Source: Geothrix fuzhouensis
Lineage (GTDB): Bacteria > Acidobacteriota > Holophagae > Holophagales > Holophagaceae
Reading direction: 5' to 3'
Length of the DNA stretch: 64,000 nt
Assembly (NCBI RefSeq): GCF_024609325.1
Contig: NZ_JANHMQ010000001.1
Span: forward strand, 434,001 to 498,000
In this document: piece by piece, positions 1 through 64,000 of the stretch
How positions within the stretch are numbered: position 1 is the stretch's first letter
Layout of the letters: each line of letters begins with the position of its first letter
Notes under the pieces: model-generated
What the model was told of the DNA's origin: nothing
What the model saw: only the letters and a program-made list of their open reading frames with translations
Databases searched by the model: none
Program-made: the position numbers and the translations under genes

Positions 1-1
1 G

Positions 2-1069
2 ATCCTGGGAACCCAGTGGACCTTGGACACCCGCTACCAAGTGCTCTCGGACGGGAAGACGCGCTTCCTTGAGCTGGCGAAGCCCTATCGTGGGCTGGAA
101 ACCCCCTGGTCCATGACCTTCCGTGCCTCGTCCTCGGACGCCATCGAATCGGTCTATAACCTGGAGCAGACCGCCTACACGTTCCCCTCCCGACAGGAGA
201 GCGCCCTTGTCGGAGGGTCGATGGCGACGGCCGTGCTGGACGGCCGGGCGTTGCGTCTGGGTGGGGGCTTGGACCTCAAGCAGTCGGAATATGGTCCCAT
301 GCAGACGCTGACCGCCGGGGGTCTGCCCGTTCCCCAGCTGCGGGATCGCCTGCTGCGGGGCGTCCATGTCTCGTGGAGTCTGTACGAAGACCGGTTCCGC
401 GCTTTCGTGGATCTGGTTGGCATGACCCACCCCGAGGACTTCAACCTCGGCTGGGAGGCGACCGTCAGCGTGGGATCCTACTTGAGAATCCTCGGGAGTG
501 ACGTCGCCTCGCCCTTCCTGCGGGCGAACGCCTCCAAGGGGTGGGCCCCGGGCCCCAGTTCCCTCCTGTTGCTGCGAACTCAGGGTGCTGCCCGCCATGA
601 GGCCGACGGCTGGCAGGACGTGGCGCTCAACCTGAATCTCACCGCCTACTTTCAGGGATTCCGCTACCAGACCCAGGCCGCCTACGCGCAGCTGGACGCA
701 GTTCACCGACCCGACCCCAGCTCCTACCTCTACCTCGGCGGCATGGATGGCATGAGGGGGTACGGGAATCACCTGCTGCTGGGTGATCGTCGCTGGATGA
801 CCTCCCTAGAGGAGCGTGTGAACACGCCCTATGACTGGCTTGGCATCCTCCGGCTAGGGTTCGTGGCGTACGCGGATATTGGGGCCATCCGTCGAACCGA
901 CACCGGACGCTGGAGCCGCACCTACGCGGATGTGGGCGGGGGCTTGCGTCTGGGTAACCTGAAGAGCTCGGTCGGACGGGTGTTCCTGTTGACCGTTGCC
1001 TACCCATTGGTTCGAGATCCGGGGACGGAACACCATCAATTCATCGTCAGCGATGTCGTGAAATTCTGA
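2..1069 (+). CDS. Omp85/BamA-like outer-membrane barrel protein, C-terminal part
   Basis: The reading frame is open from the window edge, so the gene starts upstream and about 355 codons are visible. The visible part has alternating hydrophobic and polar strands typical of an outer-membrane beta barrel. A GGMDGMRGY stretch near codons 245-255 resembles the conserved RGY/RGF loop-6 motif of Omp85 proteins (BamA, TamA, FhaC). The protein ends in a terminal Phe, as barrel proteins often do. The role would be insertion or export of outer-membrane proteins, or a surface-antigen-type barrel; POTRA domains would lie outside the window. A TamB-like protein is encoded about 46 kb away, not adjacent. 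The Omp85 assignment rests on motif recognition only. Confidence 0.6.
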   Translation: MLGTQWTLDTRYQVLSDGKTRFLELAKPYRGLETPWSMTFRASSSDAIESVYNLEQTAYTFPSRQESALVGGSMATAVLDGRALRLGGGLDLKQSEYGPMQTLTAGGLPVPQLRDRLLRGVHVSWSLYEDRFRAFVDLVGMTHPEDFNLGWEATVSVGSYLRILGSDVASPFLRANASKGWAPGPSSLLLLRTQGAARHEADGWQDVALNLNLTAYFQGFRYQTQAAYAQLDAVHRPDPSSYLYLGGMDGMRGYGNHLLLGDRRWMTSLEERVNTPYDWLGILRLGFVAYADIGAIRRTDTGRWSRTYADVGGGLRLGNLKSSVGRVFLLTVAYPLVRDPGTEHHQFIVSDVVKF

Positions 1070-1108
1070 CCTGGATCATTCCCCCCGTGCCCAAGGTAGC
1101 CTTGTCCC

Positions 1109-1744
1109 ATGGATGAATCGCTGGAGTGGCTTCGGGAACGCTGGGGAAGGCTGGCGCTCTCGGTCTTGGTAGGTTTGGGAGGGCTCTGGTGGTGGTCGGG
1201 TCGGGCCGTGACCCAGCCGCCGGGCATCCTCGCGCCGGGGGATCCAGTGCAGACTCAGCCGGAAACGGCGGCGACCTGGACTTACCGGAATCACACCCTC
1301 ACATCGCTCGCGGCCTTCGAGATCCATGCCCGGGTGTTGAGCGCTGAGCGCTACCGCTTCGACCGGGCCGCGGAGTTATCCCCCGTGGACCTGGCCCTGG
1401 GTTGGGGTTCCATGTCCGATTCGCGCGTCCTCGAGGCCTTCAGCATCGAGCAGCGGGACCGTTGGTACTTCTGGCGGTCAGCCCATATGCCCATCCCAGA
1501 AGCCGAGGTCATCGACCACAGCGCCAACATGCACATGATCCCCGCAAACGAAGGCATTGCCCGGCGCCTGAAGGCGGCCAGGGTAGGGCAGGTGGTCGAT
1601 CTGAAAGGCCAGCTCGTGCGTGCCGATGGGAAGGATGGCTGGCATTGGGTCAGCAGCCTGAGTCGGACGGATACCGGGGATGGCTCCTGCGAGGTGATCT
1701 GGGTGGAGTCGGCCCGGGTCGCAGACCACTCACCGGATATGTGA
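1109..1744 (+). CDS. Membrane-anchored conserved hypothetical protein
   Basis: A 211-residue protein with one N-terminal membrane segment (about residues 13-30, rich in L, V, G and W) and a periplasmic-type remainder. The C-terminal half carries the motifs SANMHMIPA and GSCEVIWVES, which look conserved in a family of uncharacterised membrane proteins. I do not recognise a catalytic signature. It lies 39 bp after the barrel gene on the same strand and 75 bp before the acyltransferase-kinase fusion, so it may be cotranscribed with the barrel gene. The ATG has no strong Shine-Dalgarno sequence. Confidence 0.75.
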   Translation: MDESLEWLRERWGRLALSVLVGLGGLWWWSGRAVTQPPGILAPGDPVQTQPETAATWTYRNHTLTSLAAFEIHARVLSAERYRFDRAAELSPVDLALGWGSMSDSRVLEAFSIEQRDRWYFWRSAHMPIPEAEVIDHSANMHMIPANEGIARRLKAARVGQVVDLKGQLVRADGKDGWHWVSSLSRTDTGDGSCEVIWVESARVADHSPDM

Positions 1745-1819
1745 CCGCCTGATCGGCAAAATAGAATCCTCTGGCTGCTAGACTCAGCGAGGTAAGGCCT
1801 TCCAAGCCCTTGGAGCCCC

Positions 1820-4027
1820 ATGTTTGACATCGAAGCGTCCCTCGACAGCCGATTGCTGGCCGTGCCCCGGAACCGTCCCACGGTGATGTTTCCGGAGGCC
1901 CTGGACCCACGCACCCTCGAAGCCGCCTGCTTCCTGGGCCGGTTCATCCGCCCGGTCTTCCTGGCGCCAGAGGCCGAGGTTCGGGCCGTGGCCGCTCAGC
2001 GGCTGGCCCATCTGGGCGTGGACCGGGTGGCCTATACCCTCTCGGAAAGCGCCTTCGTCGATCCCGCTTCCCGCCCCGACATGGTGGAATCCTTCGCCGC
2101 CGCCTGCGTGGCCTTCGGGCAGGTCCATGGCAAGCCAATCGGCTTGGCCGAGGCCCGAGCGCTGGTCTCCGAGCCCGGGCGCTTCGGCATCTGGGCGGTG
2201 AAGCTGGGGCACGCCGACATGGTCGTGGGTGGTGCCATCCACGAGCCCAAGGCCTTCTTCCGCCCCATGGTCGACATCCTGGCCCAGCGCAGCGTCACCT
2301 GCGAGGCCGGCGTCTTCGTGCTGCCGGACGAACACCCCGAAGAGGTCTACCCCCACAACATCGTGGTCTTCGGGGATGTGGGCGTGAACGCCAGCATGAC
2401 CCCCCGCACCCTGGCGGAGGTGGCCGTGGGCACCTGCGCCGTGGCCCGGGACCTCATCCCCGAGGAGATCCTGCCGGAGATCCGCTGCGCCATGGTGTCC
2501 TACTCCAATCGCGGCAGCGACGAGGGCCCCTCGCCGGAGCTGGTGCGCCAGGCGGCGGACCTGGTGCCGGAGATCCTCGCGGAGCGTATCGCCCACAGCC
2601 CCCGGTACGCGAGCATCCAGATCCGGGGCGAGGTGAAAGTCAGCGTGGCCCTGTCGCGCCGTTCCGCCGGCCTCTACCATGCGGACGGCCTGCCCTGGGA
2701 AGGCGTCCCCAACGTGATCGTGTGTCCCAACCTGGACATGGGGAACCTGCTCTACCACCTCTATGCCACCCGCTTCCCCGAGGCCAAGAAGTTCCCGGTG
2801 ATGTTCGGCCTCTGGTTCCAGGGCGTGGACCTGCCCATGGACTGCACGCCGGAGGACATCCGACTCGCCGTGAAGGCGTCGCTGATGCGGCTTCATGCCT
2901 ATGGCGAGTGGAAGCGCACCCCCAAGGACACCTTCTTCCGCCGCCATCGCGTGCTGGTGCTGAATCCCGGCTCCACCTCCACGAAGACCTCGATCTTCGA
3001 GGGGGACGAGGAACGGTTCACCGAGGAGCTCCAGCATTCCGCCGAAGACCTCAAGGCGTTCGAAGGCAAGCCGATCACTGAACAGTTCAGCTTCCGCAAA
3101 GACGCTGTCCTGCGCTTCCTGGCGGGCAAAGGCCTCTCGCTGGCTGACCTCGACGCCGTGGCTGGGCGTGGCGGCCTCCTGCGGCCCATCCCCCACGGCA
3201 CCTGGCGGGTGGGGCCCGTCATGCTCGAGGATCTGAAGGCGGGCGGGCGCGGCGAGCATGCATCGAACCTCGGCGCCCTCATCGCTGCCGAATTGGTGGC
3301 CGGGACCGACAAACCCGCCTACATCGTGGACCCGGTGGTGGTGGACGAAGCCGACCCCAAGGTGAAGGTCTCGGGCCTCAAGGAACTGCCCCGCCGCGTC
3401 ATCAGCCACGCTCTCAACCAGATCGCCACCGCCCGCCGCTACGCCGAAGAGCACGAGACCTTCTACGAGCGCGTCAATGTCATCGTGGCGCACATGGGCG
3501 GCGGCATCACCGTGGGCGCCCACCGCAAAGGCCGCTACATCGACGTGAACAATGGGTTGGACGGCGAAGGGCCCTTCTCGCCTCAGCGCACGGGCACCTT
3601 GCCGGCAGGTCAGCTCATCGACCTCTGTTTCTCCGGCAAGTACACCAAGGCTGAGCTGAAGCTCAAGAACAAGGGCCGGGGTGGCATGATCGATCTGCTG
3701 GGCACTTCGGACATGCGGGAAGTGGAGCGTCGCGTGGAGTCCGGAGATGCCGAGGCCACCCTGGTCTACGACGCGATGATCTACCAGATCGCCAAGGCCA
3801 TCACGGCCCTGGCCCCGGCCTTCGACGGCGCCCCCATCGACGCCATCCTGCTCACGGGCGGCATGGCCAGGTCGCCGAAGCTGGTGGCGGAACTGACCCG
3901 CCTCACCACGGCCATGGGATGCCCCGTGAAGGTCTATCCGGGGGAGAACGAGATGGCCGCCCTCGCCAAGGGTGCCTTGCGTGTGCTGTCGGGACGGGAA
4001 GGGGCCAAGGAATATCCCCCTGCTTGA
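1820..4027 (+). CDS. Fused phosphate acyltransferase-butyrate/acetate kinase
   Basis: A 735-residue two-domain enzyme. Residues 1 to about 340 match the phosphate acetyl/butyryltransferase family (YSNRGS near 225, PNLDMGN near 300). From about residue 378 the protein is a butyrate kinase-type ASKHA kinase, with the phosphate-1 loop LVLNPGSTSTKTS, the HMGGGITVG motif near 558 and an LLTGGMARS adenosine motif near 678. Together the domains would convert acyl-CoA plus phosphate to acyl phosphate, then to the free acid and ATP, which is substrate-level phosphorylation of fermentation or beta-oxidation products. The two activities are usually separate genes, so channelling of acyl phosphate is plausible. 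SD-like GGAG lies 4 bases before the ATG, with a -10-like TAGAAT upstream near 1762. A stand-alone phosphate butyryltransferase lies at 4918-5820. Chain-length preference (acetyl, propionyl or butyryl) cannot be read from sequence. Confidence 0.9.
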   Translation: MFDIEASLDSRLLAVPRNRPTVMFPEALDPRTLEAACFLGRFIRPVFLAPEAEVRAVAAQRLAHLGVDRVAYTLSESAFVDPASRPDMVESFAAACVAFGQVHGKPIGLAEARALVSEPGRFGIWAVKLGHADMVVGGAIHEPKAFFRPMVDILAQRSVTCEAGVFVLPDEHPEEVYPHNIVVFGDVGVNASMTPRTLAEVAVGTCAVARDLIPEEILPEIRCAMVSYSNRGSDEGPSPELVRQAADLVPEILAERIAHSPRYASIQIRGEVKVSVALSRRSAGLYHADGLPWEGVPNVIVCPNLDMGNLLYHLYATRFPEAKKFPVMFGLWFQGVDLPMDCTPEDIRLAVKASLMRLHAYGEWKRTPKDTFFRRHRVLVLNPGSTSTKTSIFEGDEERFTEELQHSAEDLKAFEGKPITEQFSFRKDAVLRFLAGKGLSLADLDAVAGRGGLLRPIPHGTWRVGPVMLEDLKAGGRGEHASNLGALIAAELVAGTDKPAYIVDPVVVDEADPKVKVSGLKELPRRVISHALNQIATARRYAEEHETFYERVNVIVAHMGGGITVGAHRKGRYIDVNNGLDGEGPFSPQRTGTLPAGQLIDLCFSGKYTKAELKLKNKGRGGMIDLLGTSDMREVERRVESGDAEATLVYDAMIYQIAKAITALAPAFDGAPIDAILLTGGMARSPKLVAELTRLTTAMGCPVKVYPGENEMAALAKGALRVLSGREGAKEYPPA

Positions 4028-4087
4028 TGCGCCCATTGCCTCTAGACTGGGGACACCCGTTTCTGAGACTTGCGATGTGGAGGCCTC

Positions 4088-4912
4088 TTGAGCCACTGCC
4101 GACGCCTTGCCCCAATCTTCCTCACGCTGCTGGCTGTCTTCGGCCCCACGGCCTGGGGCCCAGCGCTCCACGCGGGCCCGTCCAAGGCTGCACCGGATCC
4201 TGAACTCGTGCTCCGTCCGGCCCGCGCCGCCTACGTGAACCTCGCAGCGAAAGGGTTCAGCCGCTACCGCTTCGTCGCGACGCCGGACTGGGCCGCCATG
4301 CTGGCGGAGCAGGCGAAGGCCAATCCCGAGGGCTATGACGCGGCCATGAAGCTCTTCGCGAAAATCCGGTTCAACGTGCTGGTGGGCACCCAGGGCGACG
4401 CCCAGGTCTCGCACAACATCGTGGATAGCCCCAACCCGCAGACAACGGCGGGCCTGAACCAGGTCTACGGCGGGATGGAACAGACCCTCACGGGATTCTT
4501 CCAAACCTGGACCCCCTTCATGGTCGAATCGCCGTTCCCGCCCGTGGGCCACGCCGCCCGGATCGAGGATGCCGGCACCCACTACCGCGTGGATTGGGAA
4601 GAGGCGGGAGACACCAAGGTCCAGCTCAAGATGGACAAGGCCTTCGTCATCACCGACATGAGGGTGCAAAGCCCCGCATTCGATTCCACCATCCGGCCCA
4701 TCTTCGACCGGCAGCCAGGCGGGTTGGTGCTGGCTGGGTACGACGCTGAATATCTGTCCAAGGCCTCCTCGCTGCGATTGAAGGTCCTGATCAAGAACAA
4801 GGCGATCCAGGACTTGCCCCTTCCCGTCGCACTGGATCTCAGCGTCTGGACCGGCGGGAATAAGCAACAGATCCTGATGACTTTCTCAGAGCTGAACCTG
4901 GAGAAAAAGTAG
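4088..4912 (+). CDS. Secreted protein of unknown function
   Basis: About 275 residues beginning with a basic stretch and a hydrophobic signal-like segment (IFLTLLAVFGPTAWG), followed by a soluble alpha/beta-looking region without Cys clusters or known catalytic motifs. No ATG is suitable. The TTG at 4088 is chosen because GGAGG lies 4 bases upstream; a TTG at 4070 is the alternative and would add six residues. The gene sits between the acyltransferase-kinase fusion and the convergent phosphate butyryltransferase, with only five bases between the two convergent stops. No function is assigned. Confidence 0.65.
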   Translation: MSHCRRLAPIFLTLLAVFGPTAWGPALHAGPSKAAPDPELVLRPARAAYVNLAAKGFSRYRFVATPDWAAMLAEQAKANPEGYDAAMKLFAKIRFNVLVGTQGDAQVSHNIVDSPNPQTTAGLNQVYGGMEQTLTGFFQTWTPFMVESPFPPVGHAARIEDAGTHYRVDWEEAGDTKVQLKMDKAFVITDMRVQSPAFDSTIRPIFDRQPGGLVLAGYDAEYLSKASSLRLKVLIKNKAIQDLPLPVALDLSVWTGGNKQQILMTFSELNLEKK

Positions 4913-4917
4913 GCGCT

Positions 4918-5820
4918 CTAAGCCAGCAGCGCTGCCAAGGCGATGGAGCTGAGCTTGGTCTTGGCGGTATCGCCGCGGCTGCTGAGGACGCAGGGCACCT
5001 TGGCGCCGGCGACGACGGCAGCGATCTCGGCTCCGCCGAGTTTGGTGCCGGCCTTGTAGAAGGTGTTGCCGGCTTCCAGGTTGGGGAAGAGCAGGCAGTC
5101 GGCGTCGCCGGCCACGGGGCCAGCCATGCCCTTGATACGGGCGGATTCGGGATCGATGGCGCCATCTAGCGCCATGGGGCCGTCCACCAGGGCGCCCTTG
5201 ATCTGGCCGCGATCCGCCATCTTCGAGAGCAGGGCGGCTTCGGCGCTGGCGCGCATCTTCGGCTGCACCTGCTCCGAGGCTGCCAGCACGGCGACTTTAG
5301 GCATCTCGATGCCCAGGGCCTTCGCGGTCTTCACCAGGTAGCCGAGGATGGCGACCTTCTCCTTGAACTCGGGCTCAGGGATCACGGCCACATCGCCGGC
5401 GATGAGCAGCTTGGCGTGGCCGGGATGCTCCATCACGGTCACGTGGCTGAGGATGGCGCCCGGATCCAGCAGCCCCTGGTCCTTGTTCAGGATGGCCTTC
5501 ATGTAGAGCTCGGTGCTGAGCAGGCCCTTCATGAGCAGGTCGGCCTCACCGAAGCGGATCATGGCCACCGCCTTGTCGGCCGCTTCCGTGGCTGAGGGCG
5601 AATGGACCATGCGGAAGCGTTCCTTGGGAAGGCCGAGCTCCTGGAGTACCTTCGTCATCACGGATTCGTCGCCCACCAGGATGGCCTCCACCAGACCCGC
5701 TTCCACGGCTGCGTTCACGGCTTCCAGGGTGTGGGCGTCGTTGGCCCAGGCCACCACCAGCCGCTTGTGGGGGCGGTCCTTCACGGCGCGTAGCAGGTCG
5801 TCGAGGGTGTTGATCCGCAT
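4918..5820 (-). CDS. ptb: Phosphate butyryltransferase
   Basis: A 300-residue single-domain member of the phosphate acetyl/butyryltransferase family, which moves the acyl group from acyl-CoA to phosphate. Visible family features are LMKGLLSTELYMKAIL in the middle, the VDGPMALDGAI motif, and the C-terminal LLFPNLEAGNTFYKAGTKL substrate region. The start at 5820 is preferred over an in-frame ATG at 5877 because AGGA lies just upstream and the family begins here. Length matches clostridial Ptb. It is a paralogue of the N-terminal half of the fusion encoded 0.9 kb away on the other strand. It is divergent from the TfoX-N gene, with 63 bases between the starts. Confidence 0.9.
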   Translation of the reverse strand: MRINTLDDLLRAVKDRPHKRLVVAWANDAHTLEAVNAAVEAGLVEAILVGDESVMTKVLQELGLPKERFRMVHSPSATEAADKAVAMIRFGEADLLMKGLLSTELYMKAILNKDQGLLDPGAILSHVTVMEHPGHAKLLIAGDVAVIPEPEFKEKVAILGYLVKTAKALGIEMPKVAVLAASEQVQPKMRASAEAALLSKMADRGQIKGALVDGPMALDGAIDPESARIKGMAGPVAGDADCLLFPNLEAGNTFYKAGTKLGGAEIAAVVAGAKVPCVLSSRGDTAKTKLSSIALAALLA

Positions 5821-5883
5821 GGGGGATCCTGTCGAAAAACGCTGGGCGCCCCAGCGGTACCGCGAGGAGAGTACCATGGCGCC

Positions 5884-6240
5884 ATGGCCGTTTCCGTGAG
5901 CTTGCGCACATACCTCCAGGAGCAGATGGGGCAGATCCGCCCTGTGAGCTCCCGGCCCATGTTCGGCGGTCTCTGCTTCTTCGCCGAAGGCCGCGCCTTC
6001 GCCCTGGCGGCGGAAGACACGCTCTACTTCAAGGTGGATGACACAAACCGGCCCGATTTCGAGGCCGCCGGCATGGGTCCCTTTCTGCCTTTCGGTGATC
6101 CTGCCAAGCCGATGGGGTACTACGAGCTACCCGCCGAGGTGCTGGAGGACCCGGACCAGCTCGCAGTCTGGATGGCCAAGGCCATCGCCGTGGCCGCCCG
6201 CGCCAAATCGAAAGTACGTTCCAATCCCAAACGAAAGTAA
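5884..6240 (+). CDS. TfoX N-terminal domain protein
   Basis: A 118-residue protein matching the TfoX N-terminal domain alone: an early SRPMFGGLCFF segment, then YFKVDD, and a GYYELPAEVLED segment near the end. The full-length competence regulator TfoX/Sxy also has a C-terminal domain, absent here, so a role in competence cannot be assumed. The C-terminus is Lys/Arg-rich. It begins a three-gene run with a GNAT acetyltransferase five bases downstream and then rsmE. Confidence 0.85.
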   Translation: MAVSVSLRTYLQEQMGQIRPVSSRPMFGGLCFFAEGRAFALAAEDTLYFKVDDTNRPDFEAAGMGPFLPFGDPAKPMGYYELPAEVLEDPDQLAVWMAKAIAVAARAKSKVRSNPKRK

Positions 6241-6245
6241 CGCCC

Positions 6246-6767
6246 ATGCCCGCCTTCACCATCCGTCCTGCCACGTCCGAAGATGCCGCCATCCTCGCGG
6301 ATCTCGGCGCCCGCACCTTCCGCGAGACCTTCGAGCCGCACATCTCCGGTCCGGACCTGGAGGCTTTCCTGGCGACTGCCTATGGCGAGGCCATCCAGCG
6401 CGCGGAACTGGCGGATCCCTCCCGGCCCGCGCGGATCCTGGAGGTGGATGGCGTACCCGCGGGCTTCCTCCAGTTGCGCCTGGGCCATCGGGAGCCTGGT
6501 GTTCCCGGCGAGAAACCGGTCGAGCTGCAGCGCATCTACGTGCTGCGCGCGGCCCAGGGCGGGGGCCGGGGCGCGGCCCTGATGGCGGAGGCGGTGGAGA
6601 TGGCCCGGGCCTGGGGGGCGGATGTCCTCTGGCTGGGCGTGTGGGAGAACAACCTCAAGGCCCTGGCTTTCTATGCCCGGACCGGCTTCCGCGAGGTGGG
6701 CGACCACGTCTTCCAGATCGGGGACCAGGTCGATCGCGACCTGATCCTGGCGCGGGACCTGACTTGA
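6246..6767 (+). CDS. GNAT family N-acetyltransferase
   Basis: A 173-residue acetyltransferase of the GNAT fold. The acetyl-CoA binding segment RIYVLRAAQGGGRGAALM corresponds to motif A (Q/R-x-x-G-x-G/A), followed by WLGVWENNLKALAFYARTGF, the typical C-terminal motif B of RimI-like enzymes. The likely reaction is acetyl transfer to an amine; the substrate is unknown. The stop codon overlaps the TTG start of rsmE, suggesting translational coupling. Confidence 0.88.
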   Translation: MPAFTIRPATSEDAAILADLGARTFRETFEPHISGPDLEAFLATAYGEAIQRAELADPSRPARILEVDGVPAGFLQLRLGHREPGVPGEKPVELQRIYVLRAAQGGGRGAALMAEAVEMARAWGADVLWLGVWENNLKALAFYARTGFREVGDHVFQIGDQVDRDLILARDLT

Positions 6768-7471
6768 ACCTGGTACTGCTGCTGCCGGAGGATCTGACGG
6801 CTCCGGATCGGGCTCGCCTCACGGGCCGACGCCTGGCCCACGTCCGCGAGGTGCATCGCGCCGCGGTGGACGACGAGCTGGCCGTGGGCCTGCTGGGCGG
6901 GAAGATGGGCCGGGGCCGGGTGCTGCGCCTGGACGACGAGGCCCTGGACCTGGAGCTGACCCTGGATCAGGCGCCTCCGCCCAAGCTGCCGTTGACGCTG
7001 CTCATCGCCGTGCCGCGCCCCAAGGTGCTGAACCGGGTGGTGGCGGCCGCCGCCAGCCTGGGCGTGGCCCGTATCGTCCTGCTGAACGCCTGGAAGGTGG
7101 AGAAGGCCTACTGGGCCAGCCCGAAGATGCGGCCCGAAAACCTCCGCGAGCAGCTGCTCCTGGGCCTGGAGCAGGCCAAGGACACGGTCCTGCCGGACCT
7201 GCGCCTGGCGCGGCTCTTCCGCCCCTTTGTGGAGGATGAGCTGCCGGGCCTGCTGGCGGGCGGCACGGGCCTCATGGCCCATCCCGGCACGGGCGCGGTG
7301 GCGCCGAAGGTGCTGGCGGCCCCGGTCACCCTCGCCATCGGCCCCGAGGGCGGCTGGGTGGAGGCTGAGGTCCAGAGCCTGCTGAAGGCCGGCCTGCATC
7401 CCCTGGACCTCGGCCCCCGCATCCTCCGCACCGAGACCGCCCTGGCGGCGCTGGTGGGGAAGCTGTTCTAG
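6764..7471 (+). CDS. rsmE: 16S rRNA (uracil(1498)-N(3))-methyltransferase RsmE
   Basis: A 235-residue SPOUT-class methyltransferase that makes m3U1498 in 16S rRNA using S-adenosylmethionine. Visible features are the N-terminal RNA-binding PUA-like part, PRPKVLNRVVAAAASLG in the middle, and the C-terminal knot with LAIGPEGGW and LGPRILRTETA, both diagnostic for RsmE. The start is a TTG at 6764 that overlaps the TGA of the upstream acetyltransferase gene; the in-frame extension upstream is a shadow of that gene. The stop shares the palindrome CTAG with the stop of the convergent ilvA. Confidence 0.93.
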   Translation: MNLVLLLPEDLTAPDRARLTGRRLAHVREVHRAAVDDELAVGLLGGKMGRGRVLRLDDEALDLELTLDQAPPPKLPLTLLIAVPRPKVLNRVVAAAASLGVARIVLLNAWKVEKAYWASPKMRPENLREQLLLGLEQAKDTVLPDLRLARLFRPFVEDELPGLLAGGTGLMAHPGTGAVAPKVLAAPVTLAIGPEGGWVEAEVQSLLKAGLHPLDLGPRILRTETALAALVGKLF

Positions 7472-9006
7472 CCCAGGAACAGCCGGTACGCTGGGTTGTC
7501 GCCCTCATCCACGAACCGGTAGCCCAGCCCGTCCAGGAAGGCCTGGAAGGCAGGCGTGTCCTCGGGCGGTACCTGAATTCCGGCCAGGACGCGGCCGTAG
7601 TCGGCGCCGTGGTTGCGGTAGTGGAAGAGCGAGATGTTCCAGCCACGGCTCATGTGCTCCAGAAAGCGGAGCAGGGCGCCGGGGCGCTCGGGGAATTCGA
7701 AGCGATAGACGCGCTCATGGGTCACCGAAGGAGCTCGTCCGCCCACCAGGTGGCGGACGTGGAGCTTGGCCATGTCGTTGTCGCTCAGGTCCTGGGCCTC
7801 CAGCCCCTCAGCCCGCAGGCGCGCCAGCAGGGGCTCGAGCTCTGAGCGGTCTGACATCTGCAGGCCCACGAAGATGTGGGCCCGTTCCGGGTCCGCGAGT
7901 CGGTAGTTGAACTCGGTGATGGCCCGGTGGCCGATGAGTTCGCAGAAGGCCTTGAAGCTGCCCGGCCGCTCGGGGATGGTGACGGCGAGGATGGCCTCGC
8001 GCTTCTCGCCCAGCTCCGCCTGCTCCGCCACGAAGCGGAGGTTGTCGAAGTTGGCGTTGGCCCCGGAGAGGATGGCCACGAGGTTGCCTGCGGCCGGGTC
8101 GGCGCCCTGGCGGGCCGCCCAGGCCTTGAGCCCCGCCAGCGCCAGGGCACCCGCGGGTTCCAGAATGGAGCGGGTCTCCTCGAAGACATCCTTGATGGCG
8201 GCACAGATCTCGTCCGTGTTCACCAGCACCATCTCGTCCACGTACTGCCGGCAGAGCTCGAAGGGCAGGGCGCCCACCTGGCTGACGGCCACCCCGTCCG
8301 CGAAGAGACCCACCCGCTCCAGCCGCACCCGATGGCCGGCCGCCAGGGAGCGGGTCATGGCGTCAGCGTCCACCGGCTCCACGCCGATGATCTTGATCTG
8401 GGGCCGGAGGCGCTTGAGGTAGGCGGCGATGCCCGCGATGAGGCCCCCACCGCCCACTGGGACGAAGACCGCCTGCAGCCCCCGGGGCATCTGGCGCAGC
8501 AGCTCCAGGCCGATGGTCCCCTGGCCCGCGATCACCTCGGGATCGTCGTAGGGGTGGATGTAGATCTTGCCCTCGGCGGCCATGAGGGCCTGGGAGTGGG
8601 CGTAGGCCTCCTCGAAGGAATCCCCGTGGAGGACCACCCGCCCCCCCAGGCGGCGCACGGCGTCCACCTTGATGCGGGGCGTCGTCACGGGCATCACGAT
8701 CACCGCGTCGCAGCCCAGCTTACGGGCCGCCAATGCCACGCCCTGCGCGTGGTTGCCGGCTGAGGCGGCGATGACACCTTGGGCCCGCTGGGCCGGGTCG
8801 AGCTGGGCGATCTTGTTGTAGGCTCCCCGCAGCTTGAAGGAGAACACTGGCTGGAGGTCCTCTCGCTTCAGCCACACGGGGCAGCCCAGGCGGCTGGATA
8901 GGCGCGGTGCCGCCTCCAGGGGCGACTCGATGGCCACGTCATAGACCAGGGCCGTGAGGATGCGCTCAAGGAGATCCTGCGGGGGCTGGACCATATCTGG
9001 GCTCAT
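7468..9006 (-). CDS. ilvA: Threonine deaminase (threonine ammonia-lyase), biosynthetic type
   Basis: A 512-residue PLP enzyme converting threonine to 2-oxobutyrate, the first step of isoleucine synthesis. The PLP lysine is K58 in SFKLRGAYNK, and the phosphate-binding loop is PVGGGGLIAG. After about residue 335 two ACT-like regulatory domains follow (the second includes RVYRFEFPERPGALLRFLE), as in E. coli IlvA (514 residues), so isoleucine inhibition and valine activation are expected. The ATG at 9006 has GGAG nine bases upstream; upstream in-frame codons belong to the leader. Expression is probably controlled by the attenuator described at 9025-9149. Confidence 0.95.
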   Translation of the reverse strand: MSPDMVQPPQDLLERILTALVYDVAIESPLEAAPRLSSRLGCPVWLKREDLQPVFSFKLRGAYNKIAQLDPAQRAQGVIAASAGNHAQGVALAARKLGCDAVIVMPVTTPRIKVDAVRRLGGRVVLHGDSFEEAYAHSQALMAAEGKIYIHPYDDPEVIAGQGTIGLELLRQMPRGLQAVFVPVGGGGLIAGIAAYLKRLRPQIKIIGVEPVDADAMTRSLAAGHRVRLERVGLFADGVAVSQVGALPFELCRQYVDEMVLVNTDEICAAIKDVFEETRSILEPAGALALAGLKAWAARQGADPAAGNLVAILSGANANFDNLRFVAEQAELGEKREAILAVTIPERPGSFKAFCELIGHRAITEFNYRLADPERAHIFVGLQMSDRSELEPLLARLRAEGLEAQDLSDNDMAKLHVRHLVGGRAPSVTHERVYRFEFPERPGALLRFLEHMSRGWNISLFHYRNHGADYGRVLAGIQVPPEDTPAFQAFLDGLGYRFVDEGDNPAYRLFLG

Positions 9007-9024
9007 GGGTGCTCCGGGATAAAG

Positions 9025-9055
9025 AAAAAACCCCCCGACCTTGCGGTGCGGGGGG
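9025..9055 (-). terminator. Intrinsic terminator in the ilvA leader (attenuator)
   Basis: Read on the minus strand, a GC hairpin (six C-G pairs, then G-C and three further pairs, one bulged C) closes on a GCAA tetraloop and is followed directly by six T. It lies between the leader peptide stop and the ilvA ribosome-binding site, where it would stop transcription before the gene. Its 5' arm is also part of an alternative pairing with the end of the leader-peptide coding region. Confidence 0.85.
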
Positions 9056-9094
9056 CTTGGAATCGTGAATCGGATCCGGCCTATGCCCCCTCGC
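9048..9094 (-). promoter_or_regulatory. Candidate antiterminator of the ilvA leader
   Basis: On the minus strand GCGAGGGGGC (9094 to 9085), which encodes the last residues of the leader peptide, can pair with GCCCCCCGC (9056 to 9048), the 5' arm of the terminator. That gives nine base pairs with one bulged A. The two structures are mutually exclusive, the hallmark of an attenuator. A ribosome finishing the leader peptide would cover the first segment and allow termination; a ribosome stalled at upstream Ile codons would leave it free. Confidence 0.7.
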
Positions 9095-9149
9095 GCGACG
9101 GAATGATCGCGATGGCGGCGATAATGAGGGTGGAACCGGCGTGGGACAT
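9081..9149 (-). CDS. ilvA leader peptide, isoleucine-rich
   Basis: A 22-residue ORF from ATG at 9149 to TAG at 9081. Its core is TLIIAAIAII, with five Ile codons, one Leu and one Thr in ten residues, which fits a leader that senses charged tRNA-Ile for the threonine deaminase gene. It ends about 26 bases before the attenuator terminator and 75 bases before ilvA. The ribosome-binding site is weak (an AGG about eight bases upstream). It is too short to be found by routine gene calling. The coding role is inferred from composition and position; the sequence features are directly visible. Confidence 0.75.
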   Translation of the reverse strand: MSHAGSTLIIAAIAIIPSREGA

Positions 9150-9169
9150 GAGAAGCCTGTTGGAAGGTC

Positions 9170-9198
9170 AAACTAGCATCGATTTCCTGGTGCCACAA
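9170..9198 (-). promoter_or_regulatory. Candidate promoter of the ilvA leader
   Basis: On the minus strand TTGTGG (9198-9193) and TAGTTT (9175-9170) are separated by 17 bases, with TG one base further upstream of the -10 (TGC TAGTTT). Transcription would begin about 15 bases before the leader-peptide ATG. Moderate match to a sigma-70 promoter; supported mainly by its position. Confidence 0.45.
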
Positions 9199-9282
9199 GG
9201 CGATTTTGGGGGCGGCGCAGGCAGGGCTCGCGCCTTCATCGTTAAGCGATGTATAGTAGTCCACCCTTCACCGGAGTCTTTG

Positions 9283-12200
9283 ATGCCGCGCTTCCGTGCT
9301 TCCGCTGTGCTTCTCGTGGCCTGCGCCCTGGTGGCCCAGGACCGCGCCCCCCGTTTCGTCAGCTCGCCGGATGTGCGCGGAGACCGCGTGGTGTTCACCT
9401 GGGAAAGCGACCTCTGGCTGGGTTCCCTCAAGGGTGGCGAGGCCCGTCGCCTGACGACGCATCCCGGTCTGGAGACCGCGGCCCGCTTCAGCCCTGATGG
9501 CAAGTGGATCGCCTTCACCGCCCAGTACGACGGGGCCACCGAGGCCTATGTCATGCCCGCCGAGGGCGGCACGCCCAAGCGCCTCACCTGGAGCGGGTAT
9601 GCCGCCGTGCAGGGCTGGACGCCGGACAGCCTCCAGGTGGTGGTCAAAGCCCTTGGTGGGTACGACCGCCGCCCTATCGAACGGCTCTTCACCGTCGATC
9701 TGGAAGGCCACGAACCCGCGGCCCTCGCGGTTCCGCGCGCCGTCCAGGGCACCCTCTCGCCGGATGGCCAGCGCCTGGCCTACAGCTCCAAGGGGCATGT
9801 CGAGTACTACTGGAAACGCTACAAGGGAGGCCTGCACCAGGACCTCTGGCTGGCGGATCTGAAGGCCGGCAGCTTCACAAAGCTGACGGACTATGTGGGC
9901 CGCAACGGCGCCCCCATCTGGGCGAACGGCAAGGTGCTCTTCGAGTCCGACCGCGGCGCCAACGGCATCACCAATCTCTATGCGGTCGATCCCGCCACCA
10001 AGGCCGTCGAGCAGCTCACGGACCTCAAGGACTTCGACGTGCAGCAGCCCAGCACGGACGGCCACACGGTCGTCTTCATACAGGGCGGCCACCTCCAGGC
10101 CCTCGATCTGGCCACGAAAGCTGTTCATCCCGTCCCCGTCACCACCGCCAGCGACGGTTGGAAGGTGGCGCCCCATCCCGTGAATCCCAAAGAGTGGATC
10201 CAGGCCATGAGCCTGACTGGCGGCACCGCCGTCTTCGAGGCCCGGGGTGAAGTCTTCCTCCTGCCCACGGACGCGACGAAGCCCGCGAAGAACCTCACGC
10301 AGACGCCGGGCGTGCGCGAGCGCTTCCCGCGCCTGTCGCCGGACGGCAAGCGCGTGGCCTACTTCAGCGATGCCAGCGGCGACTACGACCTCTATGTGCA
10401 GCCCGCGGAGGGTGGCGCGGCGGAGCGCATCCCCACGGGCCTCAAGACCGCCCTCTACCACCTGGAGTGGAGCCCGGACGGCACGAGGATCCTCTTCGGC
10501 GACAAGAGCTTCGCCATCTACGTCATGGACGTGGCCACGAAGAGGCTCACCAAGGTGGACGAGTTCCACGACCTGAAGAACGACCAGTTCACCTGGGAGG
10601 TGAGCGACTACACCTGGGCGCCGGACTCCCAGTGGGTGGCCTACTCGGTGGTAGAGCCTAGCCGCAACGGCCGCATCGTCCTCTTCAATCTGGCCACGAA
10701 GCAGAAGGTGGCTCTCACGGACGGGTTCTACGACTGTGTGAACCCCACGTTCGACCAGGACGGCAGCACCCTCTATTTCCTGAGCTACAGCAACTTCCAC
10801 ACGAGGCTCGACCCCAGCCAGGACAACCACATCCAGTCTGCGCCGGTGCAGGTCATGGCCGTGAAGCTGCGGGCCGGTGAAGACAAGGTGTCGGCCGCAT
10901 CATCCCTCGCGTCCGCCTCGGCCTTCCGCATCGATGTGGCGGGCCTCTCCGACCGCATCGCCCCCCTGCCGGTGAAGCCCGGCAACCTCTTCCACCTCAA
11001 GGCCGGTCGCGGCCTCGTGGGCTGGGATGAGGCCGAAGCCTGGGACGATCACGTGGTGGAGGAGTTCTACGCGCCCCGGGGCGTCGACAAGTGGAAACTG
11101 CACCTCTACGACGCCACCGCCAAGAAGGACAAGGAGGTGGTGCTGACCGACGCCATCAGCGACTGGGCCTTCGACACCGAAGGCAAGCGCCTGCTCCTTC
11201 GCAAGGGGCCGAACTTCCACGTGGGTGAGGCCGCGGCGGTGTTCACGTCCAAGGCATTGCCCGAGAAGCTGGACCTGGAACGCATGAGCATGACCGCCGA
11301 CCCCCGGGCCGAGTGGAAGCAGATCTTCGAGGACACCTGGCGCTGGTACCGGGACTTCTTCTACGACGTGAACATGAACGGCAATGACTGGACCGCCATC
11401 GGCGCCAAGTACCGCGCCTGGCTCCCCGAATTGAACTCCCGCCAGGAACTGAACTGGCTGCTGAGCCAGATGGTGGGCGAGCTGTGCGTGAGCCACACCT
11501 ATGTGTCCGGCGGTGACCTGGGGCCGGCCAAGCTGGCGCCCAGCCCGATCCACACGGGGTTCCTCGGCGCCGATTTCAAGGCCGAGAACGGCGTCTACCG
11601 CTTCGCCAAGGTCTATGGGCCCACGGCCTATGCCCGTGACCTCAAGGCGCCCCTGGCCGACCCGGCGCCCAAGGTGAGGGAGGGCGAGTACCTGCTGGCC
11701 ATCGACGGCAAGCCTCTCAAGGCCCCGGAGGCCATCGAGTCTCGCCTCCAGGTCATCAAGGGCCAGAAGGTCACGCTGACGGTGAACGCGAAGCCCACTC
11801 TGGATGGCGCCCACACCGTCGAGGTTGAACCCGTTCCCAATGATGGGCCCCTGCGCTACGAGCACTGGGTGGCGGGCAACATCGCCGCCGTGGACAAGGC
11901 CTCCCACGGCGAGCTGGGCTACATGCACCTCACGGCCATGGGCGACCAGAACATCGGCCAGTTCGACAAGTACTGGCGCGCCTTCCGCTACAAGAAGGGC
12001 ATCGTGGTGGACGTGCGCGGCAACGGCGGTGGCTGGACCGAGTTCTTCATGATCGACAAGCTGGAGCGCAAGCAGGTGGGCTTCAACGTGCTGCGCGGCA
12101 TGGGTCCCTTCCGCTACCCCGGCACCGCCAGCGACGGCCGTTACGTCTTCCTCACCAACGAGCAGAACGGCAGCGACGGCGAGGCCTTCCTCATGCACGT

Positions 12201-12510
12201 GAAGGCGCGGAACCTCGGTACCATCGTGGGCGTGCCCAGCTGGGGCGGCCTGGTGGGCATCATCAACACGCAGTTCACCCTGGACGGTGGCCGCGTCGAG
12301 CAGAGCAACAACGGCTTCTACGGCCGCGAAGGCAAGTGGTGGGTGGAGAACCACGGCGCCGACCCCGACCTCACCGTGGAGAACGACCCCGCTAGCCTCA
12401 TGCAGGGCCACGACCGTCAGCTCGATGTGGGCATCGAGACCCTGCTGAAACAGCTGCACGAGAACCCCACGCCTGCGTTCCCGGCGATTCCGGCTTATCC
12501 GAAGCGGTGA
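9283..12510 (+). CDS. Tricorn protease homologue (S41 family)
   Basis: A 1075-residue secreted or periplasmic serine protease with the tricorn architecture: signal peptide (residues 1-19, SAVLLVACALVAQ), WD40/PD40-type beta-propeller repeats over roughly 25-650 (repeated RFSPDGKWIAF-like blades), a C1 domain, a PDZ-like part around 800-870, and the C-terminal S41 catalytic domain. Catalytic candidates align closely with Thermoplasma tricorn: Ser737-His738 in VSHTY, Ser964 in NGSDGEAF and Glu1022 in VENHGADPD; the GNGGGW segment forms the oxyanion region. It would degrade peptides processively. The start at 9283 has GGAG seven bases upstream and gives a signal peptide; a -10-like TATAGT lies at 9252. 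Confidence 0.93.
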   Translation: MPRFRASAVLLVACALVAQDRAPRFVSSPDVRGDRVVFTWESDLWLGSLKGGEARRLTTHPGLETAARFSPDGKWIAFTAQYDGATEAYVMPAEGGTPKRLTWSGYAAVQGWTPDSLQVVVKALGGYDRRPIERLFTVDLEGHEPAALAVPRAVQGTLSPDGQRLAYSSKGHVEYYWKRYKGGLHQDLWLADLKAGSFTKLTDYVGRNGAPIWANGKVLFESDRGANGITNLYAVDPATKAVEQLTDLKDFDVQQPSTDGHTVVFIQGGHLQALDLATKAVHPVPVTTASDGWKVAPHPVNPKEWIQAMSLTGGTAVFEARGEVFLLPTDATKPAKNLTQTPGVRERFPRLSPDGKRVAYFSDASGDYDLYVQPAEGGAAERIPTGLKTALYHLEWSPDGTRILFGDKSFAIYVMDVATKRLTKVDEFHDLKNDQFTWEVSDYTWAPDSQWVAYSVVEPSRNGRIVLFNLATKQKVALTDGFYDCVNPTFDQDGSTLYFLSYSNFHTRLDPSQDNHIQSAPVQVMAVKLRAGEDKVSAASSLASASAFRIDVAGLSDRIAPLPVKPGNLFHLKAGRGLVGWDEAEAWDDHVVEEFYAPRGVDKWKLHLYDATAKKDKEVVLTDAISDWAFDTEGKRLLLRKGPNFHVGEAAAVFTSKALPEKLDLERMSMTADPRAEWKQIFEDTWRWYRDFFYDVNMNGNDWTAIGAKYRAWLPELNSRQELNWLLSQMVGELCVSHTYVSGGDLGPAKLAPSPIHTGFLGADFKAENGVYRFAKVYGPTAYARDLKAPLADPAPKVREGEYLLAIDGKPLKAPEAIESRLQVIKGQKVTLTVNAKPTLDGAHTVEVEPVPNDGPLRYEHWVAGNIAAVDKASHGELGYMHLTAMGDQNIGQFDKYWRAFRYKKGIVVDVRGNGGGWTEFFMIDKLERKQVGFNVLRGMGPFRYPGTASDGRYVFLTNEQNGSDGEAFLMHVKARNLGTIVGVPSWGGLVGIINTQFTLDGGRVEQSNNGFYGREGKWWVENHGADPDLTVENDPASLMQGHDRQLDVGIETLLKQLHENPTPAFPAIPAYPKR

Positions 12511-12532
12511 GCCGCTCGCACTGATAAAAAGA

Positions 12533-12579
12533 TCACCGCCAAGACACCAAGACACCAAGGTGCCAAGAAAAGACAGTGC
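12533..12579. repeat. Half of an intergenic inverted-repeat element (family 1)
   Basis: This matches the left arm of the palindromic elements at 14764 and 53791, built of repeated CCAAGACACCAAG units and ending in an A-rich run plus an ACAGTGC-like tail that the 53791 copy also has. No right arm follows. A lower-GC gene begins about 110 bases downstream, so the element may have been interrupted. Confidence 0.7.
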
Positions 12580-12692
12580 AAGCTGCTGATGGACGAGGAA
12601 GGACGGTGGTGGGAAAGTGGTCCCATTACCGTCTTCTTCGTTCATATGCGTCTAAAGGTAGTTAAGCTCCTACCGGTCAACCAGGAAAAGTA

Positions 12693-13514
12693 ATGACGAC
12701 CAACAGCGATTTCACTCAGATTGCTAAATCCATCCGATTGGATGTTGAGGAATCGACCAGGGGCGCCAAGCGAATGCGCCTCAAGTCATTGCTTGCCAAA
12801 TTTGGGCACATCAAGCGCTCAGACAACAACACCGCAGAAATCACACGACTGCTTTCGTCGGAGGGGCTCTGCATGAATCCACCGATAGTTCGCTTCGGCG
12901 AAAGTTGGGACATTAGCATCGACACCTGGATCTACTTGTCGTGTGAAACTCCTGTTGAAACCACGCCATCACCCACTTTGCCCACATGGAATGCTGATGG
13001 CTGGTTCGACAAGATTGCCCAAATGGATCTCCGTACCGAAAAGGAAGTGGAGATAAAGTTTATTGTTCCTCTCCTGCATCGCCTTGGCTACACAGATGAC
13101 GATCGCTACGACGGAATGCCTATACCGGCTGCTCATGGGTCAAGAGATACAACACTTGTGATTGATTTTGCATTATTTAATGTATCAAACAGTGACCTTC
13201 TGAACCAACCTATACTCACCGTTGAGGCAAAACGAGAAGGTCGCCTTTCAAGGCAACGCGAACTTTTATCTGCGCACAATCAGGCCAAAAGCTATTGCTT
13301 GTGGACACAGTGTGACTTCTTCATGGTCACGGATAGCCGCACTATCCAGGTTTTCCATATCGCTCGGGGCAAACTTGGCGAACTGTCCCCCATTTTCTCT
13401 TCTGAGCGCAGCGAATTGCTCCATCGGTTCAGCGAACTTTACTCGGTCGCATCTAAAGAAGCATTAACTAATTATTATCTTAAAAAACTTGCTACCACCG
13501 AAGAGGCATATTAA
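12693..13514 (+). CDS. Type I restriction R-protein N-terminal (HsdR_N)-like protein
   Basis: A 273-residue protein whose middle region resembles the nuclease-type domain at the N-terminus of type I restriction R subunits: RTEKEVEIKFIVPLLHRLGY near residues 112-131, then VIDFALF near 155 and LTVEAKREG near 175, giving the D...ExK pattern of the PD-(D/E)XK fold. No helicase domain follows, so this is a stand-alone nuclease-like or degenerate protein. An N-terminal stretch of about 60 residues looks helical. GC content is clearly lower than in neighbours, pointing to recent transfer. No modification or specificity gene is nearby. Function beyond the fold is unknown. Confidence 0.75.
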   Translation: MTTNSDFTQIAKSIRLDVEESTRGAKRMRLKSLLAKFGHIKRSDNNTAEITRLLSSEGLCMNPPIVRFGESWDISIDTWIYLSCETPVETTPSPTLPTWNADGWFDKIAQMDLRTEKEVEIKFIVPLLHRLGYTDDDRYDGMPIPAAHGSRDTTLVIDFALFNVSNSDLLNQPILTVEAKREGRLSRQRELLSAHNQAKSYCLWTQCDFFMVTDSRTIQVFHIARGKLGELSPIFSSERSELLHRFSELYSVASKEALTNYYLKKLATTEEAY

Positions 13515-13694
13515 TGGGATGCCATCTACGAGCCTAGCCCTCCGTTCAACTCGGACCCCGCCTGCATCGCCTTCTGCTCTCTCTTTACTCTCAGCATTTC
13601 GCTATCCCGGCTCCGTTCATCGCCTCGATGCAGGTACGGGCGGATTGCTTCATTCGCCAGGCATCCCTGAACAATCAAGCCAAGAGACATCACC

Positions 13695-14045
13695 ATGACC
13701 ACACGCGACATCTCCAAGCTGCTTTTCACGACCGTCTATCCGCTGTACGTGCAAAAGGCCGAGCGCAAGCATCGGACGCGGGAGGAGGTGGACACCATCA
13801 TCTGCTGGTTGACGGGCTACAGTCGCGATCAGCTCCGGCACCACACGGTGGTCAACATCGATTTCCAGAGCTTCTTTGACCTGGCGCCGGCGATCCACCC
13901 AAACAGTTCTCAAATCAAAGGCGTCGTTTGTGGCATTCGCGTCGAGGACATTCAAGATCCCATCACGCAGAAGATTAGATACCTCGACAAGCTCATGGAT
14001 GAACTCGCCAAGGGCAAATCCATGGACAAGATTCTGCGCCAGTGA
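13695..14045 (+). CDS. DUF2200 family protein
   Basis: A 116-residue protein matching the DUF2200 family: VYPLYVQKAERKHRT early, then EVDTIICWLTGY and a C-terminal KIRYLDKLMDELAKGK segment. The biochemical role of the family is not established. A 180-base gap with no coding signal separates it from the HsdR_N-like gene; its stop abuts the ATG of the next gene (TGA then ATG), so it is probably cotranslated with the thioesterase. Confidence 0.88.
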   Translation: MTTRDISKLLFTTVYPLYVQKAERKHRTREEVDTIICWLTGYSRDQLRHHTVVNIDFQSFFDLAPAIHPNSSQIKGVVCGIRVEDIQDPITQKIRYLDKLMDELAKGKSMDKILRQ

Positions 14046-14486
14046 ATGGTCACGCCCATGCCGATGAATCGCCTCCAAGAGCGCATCACCACCAGCTTCC
14101 AGGCCCAGGGCCTGATGGCGACCCTCGGGGCGGAGCTGGCCCTGGTGGCGGAGGGGGAAGTCCACATCGCACTGCCCTTCTCGGAGCGGCTGTCACAGCA
14201 GCACGGGTATATGCATGCGGGCGCCATCACGAGCATCCTCGACAGCGCCTGCGGGTACGCGGCCCTGACGATGGCGCCGCCGGGCTGCGAGGTCGTCACC
14301 GCCGAGTTCAAGATCAACCTGCTGCGGCCTGCCCTCGGCGACCGCTTCCTGGCCATCGGACGGGTCCAGAACGCGGGCCGCTCCCTCACGGTCTGCACGG
14401 GCGAGGTCCAGGCCTTCTCCGGGACTGAGTCCGTCCCCAAGGTGGTCGCGCTCATGCAGGCCACCATCGCCACCATCCGCCCGTGA
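14046..14486 (+). CDS. PaaI-type hotdog-fold thioesterase
   Basis: About 146 residues forming a single hotdog domain. The motif HGYMHAGAITSILDSACGYAA carries the PaaI family HxGxxxxLxD-type active-site pattern, and VVTAEFKINLLRPA follows as the second conserved strand. The expected reaction is hydrolysis of acyl-CoA thioesters; the acyl group is unknown. The ATG at 14046 follows the preceding stop directly; ATGs at 14058 and 14064 are alternatives. Confidence 0.87.
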   Translation: MVTPMPMNRLQERITTSFQAQGLMATLGAELALVAEGEVHIALPFSERLSQQHGYMHAGAITSILDSACGYAALTMAPPGCEVVTAEFKINLLRPALGDRFLAIGRVQNAGRSLTVCTGEVQAFSGTESVPKVVALMQATIATIRP

Positions 14487-14517
14487 CGGCGCGGCCTCTG
14501 ATCCCCTCAGGTTTCCC

Positions 14518-14760
14518 ATGCCCATCGACTACCAGAGCCTGACCGCCGCCCAGAGACAGGCCTGCCCACTCTGCGGCGGGCCGAACGGGTGCGTGCCCTC
14601 CGCCTGCGGTCGCACGGATGTGCCTTGCTGGTGCACCACCGTCACCTTCAATCCGGCCTCGCTGGCCCTGATCCCGGAGCACCTGCGAAACCTGGTTTGC
14701 CTGTGCCGCCGCTGCGCCGAGGCGCCTCCGACTGAGGCTGGGGTAGGCACAAAAAGCTAA
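14518..14760 (+). CDS. Cysteine-rich CWC family protein
   Basis: An 80-residue protein with the spaced cysteines of the Cys-rich CWC family: CPLCGGPNGC, then PCWC in the centre and LVCLCRRC near the end. It is probably a small zinc-binding protein; no role is established. It lies 31 bases after the thioesterase on the same strand and is followed by an inverted-repeat element. Confidence 0.88.
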   Translation: MPIDYQSLTAAQRQACPLCGGPNGCVPSACGRTDVPCWCTTVTFNPASLALIPEHLRNLVCLCRRCAEAPPTEAGVGTKS

Positions 14761-14763
14761 AGA

Positions 14764-14845
14764 TCACCACCAAGGCACCAAGACACCAGGAACTGCAGAA
14801 GCATTTCTTTTCGCTTTTCTTGGTGCCTTGGTGTCTTGGTGGTAA
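14764..14845. repeat. Intergenic palindromic element (family 1), complete
   Basis: Two arms of 27 bases (14766-14792 and 14817-14843) are inverted copies with only three mismatches, each built of CCAAG(G/A)CACCAAG sub-repeats, around a loop of 24 bases. The structure would form a long hairpin between the CWC gene and the convergent M29 aminopeptidase gene. Related elements are at 12533 and 53791. Confidence 0.85.
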
Positions 14846-14882
14846 ATCAGTTTCTTGTTTCGAGATTTAAGATCCACTGGGA

Positions 14883-16031
14883 TCAGAATCCCACAGTGTA
14901 GACCCCGTCCCGCATGAGCGGCACGGTCGCCCCGTCGGCCATGGTGAGGTCTACGGCCATCACCTTCACCTCGGGCTGGGTCTCGGGGACGTAGACGCGG
15001 TCAATGTGGATGACAGCTTCGGGGCCACTGAAATCTTTCGGTCCCACTTGGCCGCCGAAATGGTCGCTGCGGCCGAAGGCGAGGTGGAGGCCCAGCTTCT
15101 CGTCGAGGAGGATCTCGCCGATAGGCTTGATGCCGAAGGCGGACAGCACGCCCAGACCCAACTCGGCGAGGTTGCCGTAGGCGGGTTCCCTGGTCAGAAG
15201 TGCTGCTTCTTCACGCGACTTGGGGCCTTCGCTGATCACGCCCAGCGCCTTATTGTTTTGGATGCGATAGCGCACAGTCTCGGCGCCGAACTGCACGGGC
15301 ATGATGCCTGCGGTGCGGCTGGGATCGCCCGGCAGCTCGCCCTCGTAGGGCACGATGTAGGCCTCGCCGGAGGGCAGGTTGCCCGCCACGCCGGGTTGGG
15401 GCAGCAGGCCGCCAGAGGCGTGGCCCGTGCGGTGGCGCAGGTCCACATGCAGGTCGCAGGGGCCTGCGGGGGTGCCGAACCGGAAGGCCGCGCTCTCGGC
15501 CCGGTCCAGCAGGTCCTTCAGGAGGTTCACGCGGCGGTTCACCTCAGTGTAGTCCAGGCGCAGGGCGGGGATCATGTCCTCGCGGAAGCCGGGCATGGTG
15601 GCGGCGCGGATGGGGTGGGTCTTGGCGGCCAGCTTGAGGGGCGCCGTGGCCGAGAACTTCGTGAGGGCGATGAGGATGGGGTGACTGGCGTACAGGTTGG
15701 CGAAGCTCACGGAGGCTGCGGGATCCAGCGAGTCGGCGGAGGGCAGGGGGCCGCCGGCGTGGATCCAGGCGCGCTCGGGCAGATCCCCGTTGTTGGTGTG
15801 GACGTTGGGGTAGATCACCAGGCGGGTCGCCAGGCCCAGCTCCCCTTGGTGGGCGTTCAGCTCATCGGCCCAGGCCTGGGCGATGGCGCGGCGGGCGGCC
15901 CAGTTGGGGTCGTCAGGCACCTTGACGTCCGGCAGATCCACCAGGATCGCCAGGGCCGTCTCCTCCGGCCGGGGCTGGAACACCCGCTGCACCAGCGCCA
16001 CCAGTTCGGGTCCCGTCAGGGCTTCGCTCAT
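14883..16031 (-). CDS. M29 family (AmpS/aminopeptidase T-like) metallo-aminopeptidase
   Basis: A 382-residue protein matching the M29 clan of dimetal aminopeptidases that release N-terminal residues from peptides. Metal-ligand candidates follow the family order: Glu in [11 protein letters not shown], Glu in GNLAELGLG, His in [14 protein letters not shown] and His/Asp in HIDRVYV. The ATG at 16031 is preferred because GGAGG precedes it and the upstream open frame overlaps the divergent mtgA promoter region. There are 55 bases between the two divergent starts. Confidence 0.85.
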
Positions 16032-16086
16032 GCCGTCCTCCGCCTGCGAGGATGCCACAGGGCGGCGGGGCTGGCATCCTGGAGGG

Positions 16087-16815
16087 ATGGCAAAGAAGAA
16101 GCGTGGTTGGGGTAGACGGATCCTGGTGGTCCTGAGTTGGATGGTGGGCCTGTTCCTGGGGCTCAGCCTGGCACTGGTGCTGGTGTTCCGCTGGGTGCCG
16201 GTGCCGGTATCGGCCCTCATGGTGCAACGCCGGGTGGAATCCTGGTCCAGCGACAAGCGCTACACCTCGCACCACACCTGGGTGCCATTGGAGGACATCT
16301 CGCCCAGCCTGGGCGCGGCGGTGATTGCCGCCGAGGACCAGAACTTCCCGGACCACTTCGGCTTCGACTGGGACGCCATCGAGAAGGCCATCCAGCACAA
16401 CGAGCACAGCCGCAAGAAGCGTGGCGCCTCCACGGTGTCCCAGCAGACCGCCAAGAACCTCTTCCTCTGGAACACCCGCTCCTGGGCGCGGAAGGGGGCG
16501 GAGGCCTGGTTCACGCTGATGATCGAGGTGGGTTGGTCCAAGAAGCGGATCCTGGAGGTCTACCTGAACATCGTGGAGTTCGGGGACGGCGTCTATGGCG
16601 CCGAAGCAGCTGCCCGCACCTACTTCGGGAAGCCCGCCAAGCGCCTGACGCCGGCCGAGGCCGCCCTGCTGGCGGCCGTACTGCCCAACCCCCGCAAGTT
16701 TCGCGCGAACGCCCCCAGCTACTACATCCGGGGCCGCCAGGCGTGGATCCTGAACCAGATGCGCCAGCTCGGCGGCGAGCAGATGGTGAAGGAGATGGAG
16801 GCGAAAGCCTTCTAG
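16087..16815 (+). CDS. mtgA: Monofunctional biosynthetic peptidoglycan transglycosylase
   Basis: A 242-residue glycosyltransferase family 51 enzyme that polymerises lipid II into glycan strands at the inner membrane. One N-terminal membrane anchor (about residues 11-36) is followed by the GT51 motifs [14 protein letters not shown] (catalytic Glu near 83), [29 protein letters not shown] and [14 protein letters not shown]. There is no transpeptidase domain, as expected for MtgA. The start is set by GGAGGG directly before the ATG. It converges on the diguanylate cyclase gene with seven bases between stops. Confidence 0.95.
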
Positions 16816-16822
16816 CGGCGCC

Positions 16823-19800
16823 TCAGTGCCAGACCAGGTCCCCTTCCCGGGGGCTATGGCGTAGCTCCACGGTGCCTGCCTGGGCGCAGAGGGCGGGGCC
16901 TTGGTCGAAGCGCTTGGCCAGGCCGGCCGGCTGGCCTGGCCGGGCCGCCACGCCCACCCATCCGTCGCGGCCGGAGCGCTTGGCGGCGTAGAGGCAGCGA
17001 TCCGCCACGCGCACCTGGTCCTCCCAGGAGGCGGCCTCCAGGTGGTCTGCCTGGAAGGGGAAGAGCGAGAAGCCGATGGAGCAGGTTATGGTCACGGGTT
17101 GCGGCAGGCCCAGGTCGAAGACGTGTTCCCGCAGAGCCTGATGGAGGCGCGCCACCACGGTGGCGGCACCGTCGAGATCGGAAGTGTGGCCCACGAAGAG
17201 TATTTCTTCGCCGCCCCAGCGGATGAGAAAGTCGGACTCGCGGGCCTCCCGCCGGAGGATGTCCGCCACCTGCTTCAGGGCCAGATCCCCAGCGGCGTGG
17301 CTGTAGGTGTCATTCACGCGCTTGAAGTGGTCGAGGTCGAGCATGGCGAAGACAAGGCAGGATTCGCTGGAGTGGTGGTCCGTGCCCAGGTGGTCGCGCT
17401 GGGCGCGCAGGACCAGCGCGAGGACGGGCGGCAGTTCATCCTCAAGGTAGCGGCGGTTTCGCAGGCCCGTGAGGGGATCCGTGGTGGAGATGGTCGCGAG
17501 CGCCAGGTTGCTCAATTCCAGCGCTTCCGTGCGCTGGTAGACGAGCACCTTCAGTTCTTCGTTGCGCTTTTCCAGGAGGCGGACCCGCCAGCGGAAGACG
17601 GCCAGCCCAGCACAAACGGCCAGACCGGCCCAGACGGGCCAGGCCCACCAGCGCAGCCACCATGGGTGCAGGATTCGGAAGGCCGCCGAGGCCACCGGTC
17701 CCGCGCCGCCGTCTTCGATGAGGGCGCGGACCTCCAGGCGGTAGTGCCCCGGTGACAGGGCTGAGTAGCGAAGATCCCGAGAAGGAATGTCCACCCAACC
17801 TTCCTCAAGGCCCGTCAGGCGAGACTGGAAGCGGAGCCGACCCTCATGCTCGAACGTCAGGGACGTGAATTGGGCCGTCAGGGTGTTGTCCCGGGAGGGC
17901 ACGGCACCCAGATCCAAGGGGCCCGCGAAGGGATGTTCCCAGACCCGCGAGCCCAGCCGGAAAGAGATGAACAGGGTTCCTGGAAGGATCCGGGCCTGGA
18001 GTCCCTGCTCCGGGGGATGGTGGAGGAGGCCCGCGGTGGATCCGAACCAGACGCCGCCATCCGCGTCCACCCAGGTGGAGAAGGGGTTGCAGTCGGTGCT
18101 GGTCAGCCCGTCTTCCCGCCGGAAGAGCCGGTGCTCCTCGCCCTTCATGCACTGGACGCCCTGTGGCCCACCCACCCACAGACGACCTGCGGAATCCACT
18201 GCGAGGCTGTAAACCGAATCGCTGGCAAGGCCATCCTTGCGGTTCCAATGCCGCACCACCTTGGGAGCCTCGCCCCGCAGGTCCACGAGCGAGAGGCCCA
18301 TAGGCTCGTGGTAGGCCACCCAGGCAGTGCCGTCAGGCAGGGCGGCCAGAGCCGCGAGGGGAGCAGGGCGGAGGCCGATCTCCCGGCCCCAGAGGCGCCA
18401 GCCTTCCTGGTCCAGGCGAGCCAAGCCCAGTTGCGTGGCGGCCCACAGGCGGCCCTGGGCATCTTCGTGCAGCGCTGTGACGGCTTCGATGGCTGCAATC
18501 CCAGGAAGCTCAGCCCGATGGAACTTGGCGTGTCCCGTGGGATTGGAGACCTGCCACAACCCGTCGTGGGTGGTACCCACCCATAGATTGCCCTGGCGAT
18601 CAAAGGCCAGAACCACCGGCATCGCCAGCCTTCTGGAAGGGGGCAGCGGGAGGCGGGTCAGCCGGGAACGATCCGGGCTGATGCGGATCAGGAAGGTCTG
18701 CTCGCCCGCCCCCCAGATGGAGCCGTCGGGACCTTCCTTCAGCGCGCAAAGCACCATGCCCGCAGCAAGGGGGAAGGCTTCGGGGCCCTTGGCCCCCAGG
18801 CGTGCGAGGCCACCGCTCGTGGCGATCCAAAGCACGCCGGCTTGGTCCCGGAGCAGGCCCAAGGTGTTATCTGCCGGAAGGCCATCCTGCCGAGTGAAGT
18901 TCTCCCAGGTACCCCGACCCTGGAGCCGGTGCAGGCCCAGGCTGGCCACCCAGAGATTACCGGCGCGGTCGACGAAAGCCTGATTGGCCCAGCCCGTGGG
19001 CAGGCCTCGGCTCTCGTCGAGGACCCTCCAGGCCCCGTCCGTGAAATGGATCAGTCCTTTGGCTGTGGGGACGAACACGCCGCCCTCACCATCGGGGCTG
19101 AGGGATTCCTCATAGAAACTCACGCCTAGGGGCGGTAGTCCCAGGGCCGGAAGGCCCAGGCGCGTTCCGTTGGACGAGAGCACACGAAGGTGACTGGGCG
19201 TGCGCACCCAGAGTGTGCCGGATGGGGCCATCAGCAGGGCCTTCACGGGTTCTGCCGGCACCCCTTCGCGGGCCGCCCAGGTGCGCCAGCTGCCGTCTCC
19301 ACCAAGGTGGCGGAGGACCGAGGCGCCCCCCACCCAAAGCGCATCGCCATCCAGGGCCAGGGCATAGGCTGGGCCGCCGGGCCAACCCTGGACGGGAATG
19401 AAGTGGGGGCCGCCATTGACACTCTGGAACAGGCCGGATTCGGTCGCGACCCAGACCCGGCCGCCGGCATCCCGGAGGATCTGGTGGATCTGGGCCGAGA
19501 CCAAGGGGTCGCCGGGATCCAAGGTCTGGACCCGGCCATCTCGCAGCAGGCAGAGCCCGGCCCGGGTGCCAATCCAGAGGCTGCCGTCGGGGTTGGGGGC
19601 AAAGGCCCGTACCCAGGCGGAAGGCAGGCCCTCCGGCAGGCTCCATAGCCGGAAGCTGGTGCCGTCGAAGCGGTACGCGCCACCCTCGGTCCCCACCCAC
19701 AAGAAACCCTCCGCATCCTGAGTCATGGTGGTGAGGCTGGTGTGCTCCAGGCCTTCGGAGGAGCCATAGTCGCGGAAGACCATGCGCCCAGAGTTGGGGA

Positions 19801-19873
19801 TGCCCGCAGCCGTGCCCCCCAGCGCGAGGCTGGCCAGCAGGAGGGTTCGGGCAAAGCGGAGCAGGGTGCGCAT
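16823..19873 (-). CDS. Periplasmic-propeller diguanylate cyclase
   Basis: A 1016-residue sensor: signal peptide (RTLLLASLALGGTAAG), about fourteen 'two-component regulator propeller' repeats in the periplasm (repeated GNLWVGT-type motifs), a Y_Y_Y domain ending YSALSPGHYRLEVRAL, a membrane helix near 740-760, a short coiled coil, then a GGDEF domain. The GGDEF core reads TDPLTGLRNRRYLED and RWGGEEIL, so the active-site signature is intact and cyclic-di-GMP synthesis is expected. The ligand is unknown. ATG at 19873 is used; ATG at 19891 would add six residues. The architecture is common in Bacteroidetes and Acidobacteria. A PilZ receptor candidate lies at 63386. Confidence 0.9.
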   Translation of the reverse strand: MRTLLRFARTLLLASLALGGTAAGIPNSGRMVFRDYGSSEGLEHTSLTTMTQDAEGFLWVGTEGGAYRFDGTSFRLWSLPEGLPSAWVRAFAPNPDGSLWIGTRAGLCLLRDGRVQTLDPGDPLVSAQIHQILRDAGGRVWVATESGLFQSVNGGPHFIPVQGWPGGPAYALALDGDALWVGGASVLRHLGGDGSWRTWAAREGVPAEPVKALLMAPSGTLWVRTPSHLRVLSSNGTRLGLPALGLPPLGVSFYEESLSPDGEGGVFVPTAKGLIHFTDGAWRVLDESRGLPTGWANQAFVDRAGNLWVASLGLHRLQGRGTWENFTRQDGLPADNTLGLLRDQAGVLWIATSGGLARLGAKGPEAFPLAAGMVLCALKEGPDGSIWGAGEQTFLIRISPDRSRLTRLPLPPSRRLAMPVVLAFDRQGNLWVGTTHDGLWQVSNPTGHAKFHRAELPGIAAIEAVTALHEDAQGRLWAATQLGLARLDQEGWRLWGREIGLRPAPLAALAALPDGTAWVAYHEPMGLSLVDLRGEAPKVVRHWNRKDGLASDSVYSLAVDSAGRLWVGGPQGVQCMKGEEHRLFRREDGLTSTDCNPFSTWVDADGGVWFGSTAGLLHHPPEQGLQARILPGTLFISFRLGSRVWEHPFAGPLDLGAVPSRDNTLTAQFTSLTFEHEGRLRFQSRLTGLEEGWVDIPSRDLRYSALSPGHYRLEVRALIEDGGAGPVASAAFRILHPWWLRWWAWPVWAGLAVCAGLAVFRWRVRLLEKRNEELKVLVYQRTEALELSNLALATISTTDPLTGLRNRRYLEDELPPVLALVLRAQRDHLGTDHHSSESCLVFAMLDLDHFKRVNDTYSHAAGDLALKQVADILRREARESDFLIRWGGEEILFVGHTSDLDGAATVVARLHQALREHVFDLGLPQPVTITCSIGFSLFPFQADHLEAASWEDQVRVADRCLYAAKRSGRDGWVGVAARPGQPAGLAKRFDQGPALCAQAGTVELRHSPREGDLVWH

Positions 19874-20019
19874 GGATAGGTCTGATTCCATCTTATCGAA
19901 CGAAAAACAACGGAACTTTCCTATTGGCATGAAGAGTATGAATCCTTCCAGGGGGCTGAAGGGAAGAGGGATCAAAATCACGGATTCCTGACCCGTCGGT
20001 TTTCTGTTCAGCCGAACGG

Positions 20020-20027
20020 TATAGAAT
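20020..20027 (+). promoter_or_regulatory. -10 element of mdh
   Basis: TATAGAAT lies 25 bases before the mdh ATG and just upstream of the AGGAGG ribosome-binding site. No convincing -35 hexamer is seen at the proper spacing. The same TA-G-AT type hexamer recurs at similar distances before other genes here. Confidence 0.5.
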
Positions 20028-20051
20028 GGGCCATCTTCCAGGAGGATCCCC

Positions 20052-21041
20052 ATGAAGTCCCCCGTTCGTGTGGCCGTCACCGGTGCTGCCGGTCAGATCG
20101 GATACAGCATTCTTTTCCGCATTGCCAGTGGCGCGATGCTTGGTGAAGACCAGCCGGTGATCCTGCAGCTTCTGGAGATCACACCTGCCCTGAAGGCGTT
20201 GAACGGCGTGGTGATGGAGCTGAAGGATTGCGCCTTCCCCCTGTTGGCCGGCGTAACCACTTCCGATGATCCCAAGGTCGCCTTCAAGGATGCGGACTAC
20301 GTCCTGCTGGTGGGCGCCCTGCCGCGCAAAGCCGGCATGGAGCGGAGCGACCTGCTGAACGCCAATGGCGGCATCTTCAAACCCCAGGGCGAGGCTCTGA
20401 GCGAGGTGGCCAGCCGCAACGTGAAGGTGCTGGTGGTGGGCAACCCTGCCAACACCAACGCCCTGATCGCGCTCTCCAACGCGCCCAAGCTGAAGCCCAG
20501 CCAGTTCCACGCCATGGTGCGCCTGGACCACAACCGCGCCATCTCCCAGCTGGCGGAAAAGACGGGCAAGCCCGTCACCGCCATCCAGAAGATGACCATC
20601 TGGGGCAACCACAGCACCACCCAGTTCCCCGACCTCTACCACGCCACCGTGGACGGCAAGAACGCCTACGAGCTGGTGAATGACCACGCCTGGTACGAGA
20701 CCACCTTCATCCCCACCGTGGCCAAGCGCGGCGCGGCGATCATCGAGGCCCGCGGGCTCAGCAGCGCCGCCAGCGCCGCCAACGCCGCAATCGCCCACAT
20801 GCGTTCCTGGGCGCTGGGCACCCCCGAGGGCGACTGGACCAGCATGGCCTTCCCCTCTGACGGCAGCTACGGCGTGCCTGAGGGCCTGGTCTATGGCTTC
20901 CCCGTCACCGTGAAGAACGGCCAGGTGGAGATCGTGAAGGGCCTGGAGATCAACGCCTTTAGCCGCGCCAAGATGGACGCCACCGCCAAGGAACTCGAAG
21001 AAGAGCGCCAGGCTGTGAAGGATCTGGGCCTGGTCAAGTAG
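20052..21041 (+). CDS. mdh: Malate dehydrogenase
   Basis: A 329-residue NAD(P)-dependent malate dehydrogenase interconverting malate and oxaloacetate in the TCA cycle. The N-terminal Rossmann motif is [19 protein letters not shown], characteristic of the longer cytosolic-type bacterial MDH group; [10 protein letters not shown], the substrate-binding MVRLDHNRA and the catalytic His187 in WGNHSTTQ follow. An AGGAGG sits at ideal spacing before the ATG. A strong terminator follows, so the gene is monocistronic. Confidence 0.97.
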
Positions 21042-21070
21042 GAAACCCCTTCAGTGGGGAAACCAAGCGG

Positions 21071-21104
21071 AAGCGCAGGGGGAGCGATCCCCCTGCGCTT
21101 TTTT
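21071..21104 (+). terminator. Rho-independent terminator of mdh
   Basis: An 11-pair stem (AGCGCAGGGGG with CCCCCTGCGCT) encloses a six-base loop and is followed by six T, 30 bases after the mdh stop. Confidence 0.95.
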
Positions 21105-21158
21105 ACAATGGCAGGGCGGGGTCCGGAACCTATGCTTGGCTTGAGCCGGAGGTGGACC

Positions 21159-21377
21159 ATGATCGTAGAGGTCGAACGGCGCAAGAAAGCCTGGAGCCGC
21201 ATCGTCGGGGTGGAACGCCGAGCCGCGCCCCTGCACGATCTGGCCGGACATCCCCTCCCTGATCCGACGAAGCTGGAGGACGAAGAATTCCTCGCTGCCC
21301 AGGCGGAACTCGAGGCTGCCAAGAAGAAAGCTCAAGAACACCTGGACCGGTGGGACGATCCCGACCGCTTCGACTGA
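21159..21377 (+). CDS. Small hypothetical protein
   Basis: A 72-residue, highly charged protein with a helical C-terminal part (EEFLAAQAELEAAKKKAQEHL) that could form a coiled coil. No family is recognised. The start at 21159 has CGGAGG eight bases upstream; upstream in-frame codons overlap the mdh terminator and are rejected. Confidence 0.6.
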   Translation: MIVEVERRKKAWSRIVGVERRAAPLHDLAGHPLPDPTKLEDEEFLAAQAELEAAKKKAQEHLDRWDDPDRFD

Positions 21378-21439
21378 TGTTTGTCTGTCTTGACAGGTAG
21401 GGCGACGGTGGAGGAAAGTGGCGGGGCCTTGAGGCCCGC

Positions 21440-21709
21440 ATGTCCCGAGTCGCATTCACAACTAACCTCCAGCGCCACGTGGCCTGCCCGCCCTGCACCG
21501 TGGCGGGCGCCACCGTGCAGGAGAGCCTGGAGGCGGCCTTCGCCCTGTACCCGAAGCTGCGGGGCTACGTGCTGGACGAGCATGGCGCCCTGAGGTTCCA
21601 CATGGCCGTCTTCGTGGACGGCACCCCCATCGCCGATCGCCGGGGGCTCAGCGATCCGGTGTCCGCCGCCAGCGAGATCTACGTCATGCAGGCCCTGTCC
21701 GGAGGTTGA
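21440..21709 (+). CDS. MoaD/ThiS-like small sulfur-carrier-type protein
   Basis: An 89-residue protein with a ubiquitin-like pattern: a predicted central GALRFHMAVFVDG strand pair and a C-terminal IYVMQALSGG ending in Gly-Gly, the residue pair adenylated and thiocarboxylated in MoaD/ThiS. It has an unusual early VACPPC. Its stop overlaps the start of the BNR-repeat gene (TGATG), so the two are probably coupled. A role in molybdopterin synthesis is not shown: no moaE or moeB is near. Confidence 0.75.
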   Translation: MSRVAFTTNLQRHVACPPCTVAGATVQESLEAAFALYPKLRGYVLDEHGALRFHMAVFVDGTPIADRRGLSDPVSAASEIYVMQALSGG

Positions 21710-21711
21710 TG

Positions 21712-22821
21712 ATGTCCGACCAGCTGCTCGTCTCCACCCGCAAGGGGCTCTTCTCCGCCCACCGCACGGCCCGCGGCGTCTGGGACCTCGACTCGGTGTC
21801 CTTCCTGGGGGACAACGTCTCCCTGGCCATGCAGGATCCCCGCGACGGCGCCTGGTACGCGGCCCTGGACCACGGTCACTTCGGCGCCAAGCTGCACCGC
21901 TCGAAGGATCGCGGGGCCACCTGGGAGGAGATCGGCGTGCCCGCCTATCCCACGCCGCCCGAGGGGCATGTGGAGAAGGACTTCCTCGGCCGCGAGATCC
22001 CCTGGCGCCTCATGCGCTTCTGGTGCCTGACGCCGGGCCTCGCGTCGCAGCCGGGCCTGCTCTGGGCGGGCACGCTGCCCGGGGGCCTCTTCTGGAGCGA
22101 GGACAGCGGCGCCACCTGGACCATGGTGGAAGCCCTCTGGAACATGCCGGAGCGCCGCAAGTGGGCCGGGGGTGGTGCCGATGTGCCCGGCATCCACTCC
22201 GTCTGCGTGGATCCCCGGGATGGGAACCGCGTGGTGGTGGCCGTCTCCAGCGGCGGCGTGTGGCACACGCAGGATTGCGGAAAGACCTGGACGGCCCACA
22301 CCAAGGGCATGCGGGCCGACTACGCGCCTCCGGAACTGGTGGAGGCACCGGAATCCCAGGATCCGCACCGCATGGTGCAGTGCCCCGCCGCGCCGGATAT
22401 CTGGTGGATCCAACACCACAACGGCATCTTCCGCAGCACGGACGACGCCATGAGCTGGACGGAGATCAAGGACGTGAAGCCCTCCGTCTTCGGCTTCCCC
22501 GTGGTGGTGCATCCGAAGGATCCGGACACCGCATGGTTCGTGCCCGCCATCAAGGACGAGCGCCGTATTCCTGCGGAAGGCAAGGTGGTGGTGAACCGCA
22601 CCCGAGATGGGGGCCGCACCTTCGAAACCCTGCACAGGGGTCTGCCGCAGAGCTGGGCCTACGACCTGGTGTACCGCCACGCGCTGGATCTGGACGCCAC
22701 CGGCGAGCGCCTGGCCTTCGGCTCTACCACAGGTTCGGTGTGGGTCAGCGAGAACGCCGGCGAGGACTGGCTCACCCTCGCCGAACACCTGCCGCCCGTG
22801 CATGCGGTGCTCTTTGTGTAG
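21712..22821 (+). CDS. BNR/sialidase-like beta-propeller protein
   Basis: About 369 residues of repeated Asp-box/BNR motifs (SEDSGATWT, TQDCGKTWT, STDDAMSWT, SENAGEDWL), as in exo-sialidase-like and photosystem-assembly-like propellers. No signal peptide is present, so it is likely cytoplasmic, unlike true sialidases; the usual sialidase Arg triad is not evident. The start is set by GGAGG six bases before ATG 21712; ATG 21709 is the alternative. It is coupled to the MoaD-like gene. Function unknown. Confidence 0.8.
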   Translation: MSDQLLVSTRKGLFSAHRTARGVWDLDSVSFLGDNVSLAMQDPRDGAWYAALDHGHFGAKLHRSKDRGATWEEIGVPAYPTPPEGHVEKDFLGREIPWRLMRFWCLTPGLASQPGLLWAGTLPGGLFWSEDSGATWTMVEALWNMPERRKWAGGGADVPGIHSVCVDPRDGNRVVVAVSSGGVWHTQDCGKTWTAHTKGMRADYAPPELVEAPESQDPHRMVQCPAAPDIWWIQHHNGIFRSTDDAMSWTEIKDVKPSVFGFPVVVHPKDPDTAWFVPAIKDERRIPAEGKVVVNRTRDGGRTFETLHRGLPQSWAYDLVYRHALDLDATGERLAFGSTTGSVWVSENAGEDWLTLAEHLPPVHAVLFV

Positions 22822-22886
22822 AACCCGGTAGGATGAAGGTTCGGCGCGGCGGACCCGCCGTCCCTTTCCAAGTCTCCGGAGGCTTC

Positions 22887-23144
22887 ATGAACCGTATGGC
22901 CCGCACCCTGGCAGCGCTGCTGTTTGGCAGCACCCTCCTGATGGCCCAGCTCCCCAATCCCCTGGGCCTACCCGATCCCCTGGGCCTCTCCAAGAAGCCC
23001 GCCCCGGCGCCGGCACCGCGCCGGGATGGCCGCCGCGTGGAACAGCGACCCTCCCGCGAACGCCGCGACCACGGCAAGCACAAGGGCCAGGAGAAGCATG
23101 AGGGCCGGGAAGGTGGCGACCACAAGGGGCATGGCAAGCACTAA
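22887..23144 (+). CDS. Small secreted basic His/Lys-rich protein
   Basis: An 85-residue protein with a clear signal peptide (MARTLAALLFGSTLLMAQ), a short PNPLGLPDPLGL repeat and then a very basic, His-, Lys-, Arg- and Gly-rich low-complexity tail. The composition suggests binding of metal or polyanions, but no function can be assigned. CGGAGG lies five bases before the ATG and a TAGGAT hexamer about 55 bases upstream. Confidence 0.65.
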   Translation: MNRMARTLAALLFGSTLLMAQLPNPLGLPDPLGLSKKPAPAPAPRRDGRRVEQRPSRERRDHGKHKGQEKHEGREGGDHKGHGKH

Positions 23145-23195
23145 GGCCTGGTTGCGACCGGGACGCCTGGACTGGCCGCCTGGAGGGGATGAACC

Positions 23196-23945
23196 GTGAG
23201 TGAGCTGCGGATCATCTTCCAGGGGGACCGGTTGTGGCTTCCCCTGGGGGCGGTGCCTCTGGAAGTCGAGGCGGAGCTTTCCTTGCGCCTGGCCGAAGGA
23301 CATTTGGCGCTGAAGGTGGCCGGGGATCACCCGGTGCCCGAAGGGGTGGAAGCCCTGGGCCTCCGTGACGCCTTCCCTCACCTGAACCCGGCGGACTGGG
23401 CCCGGGCGGGCCGCGCGTACCAGTGGCTGGAGTGGGCGGCGGGACATCGTTTCTGCGGCAGCTGCGCCACAGCCCTTGAGCCCTGCGCAGGGCCAGAGGC
23501 CGGCCATGGCCGCCGCTGCCCCGCCTGCGGGCGGACAGTCTTTCCCTCGAACGCCACGGCCATCATCGTGCTCATCCAGCGCGGGGCAGGGGTGAACCGG
23601 GAGCTGGCCCTGGCGCGCTCGCCCCACTTCAAGCCCGGCGTGTACAGCGCCATCGCGGGCTTCACGGAACCCGGGGAGTCCCTGGAGCACGCGGTGCATC
23701 GGGAAGTGGCCGAAGAACTGGGCATCCGCGTCCACAACCTGCGCTACTTCGGGAGCCAGCCCTGGCCCTTTCCCAACGGGCTCATGGTGGCCTTCCTGGC
23801 CGACCACCTCGCGGGCGAGCTGCAGCCCGATCCCACCGAACTGGAGGACGCCCGCTGGTTCCGTCTCGATGAGCTGCCGCAGCTGCCCAGCTCCCTCAGC
23901 ATCGCGCGGTGGATGCTGGACGCGGCGCTCGATGAAAGCGGCTGA
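23196..23945 (+). CDS. nudC: NAD(+)/NADH pyrophosphatase NudC
   Basis: A 249-residue Nudix hydrolase that cleaves NADH to NMNH and AMP and, in known homologues, removes NAD caps from RNA. It has a variable N-terminal domain, a zinc ribbon (CGSC near residue 88 and CPACG near 108), the Nudix box GFTEPGESLEHAVHREVAEELG, and the NudC signature SQPWPFPNGLM downstream. The start follows a GAGGGG. A decayed copy of its 3' end lies at about 27957-28200. Confidence 0.95.
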   Translation: MSELRIIFQGDRLWLPLGAVPLEVEAELSLRLAEGHLALKVAGDHPVPEGVEALGLRDAFPHLNPADWARAGRAYQWLEWAAGHRFCGSCATALEPCAGPEAGHGRRCPACGRTVFPSNATAIIVLIQRGAGVNRELALARSPHFKPGVYSAIAGFTEPGESLEHAVHREVAEELGIRVHNLRYFGSQPWPFPNGLMVAFLADHLAGELQPDPTELEDARWFRLDELPQLPSSLSIARWMLDAALDESG

Positions 23946-24091
23946 ATCCGGGACTTGCGGCGGGACACCTGGCCGAAAAACATTCGAATTTTTCCACGAG
24001 AGGCCTAAGCTGGGCGGTGCTCTTGAAAAGCCGACGTCAGGACACAGGTGACCTCGGCATCCCCCACCACCCTTCATGATAGGAGGCCACG

Positions 24092-24385
24092 ATGGCCACC
24101 AAAATCATGCATGTGAAGTCAGACGGGTTCCTGGATTCGCCACTGTTAGTGAAAAGGAAGGATCACGATACCGTGCACTTCATCCAGGAAGGTGCGACGG
24201 CTCCCAGCAAGGTGAGAGTCCCTAAGGATCTTTTCGAAGGTAAGGTGACCCATTGCACCGTGGACCCGAATGCGGACGGCACCCACATCTATTCCGTCGT
24301 GGGTAAGGACGGAAGCTATTCAGTGAAGCTTTCCGCCACATCAGAAGCCATGGTCGGCACAGGCACCATCCAGGTCAACGGCTGA
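24092..24385 (+). CDS. Hypothetical protein, 97 residues
   Basis: A soluble protein with an alternating beta pattern (KIMHVKSDGFLDSP, YSVVGKDGSYSVKL, GTGTIQVNG). It resembles a small beta-sandwich or copper-binding-like fold only in outline; no family is recognised. AGGAGG at good spacing supports the ATG. Its 3' end overlaps the convergent kinase gene by 11 bases. Codon and base use are slightly more AT-rich at the start than in the neighbours. Confidence 0.7.
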   Translation: MATKIMHVKSDGFLDSPLLVKRKDHDTVHFIQEGATAPSKVRVPKDLFEGKVTHCTVDPNADGTHIYSVVGKDGSYSVKLSATSEAMVGTGTIQVNG

Positions 24386-27300
24386 GCCTTCGCTCCAACC
24401 GCTGAGCCCGTTCCGCCCAGGGCTTCCAGGCCCGGACCAGGTTCTTGTTGAGGGCGAAAGCCTCGCTCAAGTCCTTCAAGGCTGCCCGGGCCTTCGGGCC
24501 GCTTTCGCTGGGAGGGAGGCTTTCCGCTTCTTCGAGGAGCAGGCTGCCCCGCAGGGCCAAGGCCTCCCCCCACTGGGGGCGGGCTTTCAAGACGCGTTCC
24601 AGCACGGAGCGGCCCTCGGCGAGGCTGGATCCTGGATCTGCCCCCGAGGCCAGCTCCCAGGCCGCGCGGGTCTGGTAGAGGCGAGCCATGGCCAGCAGGG
24701 TTGGGTGGGAATCCGGGGTGACCTCCAGGGCCCGCTGGAAGGCCTCGGCGGCCAGGTCGAACGCCTTCCGGTCGGCGCGGCGCTGCTGGGTCTGCCAAGC
24801 CGCGGTGGCGGAGCGGAGCTCCCCCAGGTAATGGAGTGAGTCGCGGTCCCGGGCACCCTGGGCCAGAGCCTTGGCCAGGGCCGCTTCACCGGCCTGAAGC
24901 TCGCGGGTGGGATCCCTCCCGGCCGGCAGGGCCTGCTCCGCCCGGACTGTCAGGCACCATCCCTGGGTCGCCAGGAGGCCCTTGTGGTCGGGAAGGATCT
25001 TCAAGGCCTTGCGAAGCAGGAGGTCCGCCTCCTGAAGGGCCGAGGCGCTGCCGAGATAGCGGCCCTTCCAGATGAGCAGGTAGGTGAGATTCAGATACCC
25101 GAAGTCCTGATTCGGAGCCACTTTGATGGCCCGCCGAAAGCAGGCCTGGGCCTGGGTGGTGAGGGCGGACGGATCCTCACCCCGGTCCCACGCCGCCTGG
25201 GCCTGGGCCAGGAGCGCGAGCCCCTCGCCATTGTGGAGCTGGGGGATGCCTGCGTTGATCGCGATGCCCTGACGGGTCAGCTCGATCGAGCGGGTCAGCT
25301 CCGGCCCAGGGTCCTCGCCCCGGTCCCTGGCGCGGAGGGCCAGAGCATAGCGCACCTGTCCGAGCACGAAGTAGGGGACGAGGTGCTTGGGATTGAGGGT
25401 GCGAGCCTGGTCCAGCACCTTCAAGGCCGCCTGCAGGTCACCTTCCGGATGGGCCGCCCGCGGGACCGCCGCCCGCAGTTGGAAACAGGTGCCGAGGTTG
25501 ATCCAGGCGGGGAGTAGGTGGGGCTCCAGACGCGTGGCCACCTCATAGGCCGCGATGGCCTCGCTGAGCTGGGCGGTGGGATCCCGGCCCTGTTGATCTT
25601 CGAATCCTGCCCAGGTCTGGTGGAGCAGGCCCAGGTGGTTCCACACCGTGTAGTCCCGCTTCTCGGAGGCTAAGGATTCGAAGGCTTTCATGCCTTTCAT
25701 GAGCTGATCGGTCGGGTCCAGGTTCACGCTGGCGCGGGCGTTGCCCCATAGGTAGTAGGCCTTCCCCAGGGCGATCCAGGCGTCGGCGCGGGAGGGGCCG
25801 GCCTCGACAGCCTTCCACGCCTGGGCTACACCCTGTTCCGCCAAGTCATCGACTCTCTCCCCACGGTTCATCCGGAAGTCCGCGAGATTGCCCAGAAGCG
25901 AGGCCTCCAGGATCAGCGAGGGCACATGATCCGATTGGGCGGCGAGGGCCGTTTGGATGGCGGCCATCCCTCGGGTATAAGCGGGCTCCACCTGGCCCTG
26001 GCCGTACTTCTCCATGAACATGACATTGAGTTCCAGCTCGGCCAAGGCGGCATACACCGCTGGTGCGCTGCGCCCTGTGCCGGCGGCGGCGGCCAGGGCT
26101 GCCCGGCCCGCTGCGAAATCCTCCTGGGCTGCTTCCCGGGCTCCCCGGTTCCATTGCTTCCAGGCCCGGGCCTGCAGCAGGGAACCCCGGAGCAACGGTG
26201 CCTCGTAGAACCAGGGCTGATCCGCCTGGAGGGTCTTCAGCCGATCCAGGGCCTCGTCCAGGCGCCCTTCGTAGAAGGCCATGAGGGCCTCCAGGTAGGC
26301 CGGGGACGGCACGTCAGAACCCCTGGCCCGGCGCAGGTAGGTCAGGGCCGGGGCGCGCAGGGTCGATTCAAGGTTCTTTTTCCGGGCCTCCCGCTGATCG
26401 GCAGAGGAGATGCGTTCCGCCTCCAGCAGCTTCTCCTGGTACTGGCGGCCGAGGACCACGGCCAAGGCGTAGGCCACGCGTGGTTCGCGGTAGCCGGCGT
26501 CCCAGGCCATCTGCAAGTGCTCTCGCGCCTGCTCGGCGTCGTCCAGAGTCCAGTAGCCGCGGCCGAGGGCGTAGTTGCCGGGTCCATTGGCCAGGGAGCC
26601 AGCCTGCTGCATGTCGGCCTGGAGCTGCGCCATGTGGGCCCGCACGGCCTGCAGATCGGGCCGGATGTCATGGAGTGGCGCGAGCGCGGAATAGCGGGTC
26701 GTGGATTCGATGCGGGCCATGGCTTCGGTGAACTGCTGGGCCAGGCTCTCGCGGCGGCCGGCATCCCGGCGCGTCTTGACGGCGGCGCCCAGGGCCACGA
26801 GCACCACTACCAGCGACAGGGCGCCAACGAGGGTGAGCTGCTTGCGCTTCTGGAGCTTGCGCTGAATCCGGTACCAGAGGCCCGTGGACCGGGCGAGGAC
26901 GGGATCTCCCGCGAGAAACCGGTCCAGGTCGTCGGCGAGGGCCTTGGCCGAATCGTAGCGCTTCGACGGTTCCTTCTCCAGGCACTTGAGGGTGATGGCT
27001 TCCAGATCCCTGGGAATGTCCAGGCGGAGGTGTCGCATGGGCAGGACATCCGTCGAGGTGATGGCGCTGAGGATCTCCAGCGTGTTGGCGCCGATGAACG
27101 GGGCGCGGCCCGTGGTCACCTGGTAGAGCGTGGCCCCCAGGCCGTAGATGTCCGCGCGGCGATCCACCCGCGACAGGTCGCCGCGGGCCTGCTCCGGCGA
27201 CATGTAGGCGGGCGTACCCAGCACCGAACCCGTCTCCGTGACGTCCTGGTTCCATTCCTTGGCCAGACCGAAGTCCATCACGAAGGTCCGGAGAGAGCCG

Positions 27301-27815
27301 TCCTCCGCCCGCTCCACCATGATGTTGGAGGGCTTGAGGTCCCGGTGGATGATGCCGACCCGGTGGGCTTCGTGGACGCCGAGCGCCGCGTCCCGCAGCA
27401 CGATGACCTTCTGCTCCAGCGACAGCCCGGCGGGGACTGCATCCAGGGGCGTTCCCGGGATGTACTGCATGGTGATGAAAACCTTGCCATCCACCTCGCC
27501 CACTTCGAAGACCTTGCACACATGCTCGTGATCCACCCGGGCCTGCGCGCGCGCCTCGACCATGAACCGCTGGAGGTGGGCGTCGCGCTCGATGCGGACG
27601 AACTTGATGGCCACCTCGCGACCGAGCTTGCGGTCCCGCGCCAAGAAGACCATCCCCATGCCGCCCTGCCCGAGGAAACGCAGGAACTCGTAGCGGTCCC
27701 AGTCCTTGATGGGGAACTCCGGCTCGGGCTTGGCATCGGGGCTGCCCCCCGCGCAGGCAAGGGTCTCCGCCCGGGACAGCTGGGGCTCCACGCGGGGATC
27801 GGTGCGGTCATCCAT
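24375..27815 (-). CDS. Ser/Thr protein kinase with TPR repeats
   Basis: A 1146-residue membrane kinase. The cytoplasmic Hanks-type kinase domain (about 41-310) has the glycine loop LGQGGMGMVF, Lys71 in VAIKF, HRDLKPSNIM, DFGLAKEW and an APE-like SPEQARG segment, so it appears active. One membrane helix (about 335-355, LTLVGALSLVVVLVALGAA) is followed by a long tetratricopeptide-repeat domain to the C-terminus, probably outside the membrane. The ATG at 27815 has GGGAG upstream and is preferred to the one at 27866. Such TPR kinases are frequent in Acidobacteria; the target is unknown. Confidence 0.92.
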   Translation of the reverse strand: MDDRTDPRVEPQLSRAETLACAGGSPDAKPEPEFPIKDWDRYEFLRFLGQGGMGMVFLARDRKLGREVAIKFVRIERDAHLQRFMVEARAQARVDHEHVCKVFEVGEVDGKVFITMQYIPGTPLDAVPAGLSLEQKVIVLRDAALGVHEAHRVGIIHRDLKPSNIMVERAEDGSLRTFVMDFGLAKEWNQDVTETGSVLGTPAYMSPEQARGDLSRVDRRADIYGLGATLYQVTTGRAPFIGANTLEILSAITSTDVLPMRHLRLDIPRDLEAITLKCLEKEPSKRYDSAKALADDLDRFLAGDPVLARSTGLWYRIQRKLQKRKQLTLVGALSLVVVLVALGAAVKTRRDAGRRESLAQQFTEAMARIESTTRYSALAPLHDIRPDLQAVRAHMAQLQADMQQAGSLANGPGNYALGRGYWTLDDAEQAREHLQMAWDAGYREPRVAYALAVVLGRQYQEKLLEAERISSADQREARKKNLESTLRAPALTYLRRARGSDVPSPAYLEALMAFYEGRLDEALDRLKTLQADQPWFYEAPLLRGSLLQARAWKQWNRGAREAAQEDFAAGRAALAAAAGTGRSAPAVYAALAELELNVMFMEKYGQGQVEPAYTRGMAAIQTALAAQSDHVPSLILEASLLGNLADFRMNRGERVDDLAEQGVAQAWKAVEAGPSRADAWIALGKAYYLWGNARASVNLDPTDQLMKGMKAFESLASEKRDYTVWNHLGLLHQTWAGFEDQQGRDPTAQLSEAIAAYEVATRLEPHLLPAWINLGTCFQLRAAVPRAAHPEGDLQAALKVLDQARTLNPKHLVPYFVLGQVRYALALRARDRGEDPGPELTRSIELTRQGIAINAGIPQLHNGEGLALLAQAQAAWDRGEDPSALTTQAQACFRRAIKVAPNQDFGYLNLTYLLIWKGRYLGSASALQEADLLLRKALKILPDHKGLLATQGWCLTVRAEQALPAGRDPTRELQAGEAALAKALAQGARDRDSLHYLGELRSATAAWQTQQRRADRKAFDLAAEAFQRALEVTPDSHPTLLAMARLYQTRAAWELASGADPGSSLAEGRSVLERVLKARPQWGEALALRGSLLLEEAESLPPSESGPKARAALKDLSEAFALNKNLVRAWKPWAERAQRLERRLSR

Positions 27816-27956
27816 GATCTCGGCTCCCAGACTCGGTGAGCGTTGCGCCAGCCTTACCGGATTCAAGGGGTTCGTGGATCCGGCGAGAGGCTAGCACAGA
27901 TTCAATGGGAAGGCCGTGAGGATGCTGTTGGGTTGGGTCCTAGTAGGAAAAACATG

Positions 27957-28200
27957 ACTGGGGAAGATTTTGGATTCAGGCTCCGCTACCTGCGGTACTT
28001 GGCAGCCAGATCTGGCCCTCCCTTGATGGCCTCATGGTGGCCTTCCTAGCCGACCACCCCGCGGGTGACCTGCGGCCCGATCCCGTCGAAATTGAGGATG
28101 CCCGCTGGTTCCACTTCGAGGCCCTGCCGCACCTGCTCAGCGCGCTCAGCATCGCAAGGTGGATGTTGGACGCGGCCGTGGCCGAGGCGCGGAGTCAGGC
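27957..28200 (+). pseudogene. Decayed copy of the nudC 3' end
   Basis: This stretch aligns base for base with the last part of nudC (about 23720-23930): shared runs include CTCATGGTGGCCTTCCT and GATGCCCGCTGGTTCCA-like sequence, ending at the ATCGC..GGTGGATG..GGACGCGGC region. A one-base deletion near 28000 shifts the frame, so residues matching NudC are split over two frames. The Nudix box and zinc ribbon are missing. It has no start or ribosome site and is a remnant, at the edge of the AT-rich island. The rest of 27816-28312 holds no gene I can support. Confidence 0.85.
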
Positions 28201-28312
28201 TTCGATCTGGTTGGCCTACCTCGGGGTCCGAAGCTAAGCCCAGGGAGGCCGGATCATTGGGGTTCGGCATGAACCTCTTAAATCGTTTCTATATTTTATA
28301 ATTCACAATAAT

Positions 28313-28783
28313 TCAATCAAATTTAATTTTTTGAATAGGAACACCCGAACTTAAATAATCTTTTGCAATGGAAGAAAGATTAATGGGTGCAAACTTTTCA
28401 AGTTTCATCGGAAATAAAGATTTGACCAAATTATCGAAATCTTGTTTGTTGAGATTTTGTATTTTTGATAGTGTAAAGTCCATAATGTTTTTCTGCCAAT
28501 CAATTATAATAAAAGTGGATGGAGATTGTTGAGGGTTGATCTTTATCCGATCTCCATCTTCAAATGAAAATAATTTTGTATACGATTTAATTTTGTCTTG
28601 AAAATTTTTAGAATATGCTCCGTCTGTTCCAATTTCCCATTCCAAATTCGAAATAGATGGTTTTTCGGAGAGGGCAGCTCTCCAATCAATTAAAAATAAA
28701 ATGTTCTGAATTTCCTGTATCGAAAAGGTGGTTCGGTTGAGAGTGTAAGTTATATTATAAATAAGATTACTAATGTCTAACAT
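28313..28783 (-). CDS. Panacea/SocA-like (DUF4065-type) protein, island gene 2
   Basis: A 156-residue soluble protein, very AT-rich. The segment IQEIQNILFLIDWRAALSEK followed by LEWEIGTDGAYSKNF fits the start of the Panacea/SocA-like domain (K-x-x-K-L-L-Y-x-x-D-W...W-x-x-x-x-G-x-Y), and LVKSLFPMKLEKF near the C-terminus fits its end. Panacea domains act as antitoxins in several toxin-antitoxin pairs. The start overlaps the stop of the upstream GAF gene (TAATG), so the two are translationally coupled. Domain identity is by eye and moderate. Confidence 0.6.
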   Translation of the reverse strand: MLDISNLIYNITYTLNRTTFSIQEIQNILFLIDWRAALSEKPSISNLEWEIGTDGAYSKNFQDKIKSYTKLFSFEDGDRIKINPQQSPSTFIIIDWQKNIMDFTLSKIQNLNKQDFDNLVKSLFPMKLEKFAPINLSSIAKDYLSSGVPIQKIKFD

Positions 28784-29586
28784 TAGAACGCTCCTTCCAA
28801 GGCGGGCAGGCGTTTAATGCGCAGTTCTTCTTTGAATCCATTTAATAGAGCTGAAAGAGTATTTTTTTCGTTATCGATTAATTGAAAAATATCATCACTA
28901 TTAAAACCTTGTGGCTTAATACTCTCGATGACTAATACGCCGAGAGAATCCGAATGATCTAGCGATTCTATTCGAACTCCTATTATACTACGACTTTTCA
29001 TAACAAAATTTCGCGACGTCGTTTCCGGAATGTCGTATTCTGACTCCAATGTTGTGTAATAGGTCGTCCTGTGTGCGTGTGGGTCCGGTAGTCTTGAGCG
29101 TTTAAATTCACCCCGTTGATAGGCTCGGCCAATACAGCCTTGATTAAGCGGATAAATAGTTCTACCTTTGTGATTATAATCTCTGTTTTCAGAGTATCTG
29201 CCTCGTAGAACGAAACCTTCAGGGGTGAATTGGTAAATACTTATTCTATCGTAATGATCCAACCCTAATTTTTCCCTCGCGATACCCATTAAAATATGAC
29301 TAATGATTTTATGCGGATCAATTTTTTTATAAATTGCCAATTGTTCGAAAAGTGATTCATTATTATTTTTTAGAGTATCAAAATTTGCATTATTATTGAA
29401 TTGAATAATTTGTGCAATTAGAAGAACCAAACACCCAATTAGGAGGAGTCGGCCCCTCCAGGTTTGATAAATTAAATGCCAATCACTCAGGCCCAGCCAC
29501 GCTCCGCAAACAGCGATATCAATCGTCGCAATAATGATAAGTATTGAAGCAATATTTTGTCGTATGAATGAAAGTAGACGCTGCAT
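28783..29586 (-). CDS. Two-TM GAF-domain protein, island gene 1
   Basis: A 267-residue protein with two N-terminal membrane helices (about 13-31 and 45-62), a short helical linker, and a GAF-like sensor domain over roughly 75-255 (LGLDHYDRISIYQF, then NQGCIGRAYQRGE, and SRSIIGVRIES...LGVLVIES). The base composition is about one-third GC against two-thirds in its neighbours, a sign of transfer. It begins 16 bases after the nrdJ stop, and an AGGAG overlaps that stop codon. With the coupled Panacea-like gene it forms a two-gene unit that may be a toxin-antitoxin or defence module; that role is inference. Confidence 0.75.
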   Translation of the reverse strand: MQRLLSFIRQNIASILIIIATIDIAVCGAWLGLSDWHLIYQTWRGRLLLIGCLVLLIAQIIQFNNNANFDTLKNNNESLFEQLAIYKKIDPHKIISHILMGIAREKLGLDHYDRISIYQFTPEGFVLRGRYSENRDYNHKGRTIYPLNQGCIGRAYQRGEFKRSRLPDPHAHRTTYYTTLESEYDIPETTSRNFVMKSRSIIGVRIESLDHSDSLGVLVIESIKPQGFNSDDIFQLIDNEKNTLSALLNGFKEELRIKRLPALEGAF

Positions 29587-29601
29587 GACCTAGACCGGCT
29601 C

Positions 29602-32600
29602 CTAGCTGCACCCCGTCGTAGCCCCACACGTCTGGCACTTCATGCAGGCACCGTTGCGGACGAGGGTGAGGTGGCCGCACTCGGGGCAGGGGTCGCCGGT
29701 GTAGCCTTTTTCGCGGGCGACCTGGGCGGCGCTGACGACGCGCGCTCCGACGCCCACAGGCTGCAGTACGGGCTGGAGCTCATGCTCGTGGGCGGCAGCG
29801 CCGGCGGCGGCCTCGGGGAAGGGAAGGGGCGTGCCTGTGGGCAGGCTGGGCAGGTTGGCGAGGCCGGGGGCCTGGCTGCCGGGATGCAGGCCGGTGGTGG
29901 CGTTCACGATCTGATCGGCCTCCACGTGGGCCAGGTCGTAGCGACCCAGGTAGCTGATGGCCAGCTCGCGGAACACGAAGTCGATGAGGCTGGTGCTCAG
30001 CTTGATGGTGTCGCTGCCGGAGACCATGCCGCCGGGCTCGAAGCGAGTGAACAGGAAGGCATCGCAGAACTCTTCCAGGGGCACGCCGTGCTGGAGGCCC
30101 ATGCTCACGGCGATGGCGAAGCAGTTGAGCACCGCGCGGAAGGCGGCGCCTTCCTTGTGGATGTCGAGGAAGATCTCGCCGAGGCTGCCGTCCTCGTATT
30201 CACCGGTGCGCAGGTAGAGCTTGGTGCCGCCGATGGTGGCCGCCTGGGTGTAGCCGCCGCGGCGATTGGGCAGGCGCCGGCGGTAGGTGCGCACCAGCTG
30301 GTTGGTCAGGGCCTGGGCCAGTACGGGGGTCTTCTCGGCATGGGTGGCCTGGTCGTCCATCAGCGTGTCGGTGCCGTCCAGCAGGTCGAGACTGGTGGAC
30401 ATGGCCTGGCTCATCTTGGAGCCATCGCGGTAGAGGGCCACGGCCTTGAGCATGAGCTGCCAGCTGGCCTCGTAGATGCGGCCGATCTCCTCGACGGTGG
30501 CTTCGGCGGGCAGGTTGATGGTCTTGCTGATGGCGCCGCTGAGGAAGGGCTGGGCGGCGCCCATCATGCGCAGGTGGCCCAGGGGGGCGATGTAGCGGCG
30601 GCCCGTGCGTCCGCAGCGGTTGGCGCAGTCGAAGATGGGCAGGTGCTCATCCTTGAGGTGGGGCGCGCCCTCCACGGTCATGGTGCCGCTCAAGGCCAGC
30701 AGGAAGGTTTCCACCTGCTCGGCGCTGAAGTCCTTCTTCAGGCGCTCGACATCCATGGCGTAGGCGGGATCGAAGGCGGTGGGGAGCTTTTGCTCCACGG
30801 CGGCGATCTCCTCCTCGGCCCAGCCCGCGCCCTTGAGCATGCTGCGGGTGATGCCGGGGGTCTCGTCGGTGATCTGGAGCCAGCCCACGACGTGGCGCTC
30901 GATCTCCTGGATCTGCGTGGGGGCGTAGCCCAGGCGGGCCAAGGCCTCGGGGATGGCGCGGTTCACCAGCTTGAAGTAGCCGCCACCCGCCAGCTTCTTG
31001 AACTTCACCAGGGCGAAGTCGGGCTCGACGCCGGTGGTGTCGCAATCCATGAGGAGGCCGATGGTGCCTGTGGGCGCCAGCACCGTCACCTGGGCGTTGC
31101 GGTAGCCCCACTGCTCGCCATAGGTGAGGGCGGTGTCCCAGCTCTCGCGGGCGGCCTCGACGATGCGCTTGGGCACGCCCGTGCCAGTAAGGCCCTGGGG
31201 GCGGATGGAGAGCTGTTCGTACTCGGAGCCCGGCGCGTGGTAGGCGGCGCGACGGTGGTTGCGGATGACGCGCAGCATGTGGGCGGCGTTCTTCTGGTAG
31301 CCGGGGAAGGGCCCCAGCTCGCGGGCCATCTCGGCGCTGGCGGCGTAGGCGTCGCCGGTGAGGATGGCCGTCAGGGCCGCGCACCACTGGGTGCCTTCGG
31401 CGCTGTCGTAGGGAATGCCCATGCGCATGAGCATGGCGCCCAGGTTCGCGTAGCCGAGGCCGAGTGTGCGGAAGTCGTAGCTGCGCTGCGCGATGGCTTC
31501 GCTGGGGAACTGCGCCATGAGCACGCTGATCTCAAGCACCACGGTCCAGAGGCGGATGGCGTGGCGGTAGCCCACCAGATCGAAGCCCCCGTCATCGGTG
31601 AGGAAGGTGCACAGGTTCAGCGACGCCAGGTTGCAGGCGGTGTCGTCCAGGAACATGTACTCGGAGCAGGGATTGCTCGCGTTGATGAGGCCATCCTCGG
31701 GGCAGGTGTGCCAGTCGTTGATGGTGGTGTTGAACTGGATGCCGGGATCGGCGCAGGCCCAGGCGGCGCGGTTCACCTTCTCCCAGAGATCCTTGGCGCG
31801 CAGCTTCTTGCTGGTCTTGCCGTCGATGCGGCGCTTCAGCTCCCAGTCGCCGTCGATTTCCATGGCGCGCATGAAGGCGTCCGGCACCCGCACGGAGTTG
31901 TTGGAGTTCATGCCGCCCACGGTGAGGTAGCCCTCGCCGTCCCAGGACGTGTCGTAGCCTGCGAGATCCCGGGCGAAATCGCCCTCGGCCAGGCGACCCA
32001 GGCACTGGGTGAGGAAGGCCGTGGGTACGCCCTCCCGCTTGGCCCGGGCCAGGGCCTTGCGGAGGGCCTCGTTGGTCTTGGGATCGGCATCCCGGCTGGT
32101 GGAGCCTTCCACCGTCTGGCAGACGGCATCCCAGTGGCGACGCAGCATGGCGCTGCCGGCGGCCAGCATGGCGACCTTGCGCTCCTCGGTCACCTTCCAG
32201 TCGATGAAGGCTTCGATGTCGGGGTGGTCGAGGTCGAGGCAGACCATCTTGGCGGCGCGGCGCGTGGTGCCGCCGCTCTTGATGGCACCCGCGGCGCGGT
32301 CGCCCACGGCCAGAAAACTCATGAGGCCCGAGCTGCGGCCGCCACCGGATAGGGGTTCCTCGGAGCCGCGCACCTTGGAGAAGTTGGTGCCGGTGCCGGA
32401 GCCGTATTTGAAGATGCGGGCCTCTCGGGTCCACAGGTCCATGATGCCGCCCTCGTTCACGAGGTCGTCGGCCACGCTCTGGATGAAGCAGGCATGGGGC
32501 TGGGGGCGCTCGTAGGCGGAGGTGGACTTCATCATCTCGCCGGTCTTCGGATCCACGTAGCTGTGGCCCTGGGCCGGCCCGGAGATGCCGTAGGCGAAGT

Positions 32601-32991
32601 GCAGGCCCGTGTTGAACCACTGCGGCGAGTTGGGTGCGCACATCTGGTCGGCGAGCATGTAGGTGAGCTCGTCGTAGAAGGCCTGGCCGTCGTCCGTGGT
32701 GTTGAAGTAGCCGTGGGTCTCGCCCCAGTGGCGCCAGCAGCCCGCCAGGCGATTGAACACTTGCCGCGCATCCTTCTCACCGCCGTTCTGGGCATCGATG
32801 CCCTTCCGGCGGAAGTACTTCTGGGCCAGGATGTCCACCGCCACCTGGGACCAGGCTTCGGGAACCATCACGTCCTTGGCCTCGAAGACGACCGTGCCAT
32901 CGAGCTTGGAAATCCGGCTGGTCCTGGGGACGAAGTGGAAACCTTCCAGGGGGTCGTGCCCAGCCTTCGTGAAGTGGCGGGAGATCTTCAT
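29602..32991 (-). CDS. nrdJ: Vitamin B12-dependent (class II) ribonucleotide reductase
   Basis: An 1129-residue adenosylcobalamin-dependent ribonucleoside reductase that makes deoxyribonucleotides with or without oxygen. Visible features are the large alpha/beta barrel with [21 protein letters not shown] (substrate and radical loop), [32 protein letters not shown], and a C-terminal Cys-rich tail with [22 protein letters not shown], typical of NrdJ. An AGGA lies ten bases before the ATG. Two NrdR-box-like operators lie upstream at 33098-33145. No class I subunit gene is present in the window. Confidence 0.96.
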
Positions 32992-33097
32992 GGGTGCTGT
33001 CCTGGGTAGGGGGGTGGGGAAGGGCGTTCAAACAGGTAAGATGCTTCCGGCAAGGCACACAAAGCGCTCCCTTACTGGAAGGGGACTTGGGGGGAAA

Positions 33098-33113
33098 CCT
33101 CTAGGGGTTGTGC
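33098..33113 (-). promoter_or_regulatory. NrdR-box-like operator, downstream box
   Basis: GCACAACCCCTAGAGG on the minus strand matches eight of ten conserved positions of the palindromic NrdR box, lacking only the central A-T pair. It starts 32 bases downstream of the first box (16-base gap), the one-face spacing seen for paired NrdR boxes. Confidence 0.55.
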
Positions 33114-33122
33114 CGGGAGAAA

Positions 33123-33151
33123 AGGATGGCCCCAACATGTAGGGGTGTCAA
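33123..33151 (-). promoter_or_regulatory. nrdJ promoter with NrdR-box-like operator in the spacer
   Basis: A consensus -35 TTGACA (33151-33146) is followed after 17 bases by a weak -10 (CATCCT). The spacer is filled by the palindrome CCCCTACATGTTGGGG (33145-33130), which matches all ten conserved positions of the published NrdR box aCaCwAtATaTwGtGt. NrdR represses ribonucleotide reductase genes when dATP is sufficient; this placement would block polymerase directly. No adenosylcobalamin riboswitch is visible. The leader between here and nrdJ is about 130 bases. The stretch 33152-33278 holds nothing else I can support. Confidence 0.65.
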
Positions 33152-33278
33152 GGGCCGCCCACCGGATTTTTCCAGCAATTAAAAACCTCCATGAAATCCG
33201 TCACTTCGAGGGCCGGCGCGCCTCCACGCAGGCCCCTTCCGCTGGCGCGACCTACCTCTTCCGGACTACCCTGTACTC

Positions 33279-33373
33279 AAGCCGGGCCCCATGCATCGGG
33301 GTGCGATGAACCGGGTCAGATCGGAAGAAGCAGCCCTAAGTCGTTCCCCCGAGTGCCGTGGTCAGCCCGGCCC
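33279..33373 (+). ncRNA. ffs: SRP RNA (4.5S, small bacterial type)
   Basis: The conserved domain IV is plain: GGGTCAGATCGGAAGAAGCA continuing GCCCTAAG, with the GGAA tetraloop and the asymmetric AGCAG loop that binds Ffh. Flanking arms pair into one long hairpin: GCCGGGC (33281-33287) with GCCCGGC (33365-33371), and ATCGGGGTGCGA with TCGTTCCCCCGA. Length is about 95 nt, so it is the Alu-less 4.5S form. The RNA with Ffh targets inner-membrane proteins. Ends are estimated from pairing. Its 3' end is repeated at the start of the downstream 155-bp units. Confidence 0.93.
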
Positions 33374-33683
33374 CTTTCGGGGCCAAGCTGACCATCGCGC
33401 AGCCTGCGCCTTCGGCTTGGCTTTGCGAGTCGGCACTGGCGTACGCTCCCAGTGGGTCCCCGCTTCGCAGAGCCCCCCGGGCTCTGCTCCGCGACCCACT
33501 TAGGTCGCGCACATGGTCAGCCCGGCCCCTTTTGGGGGCAGGCTGACCATCGCGCAGCCTGCACCTTCGGCTTGGCTTTGCGAGTCGGCACTGGCGTACG
33601 CTCCCAGTGGGTCCCCGCTTCGCAGAGTCCCCTGGGCTCTGCTCCGCGACCCACTTAGGTCGCGCACACGGCAAGCCCGGCCC
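33360..33683. repeat. 155-bp tandem repeat beginning with the ffs 3' end
   Basis: Two near-identical units (33360-33514 and 33515-33669) and a third start (33670-33683). Each begins with the last bases of the SRP RNA gene (GGTCAGCCCGGCCC; GGCAAGCCCGGCCC in the third). Each unit holds two strong foldable structures: one at its head (GGTCAGC...GCTGACC) and a nested 48-bp one (33452-33499, 33607-33654; GTGGGTC with GACCCAC around GCAGAGCCC with GGGCTCTGC). The differences between units mostly keep pairing, such as a C to T change giving a G-T wobble. Short open frames inside are not credible genes. The remaining bases up to 33758 hold nothing I can identify. Confidence 0.9.
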
Positions 33684-33758
33684 TAGGTTCCAACTTGGTG
33701 CCAAATCAAGGAAAGACAGCACCTCGCATTTCAAAGGGCTGCGCTTGATCGCCTTTAC

Positions 33759-34631
33759 TTATCTCGGAATCCGCGCAGCGGATTTCGAGCCGGCCCGGCA
33801 GACCGTGTACAAGGGGCACTCCGCACACGTGCTCCGATGCCGCACGCCGGGGCAGTCGCCGAGGATGCCGAGGTGGCTGAGGGCGAAGTCGTAGCGGAGG
33901 GGATCAACGGGATCGAGGCGGCGCAGGGACTCGGTGATCTCAAGGGCCATTTTCCCGTCGGGGGTGGCCCGGTGGCTGAGGCCGATGAAGCGGGAGACGC
34001 GGGTCACATGGGTGTCGAGGGGGATGACCAGCTGGTCCACGGGGTAGCGGGTCCAGAGCCCCAGGTCGGGCCAGCCTGGGCGGGCCATCCACCGCAGGAA
34101 CATCCGCCAGCGCTTGCAGGCGGCCCCTTCGTGGGGATCCGGCAGGGAGAACCGGGAACCGTAGGTGGCCGGGAGCTCCGTCCGGAGGCGCTGAACCACC
34201 CGGGAGAGGGCGGCGTCCGCGTTCTCGTCGGGCCCAGGCAGGAGGTGGGATTCGAGGCCGGCGCCGCTTTCTCCATCCAGCCGCTTCCAGGCCAACAGCC
34301 ACGCCGCGAGATCGGCGGTGGTGTGGAACCGCCAGGCCCAGCCCTCCAGGGCATGGGCCAACGCCTCCCGGATCTCGGTTTCGGAGCGCTCGCGCAGCCA
34401 GGCCGAAGGGTTGGTTCCAAGAGGCGCCAGGGCACCGCGTACGGCCCTGATCATGGGATCCACCCGCCCGTAGGCCAGATGGGCCGCCACGAACGCGGTC
34501 ACCTCCCGGTCCAGGGGCGCCGCGTAGGCCAACGGCACGGAAAGCGGATCCTTCACCAGGGCCTCGGCCGTGTCATAGCGGGTGCAAAGCCCATCCAGGC
34601 GGGCCTTCAGCGTAGCGGTCGAGGTCTCCAT
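33759..34631 (-). CDS. TIGR02757/DUF2400 family protein
   Basis: A 290-residue protein of the conserved TIGR02757 family. Family features are TAFVAAHLAYGRVDPMI near residues 43-59, KRWRMFLRWMARP in the middle, VIPLDTHVTRVSRFIGL, and a C-terminal Cys-rich segment CPGVRHRSTCAECPLYTVC that resembles the Fe-S or zinc tail of HhH-type DNA glycosylases. The role is not established; a DNA-related function is possible from the tail and the DTHV motif. ATG at 34631 is used; the longer frame upstream is intergenic. Confidence 0.88.
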   Translation of the reverse strand: METSTATLKARLDGLCTRYDTAEALVKDPLSVPLAYAAPLDREVTAFVAAHLAYGRVDPMIRAVRGALAPLGTNPSAWLRERSETEIREALAHALEGWAWRFHTTADLAAWLLAWKRLDGESGAGLESHLLPGPDENADAALSRVVQRLRTELPATYGSRFSLPDPHEGAACKRWRMFLRWMARPGWPDLGLWTRYPVDQLVIPLDTHVTRVSRFIGLSHRATPDGKMALEITESLRRLDPVDPLRYDFALSHLGILGDCPGVRHRSTCAECPLYTVCRAGSKSAARIPR

Positions 34632-34771
34632 AGACCTCAGTGTCCCAGGAGCGTCTTGCCCATGACGGCGAAAAAACCGAACCTCGTGTTCAAAATCACT
34701 ATGTAAGCAAAGGCTCTGCCGGTAACCTAATGAATGGCGGCCCGTGGCCCCTTCTGGAGTAGTAACCGCAC

Positions 34772-35173
34772 ATGATGACCCTGCGTGGCCTTGGCAACCT
34801 GGCAAAGATCCTGGAAGAAGCTGCGAAGCCCGATTCCGTATTGCGTGAAGACCGTGAGAAGCCGAAGCCCAAAATTCTGAAGAAGGGAGAAGGGACGGGT
34901 AAGACCCGAGCCATCGATCCCAAGCGGAAGGTCTGGTACCAGAAGCGCCTGAAGGAGATCACCACCAAGGCGACTGTAGCGGAAGGTTCCGCCTCCGGCC
35001 CGGTGAGTTCCCCCGTGGTTCCCGCCGCCCCGGCCCTGGCAAAGAGCGTCGCCTCCCAGATGGGCGGCTCCCTGCTGCAGACCCTGGCCGCCGCCAAGGA
35101 TGCCAAGCCCAAGGTCGAAGGGCAGAAGCGTTCCGAAGCCTGGCGCCGCAAGCCCGGTGAATCCATCTTCTAA
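34772..35173 (+). CDS. Hypothetical basic protein
   Basis: A 133-residue Lys/Ala-rich soluble protein with a helical start (LGNLAKILEEAA), a basic middle (KPKPKILKKGEGTGKTR), and a Pro/Ala linker. No family is recognised. The protein could bind nucleic acid, judging by charge alone. A GGAG lies about 14 bases before the double ATG. It is divergent from the TIGR02757 gene and converges on the next gene with 22 bases between stops. Confidence 0.65.
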   Translation: MMTLRGLGNLAKILEEAAKPDSVLREDREKPKPKILKKGEGTGKTRAIDPKRKVWYQKRLKEITTKATVAEGSASGPVSSPVVPAAPALAKSVASQMGGSLLQTLAAAKDAKPKVEGQKRSEAWRRKPGESIF

Positions 35174-35195
35174 AGCTAATAGCTGATAGCTCGAT

Positions 35196-35717
35196 TCAGG
35201 CCTCGGCGGAAACCGGGGCCTGAATTTTGTACTTCCGGCCGATCCAGGTGGCCGCGAGGGGGCGCTCCATGCGACCGCTCCGCAGGTCTCCCAGGGTGAG
35301 GAGGGCCAGGTCGATGATCGGGGTACCGGCGCCCAGGGTTCCGTCAGCCAGCCGGCCTTCCAGGTCGGCGCGGAGGAAAGCCTGCGGTCCGTCAGGCAGG
35401 CGGGCGAGCACATCCTGGGGATCCTGCAGGTTCAGGCCGAGGCGCTCGGAGATCTGGCGCACGCCCCGCAGCATGCCGTCGATGGCGCAGCCTGACGGCT
35501 GGGAGGCCAGGGTGGGCTCCGCGATGGCCAGGATGCGGTCCTCCAAGAGCGTCCAGGTTCCGTGGTAATCGACTCCCTTGTGGCGCCACCGGCCCAGGAG
35601 GGCATCCACTTCCGGAGCCAAGCGCTCGGCCGCCACGGGCCGATCGAAGGCCACAAGCCAGAGCCGGGCGTCATCAGGCAAGGCGGCGAAGGCGGTCAGA
35701 GAGGCGGGTGCGGGCAT
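35196..35717 (-). CDS. Conserved hypothetical protein with SGCxID motif
   Basis: A 173-residue soluble protein. DARLWLVAFDRPV, the WRHKGVDYHGTWTLLEDRIL segment and QPSGCAIDGMLRGVRQI fit a conserved family of short proteins often mislabelled as ABC transporter ATPases in Bacteroidetes; it has no Walker motifs and is not an ATPase by sequence. Function is unknown. It is divergent from hemH with 111 bases between starts. Confidence 0.7.
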   Translation of the reverse strand: MPAPASLTAFAALPDDARLWLVAFDRPVAAERLAPEVDALLGRWRHKGVDYHGTWTLLEDRILAIAEPTLASQPSGCAIDGMLRGVRQISERLGLNLQDPQDVLARLPDGPQAFLRADLEGRLADGTLGAGTPIIDLALLTLGDLRSGRMERPLAATWIGRKYKIQAPVSAEA

Positions 35718-35828
35718 GGCAGACTCCAGTGTCAGGACAGTCTATGGGATGCCGGCCCCTCCAGCGTCATGCCGCGTACGGGTTTCCGTGACGAAAGTTC
35801 CGCCAGGTCTCGCGTAAGGTGGAGGGTG

Positions 35829-36776
35829 ATGCGACATACGGCGATCCTGCTACTGAACCTCGGCGGTCCGGTGAACCTGGACCAGGTCGAACCTTTTCTG
35901 GCGGCCTTGTTTGGCGATCGGGACCTCATCCGCCTGCCGGGTCCGGCCTGGCTCCAGGGGCCTTTCGCCAGACTCATCGCGCGTCTTCGGGCACCCGGTG
36001 CGAAGGGACGCTACGCCCAGATCGGCGGCGGGTCACCCCTGCTTCGCGAGAGCGCCTCCCAGGCGGCCGCGCTGCGCTCGGCCCTGCGCTCGTCCGGGCG
36101 CACCGAACCTGTGAAGCTCTGCTTCCGGTACGCCGCGCCCCGGGCCGAGGGCCTGCTGAAGGCCCTGAAGCGCCAGGGCATCACGAAGCTGGTGCCGGTG
36201 ACGCTCTATCCCCACGACTGCCGCGCGACCACGGGCTCCAGCCTGCGGGAGCTGGCCGTGGAGGCCGCGAAGGCCGGCATGGAGATCCTGCCGGGCGTGG
36301 ACCACTACGCCACAGATCCCGACTATCTGGATGCCCTGGAACGTCCCCTTCGCGCCGCTTTGCAAGAACTCCCGGGCGCCACCGTGATCTTCAGCGCCCA
36401 CAGCCTGCCGGTGCGCCAGATCGAGGCGGGCGATCCCTACGAGAAGGAGATCCACGCCACCCGTGAGGCGCTGATCGCCCGCATCGGACCCATCCCCGGG
36501 GGTTACCTCCAGGCCTACCAGAGCCGCACTGGCCCGGTGCGTTGGTTGGAACCGCCCCTGAAGTCCGTGCTGGAATCCATGGGCGGCAAGGACGTGATCG
36601 TCGTGCCCATGAGCTTCGTCAGCGAGCACATCGAGACCCTCCACGAGCTGGACATCGAGTACCGGCATGTGGCGGATAAGGCGGGCATCCGCACCTACCG
36701 CCGCGTGGCCGCCCCCGGTACCGACCCCGCCTACATCCGCTGCCTCACGCGGCGCGTAATGGAGATCCTCCCATGA
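35829..36776 (+). CDS. hemH: Ferrochelatase
   Basis: A 315-residue enzyme that inserts ferrous iron into a porphyrin in the last part of heme synthesis. Family features are LLLNLGGP at the N-terminus, GGGSPL, the catalytic His in IFSAHSLPV and the FVSEHIETLHELD signature with its conserved Glu. GGAGGG lies three bases before the ATG. Its last codon and stop overlap the start of hemY (ATGA), so the two form a coupled heme operon. Confidence 0.96.
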   Translation: MRHTAILLLNLGGPVNLDQVEPFLAALFGDRDLIRLPGPAWLQGPFARLIARLRAPGAKGRYAQIGGGSPLLRESASQAAALRSALRSSGRTEPVKLCFRYAAPRAEGLLKALKRQGITKLVPVTLYPHDCRATTGSSLRELAVEAAKAGMEILPGVDHYATDPDYLDALERPLRAALQELPGATVIFSAHSLPVRQIEAGDPYEKEIHATREALIARIGPIPGGYLQAYQSRTGPVRWLEPPLKSVLESMGGKDVIVVPMSFVSEHIETLHELDIEYRHVADKAGIRTYRRVAAPGTDPAYIRCLTRRVMEILP

Positions 36777-38032
36777 GCACCCTGATCCTCGGCGGCGGCG
36801 TAACCGGCCTGGCTGCCGCCTTGCACCTGCAGCGCAAGGGCGAATCCGTGGAAGTGTGGGAGGCGGGGGCGTCGGTGGGTGGCTGGATGAAGACCCTGCC
36901 TTGGGAAGGTGGCCACTTCGAGACCGGTCCCCAGGGTGTGCTGTGGCAGAAGGGCACGGCCGTGGACCGGCTCTTCAGCGCCATCGAGCTGCCGTTCAAG
37001 TCCCCAGGCACTGGTGCCCGCTGGGTGGGGAAGGGCGGCAGCCTCATCCCGGTGCCCGCCTCCCCGCCGGCCCTCATGTTCTCGCCACTCATGTCCGTGG
37101 GCGCCAAGCTCCGGATGATGCTGGAGCCCTTCCAGCCTGTGCGTCCGGCCGAGCCGGAGGAGGGCCTCAGTGCCTTCATCACGCGGCGCCTGGGCAAGGG
37201 TGTGGCCACCGAGCTGCTGCCATCCATGATCGCTGGTGTCCTAGCTGCGCCCGCGGAGATCCTGTCCGTGGATGCCATCCCGAAACTTCGCCAGTGGGAA
37301 GCCACCGGCAGCCTGGTGAATGGCATCCGCAAGAGCGGGGTGAGCCACATGGTGGTGCCCGAGGGCGGCATGGGGCAGTTGCCGATCCGCCTGGCTTCGA
37401 AACTTGGCACGGTGCGTGTGGGCTTGCGGGCGGAGCGCATGGAGGCTCTCTCTGATGGCCGCTGGCGCGTGAGCGGTGGTGGTGAGATGCGCGAGGCCGA
37501 CCGTGTGGTCTTGGCACTCCCCGCCTACGAGGCGGCGGCCCTGCTCGGGTCCGTGGCGCACCAGAGTGCGGAGGCCCTGGGTGCCATTCCGTACACCTCC
37601 GTGGATCTCTGGCATAGCCGCCATGCGCCGCTGCCGGCCCTGAAGGACAGTTTCGGCTTCCTCATCCATCCGCCCGAAGGCCGGGGATACCTTGGGTCCC
37701 TTGTGCCGTCTTGGATGGATCCCCAGAGTGCGCCGGCAGGTGTCATGCAGCTCCGCAGCTTCATCGGCGGGGCCTTCGGCAAACCGGCGGACCTGGAAGC
37801 CTGGGAAGGTGTCTTCGCGCGCTTGAAGCACTGGGTACCCACGCTCGGCGATCCAGCCGCGGTGCGGCACGAGCGTGCGGAGCGCGCCATCCCGCGCCCT
37901 GAACTGGGTCACCGGGCCCGGATCAAGGCCGCCCTGGAGGGCTTGCCTGCCGGCGTGGACTGGCTCAGCAACGCCCGGTTCGGGCCAGGTGTGCGCGACA
38001 TCCTGGAAGGTCTGGAGACCTGGATGTCCTGA
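36773..38032 (+). CDS. hemY: Protoporphyrinogen oxidase, FAD-dependent (HemY type)
   Basis: A 419-residue flavoprotein oxidising protoporphyrinogen IX or coproporphyrinogen III. The N-terminal dinucleotide-binding motif is LILGGGVTGLAAALHLQRKG, ending in the acidic EVWEAG; GGWMKT follows as in the amine-oxidase/PPOX family, and the C-terminal region includes PRPELGHRARI. It overlaps hemH by four bases. It cannot be decided from sequence alone whether the pathway uses the coproporphyrin branch; together with HemH it makes the terminal heme steps. Confidence 0.92.
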   Translation: MSTLILGGGVTGLAAALHLQRKGESVEVWEAGASVGGWMKTLPWEGGHFETGPQGVLWQKGTAVDRLFSAIELPFKSPGTGARWVGKGGSLIPVPASPPALMFSPLMSVGAKLRMMLEPFQPVRPAEPEEGLSAFITRRLGKGVATELLPSMIAGVLAAPAEILSVDAIPKLRQWEATGSLVNGIRKSGVSHMVVPEGGMGQLPIRLASKLGTVRVGLRAERMEALSDGRWRVSGGGEMREADRVVLALPAYEAAALLGSVAHQSAEALGAIPYTSVDLWHSRHAPLPALKDSFGFLIHPPEGRGYLGSLVPSWMDPQSAPAGVMQLRSFIGGAFGKPADLEAWEGVFARLKHWVPTLGDPAAVRHERAERAIPRPELGHRARIKAALEGLPAGVDWLSNARFGPGVRDILEGLETWMS

Positions 38033-38086
38033 GCCTGATTTCGCACTGAGGCTGGTAGCATGGCCTGGAATTTCCAGGAGCTAGCC

Positions 38087-38950
38087 ATGAAGACAAGCCT
38101 TTTTCTGCTAGCTGTTCCGGTGGCGTTGCTGCCACTTGCCGGCCAGGAGGTGCCAGCCCCCAAGCGGCCTTGGTCGGATAAGGCGGCCCTGAGCTATGTG
38201 GCCGTGGGCGGGAACGCCTCCAGCCAGAGCCTGGGCTTCACCAACGAGTTCAAATACACCTGGGCTGACGCGACCTTCGCCTTCAACGCGGGGGGCGTGC
38301 GGGTGGCCACCACCACCATCGACCGCAGCGCCCTGGGTTCGAGTCTGGCCACGGCTACGGTACAGGAAACACGCACCAGCAAGACCAGCACCGAGACCTA
38401 CTACGCGAATCTCCGCTACGACCACAACATCACCGAGCGACTCCTGTGGTTCGGGGCGGCCGGATGGGAGCGCAACCTTCCCGCGGGGTTGGAAGCGCGC
38501 TACACGGGGCTGGTGGGCCTTGGGTACTGGTGGACCAAGGAGGATCGCACCAAGTTCTTCACGGATGCTGGCGTAGGCTATACCAAGGAGACGCCGGTGT
38601 TCCGCCCCGTGGGCACGGAGGATGGGTTCGCCACCTTCCGGCTGGGGGCCAAATTCGAGAAGAAGCTCTTCGCCACCTCCTCCTTCACCTCGGAGTTGAA
38701 CCTCTCCGACAGCTTCAAGGACACCCAGAACTACCTGGCGGTATGGCGGAACGGCTTCACCACGAACCTGTCCTCGCGGCTGGCCCTGAAGGTGGGCTAT
38801 GACGTGACCTACAAGAACAAGCCCGCGTTCGTAGGAGTGGATGTCGTGCAGACGCCCGTTGCCACGCCTCCAGTGATCCTGGGCCAGGTGCCCTTCCAGC
38901 TGAAGAAGACGGACACCGTGTTCACCACCTCTCTGGTGATCAACTTCTGA
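38087..38950 (+). CDS. DUF481-like outer-membrane beta-barrel protein
   Basis: A 287-residue secreted protein: signal peptide (SLFLLAVPVALLPLAGQ), then alternating beta strands such as WSDKAALSYVAVGGNASSQS, YYANLRYDHNITERLLWFG and a terminal TSLVINF ending in Phe. This is the pattern of DUF481/YdiY-type salt-induced barrels. Start at 38087 has AGGAG eight bases upstream; a TAGCAT hexamer lies about 30 bases before it. The role is unknown, probably outer-membrane. Confidence 0.8.
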   Translation: MKTSLFLLAVPVALLPLAGQEVPAPKRPWSDKAALSYVAVGGNASSQSLGFTNEFKYTWADATFAFNAGGVRVATTTIDRSALGSSLATATVQETRTSKTSTETYYANLRYDHNITERLLWFGAAGWERNLPAGLEARYTGLVGLGYWWTKEDRTKFFTDAGVGYTKETPVFRPVGTEDGFATFRLGAKFEKKLFATSSFTSELNLSDSFKDTQNYLAVWRNGFTTNLSSRLALKVGYDVTYKNKPAFVGVDVVQTPVATPPVILGQVPFQLKKTDTVFTTSLVINF

Positions 38951-39009
38951 TCCTGGTGACACCCAGCGCCGACAGGCGCAGAATGGGACCACTTTTTAGG
39001 AGCCTTGCC

Positions 39010-39444
39010 ATGCGCACCTGTTTCTTCCTCCCATTTCTAGCCTCCGCGGCGCTCTTCGCCCAGACACCGGCGCCCAAGGCTGAACCCAAGCCCGCCCCGA
39101 AGGCGGAAGCCAAGGCTGAATCCCAAGCCAGCGCTGAGATCAAGGTCGGCACGGGCGTGGAGAAGATGGAAATCCAGGGCGAGTCCGCCTCCTTCAAGGT
39201 CCCGGCTGGTACGAAGATCTACGCGTGGACCAAGGTCACCGGCGCTGGCGACAGCACCGTCACCGTGGTGTTCAGCAAGGGCGAGCGCACCTCGAAGCAG
39301 GAATTGAAGGTGCCCCACTCCCCCTATCGCACCAATGCCTATCGTACCTTCCGGGCCGGGGACGGCGGCGACTGGACCGTGAAGGTCCTGTCTGCTGATG
39401 GCGCTGAACTTGGAACGGCCGCCTTCACGGTCGAGATCGAGTAG
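39010..39444 (+). CDS. Secreted DUF2914 domain protein
   Basis: A 144-residue protein with a signal peptide (LPFLASAALFAQ), a Pro/Ala/Lys linker (TPAPKAEPKPAPKAEAKAE) and a DUF2914 domain over about 45-144: KIYAWTKVTGAGDSTVTVVF, then SPYRTNAYRTFRAGDGGDWTV and LGTAAFTVEIE. The domain is a beta-sandwich of unknown function found in envelope proteins. AGGAG lies about eight bases before the ATG. Confidence 0.88.
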   Translation: MRTCFFLPFLASAALFAQTPAPKAEPKPAPKAEAKAESQASAEIKVGTGVEKMEIQGESASFKVPAGTKIYAWTKVTGAGDSTVTVVFSKGERTSKQELKVPHSPYRTNAYRTFRAGDGGDWTVKVLSADGAELGTAAFTVEIE

Positions 39445-39469
39445 GGGCGGACCTCAAGCTCTGGGTTTC

Positions 39470-39504
39470 GAAGAGGGCGACGCCTGATGGGCGTGGCCCT
39501 CTTC
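39470..39504. terminator. Stem-loop after the DUF2914 gene
   Basis: GAAGAGGGC pairs with GCCCTCTTC, with further CGCC/GGCG pairing inside. No T run follows on either strand, so it may be a processing or rho-assisted structure instead of an intrinsic terminator. Confidence 0.4.
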
Positions 39505-39705
39505 GTCTGGATGGATCAGGCCCCTTGCCATGTGGCGGACCTTCGGATTCCTGCCGGTGAAGAACGGTGATCGGGGAGCTGGCAAGCGGGCCGGAGAAAA
39601 TGCCGAGGATAGGGTGGCCATCCTGAAGTTATTGACCGCCCACAAAGCGCGGCCAAAATCCGGACCTCTCCTTGACTTCACGAATAAAAAGCGAAAACTT
39701 GAAAC

Positions 39706-40593
39706 ATGACTCCGCTGCCTCTTCCTTCCGAACCCTTGCCCCTCTTCCAGGGCCTGCTCGTGGAACCGGAAGAGGCACGCTCGATCCTGCGGTCCCAGAA
39801 GGATGAGCGCTACGGGTTCGGGTTCGCCCTCAGCCCCTACCGCGGCTGCAGCCATGGGTGCCGTTATTGCTATGTCCGCGAGTACCCCAATGCCCTCCAT
39901 AAGCCTGAGGATTGGGGCAATTGGGTGACGCCCAAGCTGAACGCCCCGGAGTTGCTCTGGTCCCAGCGGCACCGGCTGCATGGGGAGCGGGTCTTCATGG
40001 CCTCGGCCACGGATCCCTACCAGCCCCTCGAGCGTCAGTATCGCCTGAGCCGCCGCTGCCTGGAGGTGCTGCTGCTTTGCCCTACCACCGAGGTGATCGT
40101 CCACACCCGGTCGCCCTTGATCCTCCAGGACCTGGACCTGCTGCGGTGCTTCGGCGACCGACTAACGGTCGGCCTCTCCATCCCCACGGATGACGACACC
40201 GTACGCCAAACCGTGGAGCCCCATGCCCCGGCCATCCCCAGCCGCTGGGCTGCGGTGGAGCGCCTCGCGGCCGCGGGCATCGGGGTGACGGTGGCCGTGA
40301 CGCCTTTGATGGCCGTGCATGATGCCCAGGCCTTCGCCCGGCGGGCCAGGGCCAGCGGCGCATCCGGTGCCTGGGTGGGTGGCCTTCGCCTGTTGAAGCA
40401 GGATCCCTTCTACAAGGTGCTCGCAGATCATGGCTGGCTGAAGGTGCTTGATCCCAACTACGCTGAAGGCATCCGGCTGGCCTTCCGGGAGGCGTTCCCC
40501 GTCCGCCGCAAAGTGCGAGAACGCCCGGCCAAGGCCGAACCGCCGCCGCCACCGCCCGTCCGTCAACCGGGGCTGTTCGACCGGGTGAGCTAA
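39706..40593 (+). CDS. Radical SAM protein, SplB/Rv2578c-like
   Basis: A 295-residue radical SAM enzyme with the cluster motif CSHGCRYCYVREYP (CxxxCxxC) near residues 47-60, MASATDPYQPLER and SIPTDDDTVRQTVEPHAPA, features of the group that includes spore photoproduct lyase-like and Rv2578c-like proteins. The substrate is unknown and a DNA-repair role should not be assumed. The last residues (QPGLFDRVS) hold a QxxLF peptide like beta-clamp binding motifs. The stop overlaps that of convergent gltB by four bases. Confidence 0.88.
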   Translation: MTPLPLPSEPLPLFQGLLVEPEEARSILRSQKDERYGFGFALSPYRGCSHGCRYCYVREYPNALHKPEDWGNWVTPKLNAPELLWSQRHRLHGERVFMASATDPYQPLERQYRLSRRCLEVLLLCPTTEVIVHTRSPLILQDLDLLRCFGDRLTVGLSIPTDDDTVRQTVEPHAPAIPSRWAAVERLAAAGIGVTVAVTPLMAVHDAQAFARRARASGASGAWVGGLRLLKQDPFYKVLADHGWLKVLDPNYAEGIRLAFREAFPVRRKVRERPAKAEPPPPPPVRQPGLFDRVS

Positions 40594-43500
40594 AGCACCT
40601 GTTCCTGCGGCCGAGAGGCTTTCGCTACGGCCACCGGCACGAAAGGCGCGTAGGTAGCCAGGGTCGCGGGCCAGTCTTCGAGCAGGGTCGTGGCGGTGCG
40701 GCTGCCGGTCTCGGCGGCGTGGGCTTCGATGAGGTCGCGGAACAGGGCCTCATCCTCGGCCCGCCAGGAGATGGTGGCGAGGTAGTCGTGGTTCACCTGG
40801 TCCCCACGGTCGCGCCGCAGGAACAGGCAGCCGCCCGTCATGCCCGCCCCGGCATTGGTGAGCACGGGGCCGAGGATGGCCACCACCCCCCGGGTCATGT
40901 ACTCGCAAGCGTGGTGGCCCGCCCCCTCCACCACGGCCGTGGCGCCGCTGTTGCGGACAGCGAAGCGGTCCCCGGCCAGGCCGAGCACCAATAGGGTTCC
41001 GCCCGTGGCCCCGTAGAGCGCCCCGTTCCCCAGGATGGCGTTGGTCTCCGGCGTGTAGGAGGCCTCCGGGTGGGGTAGGAGGACGGCTCGGCCCCCGGAC
41101 ATGGACTTGCAGACGGAGTCGTTGGCCTCGCCCTGGAGACGCACGTCGAGCCCTTCGGTGAGGAATGCGCCGAAGCCCTGGCCGGCGCTGCCGGTGAAGT
41201 CGAGGCGCAAAGTTCCGTGCACGGCTGGATCCTCATTCCTCAAGCGGTGCTCGCGCACACGCCGGGCGATGGCCCCGGAGAGGGTGGCCAGGATCCCCCG
41301 GTCGCCGGTGGTGATGGCGTAGGCGTGATGGTGGTCGCCGCCGTTCGCGAGGAAAGGCTCGGCATCCGCCAGGATCTGTTGGTTCAGGGCGGCCACGCCC
41401 TCCTGGTTGAAGGGCACGGGGTTGGAGCCGATTCCCTCGGGACGCGGATCGAGGAAACCCGAAAGGTCCAGCTTGCGGTCCCGCACAAAGGCCGCGTGAT
41501 CTGGCGCCACCTGGAACAGGTCCACCCGATCCTGCAATTCGGAAAGGGAGGCGACGCCCAGGGAGGCGAGGTGGTGACGCACATCCTCGGAGAGGTGGAT
41601 GAGCATGCGCTCGACGGCCTCGGGGCTGCCCGAGTAGCGGGCCTTGAACTTGGGATCGTGGGTGGCGATGCCTGCGGGGCAAGTGTTCTTCTCGCAGATC
41701 CGGGCCATCATGCAGCCTTCGGCGACGAGGAGCAGCTTGCCGAACTCGAAGCCTTCGGCGCCCAGGATGGCCGCGGTCACGAGGTCTTTGCCGGTGAGGA
41801 GGCCGCCATCCACCCGCAGTTCCACCTGGCCGCGGAGCTGGTTCTCGCGCAAGGCCTGGTGGGCCTCGATGAGGCCGAATTCCCAGGGGAGGCCCGCATG
41901 TTTCATGGAACCCAGCGTGGCGGCACCGGTACCGCCATCGCCACCGGCGATGTAGATGATGTCCGCCCCGGCCTTGGCCACGCCCACGGCGATGGTGCCG
42001 ATGCCCGTGCCCGATACCAGCTTCACGCTGATCTTCGCAGCGGGGTGCACCTGGCGCAGCTCGTGGATGAGCTCCTTGAGATCCTCGATGCTGTAGATGT
42101 CATGCAGAGGCGGGGGCGAGATCAGGTCCACGTCCGGCAAGGAGAACCGGGCTTTCGCGATGGTGGCGTCCACCTTCACGCGCATGAGCTGGCCACCTTC
42201 ACCGGGCTTGGCGCCCTGGGCCACCTTGATCTGCATCTCCTCGCCCGAGATGAGGTACTCGGCCGTCACGCCGAAGCGCGCCGAGGCGACCTGCTTGGTG
42301 GAGGCGCTGATCCCGTCCGTCCAGTAGAAGGGGTTCTCGCCACCCTCGCCGCTGTTGCTGCGCCCGCCGACCGCTTCCATGGCGAGGATGAGGTCGCGTT
42401 GGCTTTCCGCGCTCACGGCCCCGAAGGACATGGCGCCAGCGCCGAAACGGCCAAGGATGGCGGACCTGTCCTCCACCTGATCGAGCGGCAGAGGCGTGGC
42501 GGCAGTCCGGAAGGCCAGCAGGTGGCGCGGATTGATGGGTTCGTCGACCTTCAGGGACGCGAGGTATTCCTGGTACAGCTCTCGGGCCTCCGCGGTATCC
42601 GGCTCCAGGGCCACCAGGCGGTGGAGCAGGCGAGTCCGGGCAGACGTGAGCCCGTGGCGCTCGCCCTCGCCGGGCCGGGGCGATTCACGGAACTGGTGGG
42701 TGTGCAGCAGCCGGTCCATGAAGCCGGCCTGGGCCGCGAGGCCGGTCTTCCGCAGCACGTCGCCGGCCAGTTCCTCGTAGCCGATACCGCCCAGGGGGCT
42801 GGCGTGGCCCGGGAAGAAGGTCTCCATCAGCTCGGGCCCCAGGCCCACGGCCGTGAAGAGCTTGGCGCTCATGTAGCTCTGCACCACCGAGATGCCGCAC
42901 TTGGCCATGATCTTGAGGAGGCCGGATTCCAGCGCGCTGACGAAGTTCCGCTCCCGCTGGTCCGGGCTCAGGGCGCTGAAGGTGGGGTGCTCGTCCTGAC
43001 GGGCGATCTCCAGGGCCAGGTAGGGGCAGACCGCCGAGGCACCGAAGCTGATGAGGGCCGCCAGGTGGTGGGAGGTGCGGGCCTCGCCCGTGTGCATGAC
43101 GATGGAGGCGTTCAGGCGCAGGCCCGATTCGTTGAGCGTGTGGACCACGGCGCGCAGCGCGATGAGGCCCGGGATGGGGGGCCGCTCCACGCTGGCCTCC
43201 CGGTCGCTGAGGATGATGACGCTGGTGCCCTGCTCGACGGCCTCCCGCACATCCGCGGCCAGCTGCTCGACGGCGGCGTGGAAGCCGGCCACGCCATCGT
43301 CGCGCCGGAAGACCATGGGGAAGGTGCGGGGGATGATGTGGGACTCGGAGGGTCGCAGGCTCTGCATCCGCTCCAGGAAGCGCATCTGGCCCAGGTCCAG
43401 GATGGGCCGGGGCAGCTCCAGCGCCTCGTTCAGGGGCAGCAGGTCCTTGGGGAAGAAGATGTTCGGCGCGCGGCCCAGGAACACCCGCAGGTCCGTGATG

Positions 43501-44987
43501 TTGCCCTCGCGGATGTAGTCCAGGGGCGGGTTCGTGACCTGGGCGAAGTGCTGGTAGAAGTAGTCGAAGAAGGGACGGGGCTCGGAGGAGAAGACGTTGG
43601 GCCGGGCCGTGTCGCCCATGGAGCCGATGGCCTCCTTGCCGGTGGCGGCCATGGGATAGAGGATCTTCTCCAGCTCCTCGCGGGAGCAGGTGAAGAGGGT
43701 CTTCTTGAACACGCTCACCGGCCCGGTGGCCTCGGCCCCGGGGAGGGTGCCGATGGGCCGGGTCCGGGCGTCGAAGGTGGCATCGCGGTGCTCGCGCGAG
43801 CGGCCCGGATCGCGGAAGTGGACCCGCCCCGTGCCCAGGTCCAGCGTGACCCCGGTGCCGGCATAGAGGATGCCCTTGCGGCACACGGCGGCCTCGTCCA
43901 GCGGGAAGGAACCGGCCTCGGAAGCCAGGTAGAAGCGGTCCTCCGTCATGGCCCACCGGGCCGGGCGGAAGCCGTTGCGGTCCAGCCGGGCGCCCACGCT
44001 GCTGCCGTCCGAGTAGACCAGGAAGGCCGGGCCGTCCCAGGGCTCCATGGCGCGGCTCCAGAACGTGTAGAAGGCGCTCTGCCCCTCAGCGGGAGGCATC
44101 ATGATCGCGAGGATGTCCTCCATGTGGGGGATGCTGCTGCGGTAGTGCAGGCCTTCCGCGATCTCGTTGAGGCTGCCGGAATCGCTGATGGAGCCGTGGG
44201 TCACCAGCTGGTCGGGCTTGAGCCCGATGGACATCTCCCGGGAGATGGCCCGGGAGCGGTTGCCGGCGATGGTGTTGATCTCGCCGTTGTGGGCGATGAG
44301 GCGGAAGGGCTGGGCCTTGTCCCAGGAGGTGCGGGTGTTGGTGCTGAAGCGCCGGTGGATCATGGCGAACCGGGTGACAAACCGCGGGTCGCGCAGGTCC
44401 AGGTAGAAGCGGTCCAGGTCGGCGGCGCGGGTGAGGGCCTTGTAGACGAGGGTGCGGGCCGACAGCGAGGCGAAGAAGACCTCGTTCTGGATGCCCTGTT
44501 CCACCAGCTTGGTGCGGAGCACCTGCTTGGCCGAATAGAGCAGCTTGTCGAAGGAGGCGTCCGTGCGGCACTGGGCGGGGCGGCGCAGGACCGCCTGGCG
44601 CATGGTGGGGAGGGAGCGTCGCGCCTCGTCGCCCAGCACGGCGGGATCCACGGGAGGCTCGCGGTAGGCCAGCACGTTCAGGTCGAAGAAGGCGAAGGTG
44701 GACTCGAAGATCTCCAGGGACCGGCGGAGCCGGTCGGCGTCCTGGGGCAGGAAGAGGCTGGCCACGGCGATGTCGCCAGACCGGTGGCCGAACATTTCGA
44801 AGGGGATGTCGGCCATGACGCCGGCGCCGTCGCTGCTGATCTGGTCCGCCGCGCAGCCGCCGCGATGTTCCACGCATTTCAGCGCGTGAAGGGCGTCCTC
44901 CAGGATGTCCCGGCTGGCCGAACCCGTCCGGCTGGCAACGAAGCCAACCCCACAAGCGCTGTGTTCAGGTCGTGATCCCTCAAGCAT
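40590..44987 (-). CDS. gltB: Glutamate synthase large subunit
   Basis: A 1465-residue multidomain enzyme making glutamate from glutamine and 2-oxoglutarate. After an 11-residue propeptide the class II glutaminase starts at Cys12 (ACGVGF). The FMN-binding synthase domain follows (NPFYWTDGISAS, GGDGGTGAATLGSMKHAG), then the 3Fe-4S ligands in CMMARICEKNTCPAGIATHD and the C-terminal GXGXG beta-helix (GATGGTLLVLGLAG). The ATG at 44987 has AAGGA seven bases upstream; the TTG at 44993 is rejected. No small subunit gltD is adjacent, so the electron donor (NADPH via a distant GltD, or ferredoxin) is undetermined. Confidence 0.96.
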   Translation of the reverse strand: MLEGSRPEHSACGVGFVASRTGSASRDILEDALHALKCVEHRGGCAADQISSDGAGVMADIPFEMFGHRSGDIAVASLFLPQDADRLRRSLEIFESTFAFFDLNVLAYREPPVDPAVLGDEARRSLPTMRQAVLRRPAQCRTDASFDKLLYSAKQVLRTKLVEQGIQNEVFFASLSARTLVYKALTRAADLDRFYLDLRDPRFVTRFAMIHRRFSTNTRTSWDKAQPFRLIAHNGEINTIAGNRSRAISREMSIGLKPDQLVTHGSISDSGSLNEIAEGLHYRSSIPHMEDILAIMMPPAEGQSAFYTFWSRAMEPWDGPAFLVYSDGSSVGARLDRNGFRPARWAMTEDRFYLASEAGSFPLDEAAVCRKGILYAGTGVTLDLGTGRVHFRDPGRSREHRDATFDARTRPIGTLPGAEATGPVSVFKKTLFTCSREELEKILYPMAATGKEAIGSMGDTARPNVFSSEPRPFFDYFYQHFAQVTNPPLDYIREGNITDLRVFLGRAPNIFFPKDLLPLNEALELPRPILDLGQMRFLERMQSLRPSESHIIPRTFPMVFRRDDGVAGFHAAVEQLAADVREAVEQGTSVIILSDREASVERPPIPGLIALRAVVHTLNESGLRLNASIVMHTGEARTSHHLAALISFGASAVCPYLALEIARQDEHPTFSALSPDQRERNFVSALESGLLKIMAKCGISVVQSYMSAKLFTAVGLGPELMETFFPGHASPLGGIGYEELAGDVLRKTGLAAQAGFMDRLLHTHQFRESPRPGEGERHGLTSARTRLLHRLVALEPDTAEARELYQEYLASLKVDEPINPRHLLAFRTAATPLPLDQVEDRSAILGRFGAGAMSFGAVSAESQRDLILAMEAVGGRSNSGEGGENPFYWTDGISASTKQVASARFGVTAEYLISGEEMQIKVAQGAKPGEGGQLMRVKVDATIAKARFSLPDVDLISPPPLHDIYSIEDLKELIHELRQVHPAAKISVKLVSGTGIGTIAVGVAKAGADIIYIAGGDGGTGAATLGSMKHAGLPWEFGLIEAHQALRENQLRGQVELRVDGGLLTGKDLVTAAILGAEGFEFGKLLLVAEGCMMARICEKNTCPAGIATHDPKFKARYSGSPEAVERMLIHLSEDVRHHLASLGVASLSELQDRVDLFQVAPDHAAFVRDRKLDLSGFLDPRPEGIGSNPVPFNQEGVAALNQQILADAEPFLANGGDHHHAYAITTGDRGILATLSGAIARRVREHRLRNEDPAVHGTLRLDFTGSAGQGFGAFLTEGLDVRLQGEANDSVCKSMSGGRAVLLPHPEASYTPETNAILGNGALYGATGGTLLVLGLAGDRFAVRNSGATAVVEGAGHHACEYMTRGVVAILGPVLTNAGAGMTGGCLFLRRDRGDQVNHDYLATISWRAEDEALFRDLIEAHAAETGSRTATTLLEDWPATLATYAPFVPVAVAKASRPQEQVL

Positions 44988-45121
44988 CGTCAATTCCTTT
45001 CGGGATCAAGCCATCCTATCGAGAATCGCTGGATCTTTGACCTTGAAACGCCGTATGGGGCTATCAGGCGCGCTTATAGCACCTGACGGTCCCGTGGGCC
45101 TTGTGGGAGACTGGATGTCCC

Positions 45122-46717
45122 ATGACCACCCTCGCCTTGAAGTACCGTCCCCGCCTGCTTTCCGACCTGGTCGGGCAGGAAGGCAGTGTGAAGGCCCTGG
45201 CCAATGCGCTGAAGCGGGCCAAGGAGAGCGGGCGCATCCACCAGGCCTACCTGTTCGCGGGTGTGCGGGGCACGGGCAAGACGAGCACCGCCCGCATCCT
45301 GGCCCGGGCCCTGAACTGCGTGGAGGGCCCCACCGCCACGCCCTGTGGCCTCTGCGGCCCCTGCCGGGCCGCGGAGCAGCCGGATCAGAACCTGGACATC
45401 GTCGAGATCGACGCCGCCAGCCGGGCGTCCGTGGCCGATGCCCGGGCCCTCCGGGAGCAGGTGCAGACGCGTCCCGCCTTCTGCCGCTATCGGGTCTACA
45501 TCATCGACGAAGTCCACATGCTCAGCACCGAGGCCTTCAACGCCCTCCTGAAGGTCATCGAGGAACCGCCACCCCACGCCATCTTCGTCCTGGCCACCAC
45601 CGAGCTGCAGGATGTGCCGGACACCATCAAGAGCCGCGTCCAGATCTTCCCCTTCCGCCTCATCCCCGTGGGGCTCATCGAAGGCCGCCTCAAGCACGTC
45701 TGCGAGCAGGAGGGCGTCGAGGCCGAGAGCGGCAGCCTGCGGCTGGTGGCCGAGGCCGGGCAGGGGTCTATGCGCGACGCCCTCACCATCCTTGACCGGG
45801 TCATCGCCGCGGGTGACGGAAGGGTGCTGGAGGAGTCCGTCCGCGAACAACTGGGCATCGTCAGCGCCCATCTGGTGCAGGGTGTGATGTCCGCGCTGGC
45901 CATTGGTGACTCAGCGGCCTTGGTGGAGGCCTGTCGGGAACTGAACGAGCAGGGCGCCGACTGGGCCACCTTCTGGCGCGAGCTGGTCCTCGCCTTCCGT
46001 GACCGGCTGGAGCAGGAAGCCCGGGCGGCACGCGGCCCGCAGGACCTGCTGCGCTGGGCCCGGATGCTCCACCTTCTGCTGAGCCGGGAGCGGGACCTGC
46101 GGGACAGCAGCCTGCCCAGGGTGGTGGTGGAATTGGCCCTGGTGACCGCCTCCCAGTTACCGCATCTGACGCCGCTGGATGCCCTGGTGTCGGGTGCCCG
46201 GCCCTCAGGCCCGCCGGCCGGTCCGCCTCCGGTCCCTTCCAGGGCCCCCCAGGCCGCGCCGGCGCCTGAGGGGCCTCGCAGGCCCACGCCGGCTGCCCCG
46301 CAAGCCCAGGCCCCGCTGCGGGTCCGGGCGCCCATGCCTCCTGGCGCTTCGGCGTCCCCCGAGCTGCGGATGGCTTGCAGCGAAGCGCTTCGTGCCATCC
46401 CCGGCCTGCGCGCCCTCGGCACCGCCCCCCAGATGGCTTCGGAGCTTCGATGGGAGCCGCCGGTCCTCCGGTTCCGCTTCCCTGGCAATGTCCGGCAGAC
46501 CCTCCAGGACCTGGAGCGGGAACAGGCCAATCCCCACGTGCTGGCTGCGTTGGCCGCCGTGCTGCCAGGTCTGAGGGAACTGGAGATCCGCTTCGAGGGC
46601 GGTACGGAGACAGCTCAGACCGAGCGACCGGAGGATCGCCTGCGGCGGGAACCGGGCTTCCAGGAGCTGTTGCGCCTCAGCGGGGGTGAAGTGCTGGAGA
46701 TCCGGCACGAGGGTTGA
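45122..46717 (+). CDS. dnaX: DNA polymerase III subunits gamma/tau
   Basis: A 531-residue clamp-loader ATPase. The AAA+ domain has KYRPRLLSDLVGQE, Walker A GVRGTGKTSTAR, zinc ligands in CGLCGPCRAAE and its upstream Cys, Walker B IIDEVHML and the sensor TTELQDVPDTIKSR. Domain III follows, then a Pro/Ala-rich linker (about 350-425) and a shortened tau-type C-terminal domain. The ATG at 45122 is supported by the family start. No slippery A run for programmed frameshifting is seen. The stop TGA and the stop of the convergent MoaD-like gene are adjacent in TGATCA. Confidence 0.95.
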   Translation: MTTLALKYRPRLLSDLVGQEGSVKALANALKRAKESGRIHQAYLFAGVRGTGKTSTARILARALNCVEGPTATPCGLCGPCRAAEQPDQNLDIVEIDAASRASVADARALREQVQTRPAFCRYRVYIIDEVHMLSTEAFNALLKVIEEPPPHAIFVLATTELQDVPDTIKSRVQIFPFRLIPVGLIEGRLKHVCEQEGVEAESGSLRLVAEAGQGSMRDALTILDRVIAAGDGRVLEESVREQLGIVSAHLVQGVMSALAIGDSAALVEACRELNEQGADWATFWRELVLAFRDRLEQEARAARGPQDLLRWARMLHLLLSRERDLRDSSLPRVVVELALVTASQLPHLTPLDALVSGARPSGPPAGPPPVPSRAPQAAPAPEGPRRPTPAAPQAQAPLRVRAPMPPGASASPELRMACSEALRAIPGLRALGTAPQMASELRWEPPVLRFRFPGNVRQTLQDLEREQANPHVLAALAAVLPGLRELEIRFEGGTETAQTERPEDRLRREPGFQELLRLSGGEVLEIRHEG

Positions 46718-46939
46718 TCAGCCGCCTGAGACCGGCGGCATGAAGGCCACTTCGTCGCCGTCGGTGAGCGGCGTGCTCCGGTCGGCGAAGGCTTGGTTCA
46801 CCGCGAGCAGGGCGTCCTTGGGCAGGTCCGCGAAGCGCGGGTCTGCCAGCAGGTCACCCAGGGTGGGGACTGCAGGCAGGGCGAGGTCACTGAAACCCAG
46901 GAGGGCGCGATAGCGGGCAAAACATTTGACGGTCAGCAT
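46718..46939 (-). CDS. MoaD/ThiS family sulfur-carrier protein
   Basis: A 73-residue ubiquitin-like protein: MLTVKCFARYRALLGF at the N-terminus, ALLAVNQAFA in the middle, and DGDEVAFMPPVSGG ending in Gly-Gly, the classical MoaD pattern (ExAxxPPVxGG-like). MoaD carries the sulfur for molybdopterin synthase. GGAG six bases before ATG 46939 sets the start. No other molybdopterin gene is close, but the match is better than for the protein at 21440. Confidence 0.88.
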   Translation of the reverse strand: MLTVKCFARYRALLGFSDLALPAVPTLGDLLADPRFADLPKDALLAVNQAFADRSTPLTDGDEVAFMPPVSGG

Positions 46940-46986
46940 GGCCATCTCCAACTCCAAACTACCGTCTTCCGCCGCCGACCTCCAGC

Positions 46987-49900
46987 CTACTTCGGGCTCC
47001 AGGTATGACGGATCTCCCCCGAGGGAAGGAGCGCGGCCCCGGCGCCTTTGCTGGCCCCCAGCTGCAGGATGAAGTCGCCGAAGCGCCACTCCACTTGCCC
47101 GGAGGTGATGCTCAGCTCGCCGCTTTTCCGGTGTGACACCACGAAGGCACTGCGTTGGCCGAACAAGTTGATGCTCTTGCCGAAGGTGACTTCCGTTTCC
47201 GTGGTGCCCATGCTGGTGGTTCGCACGGCCACGTTCACGCGGTCCAGGCCGAGGGATCTCCGCAGCTGCTCCTGCAACGGCGCGAAGGCCAACGTAGAGA
47301 TGAGGCCGGAGCCGGCGCTGGCGATGCCCGAGGTGATGGCGCCCTGGGTGGCGCCGGAAGTGGCGCTGGCGGTACCGACGTTGGCCACGTTGCCAGGGTT
47401 GATGAGGATGGCCACGATCTCGTCCTGGCGCAGGCTCGGCGTGGAACTGGGCACGATGTTCAGGTTGCTCAAAGTGCCGTGGATATCGAGGTTCACCGTA
47501 TAGCCTGGGATGGAGGTGACACTCCCCTGGAGGTTGATGATGGGATCCATGGCGCGGGATTCGGTGAACTTGAGCGAACCCTGGTTCACCACCATGTCCC
47601 CCGCCGGGAAGATGTTGGTGATGCGGCCACCGGGCTGGAAGACCAGGGTGCCCTTGGGGATGGGGTGGGCCAGGGTGCCGAGCACCTGGAAGGCGCCTTC
47701 CGTGTGGCCTTCCAGCTTCAGGAGGTTGGTGTCGAAACTCCAGGGGCTGCGGAGGTCGAGGTCCAATTCCAGCCGGATGCGCTCCAGGGGATCGTCCAGG
47801 TCCAAGCCCACCAGGCCGCCACTGTCGCTGAGCGCGCTGCGAAGGATGAGGTCGGCGAGCTTCACTTCGGTGTGATAGCTCAACCGATCGGCCCGCAACC
47901 GGCCCTTGAGCAGGCCGCTTTCCTCCGTGCCTTCCAGGGTGGCGCGCAGGGTGCCCTGGAGGTCCAGGCCATCGGGCACATCGCGCAGCTGGAAGTTGGC
48001 CAGGGAGGCCTTCAGCGCGTACGTATCCAGACCACCCAGCCGCCAGATGATGCCGCCGGAGACCACCAGGTCACCGTGGGCCAGCGTGCCCCGCAGGGGT
48101 TTGTCCACTGGGATGGAGACGGTGCGGTCCTTGAAAACAACTTCAGCCTGGAGGTCTTCCACGCCTTGATAGCCCCGGAGGTACAGCTGGCCCTTGTCCA
48201 GGGAGAGCGTGCCGTCGAGCTGTGGATTGGCATAGGTCCCATGGACCAGGAGATCGAAGCGGCTGGTTCCTTGGACTCTGACCTCGGAGAGCAGGTTGTA
48301 CTCGTCCACTTCCATCACACGGTCGAAGATGGCTTTGAGGTGGGCCAGATTCGCAGTGCCCTGAGTCTGGAGCCCCAGGGGAGCGGAGGGTGAGAAGGGC
48401 AAAACCCCTGATAGGCGGAGGCCCGCCGCCTGGATGGGGGAGGCGTCCGTGGCGGCCCGGGCACCGCCCTCCAGCGTGATGTCCACTTCCGCACCGGTCG
48501 CATCGCCCTTGAGGGCCGAGGGCTTGACCTGGTGCAGTTCGAATGCGCTGAACTGCGCGGCCAGGCTGTTCAGGGTGCCGGACCAGGTCAACGTCCGACC
48601 GTTCCAGCGGCCCTGGGCGGTGGCTCCCAGGTTCAAGTCCTCCAGCAGGTCATCCGTGAGCCCCCGGGCGAGGAGGTCCGTGTGAGCACTGGCGGGGGAC
48701 ACGTCGAGGGCCAGGCTGCCGACCAGATCGGGTCCATCCCGCCTGGCTTGGGCTTCCACCAGCGGGTGCGCCATGCCTTCGATGCCGAGCCGGCCCTCCA
48801 ACCGGCCTCGCTCCAGCTTCACCGACGCCTCGAGACCCTCCACGCTTCGGCCCTCGAAAAAGACGCGGCCCCGGCTTAACGTGGCCTGGCCTTCGGGCAG
48901 GTCCAGGGCGCCGAACGGGCTGGTGATGGGTCCCAGCAGCCGGGCCTCCACCTGGGCCTGGAGGCGGGGCCCGGGGAGCGCCAGGAGCTGGGAATCCAGG
49001 CGCCCGGATAGATCCACGCGCCAGGTCCAGCGCTGGAAGTCCATGTCGGCCTTGCCGGTCAGGGCCAGGGCGCCTTCGGGGCCGACCTCGGGCGTACCCA
49101 GCTGGTCCAGCTGCTCCCCGATCCGCACATCGTCGAGACGCATGCGGAGGGTGTCCAGGTCCATGGCGAAGTCCGAGGAAGCCGCTGGAATATTGATGCC
49201 GTAAACTTCGCCAGATTCGACTTGGGCCGCGCCCATCATGGTGATGTGGTCGAAGGGGCCCTGGAGACGCACCCAGCCGCCACCGGTTCCCGTGATGGGG
49301 AGTTCCTTCCCTTCGCTGTCCTTCAGGTCGGCGGCCTTCAAGCCTTCAGCCACGGGCAGGCGGAAGGCCGTGAAGCACATATCCATCTGGGGCTGGCCCG
49401 GGGCGGTGCGAGCCCAGGTGAGCCAGAGGTCCCCGCCGCCGCGACCCTCCTCCTTTTTCAGGTCGATGTCCGTGACGCGCAATTCGGTGCCCTGTATTTG
49501 GACCTTGGCTTGGACGCTGTCAGCCATGGCTCCGTGCCAGCGGGGACGAGCCACCTCGACCGAGCCCTCCAGTTCCAGACCTGGACTCCGGCTCCATCGG
49601 ACTTTGGCCTGGGCTTGGGCCTGCCCTTCCATATCCAGGTCCACCACCTTCCAGGCCCGGAGCGCGTCGGCCACCTGGGCCGCACCCACACCCGCGTTCC
49701 CTTCGGCCTCCAGGCGGACCAGTCCGCGAGGGCCAAGGTCAGCCCAACCAGTTCCTTCAGCCTTGAGGTCCTCCAGGTCCAGGTGGAGGCGGTCCAGGGT
49801 GGCCCGGCTGTTTCGCAGGGTGGCCTGCAGGCTTCCAGCCTCCAGTCCATGCTGAGTCAGCCCGAGCTGCACGGCTCCCTGCCAGCGGTCCGGCCGGCTG

Positions 49901-51084
49901 AGGGCGGCGGCATCTCGTGGGCCTTCCACCTGGGCCTTCAGCGTGCCCCTGACGCCGTTGAGTTCTGGCAATCGGAGGAACTTGCCAAGGGCCCCGAGAT
50001 CCATGGCCTGGCCCGAAAGAGTCGCCTTGGCTGGGGTTTTGCGGGACCAGCCTCCCTCCACGGAGAGGTCCCCCTGGGAGGAATGCCACCAGAGGTGGCT
50101 CAACTGAAACCCTTCCAGGTTGCCGCTGCCGCGAACATCGAGGCTGCCGGGGACGAAGGCGCCCTCTGAGGGCCTGAGCCCGGCCCCCTCGGCGCTGACC
50201 GTCCACTGTGGATTCGCCAAGGCGCCATGCACCGAGGCAGTGAGGTCCAGGTTGCCCGTGAGGGGAGGCCGGGCCATGCCGCCCCAGTGAGAGGCCTGGG
50301 CCAGGGCCACGACTCCGGTGAGCTGGGCTTCAAGCCGCTCAGGCCGCTGGGGCGTCTTCGTATCGAACCGCCCGTTCAGGCGGATCTGACTTTCCCCGAG
50401 GCGGATATAGCCCTCCTTGAGGATCACGAGCTTCTCGGAAAGTTCACCGTTCAGATCCAGACGGCCCTTCTCCCAGCCTTTCGGACCTTGTACCAGCAGT
50501 TGGGGGCCCGCCACATCCATCCGCAAGCGGTTGGGTTCTGGGCCCGTGGCCTTTACTTCGAATTGGTAGCGCATGGCTGGCAGGCCCCGCAATGGTTCGG
50601 GGATTTCGATCACGCCTCCCGTGAGGCTGAGCAGGTCCAGCCGCACTTGGGGCAGGGGGCCCTTCCGGGGAGGGTGCTCCTTCAAGTGGATGGCGGACAG
50701 GCCCGCTTCCGTGAGGCGAAGGTGGGGGTGCTCGACTCTGATGGAGAAGAGGTGGGGTGTGGCGGAGAGCAGTGAGGCGAGGTCAGCCTGGACCTCTATT
50801 CTCTGCACCGTAAGCAGATCGCCGCCGAGACGTACGTCCCGCAGGGCGAAGGATCCGAAAAGGGGGTGGACTTCTAACTGGCCGACTTCCAGGGTGAGGC
50901 CGGTCTCATCACGGACCAGGGCGTCGAGCTTTGAGACCGTCCAGCGGGTGACCGCTGGCCGTGTGGCCAACCAAGGCACGATGGTGATGGTGGCGGTGCC
51001 GGCCACCAGAACGTAAGTCACGCGGCGCACCCAGCGGCGGCCCCAGAGCCGTTGCACCGCTAGTTTCGTAGGGTGCCAGACCAT
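46987..51084 (-). CDS. TamB-like translocation and assembly module protein
   Basis: A 1365-residue envelope protein: N-terminal membrane anchor (about residues 21-41), then very long beta-strand repeats of AsmA/TamB type forming a groove across the periplasm, and the C-terminal TamB (DUF490) domain with GSVTSIPGYTVNLDIHGTLSN and LRQDEIVAILINPG, ending in the barrel-interacting strand region. The family moves phospholipids or assists barrel assembly between membranes. The start overlaps the stop of the upstream kinase gene (TGATG). No adjacent Omp85 partner; the one at the window start is a candidate. Confidence 0.92.
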   Translation of the reverse strand: MVWHPTKLAVQRLWGRRWVRRVTYVLVAGTATITIVPWLATRPAVTRWTVSKLDALVRDETGLTLEVGQLEVHPLFGSFALRDVRLGGDLLTVQRIEVQADLASLLSATPHLFSIRVEHPHLRLTEAGLSAIHLKEHPPRKGPLPQVRLDLLSLTGGVIEIPEPLRGLPAMRYQFEVKATGPEPNRLRMDVAGPQLLVQGPKGWEKGRLDLNGELSEKLVILKEGYIRLGESQIRLNGRFDTKTPQRPERLEAQLTGVVALAQASHWGGMARPPLTGNLDLTASVHGALANPQWTVSAEGAGLRPSEGAFVPGSLDVRGSGNLEGFQLSHLWWHSSQGDLSVEGGWSRKTPAKATLSGQAMDLGALGKFLRLPELNGVRGTLKAQVEGPRDAAALSRPDRWQGAVQLGLTQHGLEAGSLQATLRNSRATLDRLHLDLEDLKAEGTGWADLGPRGLVRLEAEGNAGVGAAQVADALRAWKVVDLDMEGQAQAQAKVRWSRSPGLELEGSVEVARPRWHGAMADSVQAKVQIQGTELRVTDIDLKKEEGRGGGDLWLTWARTAPGQPQMDMCFTAFRLPVAEGLKAADLKDSEGKELPITGTGGGWVRLQGPFDHITMMGAAQVESGEVYGINIPAASSDFAMDLDTLRMRLDDVRIGEQLDQLGTPEVGPEGALALTGKADMDFQRWTWRVDLSGRLDSQLLALPGPRLQAQVEARLLGPITSPFGALDLPEGQATLSRGRVFFEGRSVEGLEASVKLERGRLEGRLGIEGMAHPLVEAQARRDGPDLVGSLALDVSPASAHTDLLARGLTDDLLEDLNLGATAQGRWNGRTLTWSGTLNSLAAQFSAFELHQVKPSALKGDATGAEVDITLEGGARAATDASPIQAAGLRLSGVLPFSPSAPLGLQTQGTANLAHLKAIFDRVMEVDEYNLLSEVRVQGTSRFDLLVHGTYANPQLDGTLSLDKGQLYLRGYQGVEDLQAEVVFKDRTVSIPVDKPLRGTLAHGDLVVSGGIIWRLGGLDTYALKASLANFQLRDVPDGLDLQGTLRATLEGTEESGLLKGRLRADRLSYHTEVKLADLILRSALSDSGGLVGLDLDDPLERIRLELDLDLRSPWSFDTNLLKLEGHTEGAFQVLGTLAHPIPKGTLVFQPGGRITNIFPAGDMVVNQGSLKFTESRAMDPIINLQGSVTSIPGYTVNLDIHGTLSNLNIVPSSTPSLRQDEIVAILINPGNVANVGTASATSGATQGAITSGIASAGSGLISTLAFAPLQEQLRRSLGLDRVNVAVRTTSMGTTETEVTFGKSINLFGQRSAFVVSHRKSGELSITSGQVEWRFGDFILQLGASKGAGAALLPSGEIRHTWSPK

Positions 51085-52052
51085 CAGTTTTTTTCACCGC
51101 AGCTGGGACAGATCATGGCCATGCGCGGCAGCTGGCGGTAGCAGAAGCGGCATAGTCTGGCCTGGGTGGCCGCGCGCAGGGTGAGGTGTGGGCCCGAGCT
51201 GTTCGAGGCGAGCACGGCGGTGCCGAGGGGGCGGGTTTCGCGGGCGACGCTATCCTTGAGACGGCGCAGGGCCTCCAGAAAGGCCTGAGCCGACAAGTAG
51301 CGCTCACCGAGATTCACGGCCAGGGCCTTCATGACCACTTCGGAAAAGGCCTTGGGCACGATGGGATTGCGAAGGTGGGGCGCCAGGATCTGCTGGCTGG
51401 TGAAGGCCTGGGCGATCTTGAGGGGATCTGCGTCGTAGAAGGGGACGGTGCCCGTGAGCATCTCGTAGAGGGTGATGCCCAATGACCAGAGGTCGGACTG
51501 GAAGACAGCCCGGCCCCGGAAATGCTCGGGGGCCATGTAGGGCGGCGAGCCGATGCGCGTGGGCGCGTAGGGGACATGCTGCATCTCCAGCACCCGAGAA
51601 GTCCCGAAGTCAGTGACTTTGGCCACGCCCTCGCGGTTCAGGAGAATGTTGGCGGGGCGCAGATCACGGTGGAGGATCTGGTGGCCATGGGCGAAAGCGA
51701 TGGCACTGCAGACATCCAGGCTCACTTCCAGGGCCCGCGCCGGTGGCAGGGTGCGCTCGCGGCGGATGAGGCGATCGAGGCTCTCGCCTTCGATGTATTC
51801 CAGGACCATGAAGAAGATCCCGTTCTTCCGCTCGACGGTGATGAGCTCGACGATGTTCGGATGCTTCAGGCCCGCCATGATGCGGGGCTCCTTCAGCAGA
51901 TCCACGATCTCATCCTGTTGCTGGTGAGGCACTTTCAGGGCCACCTTGCGGTTGACCCAGGTATCCATGGCCAGGTACACGGCCCCGAAACCGCCCGAGC
52001 CGAGGCGGTCCAGGATCTGGTATTTCCCCAGGGTCTGGTCCTTGGATAGCAC
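51084..52052 (-). CDS. Ser/Thr protein kinase with C-terminal zinc ribbon
   Basis: A 322-residue soluble kinase. The Hanks domain has LGSGGFGAVYLAM, Lys in VALKVPHQ, LHRDLRPANILLNREG, VTDFGTSRV and GSPPYMAPEHFRG; all catalytic residues are present (HRD, DFG), though HRDLRPAN has Arg in place of the usual Lys. The tail ends in a zinc ribbon, CRFCYRQL followed by CPSCGEKN. No ATG is suitable; GTG at 52052 has GGAG nine bases upstream and is the first plausible start after the MFS gene ends at 52114. It is coupled to the TamB-like gene, so it may act on envelope assembly. Confidence 0.85.
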   Translation of the reverse strand: MLSKDQTLGKYQILDRLGSGGFGAVYLAMDTWVNRKVALKVPHQQQDEIVDLLKEPRIMAGLKHPNIVELITVERKNGIFFMVLEYIEGESLDRLIRRERTLPPARALEVSLDVCSAIAFAHGHQILHRDLRPANILLNREGVAKVTDFGTSRVLEMQHVPYAPTRIGSPPYMAPEHFRGRAVFQSDLWSLGITLYEMLTGTVPFYDADPLKIAQAFTSQQILAPHLRNPIVPKAFSEVVMKALAVNLGERYLSAQAFLEALRRLKDSVARETRPLGTAVLASNSSGPHLTLRAATQARLCRFCYRQLPRMAMICPSCGEKN

Positions 52053-52113
52053 GGGCGCGGGCTCCGAAGCGATGGATCCAGCATGACCGAAACAGCCCGC
52101 GACTCCTAGGAGC

Positions 52114-53733
52114 CTATTCCAGGATGCGATCCAGGAAGGAGCTCTGGTCGCTCCAGGCAGCTGCCAGGTGCCGGATCCTAGGCCGCGATTCCACGCCGAG
52201 ACTGTAGGCCTTGCTGAGAAACGCCCGATCTTCCATGGTGGCGCGGTGGTGCTGGCGCAGGTGCTCCCCCCAGCTGGAGCTGAGGAAGCTCTCCACGAAC
52301 CGGAGCTGCCCTGGGTCGGGCGGCACCAGATCCTGGAAGAGGGACCACCGCACGGCGCCGTCCCGGATGCGGATGCGGCGGACCTCACGCATGGCCTCCT
52401 GGAATGCGGCCTTGCGCTCCTCTGGGATCCGGTATTCAAGCACCGTGAGGATCGGGCCCTCGTTGGGATGGATGGGACCGGGTGAATGGGGCTGCAGGTG
52501 GTGGGGGCTCAGGTCCAGCGGCTGGTGGAGGGCCTGGATCTTCAAGTGGGCCGTGACTGCCAGCAGCAGTAACATCCCGATGCCCGCCGCCGCATAGGCG
52601 GTGTGGATGCCCCAGTGCTCGCCCACCACGCCCCAGAAGGCCGCTCCACCTGCCATCGCGCCGCCCCAGACCGTGATGTAGACACCCAGGGCCCTGGCCC
52701 GCACCCAGGAAGGCACTGAAAGCTGGACACCTGTGTTGCAGGTGCTCAGCACAGACAGCCACCCGGCCCCGCAGACCAGGAGGGCCAGCCCGACGGAAAG
52801 GGTGTGGGCGACGAAGGCCAGCACCAGCAGGCCCGCCGCGAAGGTGACCGTGGCGGCCGCCATCAGCATGTTTGGCGTGAATTTCCGCCGAAGCGCGGGG
52901 AGGACCAGCGTGGCGCCCACGGCCCCCGCCCCAGTACAGCCCAGCAGCAGACCGAAGGCCGTCGAACCAAGGTGGAGCCGGTGGATGGCCAGGGTGGGCA
53001 GCAGCGAGAAGATCGGGCCCCCGAAGAAGACGAAACCGCCGCCGCGCAGCAGGATTACTTGCAGCGCCTTGCTGTGCCAGGTGTAGCGCAGACCAACTTT
53101 CATGGCGGCAGTGAAACGTTCCGCAGGCAGATCCGTCGTGACGGGTTGGCGCTTCCATCCCTTCAAGACAACGAGCACACCCACGAAGGAGACTGCGTTG
53201 AGAGCGAAGGCCCAGGTGGCGCCCAGCCAGCCCACTACCAGGCCGCCCAGCGCGGGGCCCACCGCGCGACTCACATTGAAACCGGCGCTGTTGAGGGCCA
53301 CCCCCGCGGCGATCTGGTCCTGCGGCACCAGATCCGGTACCGAGGCCTGCCAGGCGGGTGCATTGAGGGCCGCGCCTACTCCCAGCAGCAGCGACATGCT
53401 GATGAGCACGCCCGGGGTCACCAGGTGGAGGGCGGACAGGATGGCCATGACCGCGGCAGCCATGAGCATCCAGGCCTGGGTGGCCAGGAGCAGCCGCCGG
53501 CGGTCGACGATGTCGGCAATGGCGCCGCCGGGCATCGACAGCGCCAGCATGGGCAGGGTAGCCCCCGTCTCGACGAGGCTCATGAGCAGAGGTGACCGGG
53601 TGATCTCCCCCATGAGCCACTTCTCGCCCACGCTCTGGACCCAGGTGCCCACGTTCGAAGCCATGGCCGCAATCCAGATCGCGAAGAAGATCTTGCTGCG
53701 GAGCGGAGCGAAGGGGCCTTTTTCAGCAATCAC
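52114..53733 (-). CDS. MFS transporter (MFS_3/EntS type) with C-terminal extension
   Basis: A 539-residue protein with about twelve membrane helices in residues 10-400; the EntS/DUF894-like signature PGGAIADIVDRRRLLLATQ and WQASVPDLVPQDQIAAGVALNSAGFNVSRAVGPALGG are plain. After a His/Pro-rich linker a soluble domain of about 110 residues follows (LTVLEYRIPEERKAAFQEAM ... RFVESFLSSSWGEHLRQHHR), which resembles a ferredoxin-like ABM-type domain. Efflux of a siderophore or drug is the family's usual role. It is first in a run with the kinase and TamB-like genes. Confidence 0.9.
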   Translation of the reverse strand: MIAEKGPFAPLRSKIFFAIWIAAMASNVGTWVQSVGEKWLMGEITRSPLLMSLVETGATLPMLALSMPGGAIADIVDRRRLLLATQAWMLMAAAVMAILSALHLVTPGVLISMSLLLGVGAALNAPAWQASVPDLVPQDQIAAGVALNSAGFNVSRAVGPALGGLVVGWLGATWAFALNAVSFVGVLVVLKGWKRQPVTTDLPAERFTAAMKVGLRYTWHSKALQVILLRGGGFVFFGGPIFSLLPTLAIHRLHLGSTAFGLLLGCTGAGAVGATLVLPALRRKFTPNMLMAAATVTFAAGLLVLAFVAHTLSVGLALLVCGAGWLSVLSTCNTGVQLSVPSWVRARALGVYITVWGGAMAGGAAFWGVVGEHWGIHTAYAAAGIGMLLLLAVTAHLKIQALHQPLDLSPHHLQPHSPGPIHPNEGPILTVLEYRIPEERKAAFQEAMREVRRIRIRDGAVRWSLFQDLVPPDPGQLRFVESFLSSSWGEHLRQHHRATMEDRAFLSKAYSLGVESRPRIRHLAAAWSDQSSFLDRILE

Positions 53734-53790
53734 GGGTTCAGGCTATCCAGATCACATGCCAAGTGGCACTTGAACATAAGGAAAAGCTTT

Positions 53791-53861
53791 CACCGCCAAG
53801 ACGCCAAGCACGCCAAGAAAAAAACAGTGCTTTTGCGGTTCTTGGCGCTCTTGGCGGTGAT
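53791..53861. repeat. Intergenic palindromic element (family 1)
   Basis: CACCGCCAAGACGCCAAG at the left and CTTGGCGCTCTTGGCGGTG at the right are inverted copies around an A-rich and CAGTGC centre. The element fills the space between the starts-side of the MFS gene and the 3' end of rpoD, ending 11 bases from the rpoD stop, where it could act as a terminator-like hairpin. Confidence 0.85.
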
Positions 53862-53871
53862 CTGCTTTGTT

Positions 53872-55596
<1,725 letters not shown>

Positions 55597-55660
55597 TCGG
55601 ACCTCAAAGAGCGCTGCAGGCATCGGGCCATTGGGGTGGGAAGACCCGGCGGCCGAGGGG

Positions 55661-55693
55661 AAAACAGAACACGGCCAATGTACCGGGCCGTGT
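55661..55693 (-). terminator. Terminator-like hairpin in the rpoD leader
   Basis: On the minus strand ACACGGCC and GGCCGTGT form an eight-pair stem with a nine-base loop, followed by TCTGTTTT. It lies between dnaG and rpoD, just after the candidate rpoD promoter, so it could stop transcripts from dnaG or attenuate rpoD itself. Confidence 0.6.
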
Positions 55694-55705
55694 CCGGAAC
55701 TTTTC

Positions 55706-55733
55706 AGTATAGGGGATCTGCAAATTCAGGCAA
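55706..55733 (-). promoter_or_regulatory. Candidate rpoD promoter
   Basis: Minus strand TTGCCT (55733-55728) and TATACT (55711-55706) with a 16-base spacer. A perfect inverted repeat, GGCCTGATC with GATCAGGCC (55735-55756), lies just upstream, directly after the dnaG stop. Confidence 0.55.
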
Positions 55734-55756
55734 GGGCCTGATCTTCTGATCAGGCC

Positions 55757-57481
55757 TCACCGGGGGCCACGCCGGCGACGGGAAAGATCCTTCTGGCGTC
55801 CCAGCAGCTCATTCTGGCGGGCCTCCACCCGCTGCCTCAGGGCCGGATCCACCTGGGTGCTGGGGTCTAGCAGCAGGCGGTTATTGGCCTGAAGCTCCCG
55901 GTCCACGTAGCGGGCCTCGAGCTTCACGAAGAGGGCCTCGGCGTCCCGGCCGGCCTCGTCCTGGCGGCTGGCCTGGGCATCCAGGTGCCGAATGGCGGCG
56001 AGGGCTCCTTCGGGCAGGCGGGCTGGATCACCTTCCGCATCCAGCAGGGCCTGGAGCAGGGGGGCCCCGTCGAGGCCATCCCACCAGGCTGGTGGAACCT
56101 CTTGGACGCGAGGCCAGTGGCCAGCGGTGCAAAGGAGCAGCAGGCTGCGGATCAGGTCGTCGAGCTCCTGGGGCGAAGAAGCCTGGACGGGTGCCTCCGC
56201 CTCCCGAACTGGGGCCTGCCGACCTCGAACGGCCCGGTCCAGCTCCTGCAGGGGCACCTGCAGCTGATGGGCCAGGCTGGAGAAGAGGTCCCGGCTCTCG
56301 GTGGTGCGGGGCAGGTAGGGCAGGAAATCCAGGAGGTCCTTGAAGGCCCCCATCCGGTCGGAGATGCGCCTCAGATCCTTGCCTTCCATGGCCCGGTCGA
56401 TCATGAAGGCCGTCCAGTCCGGAGCGGCCCGCAGCAGGTCGCGGAAGGCCTCACCGCCCAGCTTCAGGCACCAGGTATCGGGGTCTTCCCCCTGGGGCAG
56501 CTCCAGCAGACGCACCTCGAATCCGAGGGGCAGGGCCATGCGCAGGCTCTTTTCCATGGCCCGCCGGCCCGCGGCGTCGCCGTCAAAGCAGAGGATGACC
56601 CGGCGGGTGAACCGGCCCAGTTGCTTCAAGTGCTCCTCGGTGAGGGCGGTGCCGAGGGGAGCCACGGCCTGATGGATCCCGTGCTGGTGGAGCTGCAGCA
56701 CATCGAAATAGCCTTCCACCACCAGGGCCCCGTCCTTCATGGCGCCCTTGGCGCGATGGAAGCCGAAGAGGGTCTCGCCCTTGTGGAACAGCACCGTGTC
56801 GCGCGTGTTGAGGTACTTGGGCTGTCCTTCGCCCATGATCCGACCGCCGAAAGCCACTAGGCGGCCCCGGCCGTCGTGGATGGGGATGGTCAGGCGGTTG
56901 CGGAGGAAGTCGATCTGGGTGCCGCGCTCGCTGCGGCTGGCCAGGCCCGCCTGCTCCAGCAGCTCGCCGGAGAAGTTGAGGCCGCGCAGGTGGGTCACCA
57001 GCGGATCCCAGCCATCCGGCGCCATGCCGAAGCCGGCCTCCGCCACGAAAGGCCCTTCGTAGCCCCGCTGGCGCAGGTAGGTCCGGGCCGCCTCATGGCG
57101 CTCCAGCTGCCGCTCGTAGAAGGCCTGGGCCGCCTCCAGGGCGCTGCGCAGGCGGGTCTCGAGATCCAGTTCGGCCGCAGGACGCTCCCGGCGCTGGGGC
57201 AGGTCGATGCCGGCAGCCCGGGCCAGCTGCTCCAGGGCCTCGGGGAAAGTCATGCCCTCGCGCTCCATGAGCCAGGCAAAGGCGTCCCCATGCTTGCCGC
57301 AGCCGAAGCAGTGGTAGAAGCCTCGGTTGGCCACGACCTGGAAGCTGGGGCTGCGTTCGGCATGGAAGGGGCAGAGGCCCACATGGGCCGAGCCCTGTTT
57401 CCGCAGCTTCACCGCCTGGCCCACCAAGGCCAGCAGGTCCGTGGCGTCCCGGACGCGCTCGACGATCTCGCGATCACGCAT
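55757..57481 (-). CDS. dnaG: DNA primase
   Basis: A 574-residue primase that makes RNA primers for replication. The N-terminal CHC2 zinc finger is CPFHAERSPSFQV followed by FYHCFGCGKHGD; the catalytic core has GFGMAPDGWD, GRLVAFGGRIMG and PKYLNTRDT, then the TOPRIM motif LVVEGYFDVLQLHQHGI and ILCFDGDAAGRRA. A DnaB-binding C-terminal region follows. It is upstream of rpoD; no rpsU is next to it. It is divergent from the P-loop protein gene with 69 bases between starts. Confidence 0.96.
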   Translation of the reverse strand: MRDREIVERVRDATDLLALVGQAVKLRKQGSAHVGLCPFHAERSPSFQVVANRGFYHCFGCGKHGDAFAWLMEREGMTFPEALEQLARAAGIDLPQRRERPAAELDLETRLRSALEAAQAFYERQLERHEAARTYLRQRGYEGPFVAEAGFGMAPDGWDPLVTHLRGLNFSGELLEQAGLASRSERGTQIDFLRNRLTIPIHDGRGRLVAFGGRIMGEGQPKYLNTRDTVLFHKGETLFGFHRAKGAMKDGALVVEGYFDVLQLHQHGIHQAVAPLGTALTEEHLKQLGRFTRRVILCFDGDAAGRRAMEKSLRMALPLGFEVRLLELPQGEDPDTWCLKLGGEAFRDLLRAAPDWTAFMIDRAMEGKDLRRISDRMGAFKDLLDFLPYLPRTTESRDLFSSLAHQLQVPLQELDRAVRGRQAPVREAEAPVQASSPQELDDLIRSLLLLCTAGHWPRVQEVPPAWWDGLDGAPLLQALLDAEGDPARLPEGALAAIRHLDAQASRQDEAGRDAEALFVKLEARYVDRELQANNRLLLDPSTQVDPALRQRVEARQNELLGRQKDLSRRRRGPR

Positions 57482-57550
57482 GTATCAGGCATATCACGGG
57501 CCAGGGAGGAGCGGTCATGGCATTCTTAGGGGTTTCTGTTGGATGGACTT

Positions 57551-58540
57551 ATGCCCCACCTGCTCGACACGATCCTTCTGTTCAGCCTGCCCGCCTCGGG
57601 CAAGTCGGAAGTCCGGCGCTACCTGGCCAGTCTCACGCCGGATCAGTGCCGGAACGACTTCCACATGGGGCCCACCCTGCAGCTCGACGACTACCCCTAT
57701 GTCCACCTGATGCACCGCATCGACGATGAGCTGAAGGCCTGCGGCCTGGGCTACGCCTACTACCACGGCCCCAACCGCCCCTTTCGCGACAACTGGACCT
57801 GGGCAGTTCTCATCGAGCTGCTGAACGAGGACTACGCGAACCTCATGGCCAGCCGCCAGATCGAAGTCCCTGGCGCCGCCCAGCACCTCTTCGACCGCCT
57901 GGATGCCGCCCACGTCAAGGTGGGCCTGCCGGAGTACCTGGGTGACCTCCCTCATCGCCTCCGGGTGCGCATGGCCGAGGCTCTGGAAGCCGAATGCCGC
58001 ACCGAGTTGGATGTCCTCAACCGCCAGAACGCCCTGGACAAGACGGGTCGCACGCTGGTGATCGAAGCGGCCCGGGGCGGGGCCCATGGCTCGGTCTTTC
58101 CCCTGTGCCCACCCCACGGCTACGACACGGCCTTCCAGACCCTGGCGCCCGCCATCCTTGAAACGGCCTCGGTGCTCTACGTCTGGGTGGACCCGGTCGA
58201 AAGCCGCCGCAAGAACATCGAGCGGGGGCGCCCCGATGGCCAGGGCAGCATCCTCCATCACAGCGTGCCCATGGAGGTTATGCTCGGTCAGTACGGCACG
58301 GATGACATGGCCTGGCTCATGGAGCAGAGCGACCGCCCCGGCACCATCCGCGTGGAGCGCACCATCCAGGCCGGCGACCGCTATGAGACCAAGGTCTATC
58401 ACCTGCCCGTGGCCCGCTTCGACAACCGCAGTGACGTGACCACCTTCGTCCGCGAGGACCAGAAGCTCTGGAAACCTGCCGATATCCAGGCCATCCACAG
58501 TGGCCTCAAGGCTGCATTCGATCAGTTGGCGAAGAAGTAA
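57551..58540 (+). CDS. P-loop protein of unknown function
   Basis: A 329-residue soluble protein with an early nucleotide-binding loop LLFSLPASGKSEVRRYL (residues about 9-25) and, later, LYVWVDPVESRRKNIERGRP, which resembles a lid or sugar-kinase/zeta-type region with conserved Arg. FHMGPTLQLDDYPYVHLMHRID and GPNRPFRDNWTW look conserved. It may be a small-molecule or nucleotide kinase; no family name is recognised. ATG at 57551 is chosen over TTG at 57539. No partner gene is adjacent. Confidence 0.75.
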   Translation: MPHLLDTILLFSLPASGKSEVRRYLASLTPDQCRNDFHMGPTLQLDDYPYVHLMHRIDDELKACGLGYAYYHGPNRPFRDNWTWAVLIELLNEDYANLMASRQIEVPGAAQHLFDRLDAAHVKVGLPEYLGDLPHRLRVRMAEALEAECRTELDVLNRQNALDKTGRTLVIEAARGGAHGSVFPLCPPHGYDTAFQTLAPAILETASVLYVWVDPVESRRKNIERGRPDGQGSILHHSVPMEVMLGQYGTDDMAWLMEQSDRPGTIRVERTIQAGDRYETKVYHLPVARFDNRSDVTTFVREDQKLWKPADIQAIHSGLKAAFDQLAKK

Positions 58541-58550
58541 AAGGCTCTTT

Positions 58551-58628
58551 AACCGCAGATGCCGCAGATGGACGCAGATGAAAAGCGCTTGAACGTTTTT
58601 ATCTGTGCCATCTGCGACATCTGCGGTT
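58551..58628. repeat. Intergenic palindromic element (family 2)
   Basis: AACCGCAGATGCCGCAGATG at the left is an inverted copy of CATCTGCGACATCTGCGGTT at the right, separated by an AT-rich centre. Its sub-units (CCGCAGATG, GACGCAGATG) repeat in tandem, like the family 1 elements, but with a different core. It lies between two convergent genes. Confidence 0.85.
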
Positions 58629-58639
58629 TCAAATTCTGT

Positions 58640-59983
58640 TCAGTGCGTTCCTGCGCCCGCTCTGGCACTCCAGATGCGGGTCATGATGAAGGCGCCGATT
58701 AGGCTGAAGGGGATGATGGAGCCGACCCACACCCAGGCATGGGTGGGCTGGTGGCCGGGGGCGGCCACGCCATCCCAGCCGTAGGTCTTCAGGATCCATC
58801 CGAGGCCAAACCCTGTCAGGCCCGAACCGATGTACTGGATGCCATCCAGGGCCCCCGTGACCGTGGCCGCGGCCTTGCGGCCTCCGAAATCCATGCTCGC
58901 CGTGCCGCTGAGCATGCCGTGGACGCCGAAGATGAACATGGCCGTGAGGCCCAGCAGGAGCACGGCCCAGACCTGGCCGCCATGGGTGCCCTGACCGAAG
59001 GTCATGCCCAGCAGACCGAGCATGACCACCTGCACCAGGTAGAAGAGGAAGGCCACGGGCGGTCGGCGGGATTGGAACAGCTTGTCGCTCATCCAGCCGC
59101 AGAGCAGACCGCCGAGGATGCCGCCGCCCATGAAGGCGATGCCGGTCCACCAGAAGAGATGCTCCTTCTTGCCCAGGTGGTAGATCTCCTGCAGGTACTC
59201 CGTGAAGTAGAGCATCACGCCCTGGCGCACGAAGCCCGTGCAGAACTCCGCGAAGATGAGCGAGACGACGATCGGGTTGTGGAAGACCTTCCGCATGAGG
59301 TCACCCAGGGGCAGGGGGGTCTCATCCGCGGAACCGGCGTTGGAGCCGTCCCCCGTGTCGAAGTCGTCATACCCGGCATGGCTGGGGCGGTTGCGTACCA
59401 GGAACCAGTCCGCGAGAAACATGAAGGTCATGGCACCCGCCGGCACAAACCAGATGACGGTCCAGCTGCGGAAGCTGGCCAGCAGCCAAGCGCCGATGGT
59501 AGTGGCCAGGAAGTAGCCTGAGCTGATCATGATGCCGAAGATGCCGCCGAAGATGCCGCGCTCGCTGACGTGGAACCACGTGCTGTTCACCTTCACCACG
59601 GACAGGGCGCCGAAGCTCTGGAAGTACATGTTGGCGCTCCAGAGCAGGCTCATGCTCACCAGCACCTTGGAGGCATCACCATTCAGGAACATGAACCCGA
59701 TGAGCAGGTTGACCGCTGCCGCGCCGATGGCGCCGATGAGGATGGCCTTGCGACCGCCGATGCGATCCGCCAGGGGCCCGTTGAAGATCACGGCCAGGCC
59801 GTAGGTCCAAAAGCCCGCGGAGGCGATGAGGCCCATCTGGGCTTTATCCAGGTGGTACCAGGCGCCGATGTCGTTCTTCACGATGTTGAAGTTGTAGCGG
59901 CCCATGTACATGGCCGCGTAGGTCAGCCCCAGGGGAAACCAGTTCAGAAACCGGCGCAAGCGGAAGGCAGGGCTGTGATCCAA
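58640..59983 (-). CDS. MFS permease, organophosphate:phosphate antiporter (GlpT/UhpT) type
   Basis: About 447 residues with twelve membrane helices. AAMYMGRYNFNIVKNDIG early and GPLADRIGGRKAILIGAIGAA (the MFS A motif) fit the OPA family that exchanges glycerol-3-phosphate or hexose phosphates for phosphate; substrate cannot be fixed from sequence. TTG at 59983 has GAGG five bases upstream and is preferred to TTG at 60031, which lacks a site; no ATG is available before the first helix. A family 2 palindrome follows the gene. Confidence 0.85.
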   Translation of the reverse strand: MDHSPAFRLRRFLNWFPLGLTYAAMYMGRYNFNIVKNDIGAWYHLDKAQMGLIASAGFWTYGLAVIFNGPLADRIGGRKAILIGAIGAAAVNLLIGFMFLNGDASKVLVSMSLLWSANMYFQSFGALSVVKVNSTWFHVSERGIFGGIFGIMISSGYFLATTIGAWLLASFRSWTVIWFVPAGAMTFMFLADWFLVRNRPSHAGYDDFDTGDGSNAGSADETPLPLGDLMRKVFHNPIVVSLIFAEFCTGFVRQGVMLYFTEYLQEIYHLGKKEHLFWWTGIAFMGGGILGGLLCGWMSDKLFQSRRPPVAFLFYLVQVVMLGLLGMTFGQGTHGGQVWAVLLLGLTAMFIFGVHGMLSGTASMDFGGRKAAATVTGALDGIQYIGSGLTGFGLGWILKTYGWDGVAAPGHQPTHAWVWVGSIIPFSLIGAFIMTRIWSARAGAGTH

Positions 59984-60052
59984 GGGAACCTCGATGCCTT
60001 CAATGGTACCGGGGGCTTGGCCATCCCCCAAGGAACGAGCGTGTAACGCCGG

Positions 60053-60598
60053 TCACTCCGCCTTGCGGTAAGTCTCGTCGGTGCCCGTCAGTGCCCAGCT
60101 TCCCCGCCGGCGCTCGAAGGTGGCGTGGCGCTGCCTGGTCTGGCCCAATGCCGCATCTGAATGGACAGCCTGGAAGATGGGGAACTGGGCCGTGGGCTTG
60201 TCCAGGCGAATCTCGTAGGTGACGCGGGCTCCCTCGCGGGTGGGTTCCATATGGACGGCGCGCACGAACACCGCCTCGGCCGCGGGCATGGAGAAGCCTT
60301 TGGGCGCCGCCTTGATGCTCTTGGGGGCATCAGGCTTCAGGCGGAAGGTGAACGTCTCCCGCTCGCCTTCGGCCTGGACCGCACTGTCGAACCAGCCACT
60401 CTTGTCCAGGTTCTCCTTCAGCGTCACTAGGCGCAGGTGCTCGGGACTGCCTTTTTCTGCCGAGGCCTTCTCGGGTACGGTGACAGGCACGACCACCGGA
60501 TAGTCCTTGCGGATCAAGCCCTCAGCCTTGGCCCGTTCCAGCTTCGAGCTGCAGGCCAGCGTCAGGAGGAGGACGGGCAGGAGCAGAGCGGGGCGCAT
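60053..60598 (-). CDS. Hypothetical lipoprotein
   Basis: A 181-residue lipoprotein: signal peptide with the lipobox LTLAC (Cys about residue 16), then a soluble region beginning SSKLERAKAEGLIRKDYP and ending RRRGSWALTGTDETYRKAE. No known domain is recognised. AAGGA seven bases before ATG 60598 sets the start; the longer frame lacks a site. It is divergent from kbl with 100 bases between starts. Confidence 0.75.
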   Translation of the reverse strand: MRPALLLPVLLLTLACSSKLERAKAEGLIRKDYPVVVPVTVPEKASAEKGSPEHLRLVTLKENLDKSGWFDSAVQAEGERETFTFRLKPDAPKSIKAAPKGFSMPAAEAVFVRAVHMEPTREGARVTYEIRLDKPTAQFPIFQAVHSDAALGQTRQRHATFERRRGSWALTGTDETYRKAE

Positions 60599-60698
60599 GG
60601 TCGGATCCTTTTCCAGTTCGCAAGGATGGTGACACAACCGGACGTTCGTCACGCAACCTCGCAGTATCCTATGGGGCTCTGACGCTTAGGAGACCACT

Positions 60699-61892
60699 GT
60701 GAATCCTGCCTACCTGGCCCACCTCACCCACGAAATCGAGCAGCTGAAGGAGGCCGGGCTCTTCAAGACCGAGCGGATCATCACCTCACCCCAGCAGCCC
60801 CGGATGCAGGCCAACGGCAAGGACGTGGTCTGCCTCTGCGCCAACAACTATCTGGGCCTGGCCAACCATCCCGAGGTGATCCAGGCCGGCAAGGCCGTGA
60901 TGGATGACCACGGCTTCGGCATGGCTTCGGTGCGCTTCATCTGCGGCACCCAGGACATCCACCGGGAGTTGGAAGTGAAGCTGGCGGCCTTCCTGGGCTT
61001 CGAGGACACCCAGCTGTACTCCTCGTGCTTCGACGCCAACGGCGCCATCTTCGAGGGCCTGCTGGGCGAGGAGGATGCGATCATCAGCGACGCGCTGAAT
61101 CACGCCTCCATCATCGACGGCATCCGCCTCTGCAAGGCCCAGCGCTTCCGCTACGCCAACTCCGATATGGCGGACCTGGAGGCCCAGCTCAAGGCCGCAG
61201 ATGCCGCCGGAGCCCGCTTCAAGCTGGTGGTGACGGACGGTGTGTTCAGCATGGACGGTTACATTGCCAAACTCGGAGCGATCTGCGACCTGGCGGAGAA
61301 ATACGGTGCCATGGTCATGGTGGACGACAGCCACGCCGTGGGCTTCATGGGCACGAATGGGCGGGGAACGCACGAGCACTGCGGGGTCATGGGCCGGGTG
61401 GACTTCATGACCGGTACCTTCGGCAAGGCCCTGGGCGGTGCCTCCGGCGGCTACATCGCCGGAAGGCAGGTGACCATCGACTGGTTGCGGCAGAAGGCCC
61501 GTCCCTACCTCTTCTCGAACTCCGTGGCGCCCGCCATCGTGGCCGCCACGCTGAAGGTGCTGGAACTGCTCAAGAACAGCCAGGGCCTTATCAAGCAGGT
61601 GCATGAGAACGCCCAGTATTTCCGGGCCGGTATGGAGAAGGCCGGCTTCAAGCTGCTGCCCGGCGAGCACCCCATTGTGCCCGTCATGCTGTATGAGGCG
61701 CCCCTGGCCCAGGAGTTCGCCAAGCGCCTGTTGGATGAGGGCGTCTATGTCATCGGCTTCTTCTTCCCGGTGGTGCCCAAGGGCCAGGCGCGCATCCGCA
61801 CGCAGATGAGCGCGGCGCACACCCGTGCCGACCTGGACAAAGCCATTACCGCCTTCACCAAGGTGGGCCGGGAACTCGGAGTGATCCAATAA
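60699..61892 (+). CDS. kbl: Glycine C-acetyltransferase (2-amino-3-ketobutyrate CoA ligase)
   Basis: A 397-residue PLP enzyme of the alpha-oxoamine synthase family that cleaves 2-amino-3-ketobutyrate with CoA to glycine and acetyl-CoA, the second step of threonine breakdown. Features are [44 protein letters not shown] and the PLP lysine in [17 protein letters not shown]. Length matches E. coli Kbl (398). The start is GTG with AGGAG at good spacing. No threonine dehydrogenase gene is adjacent. Confidence 0.95.
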
Positions 61893-61923
61893 GCTGATCG
61901 ACCGCGCCAGCCGATTGGTACCG

Positions 61924-61959
61924 CGCCCCAGACTGAGCTGGTTGGGGGCGTCAATTCTT
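61924..61959. terminator. Stem-loop between kbl and the MauE gene
   Basis: CGCCCC pairs with GGGGCG around a 15-base loop that can also pair internally (CAG/CTG). It is followed on the plus strand by TCAATTCTTT, so it is a moderate intrinsic terminator for kbl; the minus-strand gene's 3' end overlaps it. Confidence 0.5.
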
Positions 61960-62412
61960 TCGGGGATGGGTAGCCAGGAGGATCTGGGCGGCCAGGAGGA
62001 GCAAGCCAACATCGCGCAGCAGCAACCACCGCATGTCGGTCAGGCGCTCGGCATCCGTCCGGTGCGTGGTGCCTCCGAAGCACCCGCAATCCACCGGATG
62101 GTTGCGGGCGAGGTTGAGGGTGAGGGCCAGACTGAAGGCCAGGAGCAGCAGCGCGACCCATGTTAGGGCAGCCCGGATCCAGACGCCTAGGCAGAGCGCC
62201 AGGCCGCAGACCAACTCCAGCCATGGCAGCACCAGGGCCATGGGGTTCAATACCTTGCCTGGAACCAATTGATAGGCCCAGATGGCTTTGGCGAAGCCGG
62301 GTGGATCGCCGATCTTGGGCAGAGCCGCCGCGATGAAGACCAGACCCAGGGCGATTCTCACCGCCAGGCTGAGCCTGGGATGAAGGAGCCATCGCCGCAG
62401 TCGGGGGCTCAT
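61951..62412 (-). CDS. MauE/DoxX-like membrane protein
   Basis: A 153-residue protein with four membrane helices: FIAAALPKIGDPPGFAKAIWAYQLVP, LVLPWLELVCGLALCLGVW, then CGCFGG in a periplasmic loop, and a last helix before ATHPRKN. This is the DoxX/MauE family, linked to thiol-disulfide chemistry. The start overlaps the stop of the rhodanese gene upstream by four bases (ATGA), so the two are one operon, perhaps handling sulfur or thiol redox at the membrane. Confidence 0.86.
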   Translation of the reverse strand: MSPRLRRWLLHPRLSLAVRIALGLVFIAAALPKIGDPPGFAKAIWAYQLVPGKVLNPMALVLPWLELVCGLALCLGVWIRAALTWVALLLLAFSLALTLNLARNHPVDCGCFGGTTHRTDAERLTDMRWLLLRDVGLLLLAAQILLATHPRKN

Positions 62413-63101
62413 GGTCTTCCCTTCTCGACGGGCCGGCCCTGTGCCACCCAGGCTGGGAAACCATCGCGGAAAATGAGTATGTGGAAGTAACCTTCCCCCA
62501 GCAACTTCTCGGCAAGCAGGTGGGAATCCCGGCAGTCACCCCCGCTGCAGTAGATGACGATGGGATCTTCCGAGCCCGGTCGGCGCGCGGCCTTGAACGA
62601 GAGCAGGCGGTCGTCCAGATCGGATTCCCACACCGGGGTGCTCCAGGCCCCGGCGATGTGGCCTTCGGCAAATTCGGAGCCCCGGCGGGCGTCCAGGAAT
62701 GGCGTGCCGTAATGGAAGGCCTGCCAGGCTTCCGCACTGCTGATCTCCCGGATGGGACTGAAGGATGGTGGTTCCGGCGTGGACGGGGCGACCGAGGCGG
62801 GAGGCGGTGTCTTCCCGGGTGGAGTGGGCGGAGCCGAGTGGGGCAGGTGACCCCTCCCAGGCTCCTGGGTCACGGGTTCGGGCCTGACTCCTTCGGGGCG
62901 TGGCGTTGCCGCGGGTCCGGGGCTCACAGGAGAGAGCGGCACCGCAGATCCGGCCCAAGCCAGGCGGCGTGCCGGGGAAGCGAGGCGGTTGGAGAGCAGC
63001 GCGGCCCCCACCGCCAGCCCGGCCAAGGCCAAGGTTCGGAAAGACGTGGATCGGGAGCCACGCAGCATGGACTGATCAGCTTGGCGGAATGAGCCTGGCA
63101 T
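62409..63101 (-). CDS. Membrane-anchored rhodanese-domain protein
   Basis: A 230-residue protein: N-terminal membrane anchor (about residues 22-42, FRTLALAGLAVGAALLSN), a Pro-rich linker to about 118, then a rhodanese domain with FLDARRGSEFAEGHIAGAW and the active-site Cys in IYCSGGDCRDSH. Sulfur or thiol transfer outside the membrane is expected. A second ATG at 63068 is possible. It is coupled to the MauE-like gene downstream. Confidence 0.87.
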   Translation of the reverse strand: MPGSFRQADQSMLRGSRSTSFRTLALAGLAVGAALLSNRLASPARRLAWAGSAVPLSPVSPGPAATPRPEGVRPEPVTQEPGRGHLPHSAPPTPPGKTPPPASVAPSTPEPPSFSPIREISSAEAWQAFHYGTPFLDARRGSEFAEGHIAGAWSTPVWESDLDDRLLSFKAARRPGSEDPIVIYCSGGDCRDSHLLAEKLLGEGYFHILIFRDGFPAWVAQGRPVEKGRP

Positions 63102-63104
63102 CGG

Positions 63105-63350
63105 TTACAACACGATGTACCGATAGGTTCCGGGCTCCTGCTCCTTCAGCAGAAGTTGGACAGTCCAGCGGCCGTCCGGAAACCGCTCATACATGGTGGC
63201 GCTCATGACGGATTCCTTCAGCCATTCCCGGATGTCTTCGTAGCGCTCGAAGGCCGGTGGAGCCCACTCCTCGCCCCCGCAGCCCCTGGCGGCGGATCCT
63301 GGCTTGATGTAATCCAGCAGGCGCGCCAGCGCGACTTCGGGGTTCGACAT
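63105..63350 (-). CDS. Small hypothetical protein
   Basis: An 81-residue soluble protein with a helical N-terminus (EVALARLLDYIKPG) and a beta C-terminus (DGRWTVQLLLKEQEPGTYRYIVL). No family is recognised. GGAG at good spacing sets ATG 63350. Its stop is three bases before the rhodanese start and the PilZ gene ends 36 bases upstream, so the PilZ, hypothetical, rhodanese and MauE genes may be one transcript. Confidence 0.65.
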   Translation of the reverse strand: MSNPEVALARLLDYIKPGSAARGCGGEEWAPPAFERYEDIREWLKESVMSATMYERFPDGRWTVQLLLKEQEPGTYRYIVL

Positions 63351-63385
63351 GGAGGCTCCGGGTGATCCATCGGATGCAGGTTGGT

Positions 63386-63751
63386 TCAACCCTTGGGGTT
63401 TTCCTGGGCCTCGAAGGCCCGATCCGCCTCGGGTGAGACGGACCGGATCAGGGCCCTCAGGGCCTCGATGTCGCGACCTTCGAGCTCCCGCGAGAACTGG
63501 ATGGCCATGCCGTTGGCATCAGACCGGACCACGGTTCCCCGCGTCACGACCCGCTTGCCCGCCTCGGCCTCTTCAAGCAGGATGGCCACGCCGCAGGCGG
63601 TGCCCACGGGCAGCCGATCCGACCCGCCGATCAGGAGGCCGCCCATGCTGATGTTGATGGCCGTGGGGAAGGCGATGATGCGTTCCGGCGTCACCACCTT
63701 CACGCGGTAGGCAATGGGCACTCGGGGGTGCTGGCGTTGCTCGATGGTCAC
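63386..63751 (-). CDS. PilZ domain protein
   Basis: A 121-residue single-domain PilZ protein that would bind cyclic-di-GMP. The RxxxR-type motif appears as EQRQHPRV near the N-terminus (the first Arg spaced by QHP from the second), and the second motif as NISMGGLLIG. GTG at 63751 is the likely start; a longer frame reaches 63826 without a ribosome site. A GGDEF cyclase is encoded at 16823-19873, far away. Confidence 0.82.
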   Translation of the reverse strand: MTIEQRQHPRVPIAYRVKVVTPERIIAFPTAINISMGGLLIGGSDRLPVGTACGVAILLEEAEAGKRVVTRGTVVRSDANGMAIQFSRELEGRDIEALRALIRSVSPEADRAFEAQENPKG

Positions 63752-63800
63752 GTTCGCTCTGCGGATGCCCAGTGTCGGTGGGTCTCGTGATGATAGCGCG

Positions 63801-64000
63801 TCACTCCTTGGCGTGGTCGTGCACATCGGTCACGGCCCGCCCGGAGGGATCGGCCTGGTTCGCGAAGGACGCGTCCCACCGCAGGGCGGTCTCGGTGCTG
63901 CAGGCCACGCTGCGCTCCCAGGGCACGCAGTTCACGGCCGTCGCGCTGGGGAAGTGGTGCTCGAAGATCCGCCGGTAGAGGTAAGCCTCCTTGGTTTCGG
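63801..64000 (-). CDS. asnB: Asparagine synthase (glutamine-hydrolysing), C-terminal end
   Basis: The last 65 codons before the window edge read ETKEAYLYRRIFEHHFPS, then CVPWERSVACSTETALRWD and DPSGRAVTDVHDHAKE. This matches the C-terminus of AsnB (E. coli has TKEAYYYR, SVACSSAKAIEWD and DPSGRAV). The enzyme makes asparagine from aspartate, glutamine and ATP. The N-terminal glutaminase and most of the synthase domain are outside the window. Confidence 0.88.
   Translation of the reverse strand, partial: ETKEAYLYRRIFEHHFPSATAVNCVPWERSVACSTETALRWDASFANQADPSGRAVTDVHDHAKE

Follow-up and report, generated by a model that had tools for sequence, protein, structure and literature searches.

What controls the transcription of ilvA in Geothrix (family Holophagaceae, phylum Acidobacteriota), where this gene stands alone? 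In the window, by which we mean the whole stretch of 64,000 nucleotides analyzed, ilvA has a divergent ORF on its upstream side and an opposing ORF on the other. Among named species, the closest ilvA genes belong to Geothrix oryzisoli (95%), G. campi, G. terrae, G. paludis, and G. fermentans. The region upstream of ilvA contains, in minus-strand order, a predicted promoter, a leader ORF, an antiterminator arm, and a terminator:

9169–9199, minus strand: predicted promoter, CTTGTG-N17-TGCTAGTTTG, with -35 TTGTGG (9198–9193) and -10 TAGTTT (9175–9170).
9081–9149, minus strand: leader ORF MSHAGSTLIIAAIAIIPSREGA, 22 codons, ATG to TAG; its frame is conserved, with no constant parts other than its tail and Ile codons.
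9102–9125, minus strand: control region with five Ile codons, ATT ATC .. ATC. ATC ATT, as read in the sequence.
9095–9110, minus strand: possible protector hairpin (segment 1), which overlaps the last Ile codons, from fold prediction.
9085–9094, minus strand: antiterminator 5' arm GCGAGGGGGC, within the last leader codons, from duplex and fold computation.
9048–9056, minus strand: antiterminator 3' arm GCCCCCCGC, common to the terminator 5' arm, from duplex and fold computation.
9025–9058, minus strand: intrinsic terminator hairpin with a GCAA loop and T6, -23.8 kcal/mol, z -4.6; no shuffled sequence is equally stable.
9012–9015, minus strand: Shine-Dalgarno sequence of ilvA, GGAG; AGGAG or GGAG is retained in relatives.
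7468–9006, minus strand: ilvA, biosynthetic threonine ammonia-lyase, 512 aa (TIGR01124, 813.7 bits, cut-off 411).

The original prediction had described a promoter-like pair, a 22-residue leader, an antiterminator, and a terminator, and all of them are found where it had placed them. The terminator hairpin occupies 9058–9028, and the T6 tract 9030–9025. The proposed antiterminator, GCGAGGGGGC paired with GCCCCCCGC, is confirmed by computation as a 9-bp duplex with a single bulge (-20.8 kcal/mol). Its 5' arm begins 7 nt past the last Ile codon and ends immediately before the stop codon. When the tail of the leader is recoded at random with synonymous codons, an equally strong antiterminator results in only about 2% of cases. 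The density of Ile codons is also unusual: among 435 short ORFs of similar size in DNA of the window's genome, only one has an equally dense 10-residue Ile window (0.0023). The promoter-like element CTTGTG-N17-TGCTAGTTTG, which includes the pair TTGTGG-17-TAGTTT, has a single exact match within the window.

Translation of the leader is not assured, because its ATG lacks a strong Shine-Dalgarno sequence, as is the case in every ilvA leader inspected. In two relatives (L047 and L055), the leader ATG lies just 6–7 nt past a -10-like hexamer; given this distance, translation of their leader ORF may start on a leaderless mRNA. A Rfam scan of the window gave no regulatory family (T-box or riboswitch). 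The sole match was the bacterial small SRP RNA (RF00169, 62.3 bits), at 33280–33375 on the plus strand.

These parts suggest a simple switch, in which the speed of the ribosome on the Ile-rich leader probably decides whether ilvA is transcribed. RNA polymerase would start shortly before the leader ATG, and a ribosome would translate the leader behind it. When Ile-tRNA is scarce, the ribosome would stall on the Ile codons at 9125–9102 and leave GCGAGGGGGC free to pair with GCCCCCCGC once this is made: no terminator would form, and ilvA would be transcribed. When isoleucine is plentiful, the ribosome would reach the stop codon and cover GCGAGGGGGC, the terminator would fold, and transcription would end before ilvA. 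With the usual ribosome footprint, a ribosome stalled at the last Ile codon would cover the beginning of the arm, whereas one that stalls at earlier Ile codons would leave the whole arm free.

Folds were computed for each state. When the RNA before 9094 is masked, to imitate a ribosome stalled on the Ile codons, and the 3' arm of the terminator is absent, the antiterminator folds (-22.1 kcal/mol, z -2.7). When the antiterminator arm is covered, to imitate a ribosome at the stop codon, the terminator alone is left (-23.8 kcal/mol). In the equilibrium fold with the antiterminator arm present the terminator form wins, therefore the switch has to rely on the order of synthesis, with the antiterminator formed ahead of the terminator. 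Classical attenuators likewise involve a race between ribosome and polymerase (PMC1183508).

We have inspected the DNA upstream of ilvA at 80 named and 30 further loci. Holophagaceae contribute 30 distinct loci, of which 28 keep the leader unit, and a check of close relatives for loss of the leader ORF or of the alternative pairing found both retained. The two exceptions, L029 and L054, have no leader unit, and coding sequence now seems to lie directly upstream of ilvA in them. The IlvA proteins nearest to those of Holophagaceae are mostly betaproteobacterial (64–71%). Nothing similar to the leader unit is found at these ilvA loci of other lineages, about 60 in number, and we therefore infer that the leader is a Holophagaceae feature which did not come along with the ilvA gene.

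Within the family, nearly all ilvA loci have the promoter-like element with constant spacing. Leader lengths are 63, 66, 69, or 72 nt, so they differ by whole codons, and the gap from stop codon to terminator is 24–27 nt. The close group shares the peptide core IAII-x-SREGA, with Ile positions fixed relative to the stop; of the 15 group A leaders, 14 have Ile at position -7, counted from the C-terminus, and 12 have it at -8 and -10. One leader (L046) has two Ile codons only. The peptide itself is apparently not the product, because the first half is free to vary and third codon positions show no excess of change in ilvA leaders: what seems to be kept is the frame, together with the Ile codons and the tail at the RNA level.

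A distant group has other leader tails (IPGGG, IPHGG, IPQGG, LPTGG), and the terminator arm is altered to match. Pairing is thus retained with both arms altered: SREGA corresponds to GCGAGGGGGC, IPGGG to GGAGGGGGC, and IPQGG to GGGTGGC, which matches GCCACCC in the terminator. The covarying stems which had been proposed as a check give a divided answer. Column-wise covariation of the two stems within ilvA gives little signal, since the arms are nearly invariant within groups and shift between groups; on the other hand, lineages and paralogues with different matched arms do support it.

Two of the 28 loci which have the unit carry insertions. In L024 (G033), an insertion of about 300 bp, which starts with GGGTCTG and ends with CAGACCC, splits the arms of the terminator hairpin; it is a natural mutant of the predicted attenuator. 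A Geothrix sp. (G003) has an element of about 270 bp between terminator and ilvA (L010:1215-1486), with 32-nt terminal inverted repeats, AAGAGGTCATAACAAAACCC... In G. paludis (L042), an apparent scar of this same element (TTTGTTATGACCTCTTTGCCCGG) is found at the same position.

The GNRA loop and the six T are present in the window (GCAA, T6), as predicted, but they are not general. Among relatives the loop may be GCAA, GTCA, GCCA, or ATCA, and T6 occurs in the window but not in relatives, whose tracts read TTCTTC or TTTTTC; most of them have the interrupted U-tract TTCTTC. Such interruptions would suit a hairpin which acts mainly on ilvA translation, by sequestration of the ribosome-binding site or by reinitiation from the leader, and not on transcription. 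In L055 (G071), moreover, the hairpin is only 11 nt before ilvA and has no U-tract. Nevertheless, we find this explanation improbable: the hairpin in the window has T6 and leaves 12 nt between its end and the GGAG of ilvA, at least TTCTTC or TTTTTC is found in most relatives, and L055 may be a local variant.

Is the leader peculiar to ilvA? A covariance model built from the ilvA leader (R1) was searched against Holophagaceae, followed by a second model (R2) and direct inspection. R1 gives weak but significant matches outside ilvA in the family, many of which are leaders with codons for another amino acid, placed before the gene that corresponds to it. The window's genome contains at least nine leaders, ilvA included; the genes which follow them were identified by NCBIfam. 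The other eight leaders are:

trpE: MPLSFPTLRQGLLHGAWWWRTGSDGSSREA, Trp codons, AWWWR.
pheA: MTHSRRFFPFSFRTSGARVGGV, Phe codons, RFFPFSF.
DAHP synthase: MTPRFHTYYWFPHTDRAWHGEGPA, Phe, Tyr, and Trp codons together, RFHTYYWF.
thrA: MTTNGTITHPDHRGA, Thr codons, TTNGTIT.
ilvD: ..AGLVAIPAVLIISGEVGAP, Ile, Leu, and Val codons, VLII.
proB: MIPVATLNPIPSQPIPGAPVGGI, Pro codons.
proC: MILIPVIHPRPSTLSAGGSCTTS, Pro codons.
asnB: MTFLSARFNRHSNNRLPRANRAWAGEGLT, Asn codons, RFNRHSNN.

These leaders are not equally distinctive. Compared with short ORFs of this G+C-rich genome, those of proB and trpE are only moderately unusual, and the Pro content of the proC leader, taken alone, is no higher than chance; the case for proC is based on the motif HPRPS, which is conserved across species. 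We have seen no leader in the genome's own his operon or before leuA. Five weak matches in the same genome (L206, L207, L209, L212, and L213) were rejected as leaders: they correspond to a tRNA 3' end, gene ends, and coding sequence.

Such leaders recur in other species and genera. The asnB leaders include DNRNNN in G052 and TNRNFNN in G009, and thrA leaders have TTTTTGT in G066 and G070. Leaders before hisG are found in other genera, for example HLHHHAH in G070. The his operon of G065 (L231:1510-1744) has two leaders in series before hisG, LHHHRHH followed by RHAHPH, with a separate hairpin for each. Locus L179 (G066) seemingly has a second hairpin upstream.

In the window's genome, the asnB (L205) and DAHP synthase (L204) leaders have a common tail, RAW.GEG, with Asn codons in one case and Phe/Tyr/Trp codons in the other as control codons. 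They give the impression of a single cassette which was duplicated and then re-coded. Attenuator-like leaders are also found before genes for LysR-type regulators, Thr-rich in L181 (G056; MTTPTTTTAAIWFRVRAV) and Val/Ile-rich in L286 (G070; VLALSNLSVVVIIDHGAGAI), so a LysR-type transcription factor is possibly under amino-acid attenuation at these loci. An Asn-rich leader, MLKTSLTRQNNRNNANPSTDRAWGGEALV, precedes a 417-aa ORF in L277 (G053:C9:53064), which has no match among the reference proteins used.

Taken as a set, leaders pair better with their own terminator arms than with those of others. For 23 leaders, the leader end was paired with its own terminator arm and with every other one. Own partners have a mean of -18.6 kcal/mol and permuted partners -15.6 (sd 0.58; z -5.3), and none of 20,000 permutations is as good as the own pairing; the 23 include orthologues, so the test is conservative in one way, as cross partners also fit, and non-independent in another. 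Pairing is not individually significant for the aroF, asnB, and proC leaders and for one hisG leader, and a wrong hairpin was scored for one of the tandem hisG leaders.

Outside Holophagaceae we have detected one leader, VLGLLVIDVLVLETSGVQAG, before ilvD in G128. Among the R1 matches outside this family, from 297 genomes of the phylum, we have recognized no leader; most of them cover only the terminator end of the model. With R2, eight loci outside the family were inspected: the G128 leader is one of them, and the other seven are ordinary terminators or chance matches.

The RNA around the ilvA leader stop, on both sides, is conserved at every codon position, and TAG followed by CCGGATC is repeated in several leaders. 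This would be expected of a structured RNA which binds a protein or a small molecule, similar to a riboswitch or to the LEU element, with Ile codons present incidentally; a comparable case has been argued for the actinobacterial LEU element (PMC1262725). We consider this slightly less probable still than an action on translation: there is no match to any Rfam family, leaders whose RNA is unrelated each carry cognate codons, and in ilvA the RNA before the antiterminator is variable, whereas Ile positions are constant. The hairpin might also simply end a transcript from upstream, or stop transcription early with no regulation, the ORF being there by chance: short ORFs are abundant in G+C-rich genomes and the stem resembles ordinary ones which the models found elsewhere in the phylum, but the upstream gene is divergent, the promoter, frame, Ile codons, and pairing are conserved, and cognate codons precede nine different genes, which makes this the least credible explanation.

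In summary, its parts, their conservation, the matched arms, and the cognate codons, all of them visible in the sequence, make the ilvA leader very probably a ribosome-mediated transcription attenuator, coupled to translation, which responds to charged isoleucine tRNA. The classical reading put forward originally is thus supported in two ways: Ile codons, frame, and pairing are kept in close and distant Holophagaceae, and the same design precedes other biosynthetic genes, with codons for the amino acid concerned. In fact, the original prediction did not go far enough, because the genome has at least nine leaders of this type. The ilvA leader is one of them: it belongs to a Holophagaceae set of putative attenuators with codons for the product of the controlled gene.

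We are inclined to think, with some reservation, that leader-peptide attenuation is general for amino-acid biosynthesis in Holophagaceae (Ile, Ile/Leu/Val, Thr, Trp, Phe, Phe/Tyr/Trp, His, Pro, and Asn), and that the leaders are in part one cassette which was copied with exchange of its control codons. If true, Asn-sensing asnB and Pro-sensing proB and proC attenuators would be new kinds of target. For Acidobacteria, hardly any of the attenuators predicted earlier had a known function (PMC2965389). A predicted function may now be assigned, along with at least nine targets across the family, putative His attenuators in series in a further genus, and mutants by natural insertion. With such a system, one may ask beyond Proteobacteria and Actinobacteria if translation-coupled attenuation is an inheritance, a transfer, or a repeated invention. 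It also bears on whether transcription and translation stay coupled in Geothrix, and leader ORFs may be used to predict the role of unnamed genes in Acidobacteriota.

Our literature search, which covered sources other than subscription journals, found no description of leader-peptide attenuation in Acidobacteriota, and no Asn-sensing asnB or Pro-sensing proB or proC leader. The mechanism itself is classical: its occurrence in Acidobacteriota is apparently new, as far as we have found, and the Asn- and Pro-sensing leaders look unusual. Several known systems are comparable. Leader peptides with terminators have been described outside Proteobacteria for the actinobacterial trp, leu, cys, and ilvB attenuators, a set for which Asn or Pro leaders are not mentioned and in which some leaders lack parts or do not use the codons; some conserved leader codons of Corynebacterium proved to be non-regulatory (PMC1262725). 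Leader-peptide attenuation has also been deduced by comparison in other phyla, for hisS and hisZ of bacilli (PMC2965389) and for uORFC motifs (PMC8632094). The latter include a precedent for a leader at aroF, in Acholeplasma, which is reported with Phe only, whereas the Geothrix DAHP synthase leader combines Phe, Tyr, and Trp. The attenuators of Enterobacteria (ilvGMEDA, ilvBN, thr, trp, his, and pheA) likewise have a leader peptide with cognate codons and mutually exclusive antiterminator and terminator. The ilvA gene of E. coli is also under attenuator control, as part of ilvLXGMEDA, but there ilvL serves the whole operon, whereas the Geothrix gene stands alone with its own leader, which would sense only Ile. 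Geothrix also differs from Enterobacteria in that the antiterminator arm is inside the last leader codons, the sequence is unrelated, and the phylum is a different one.
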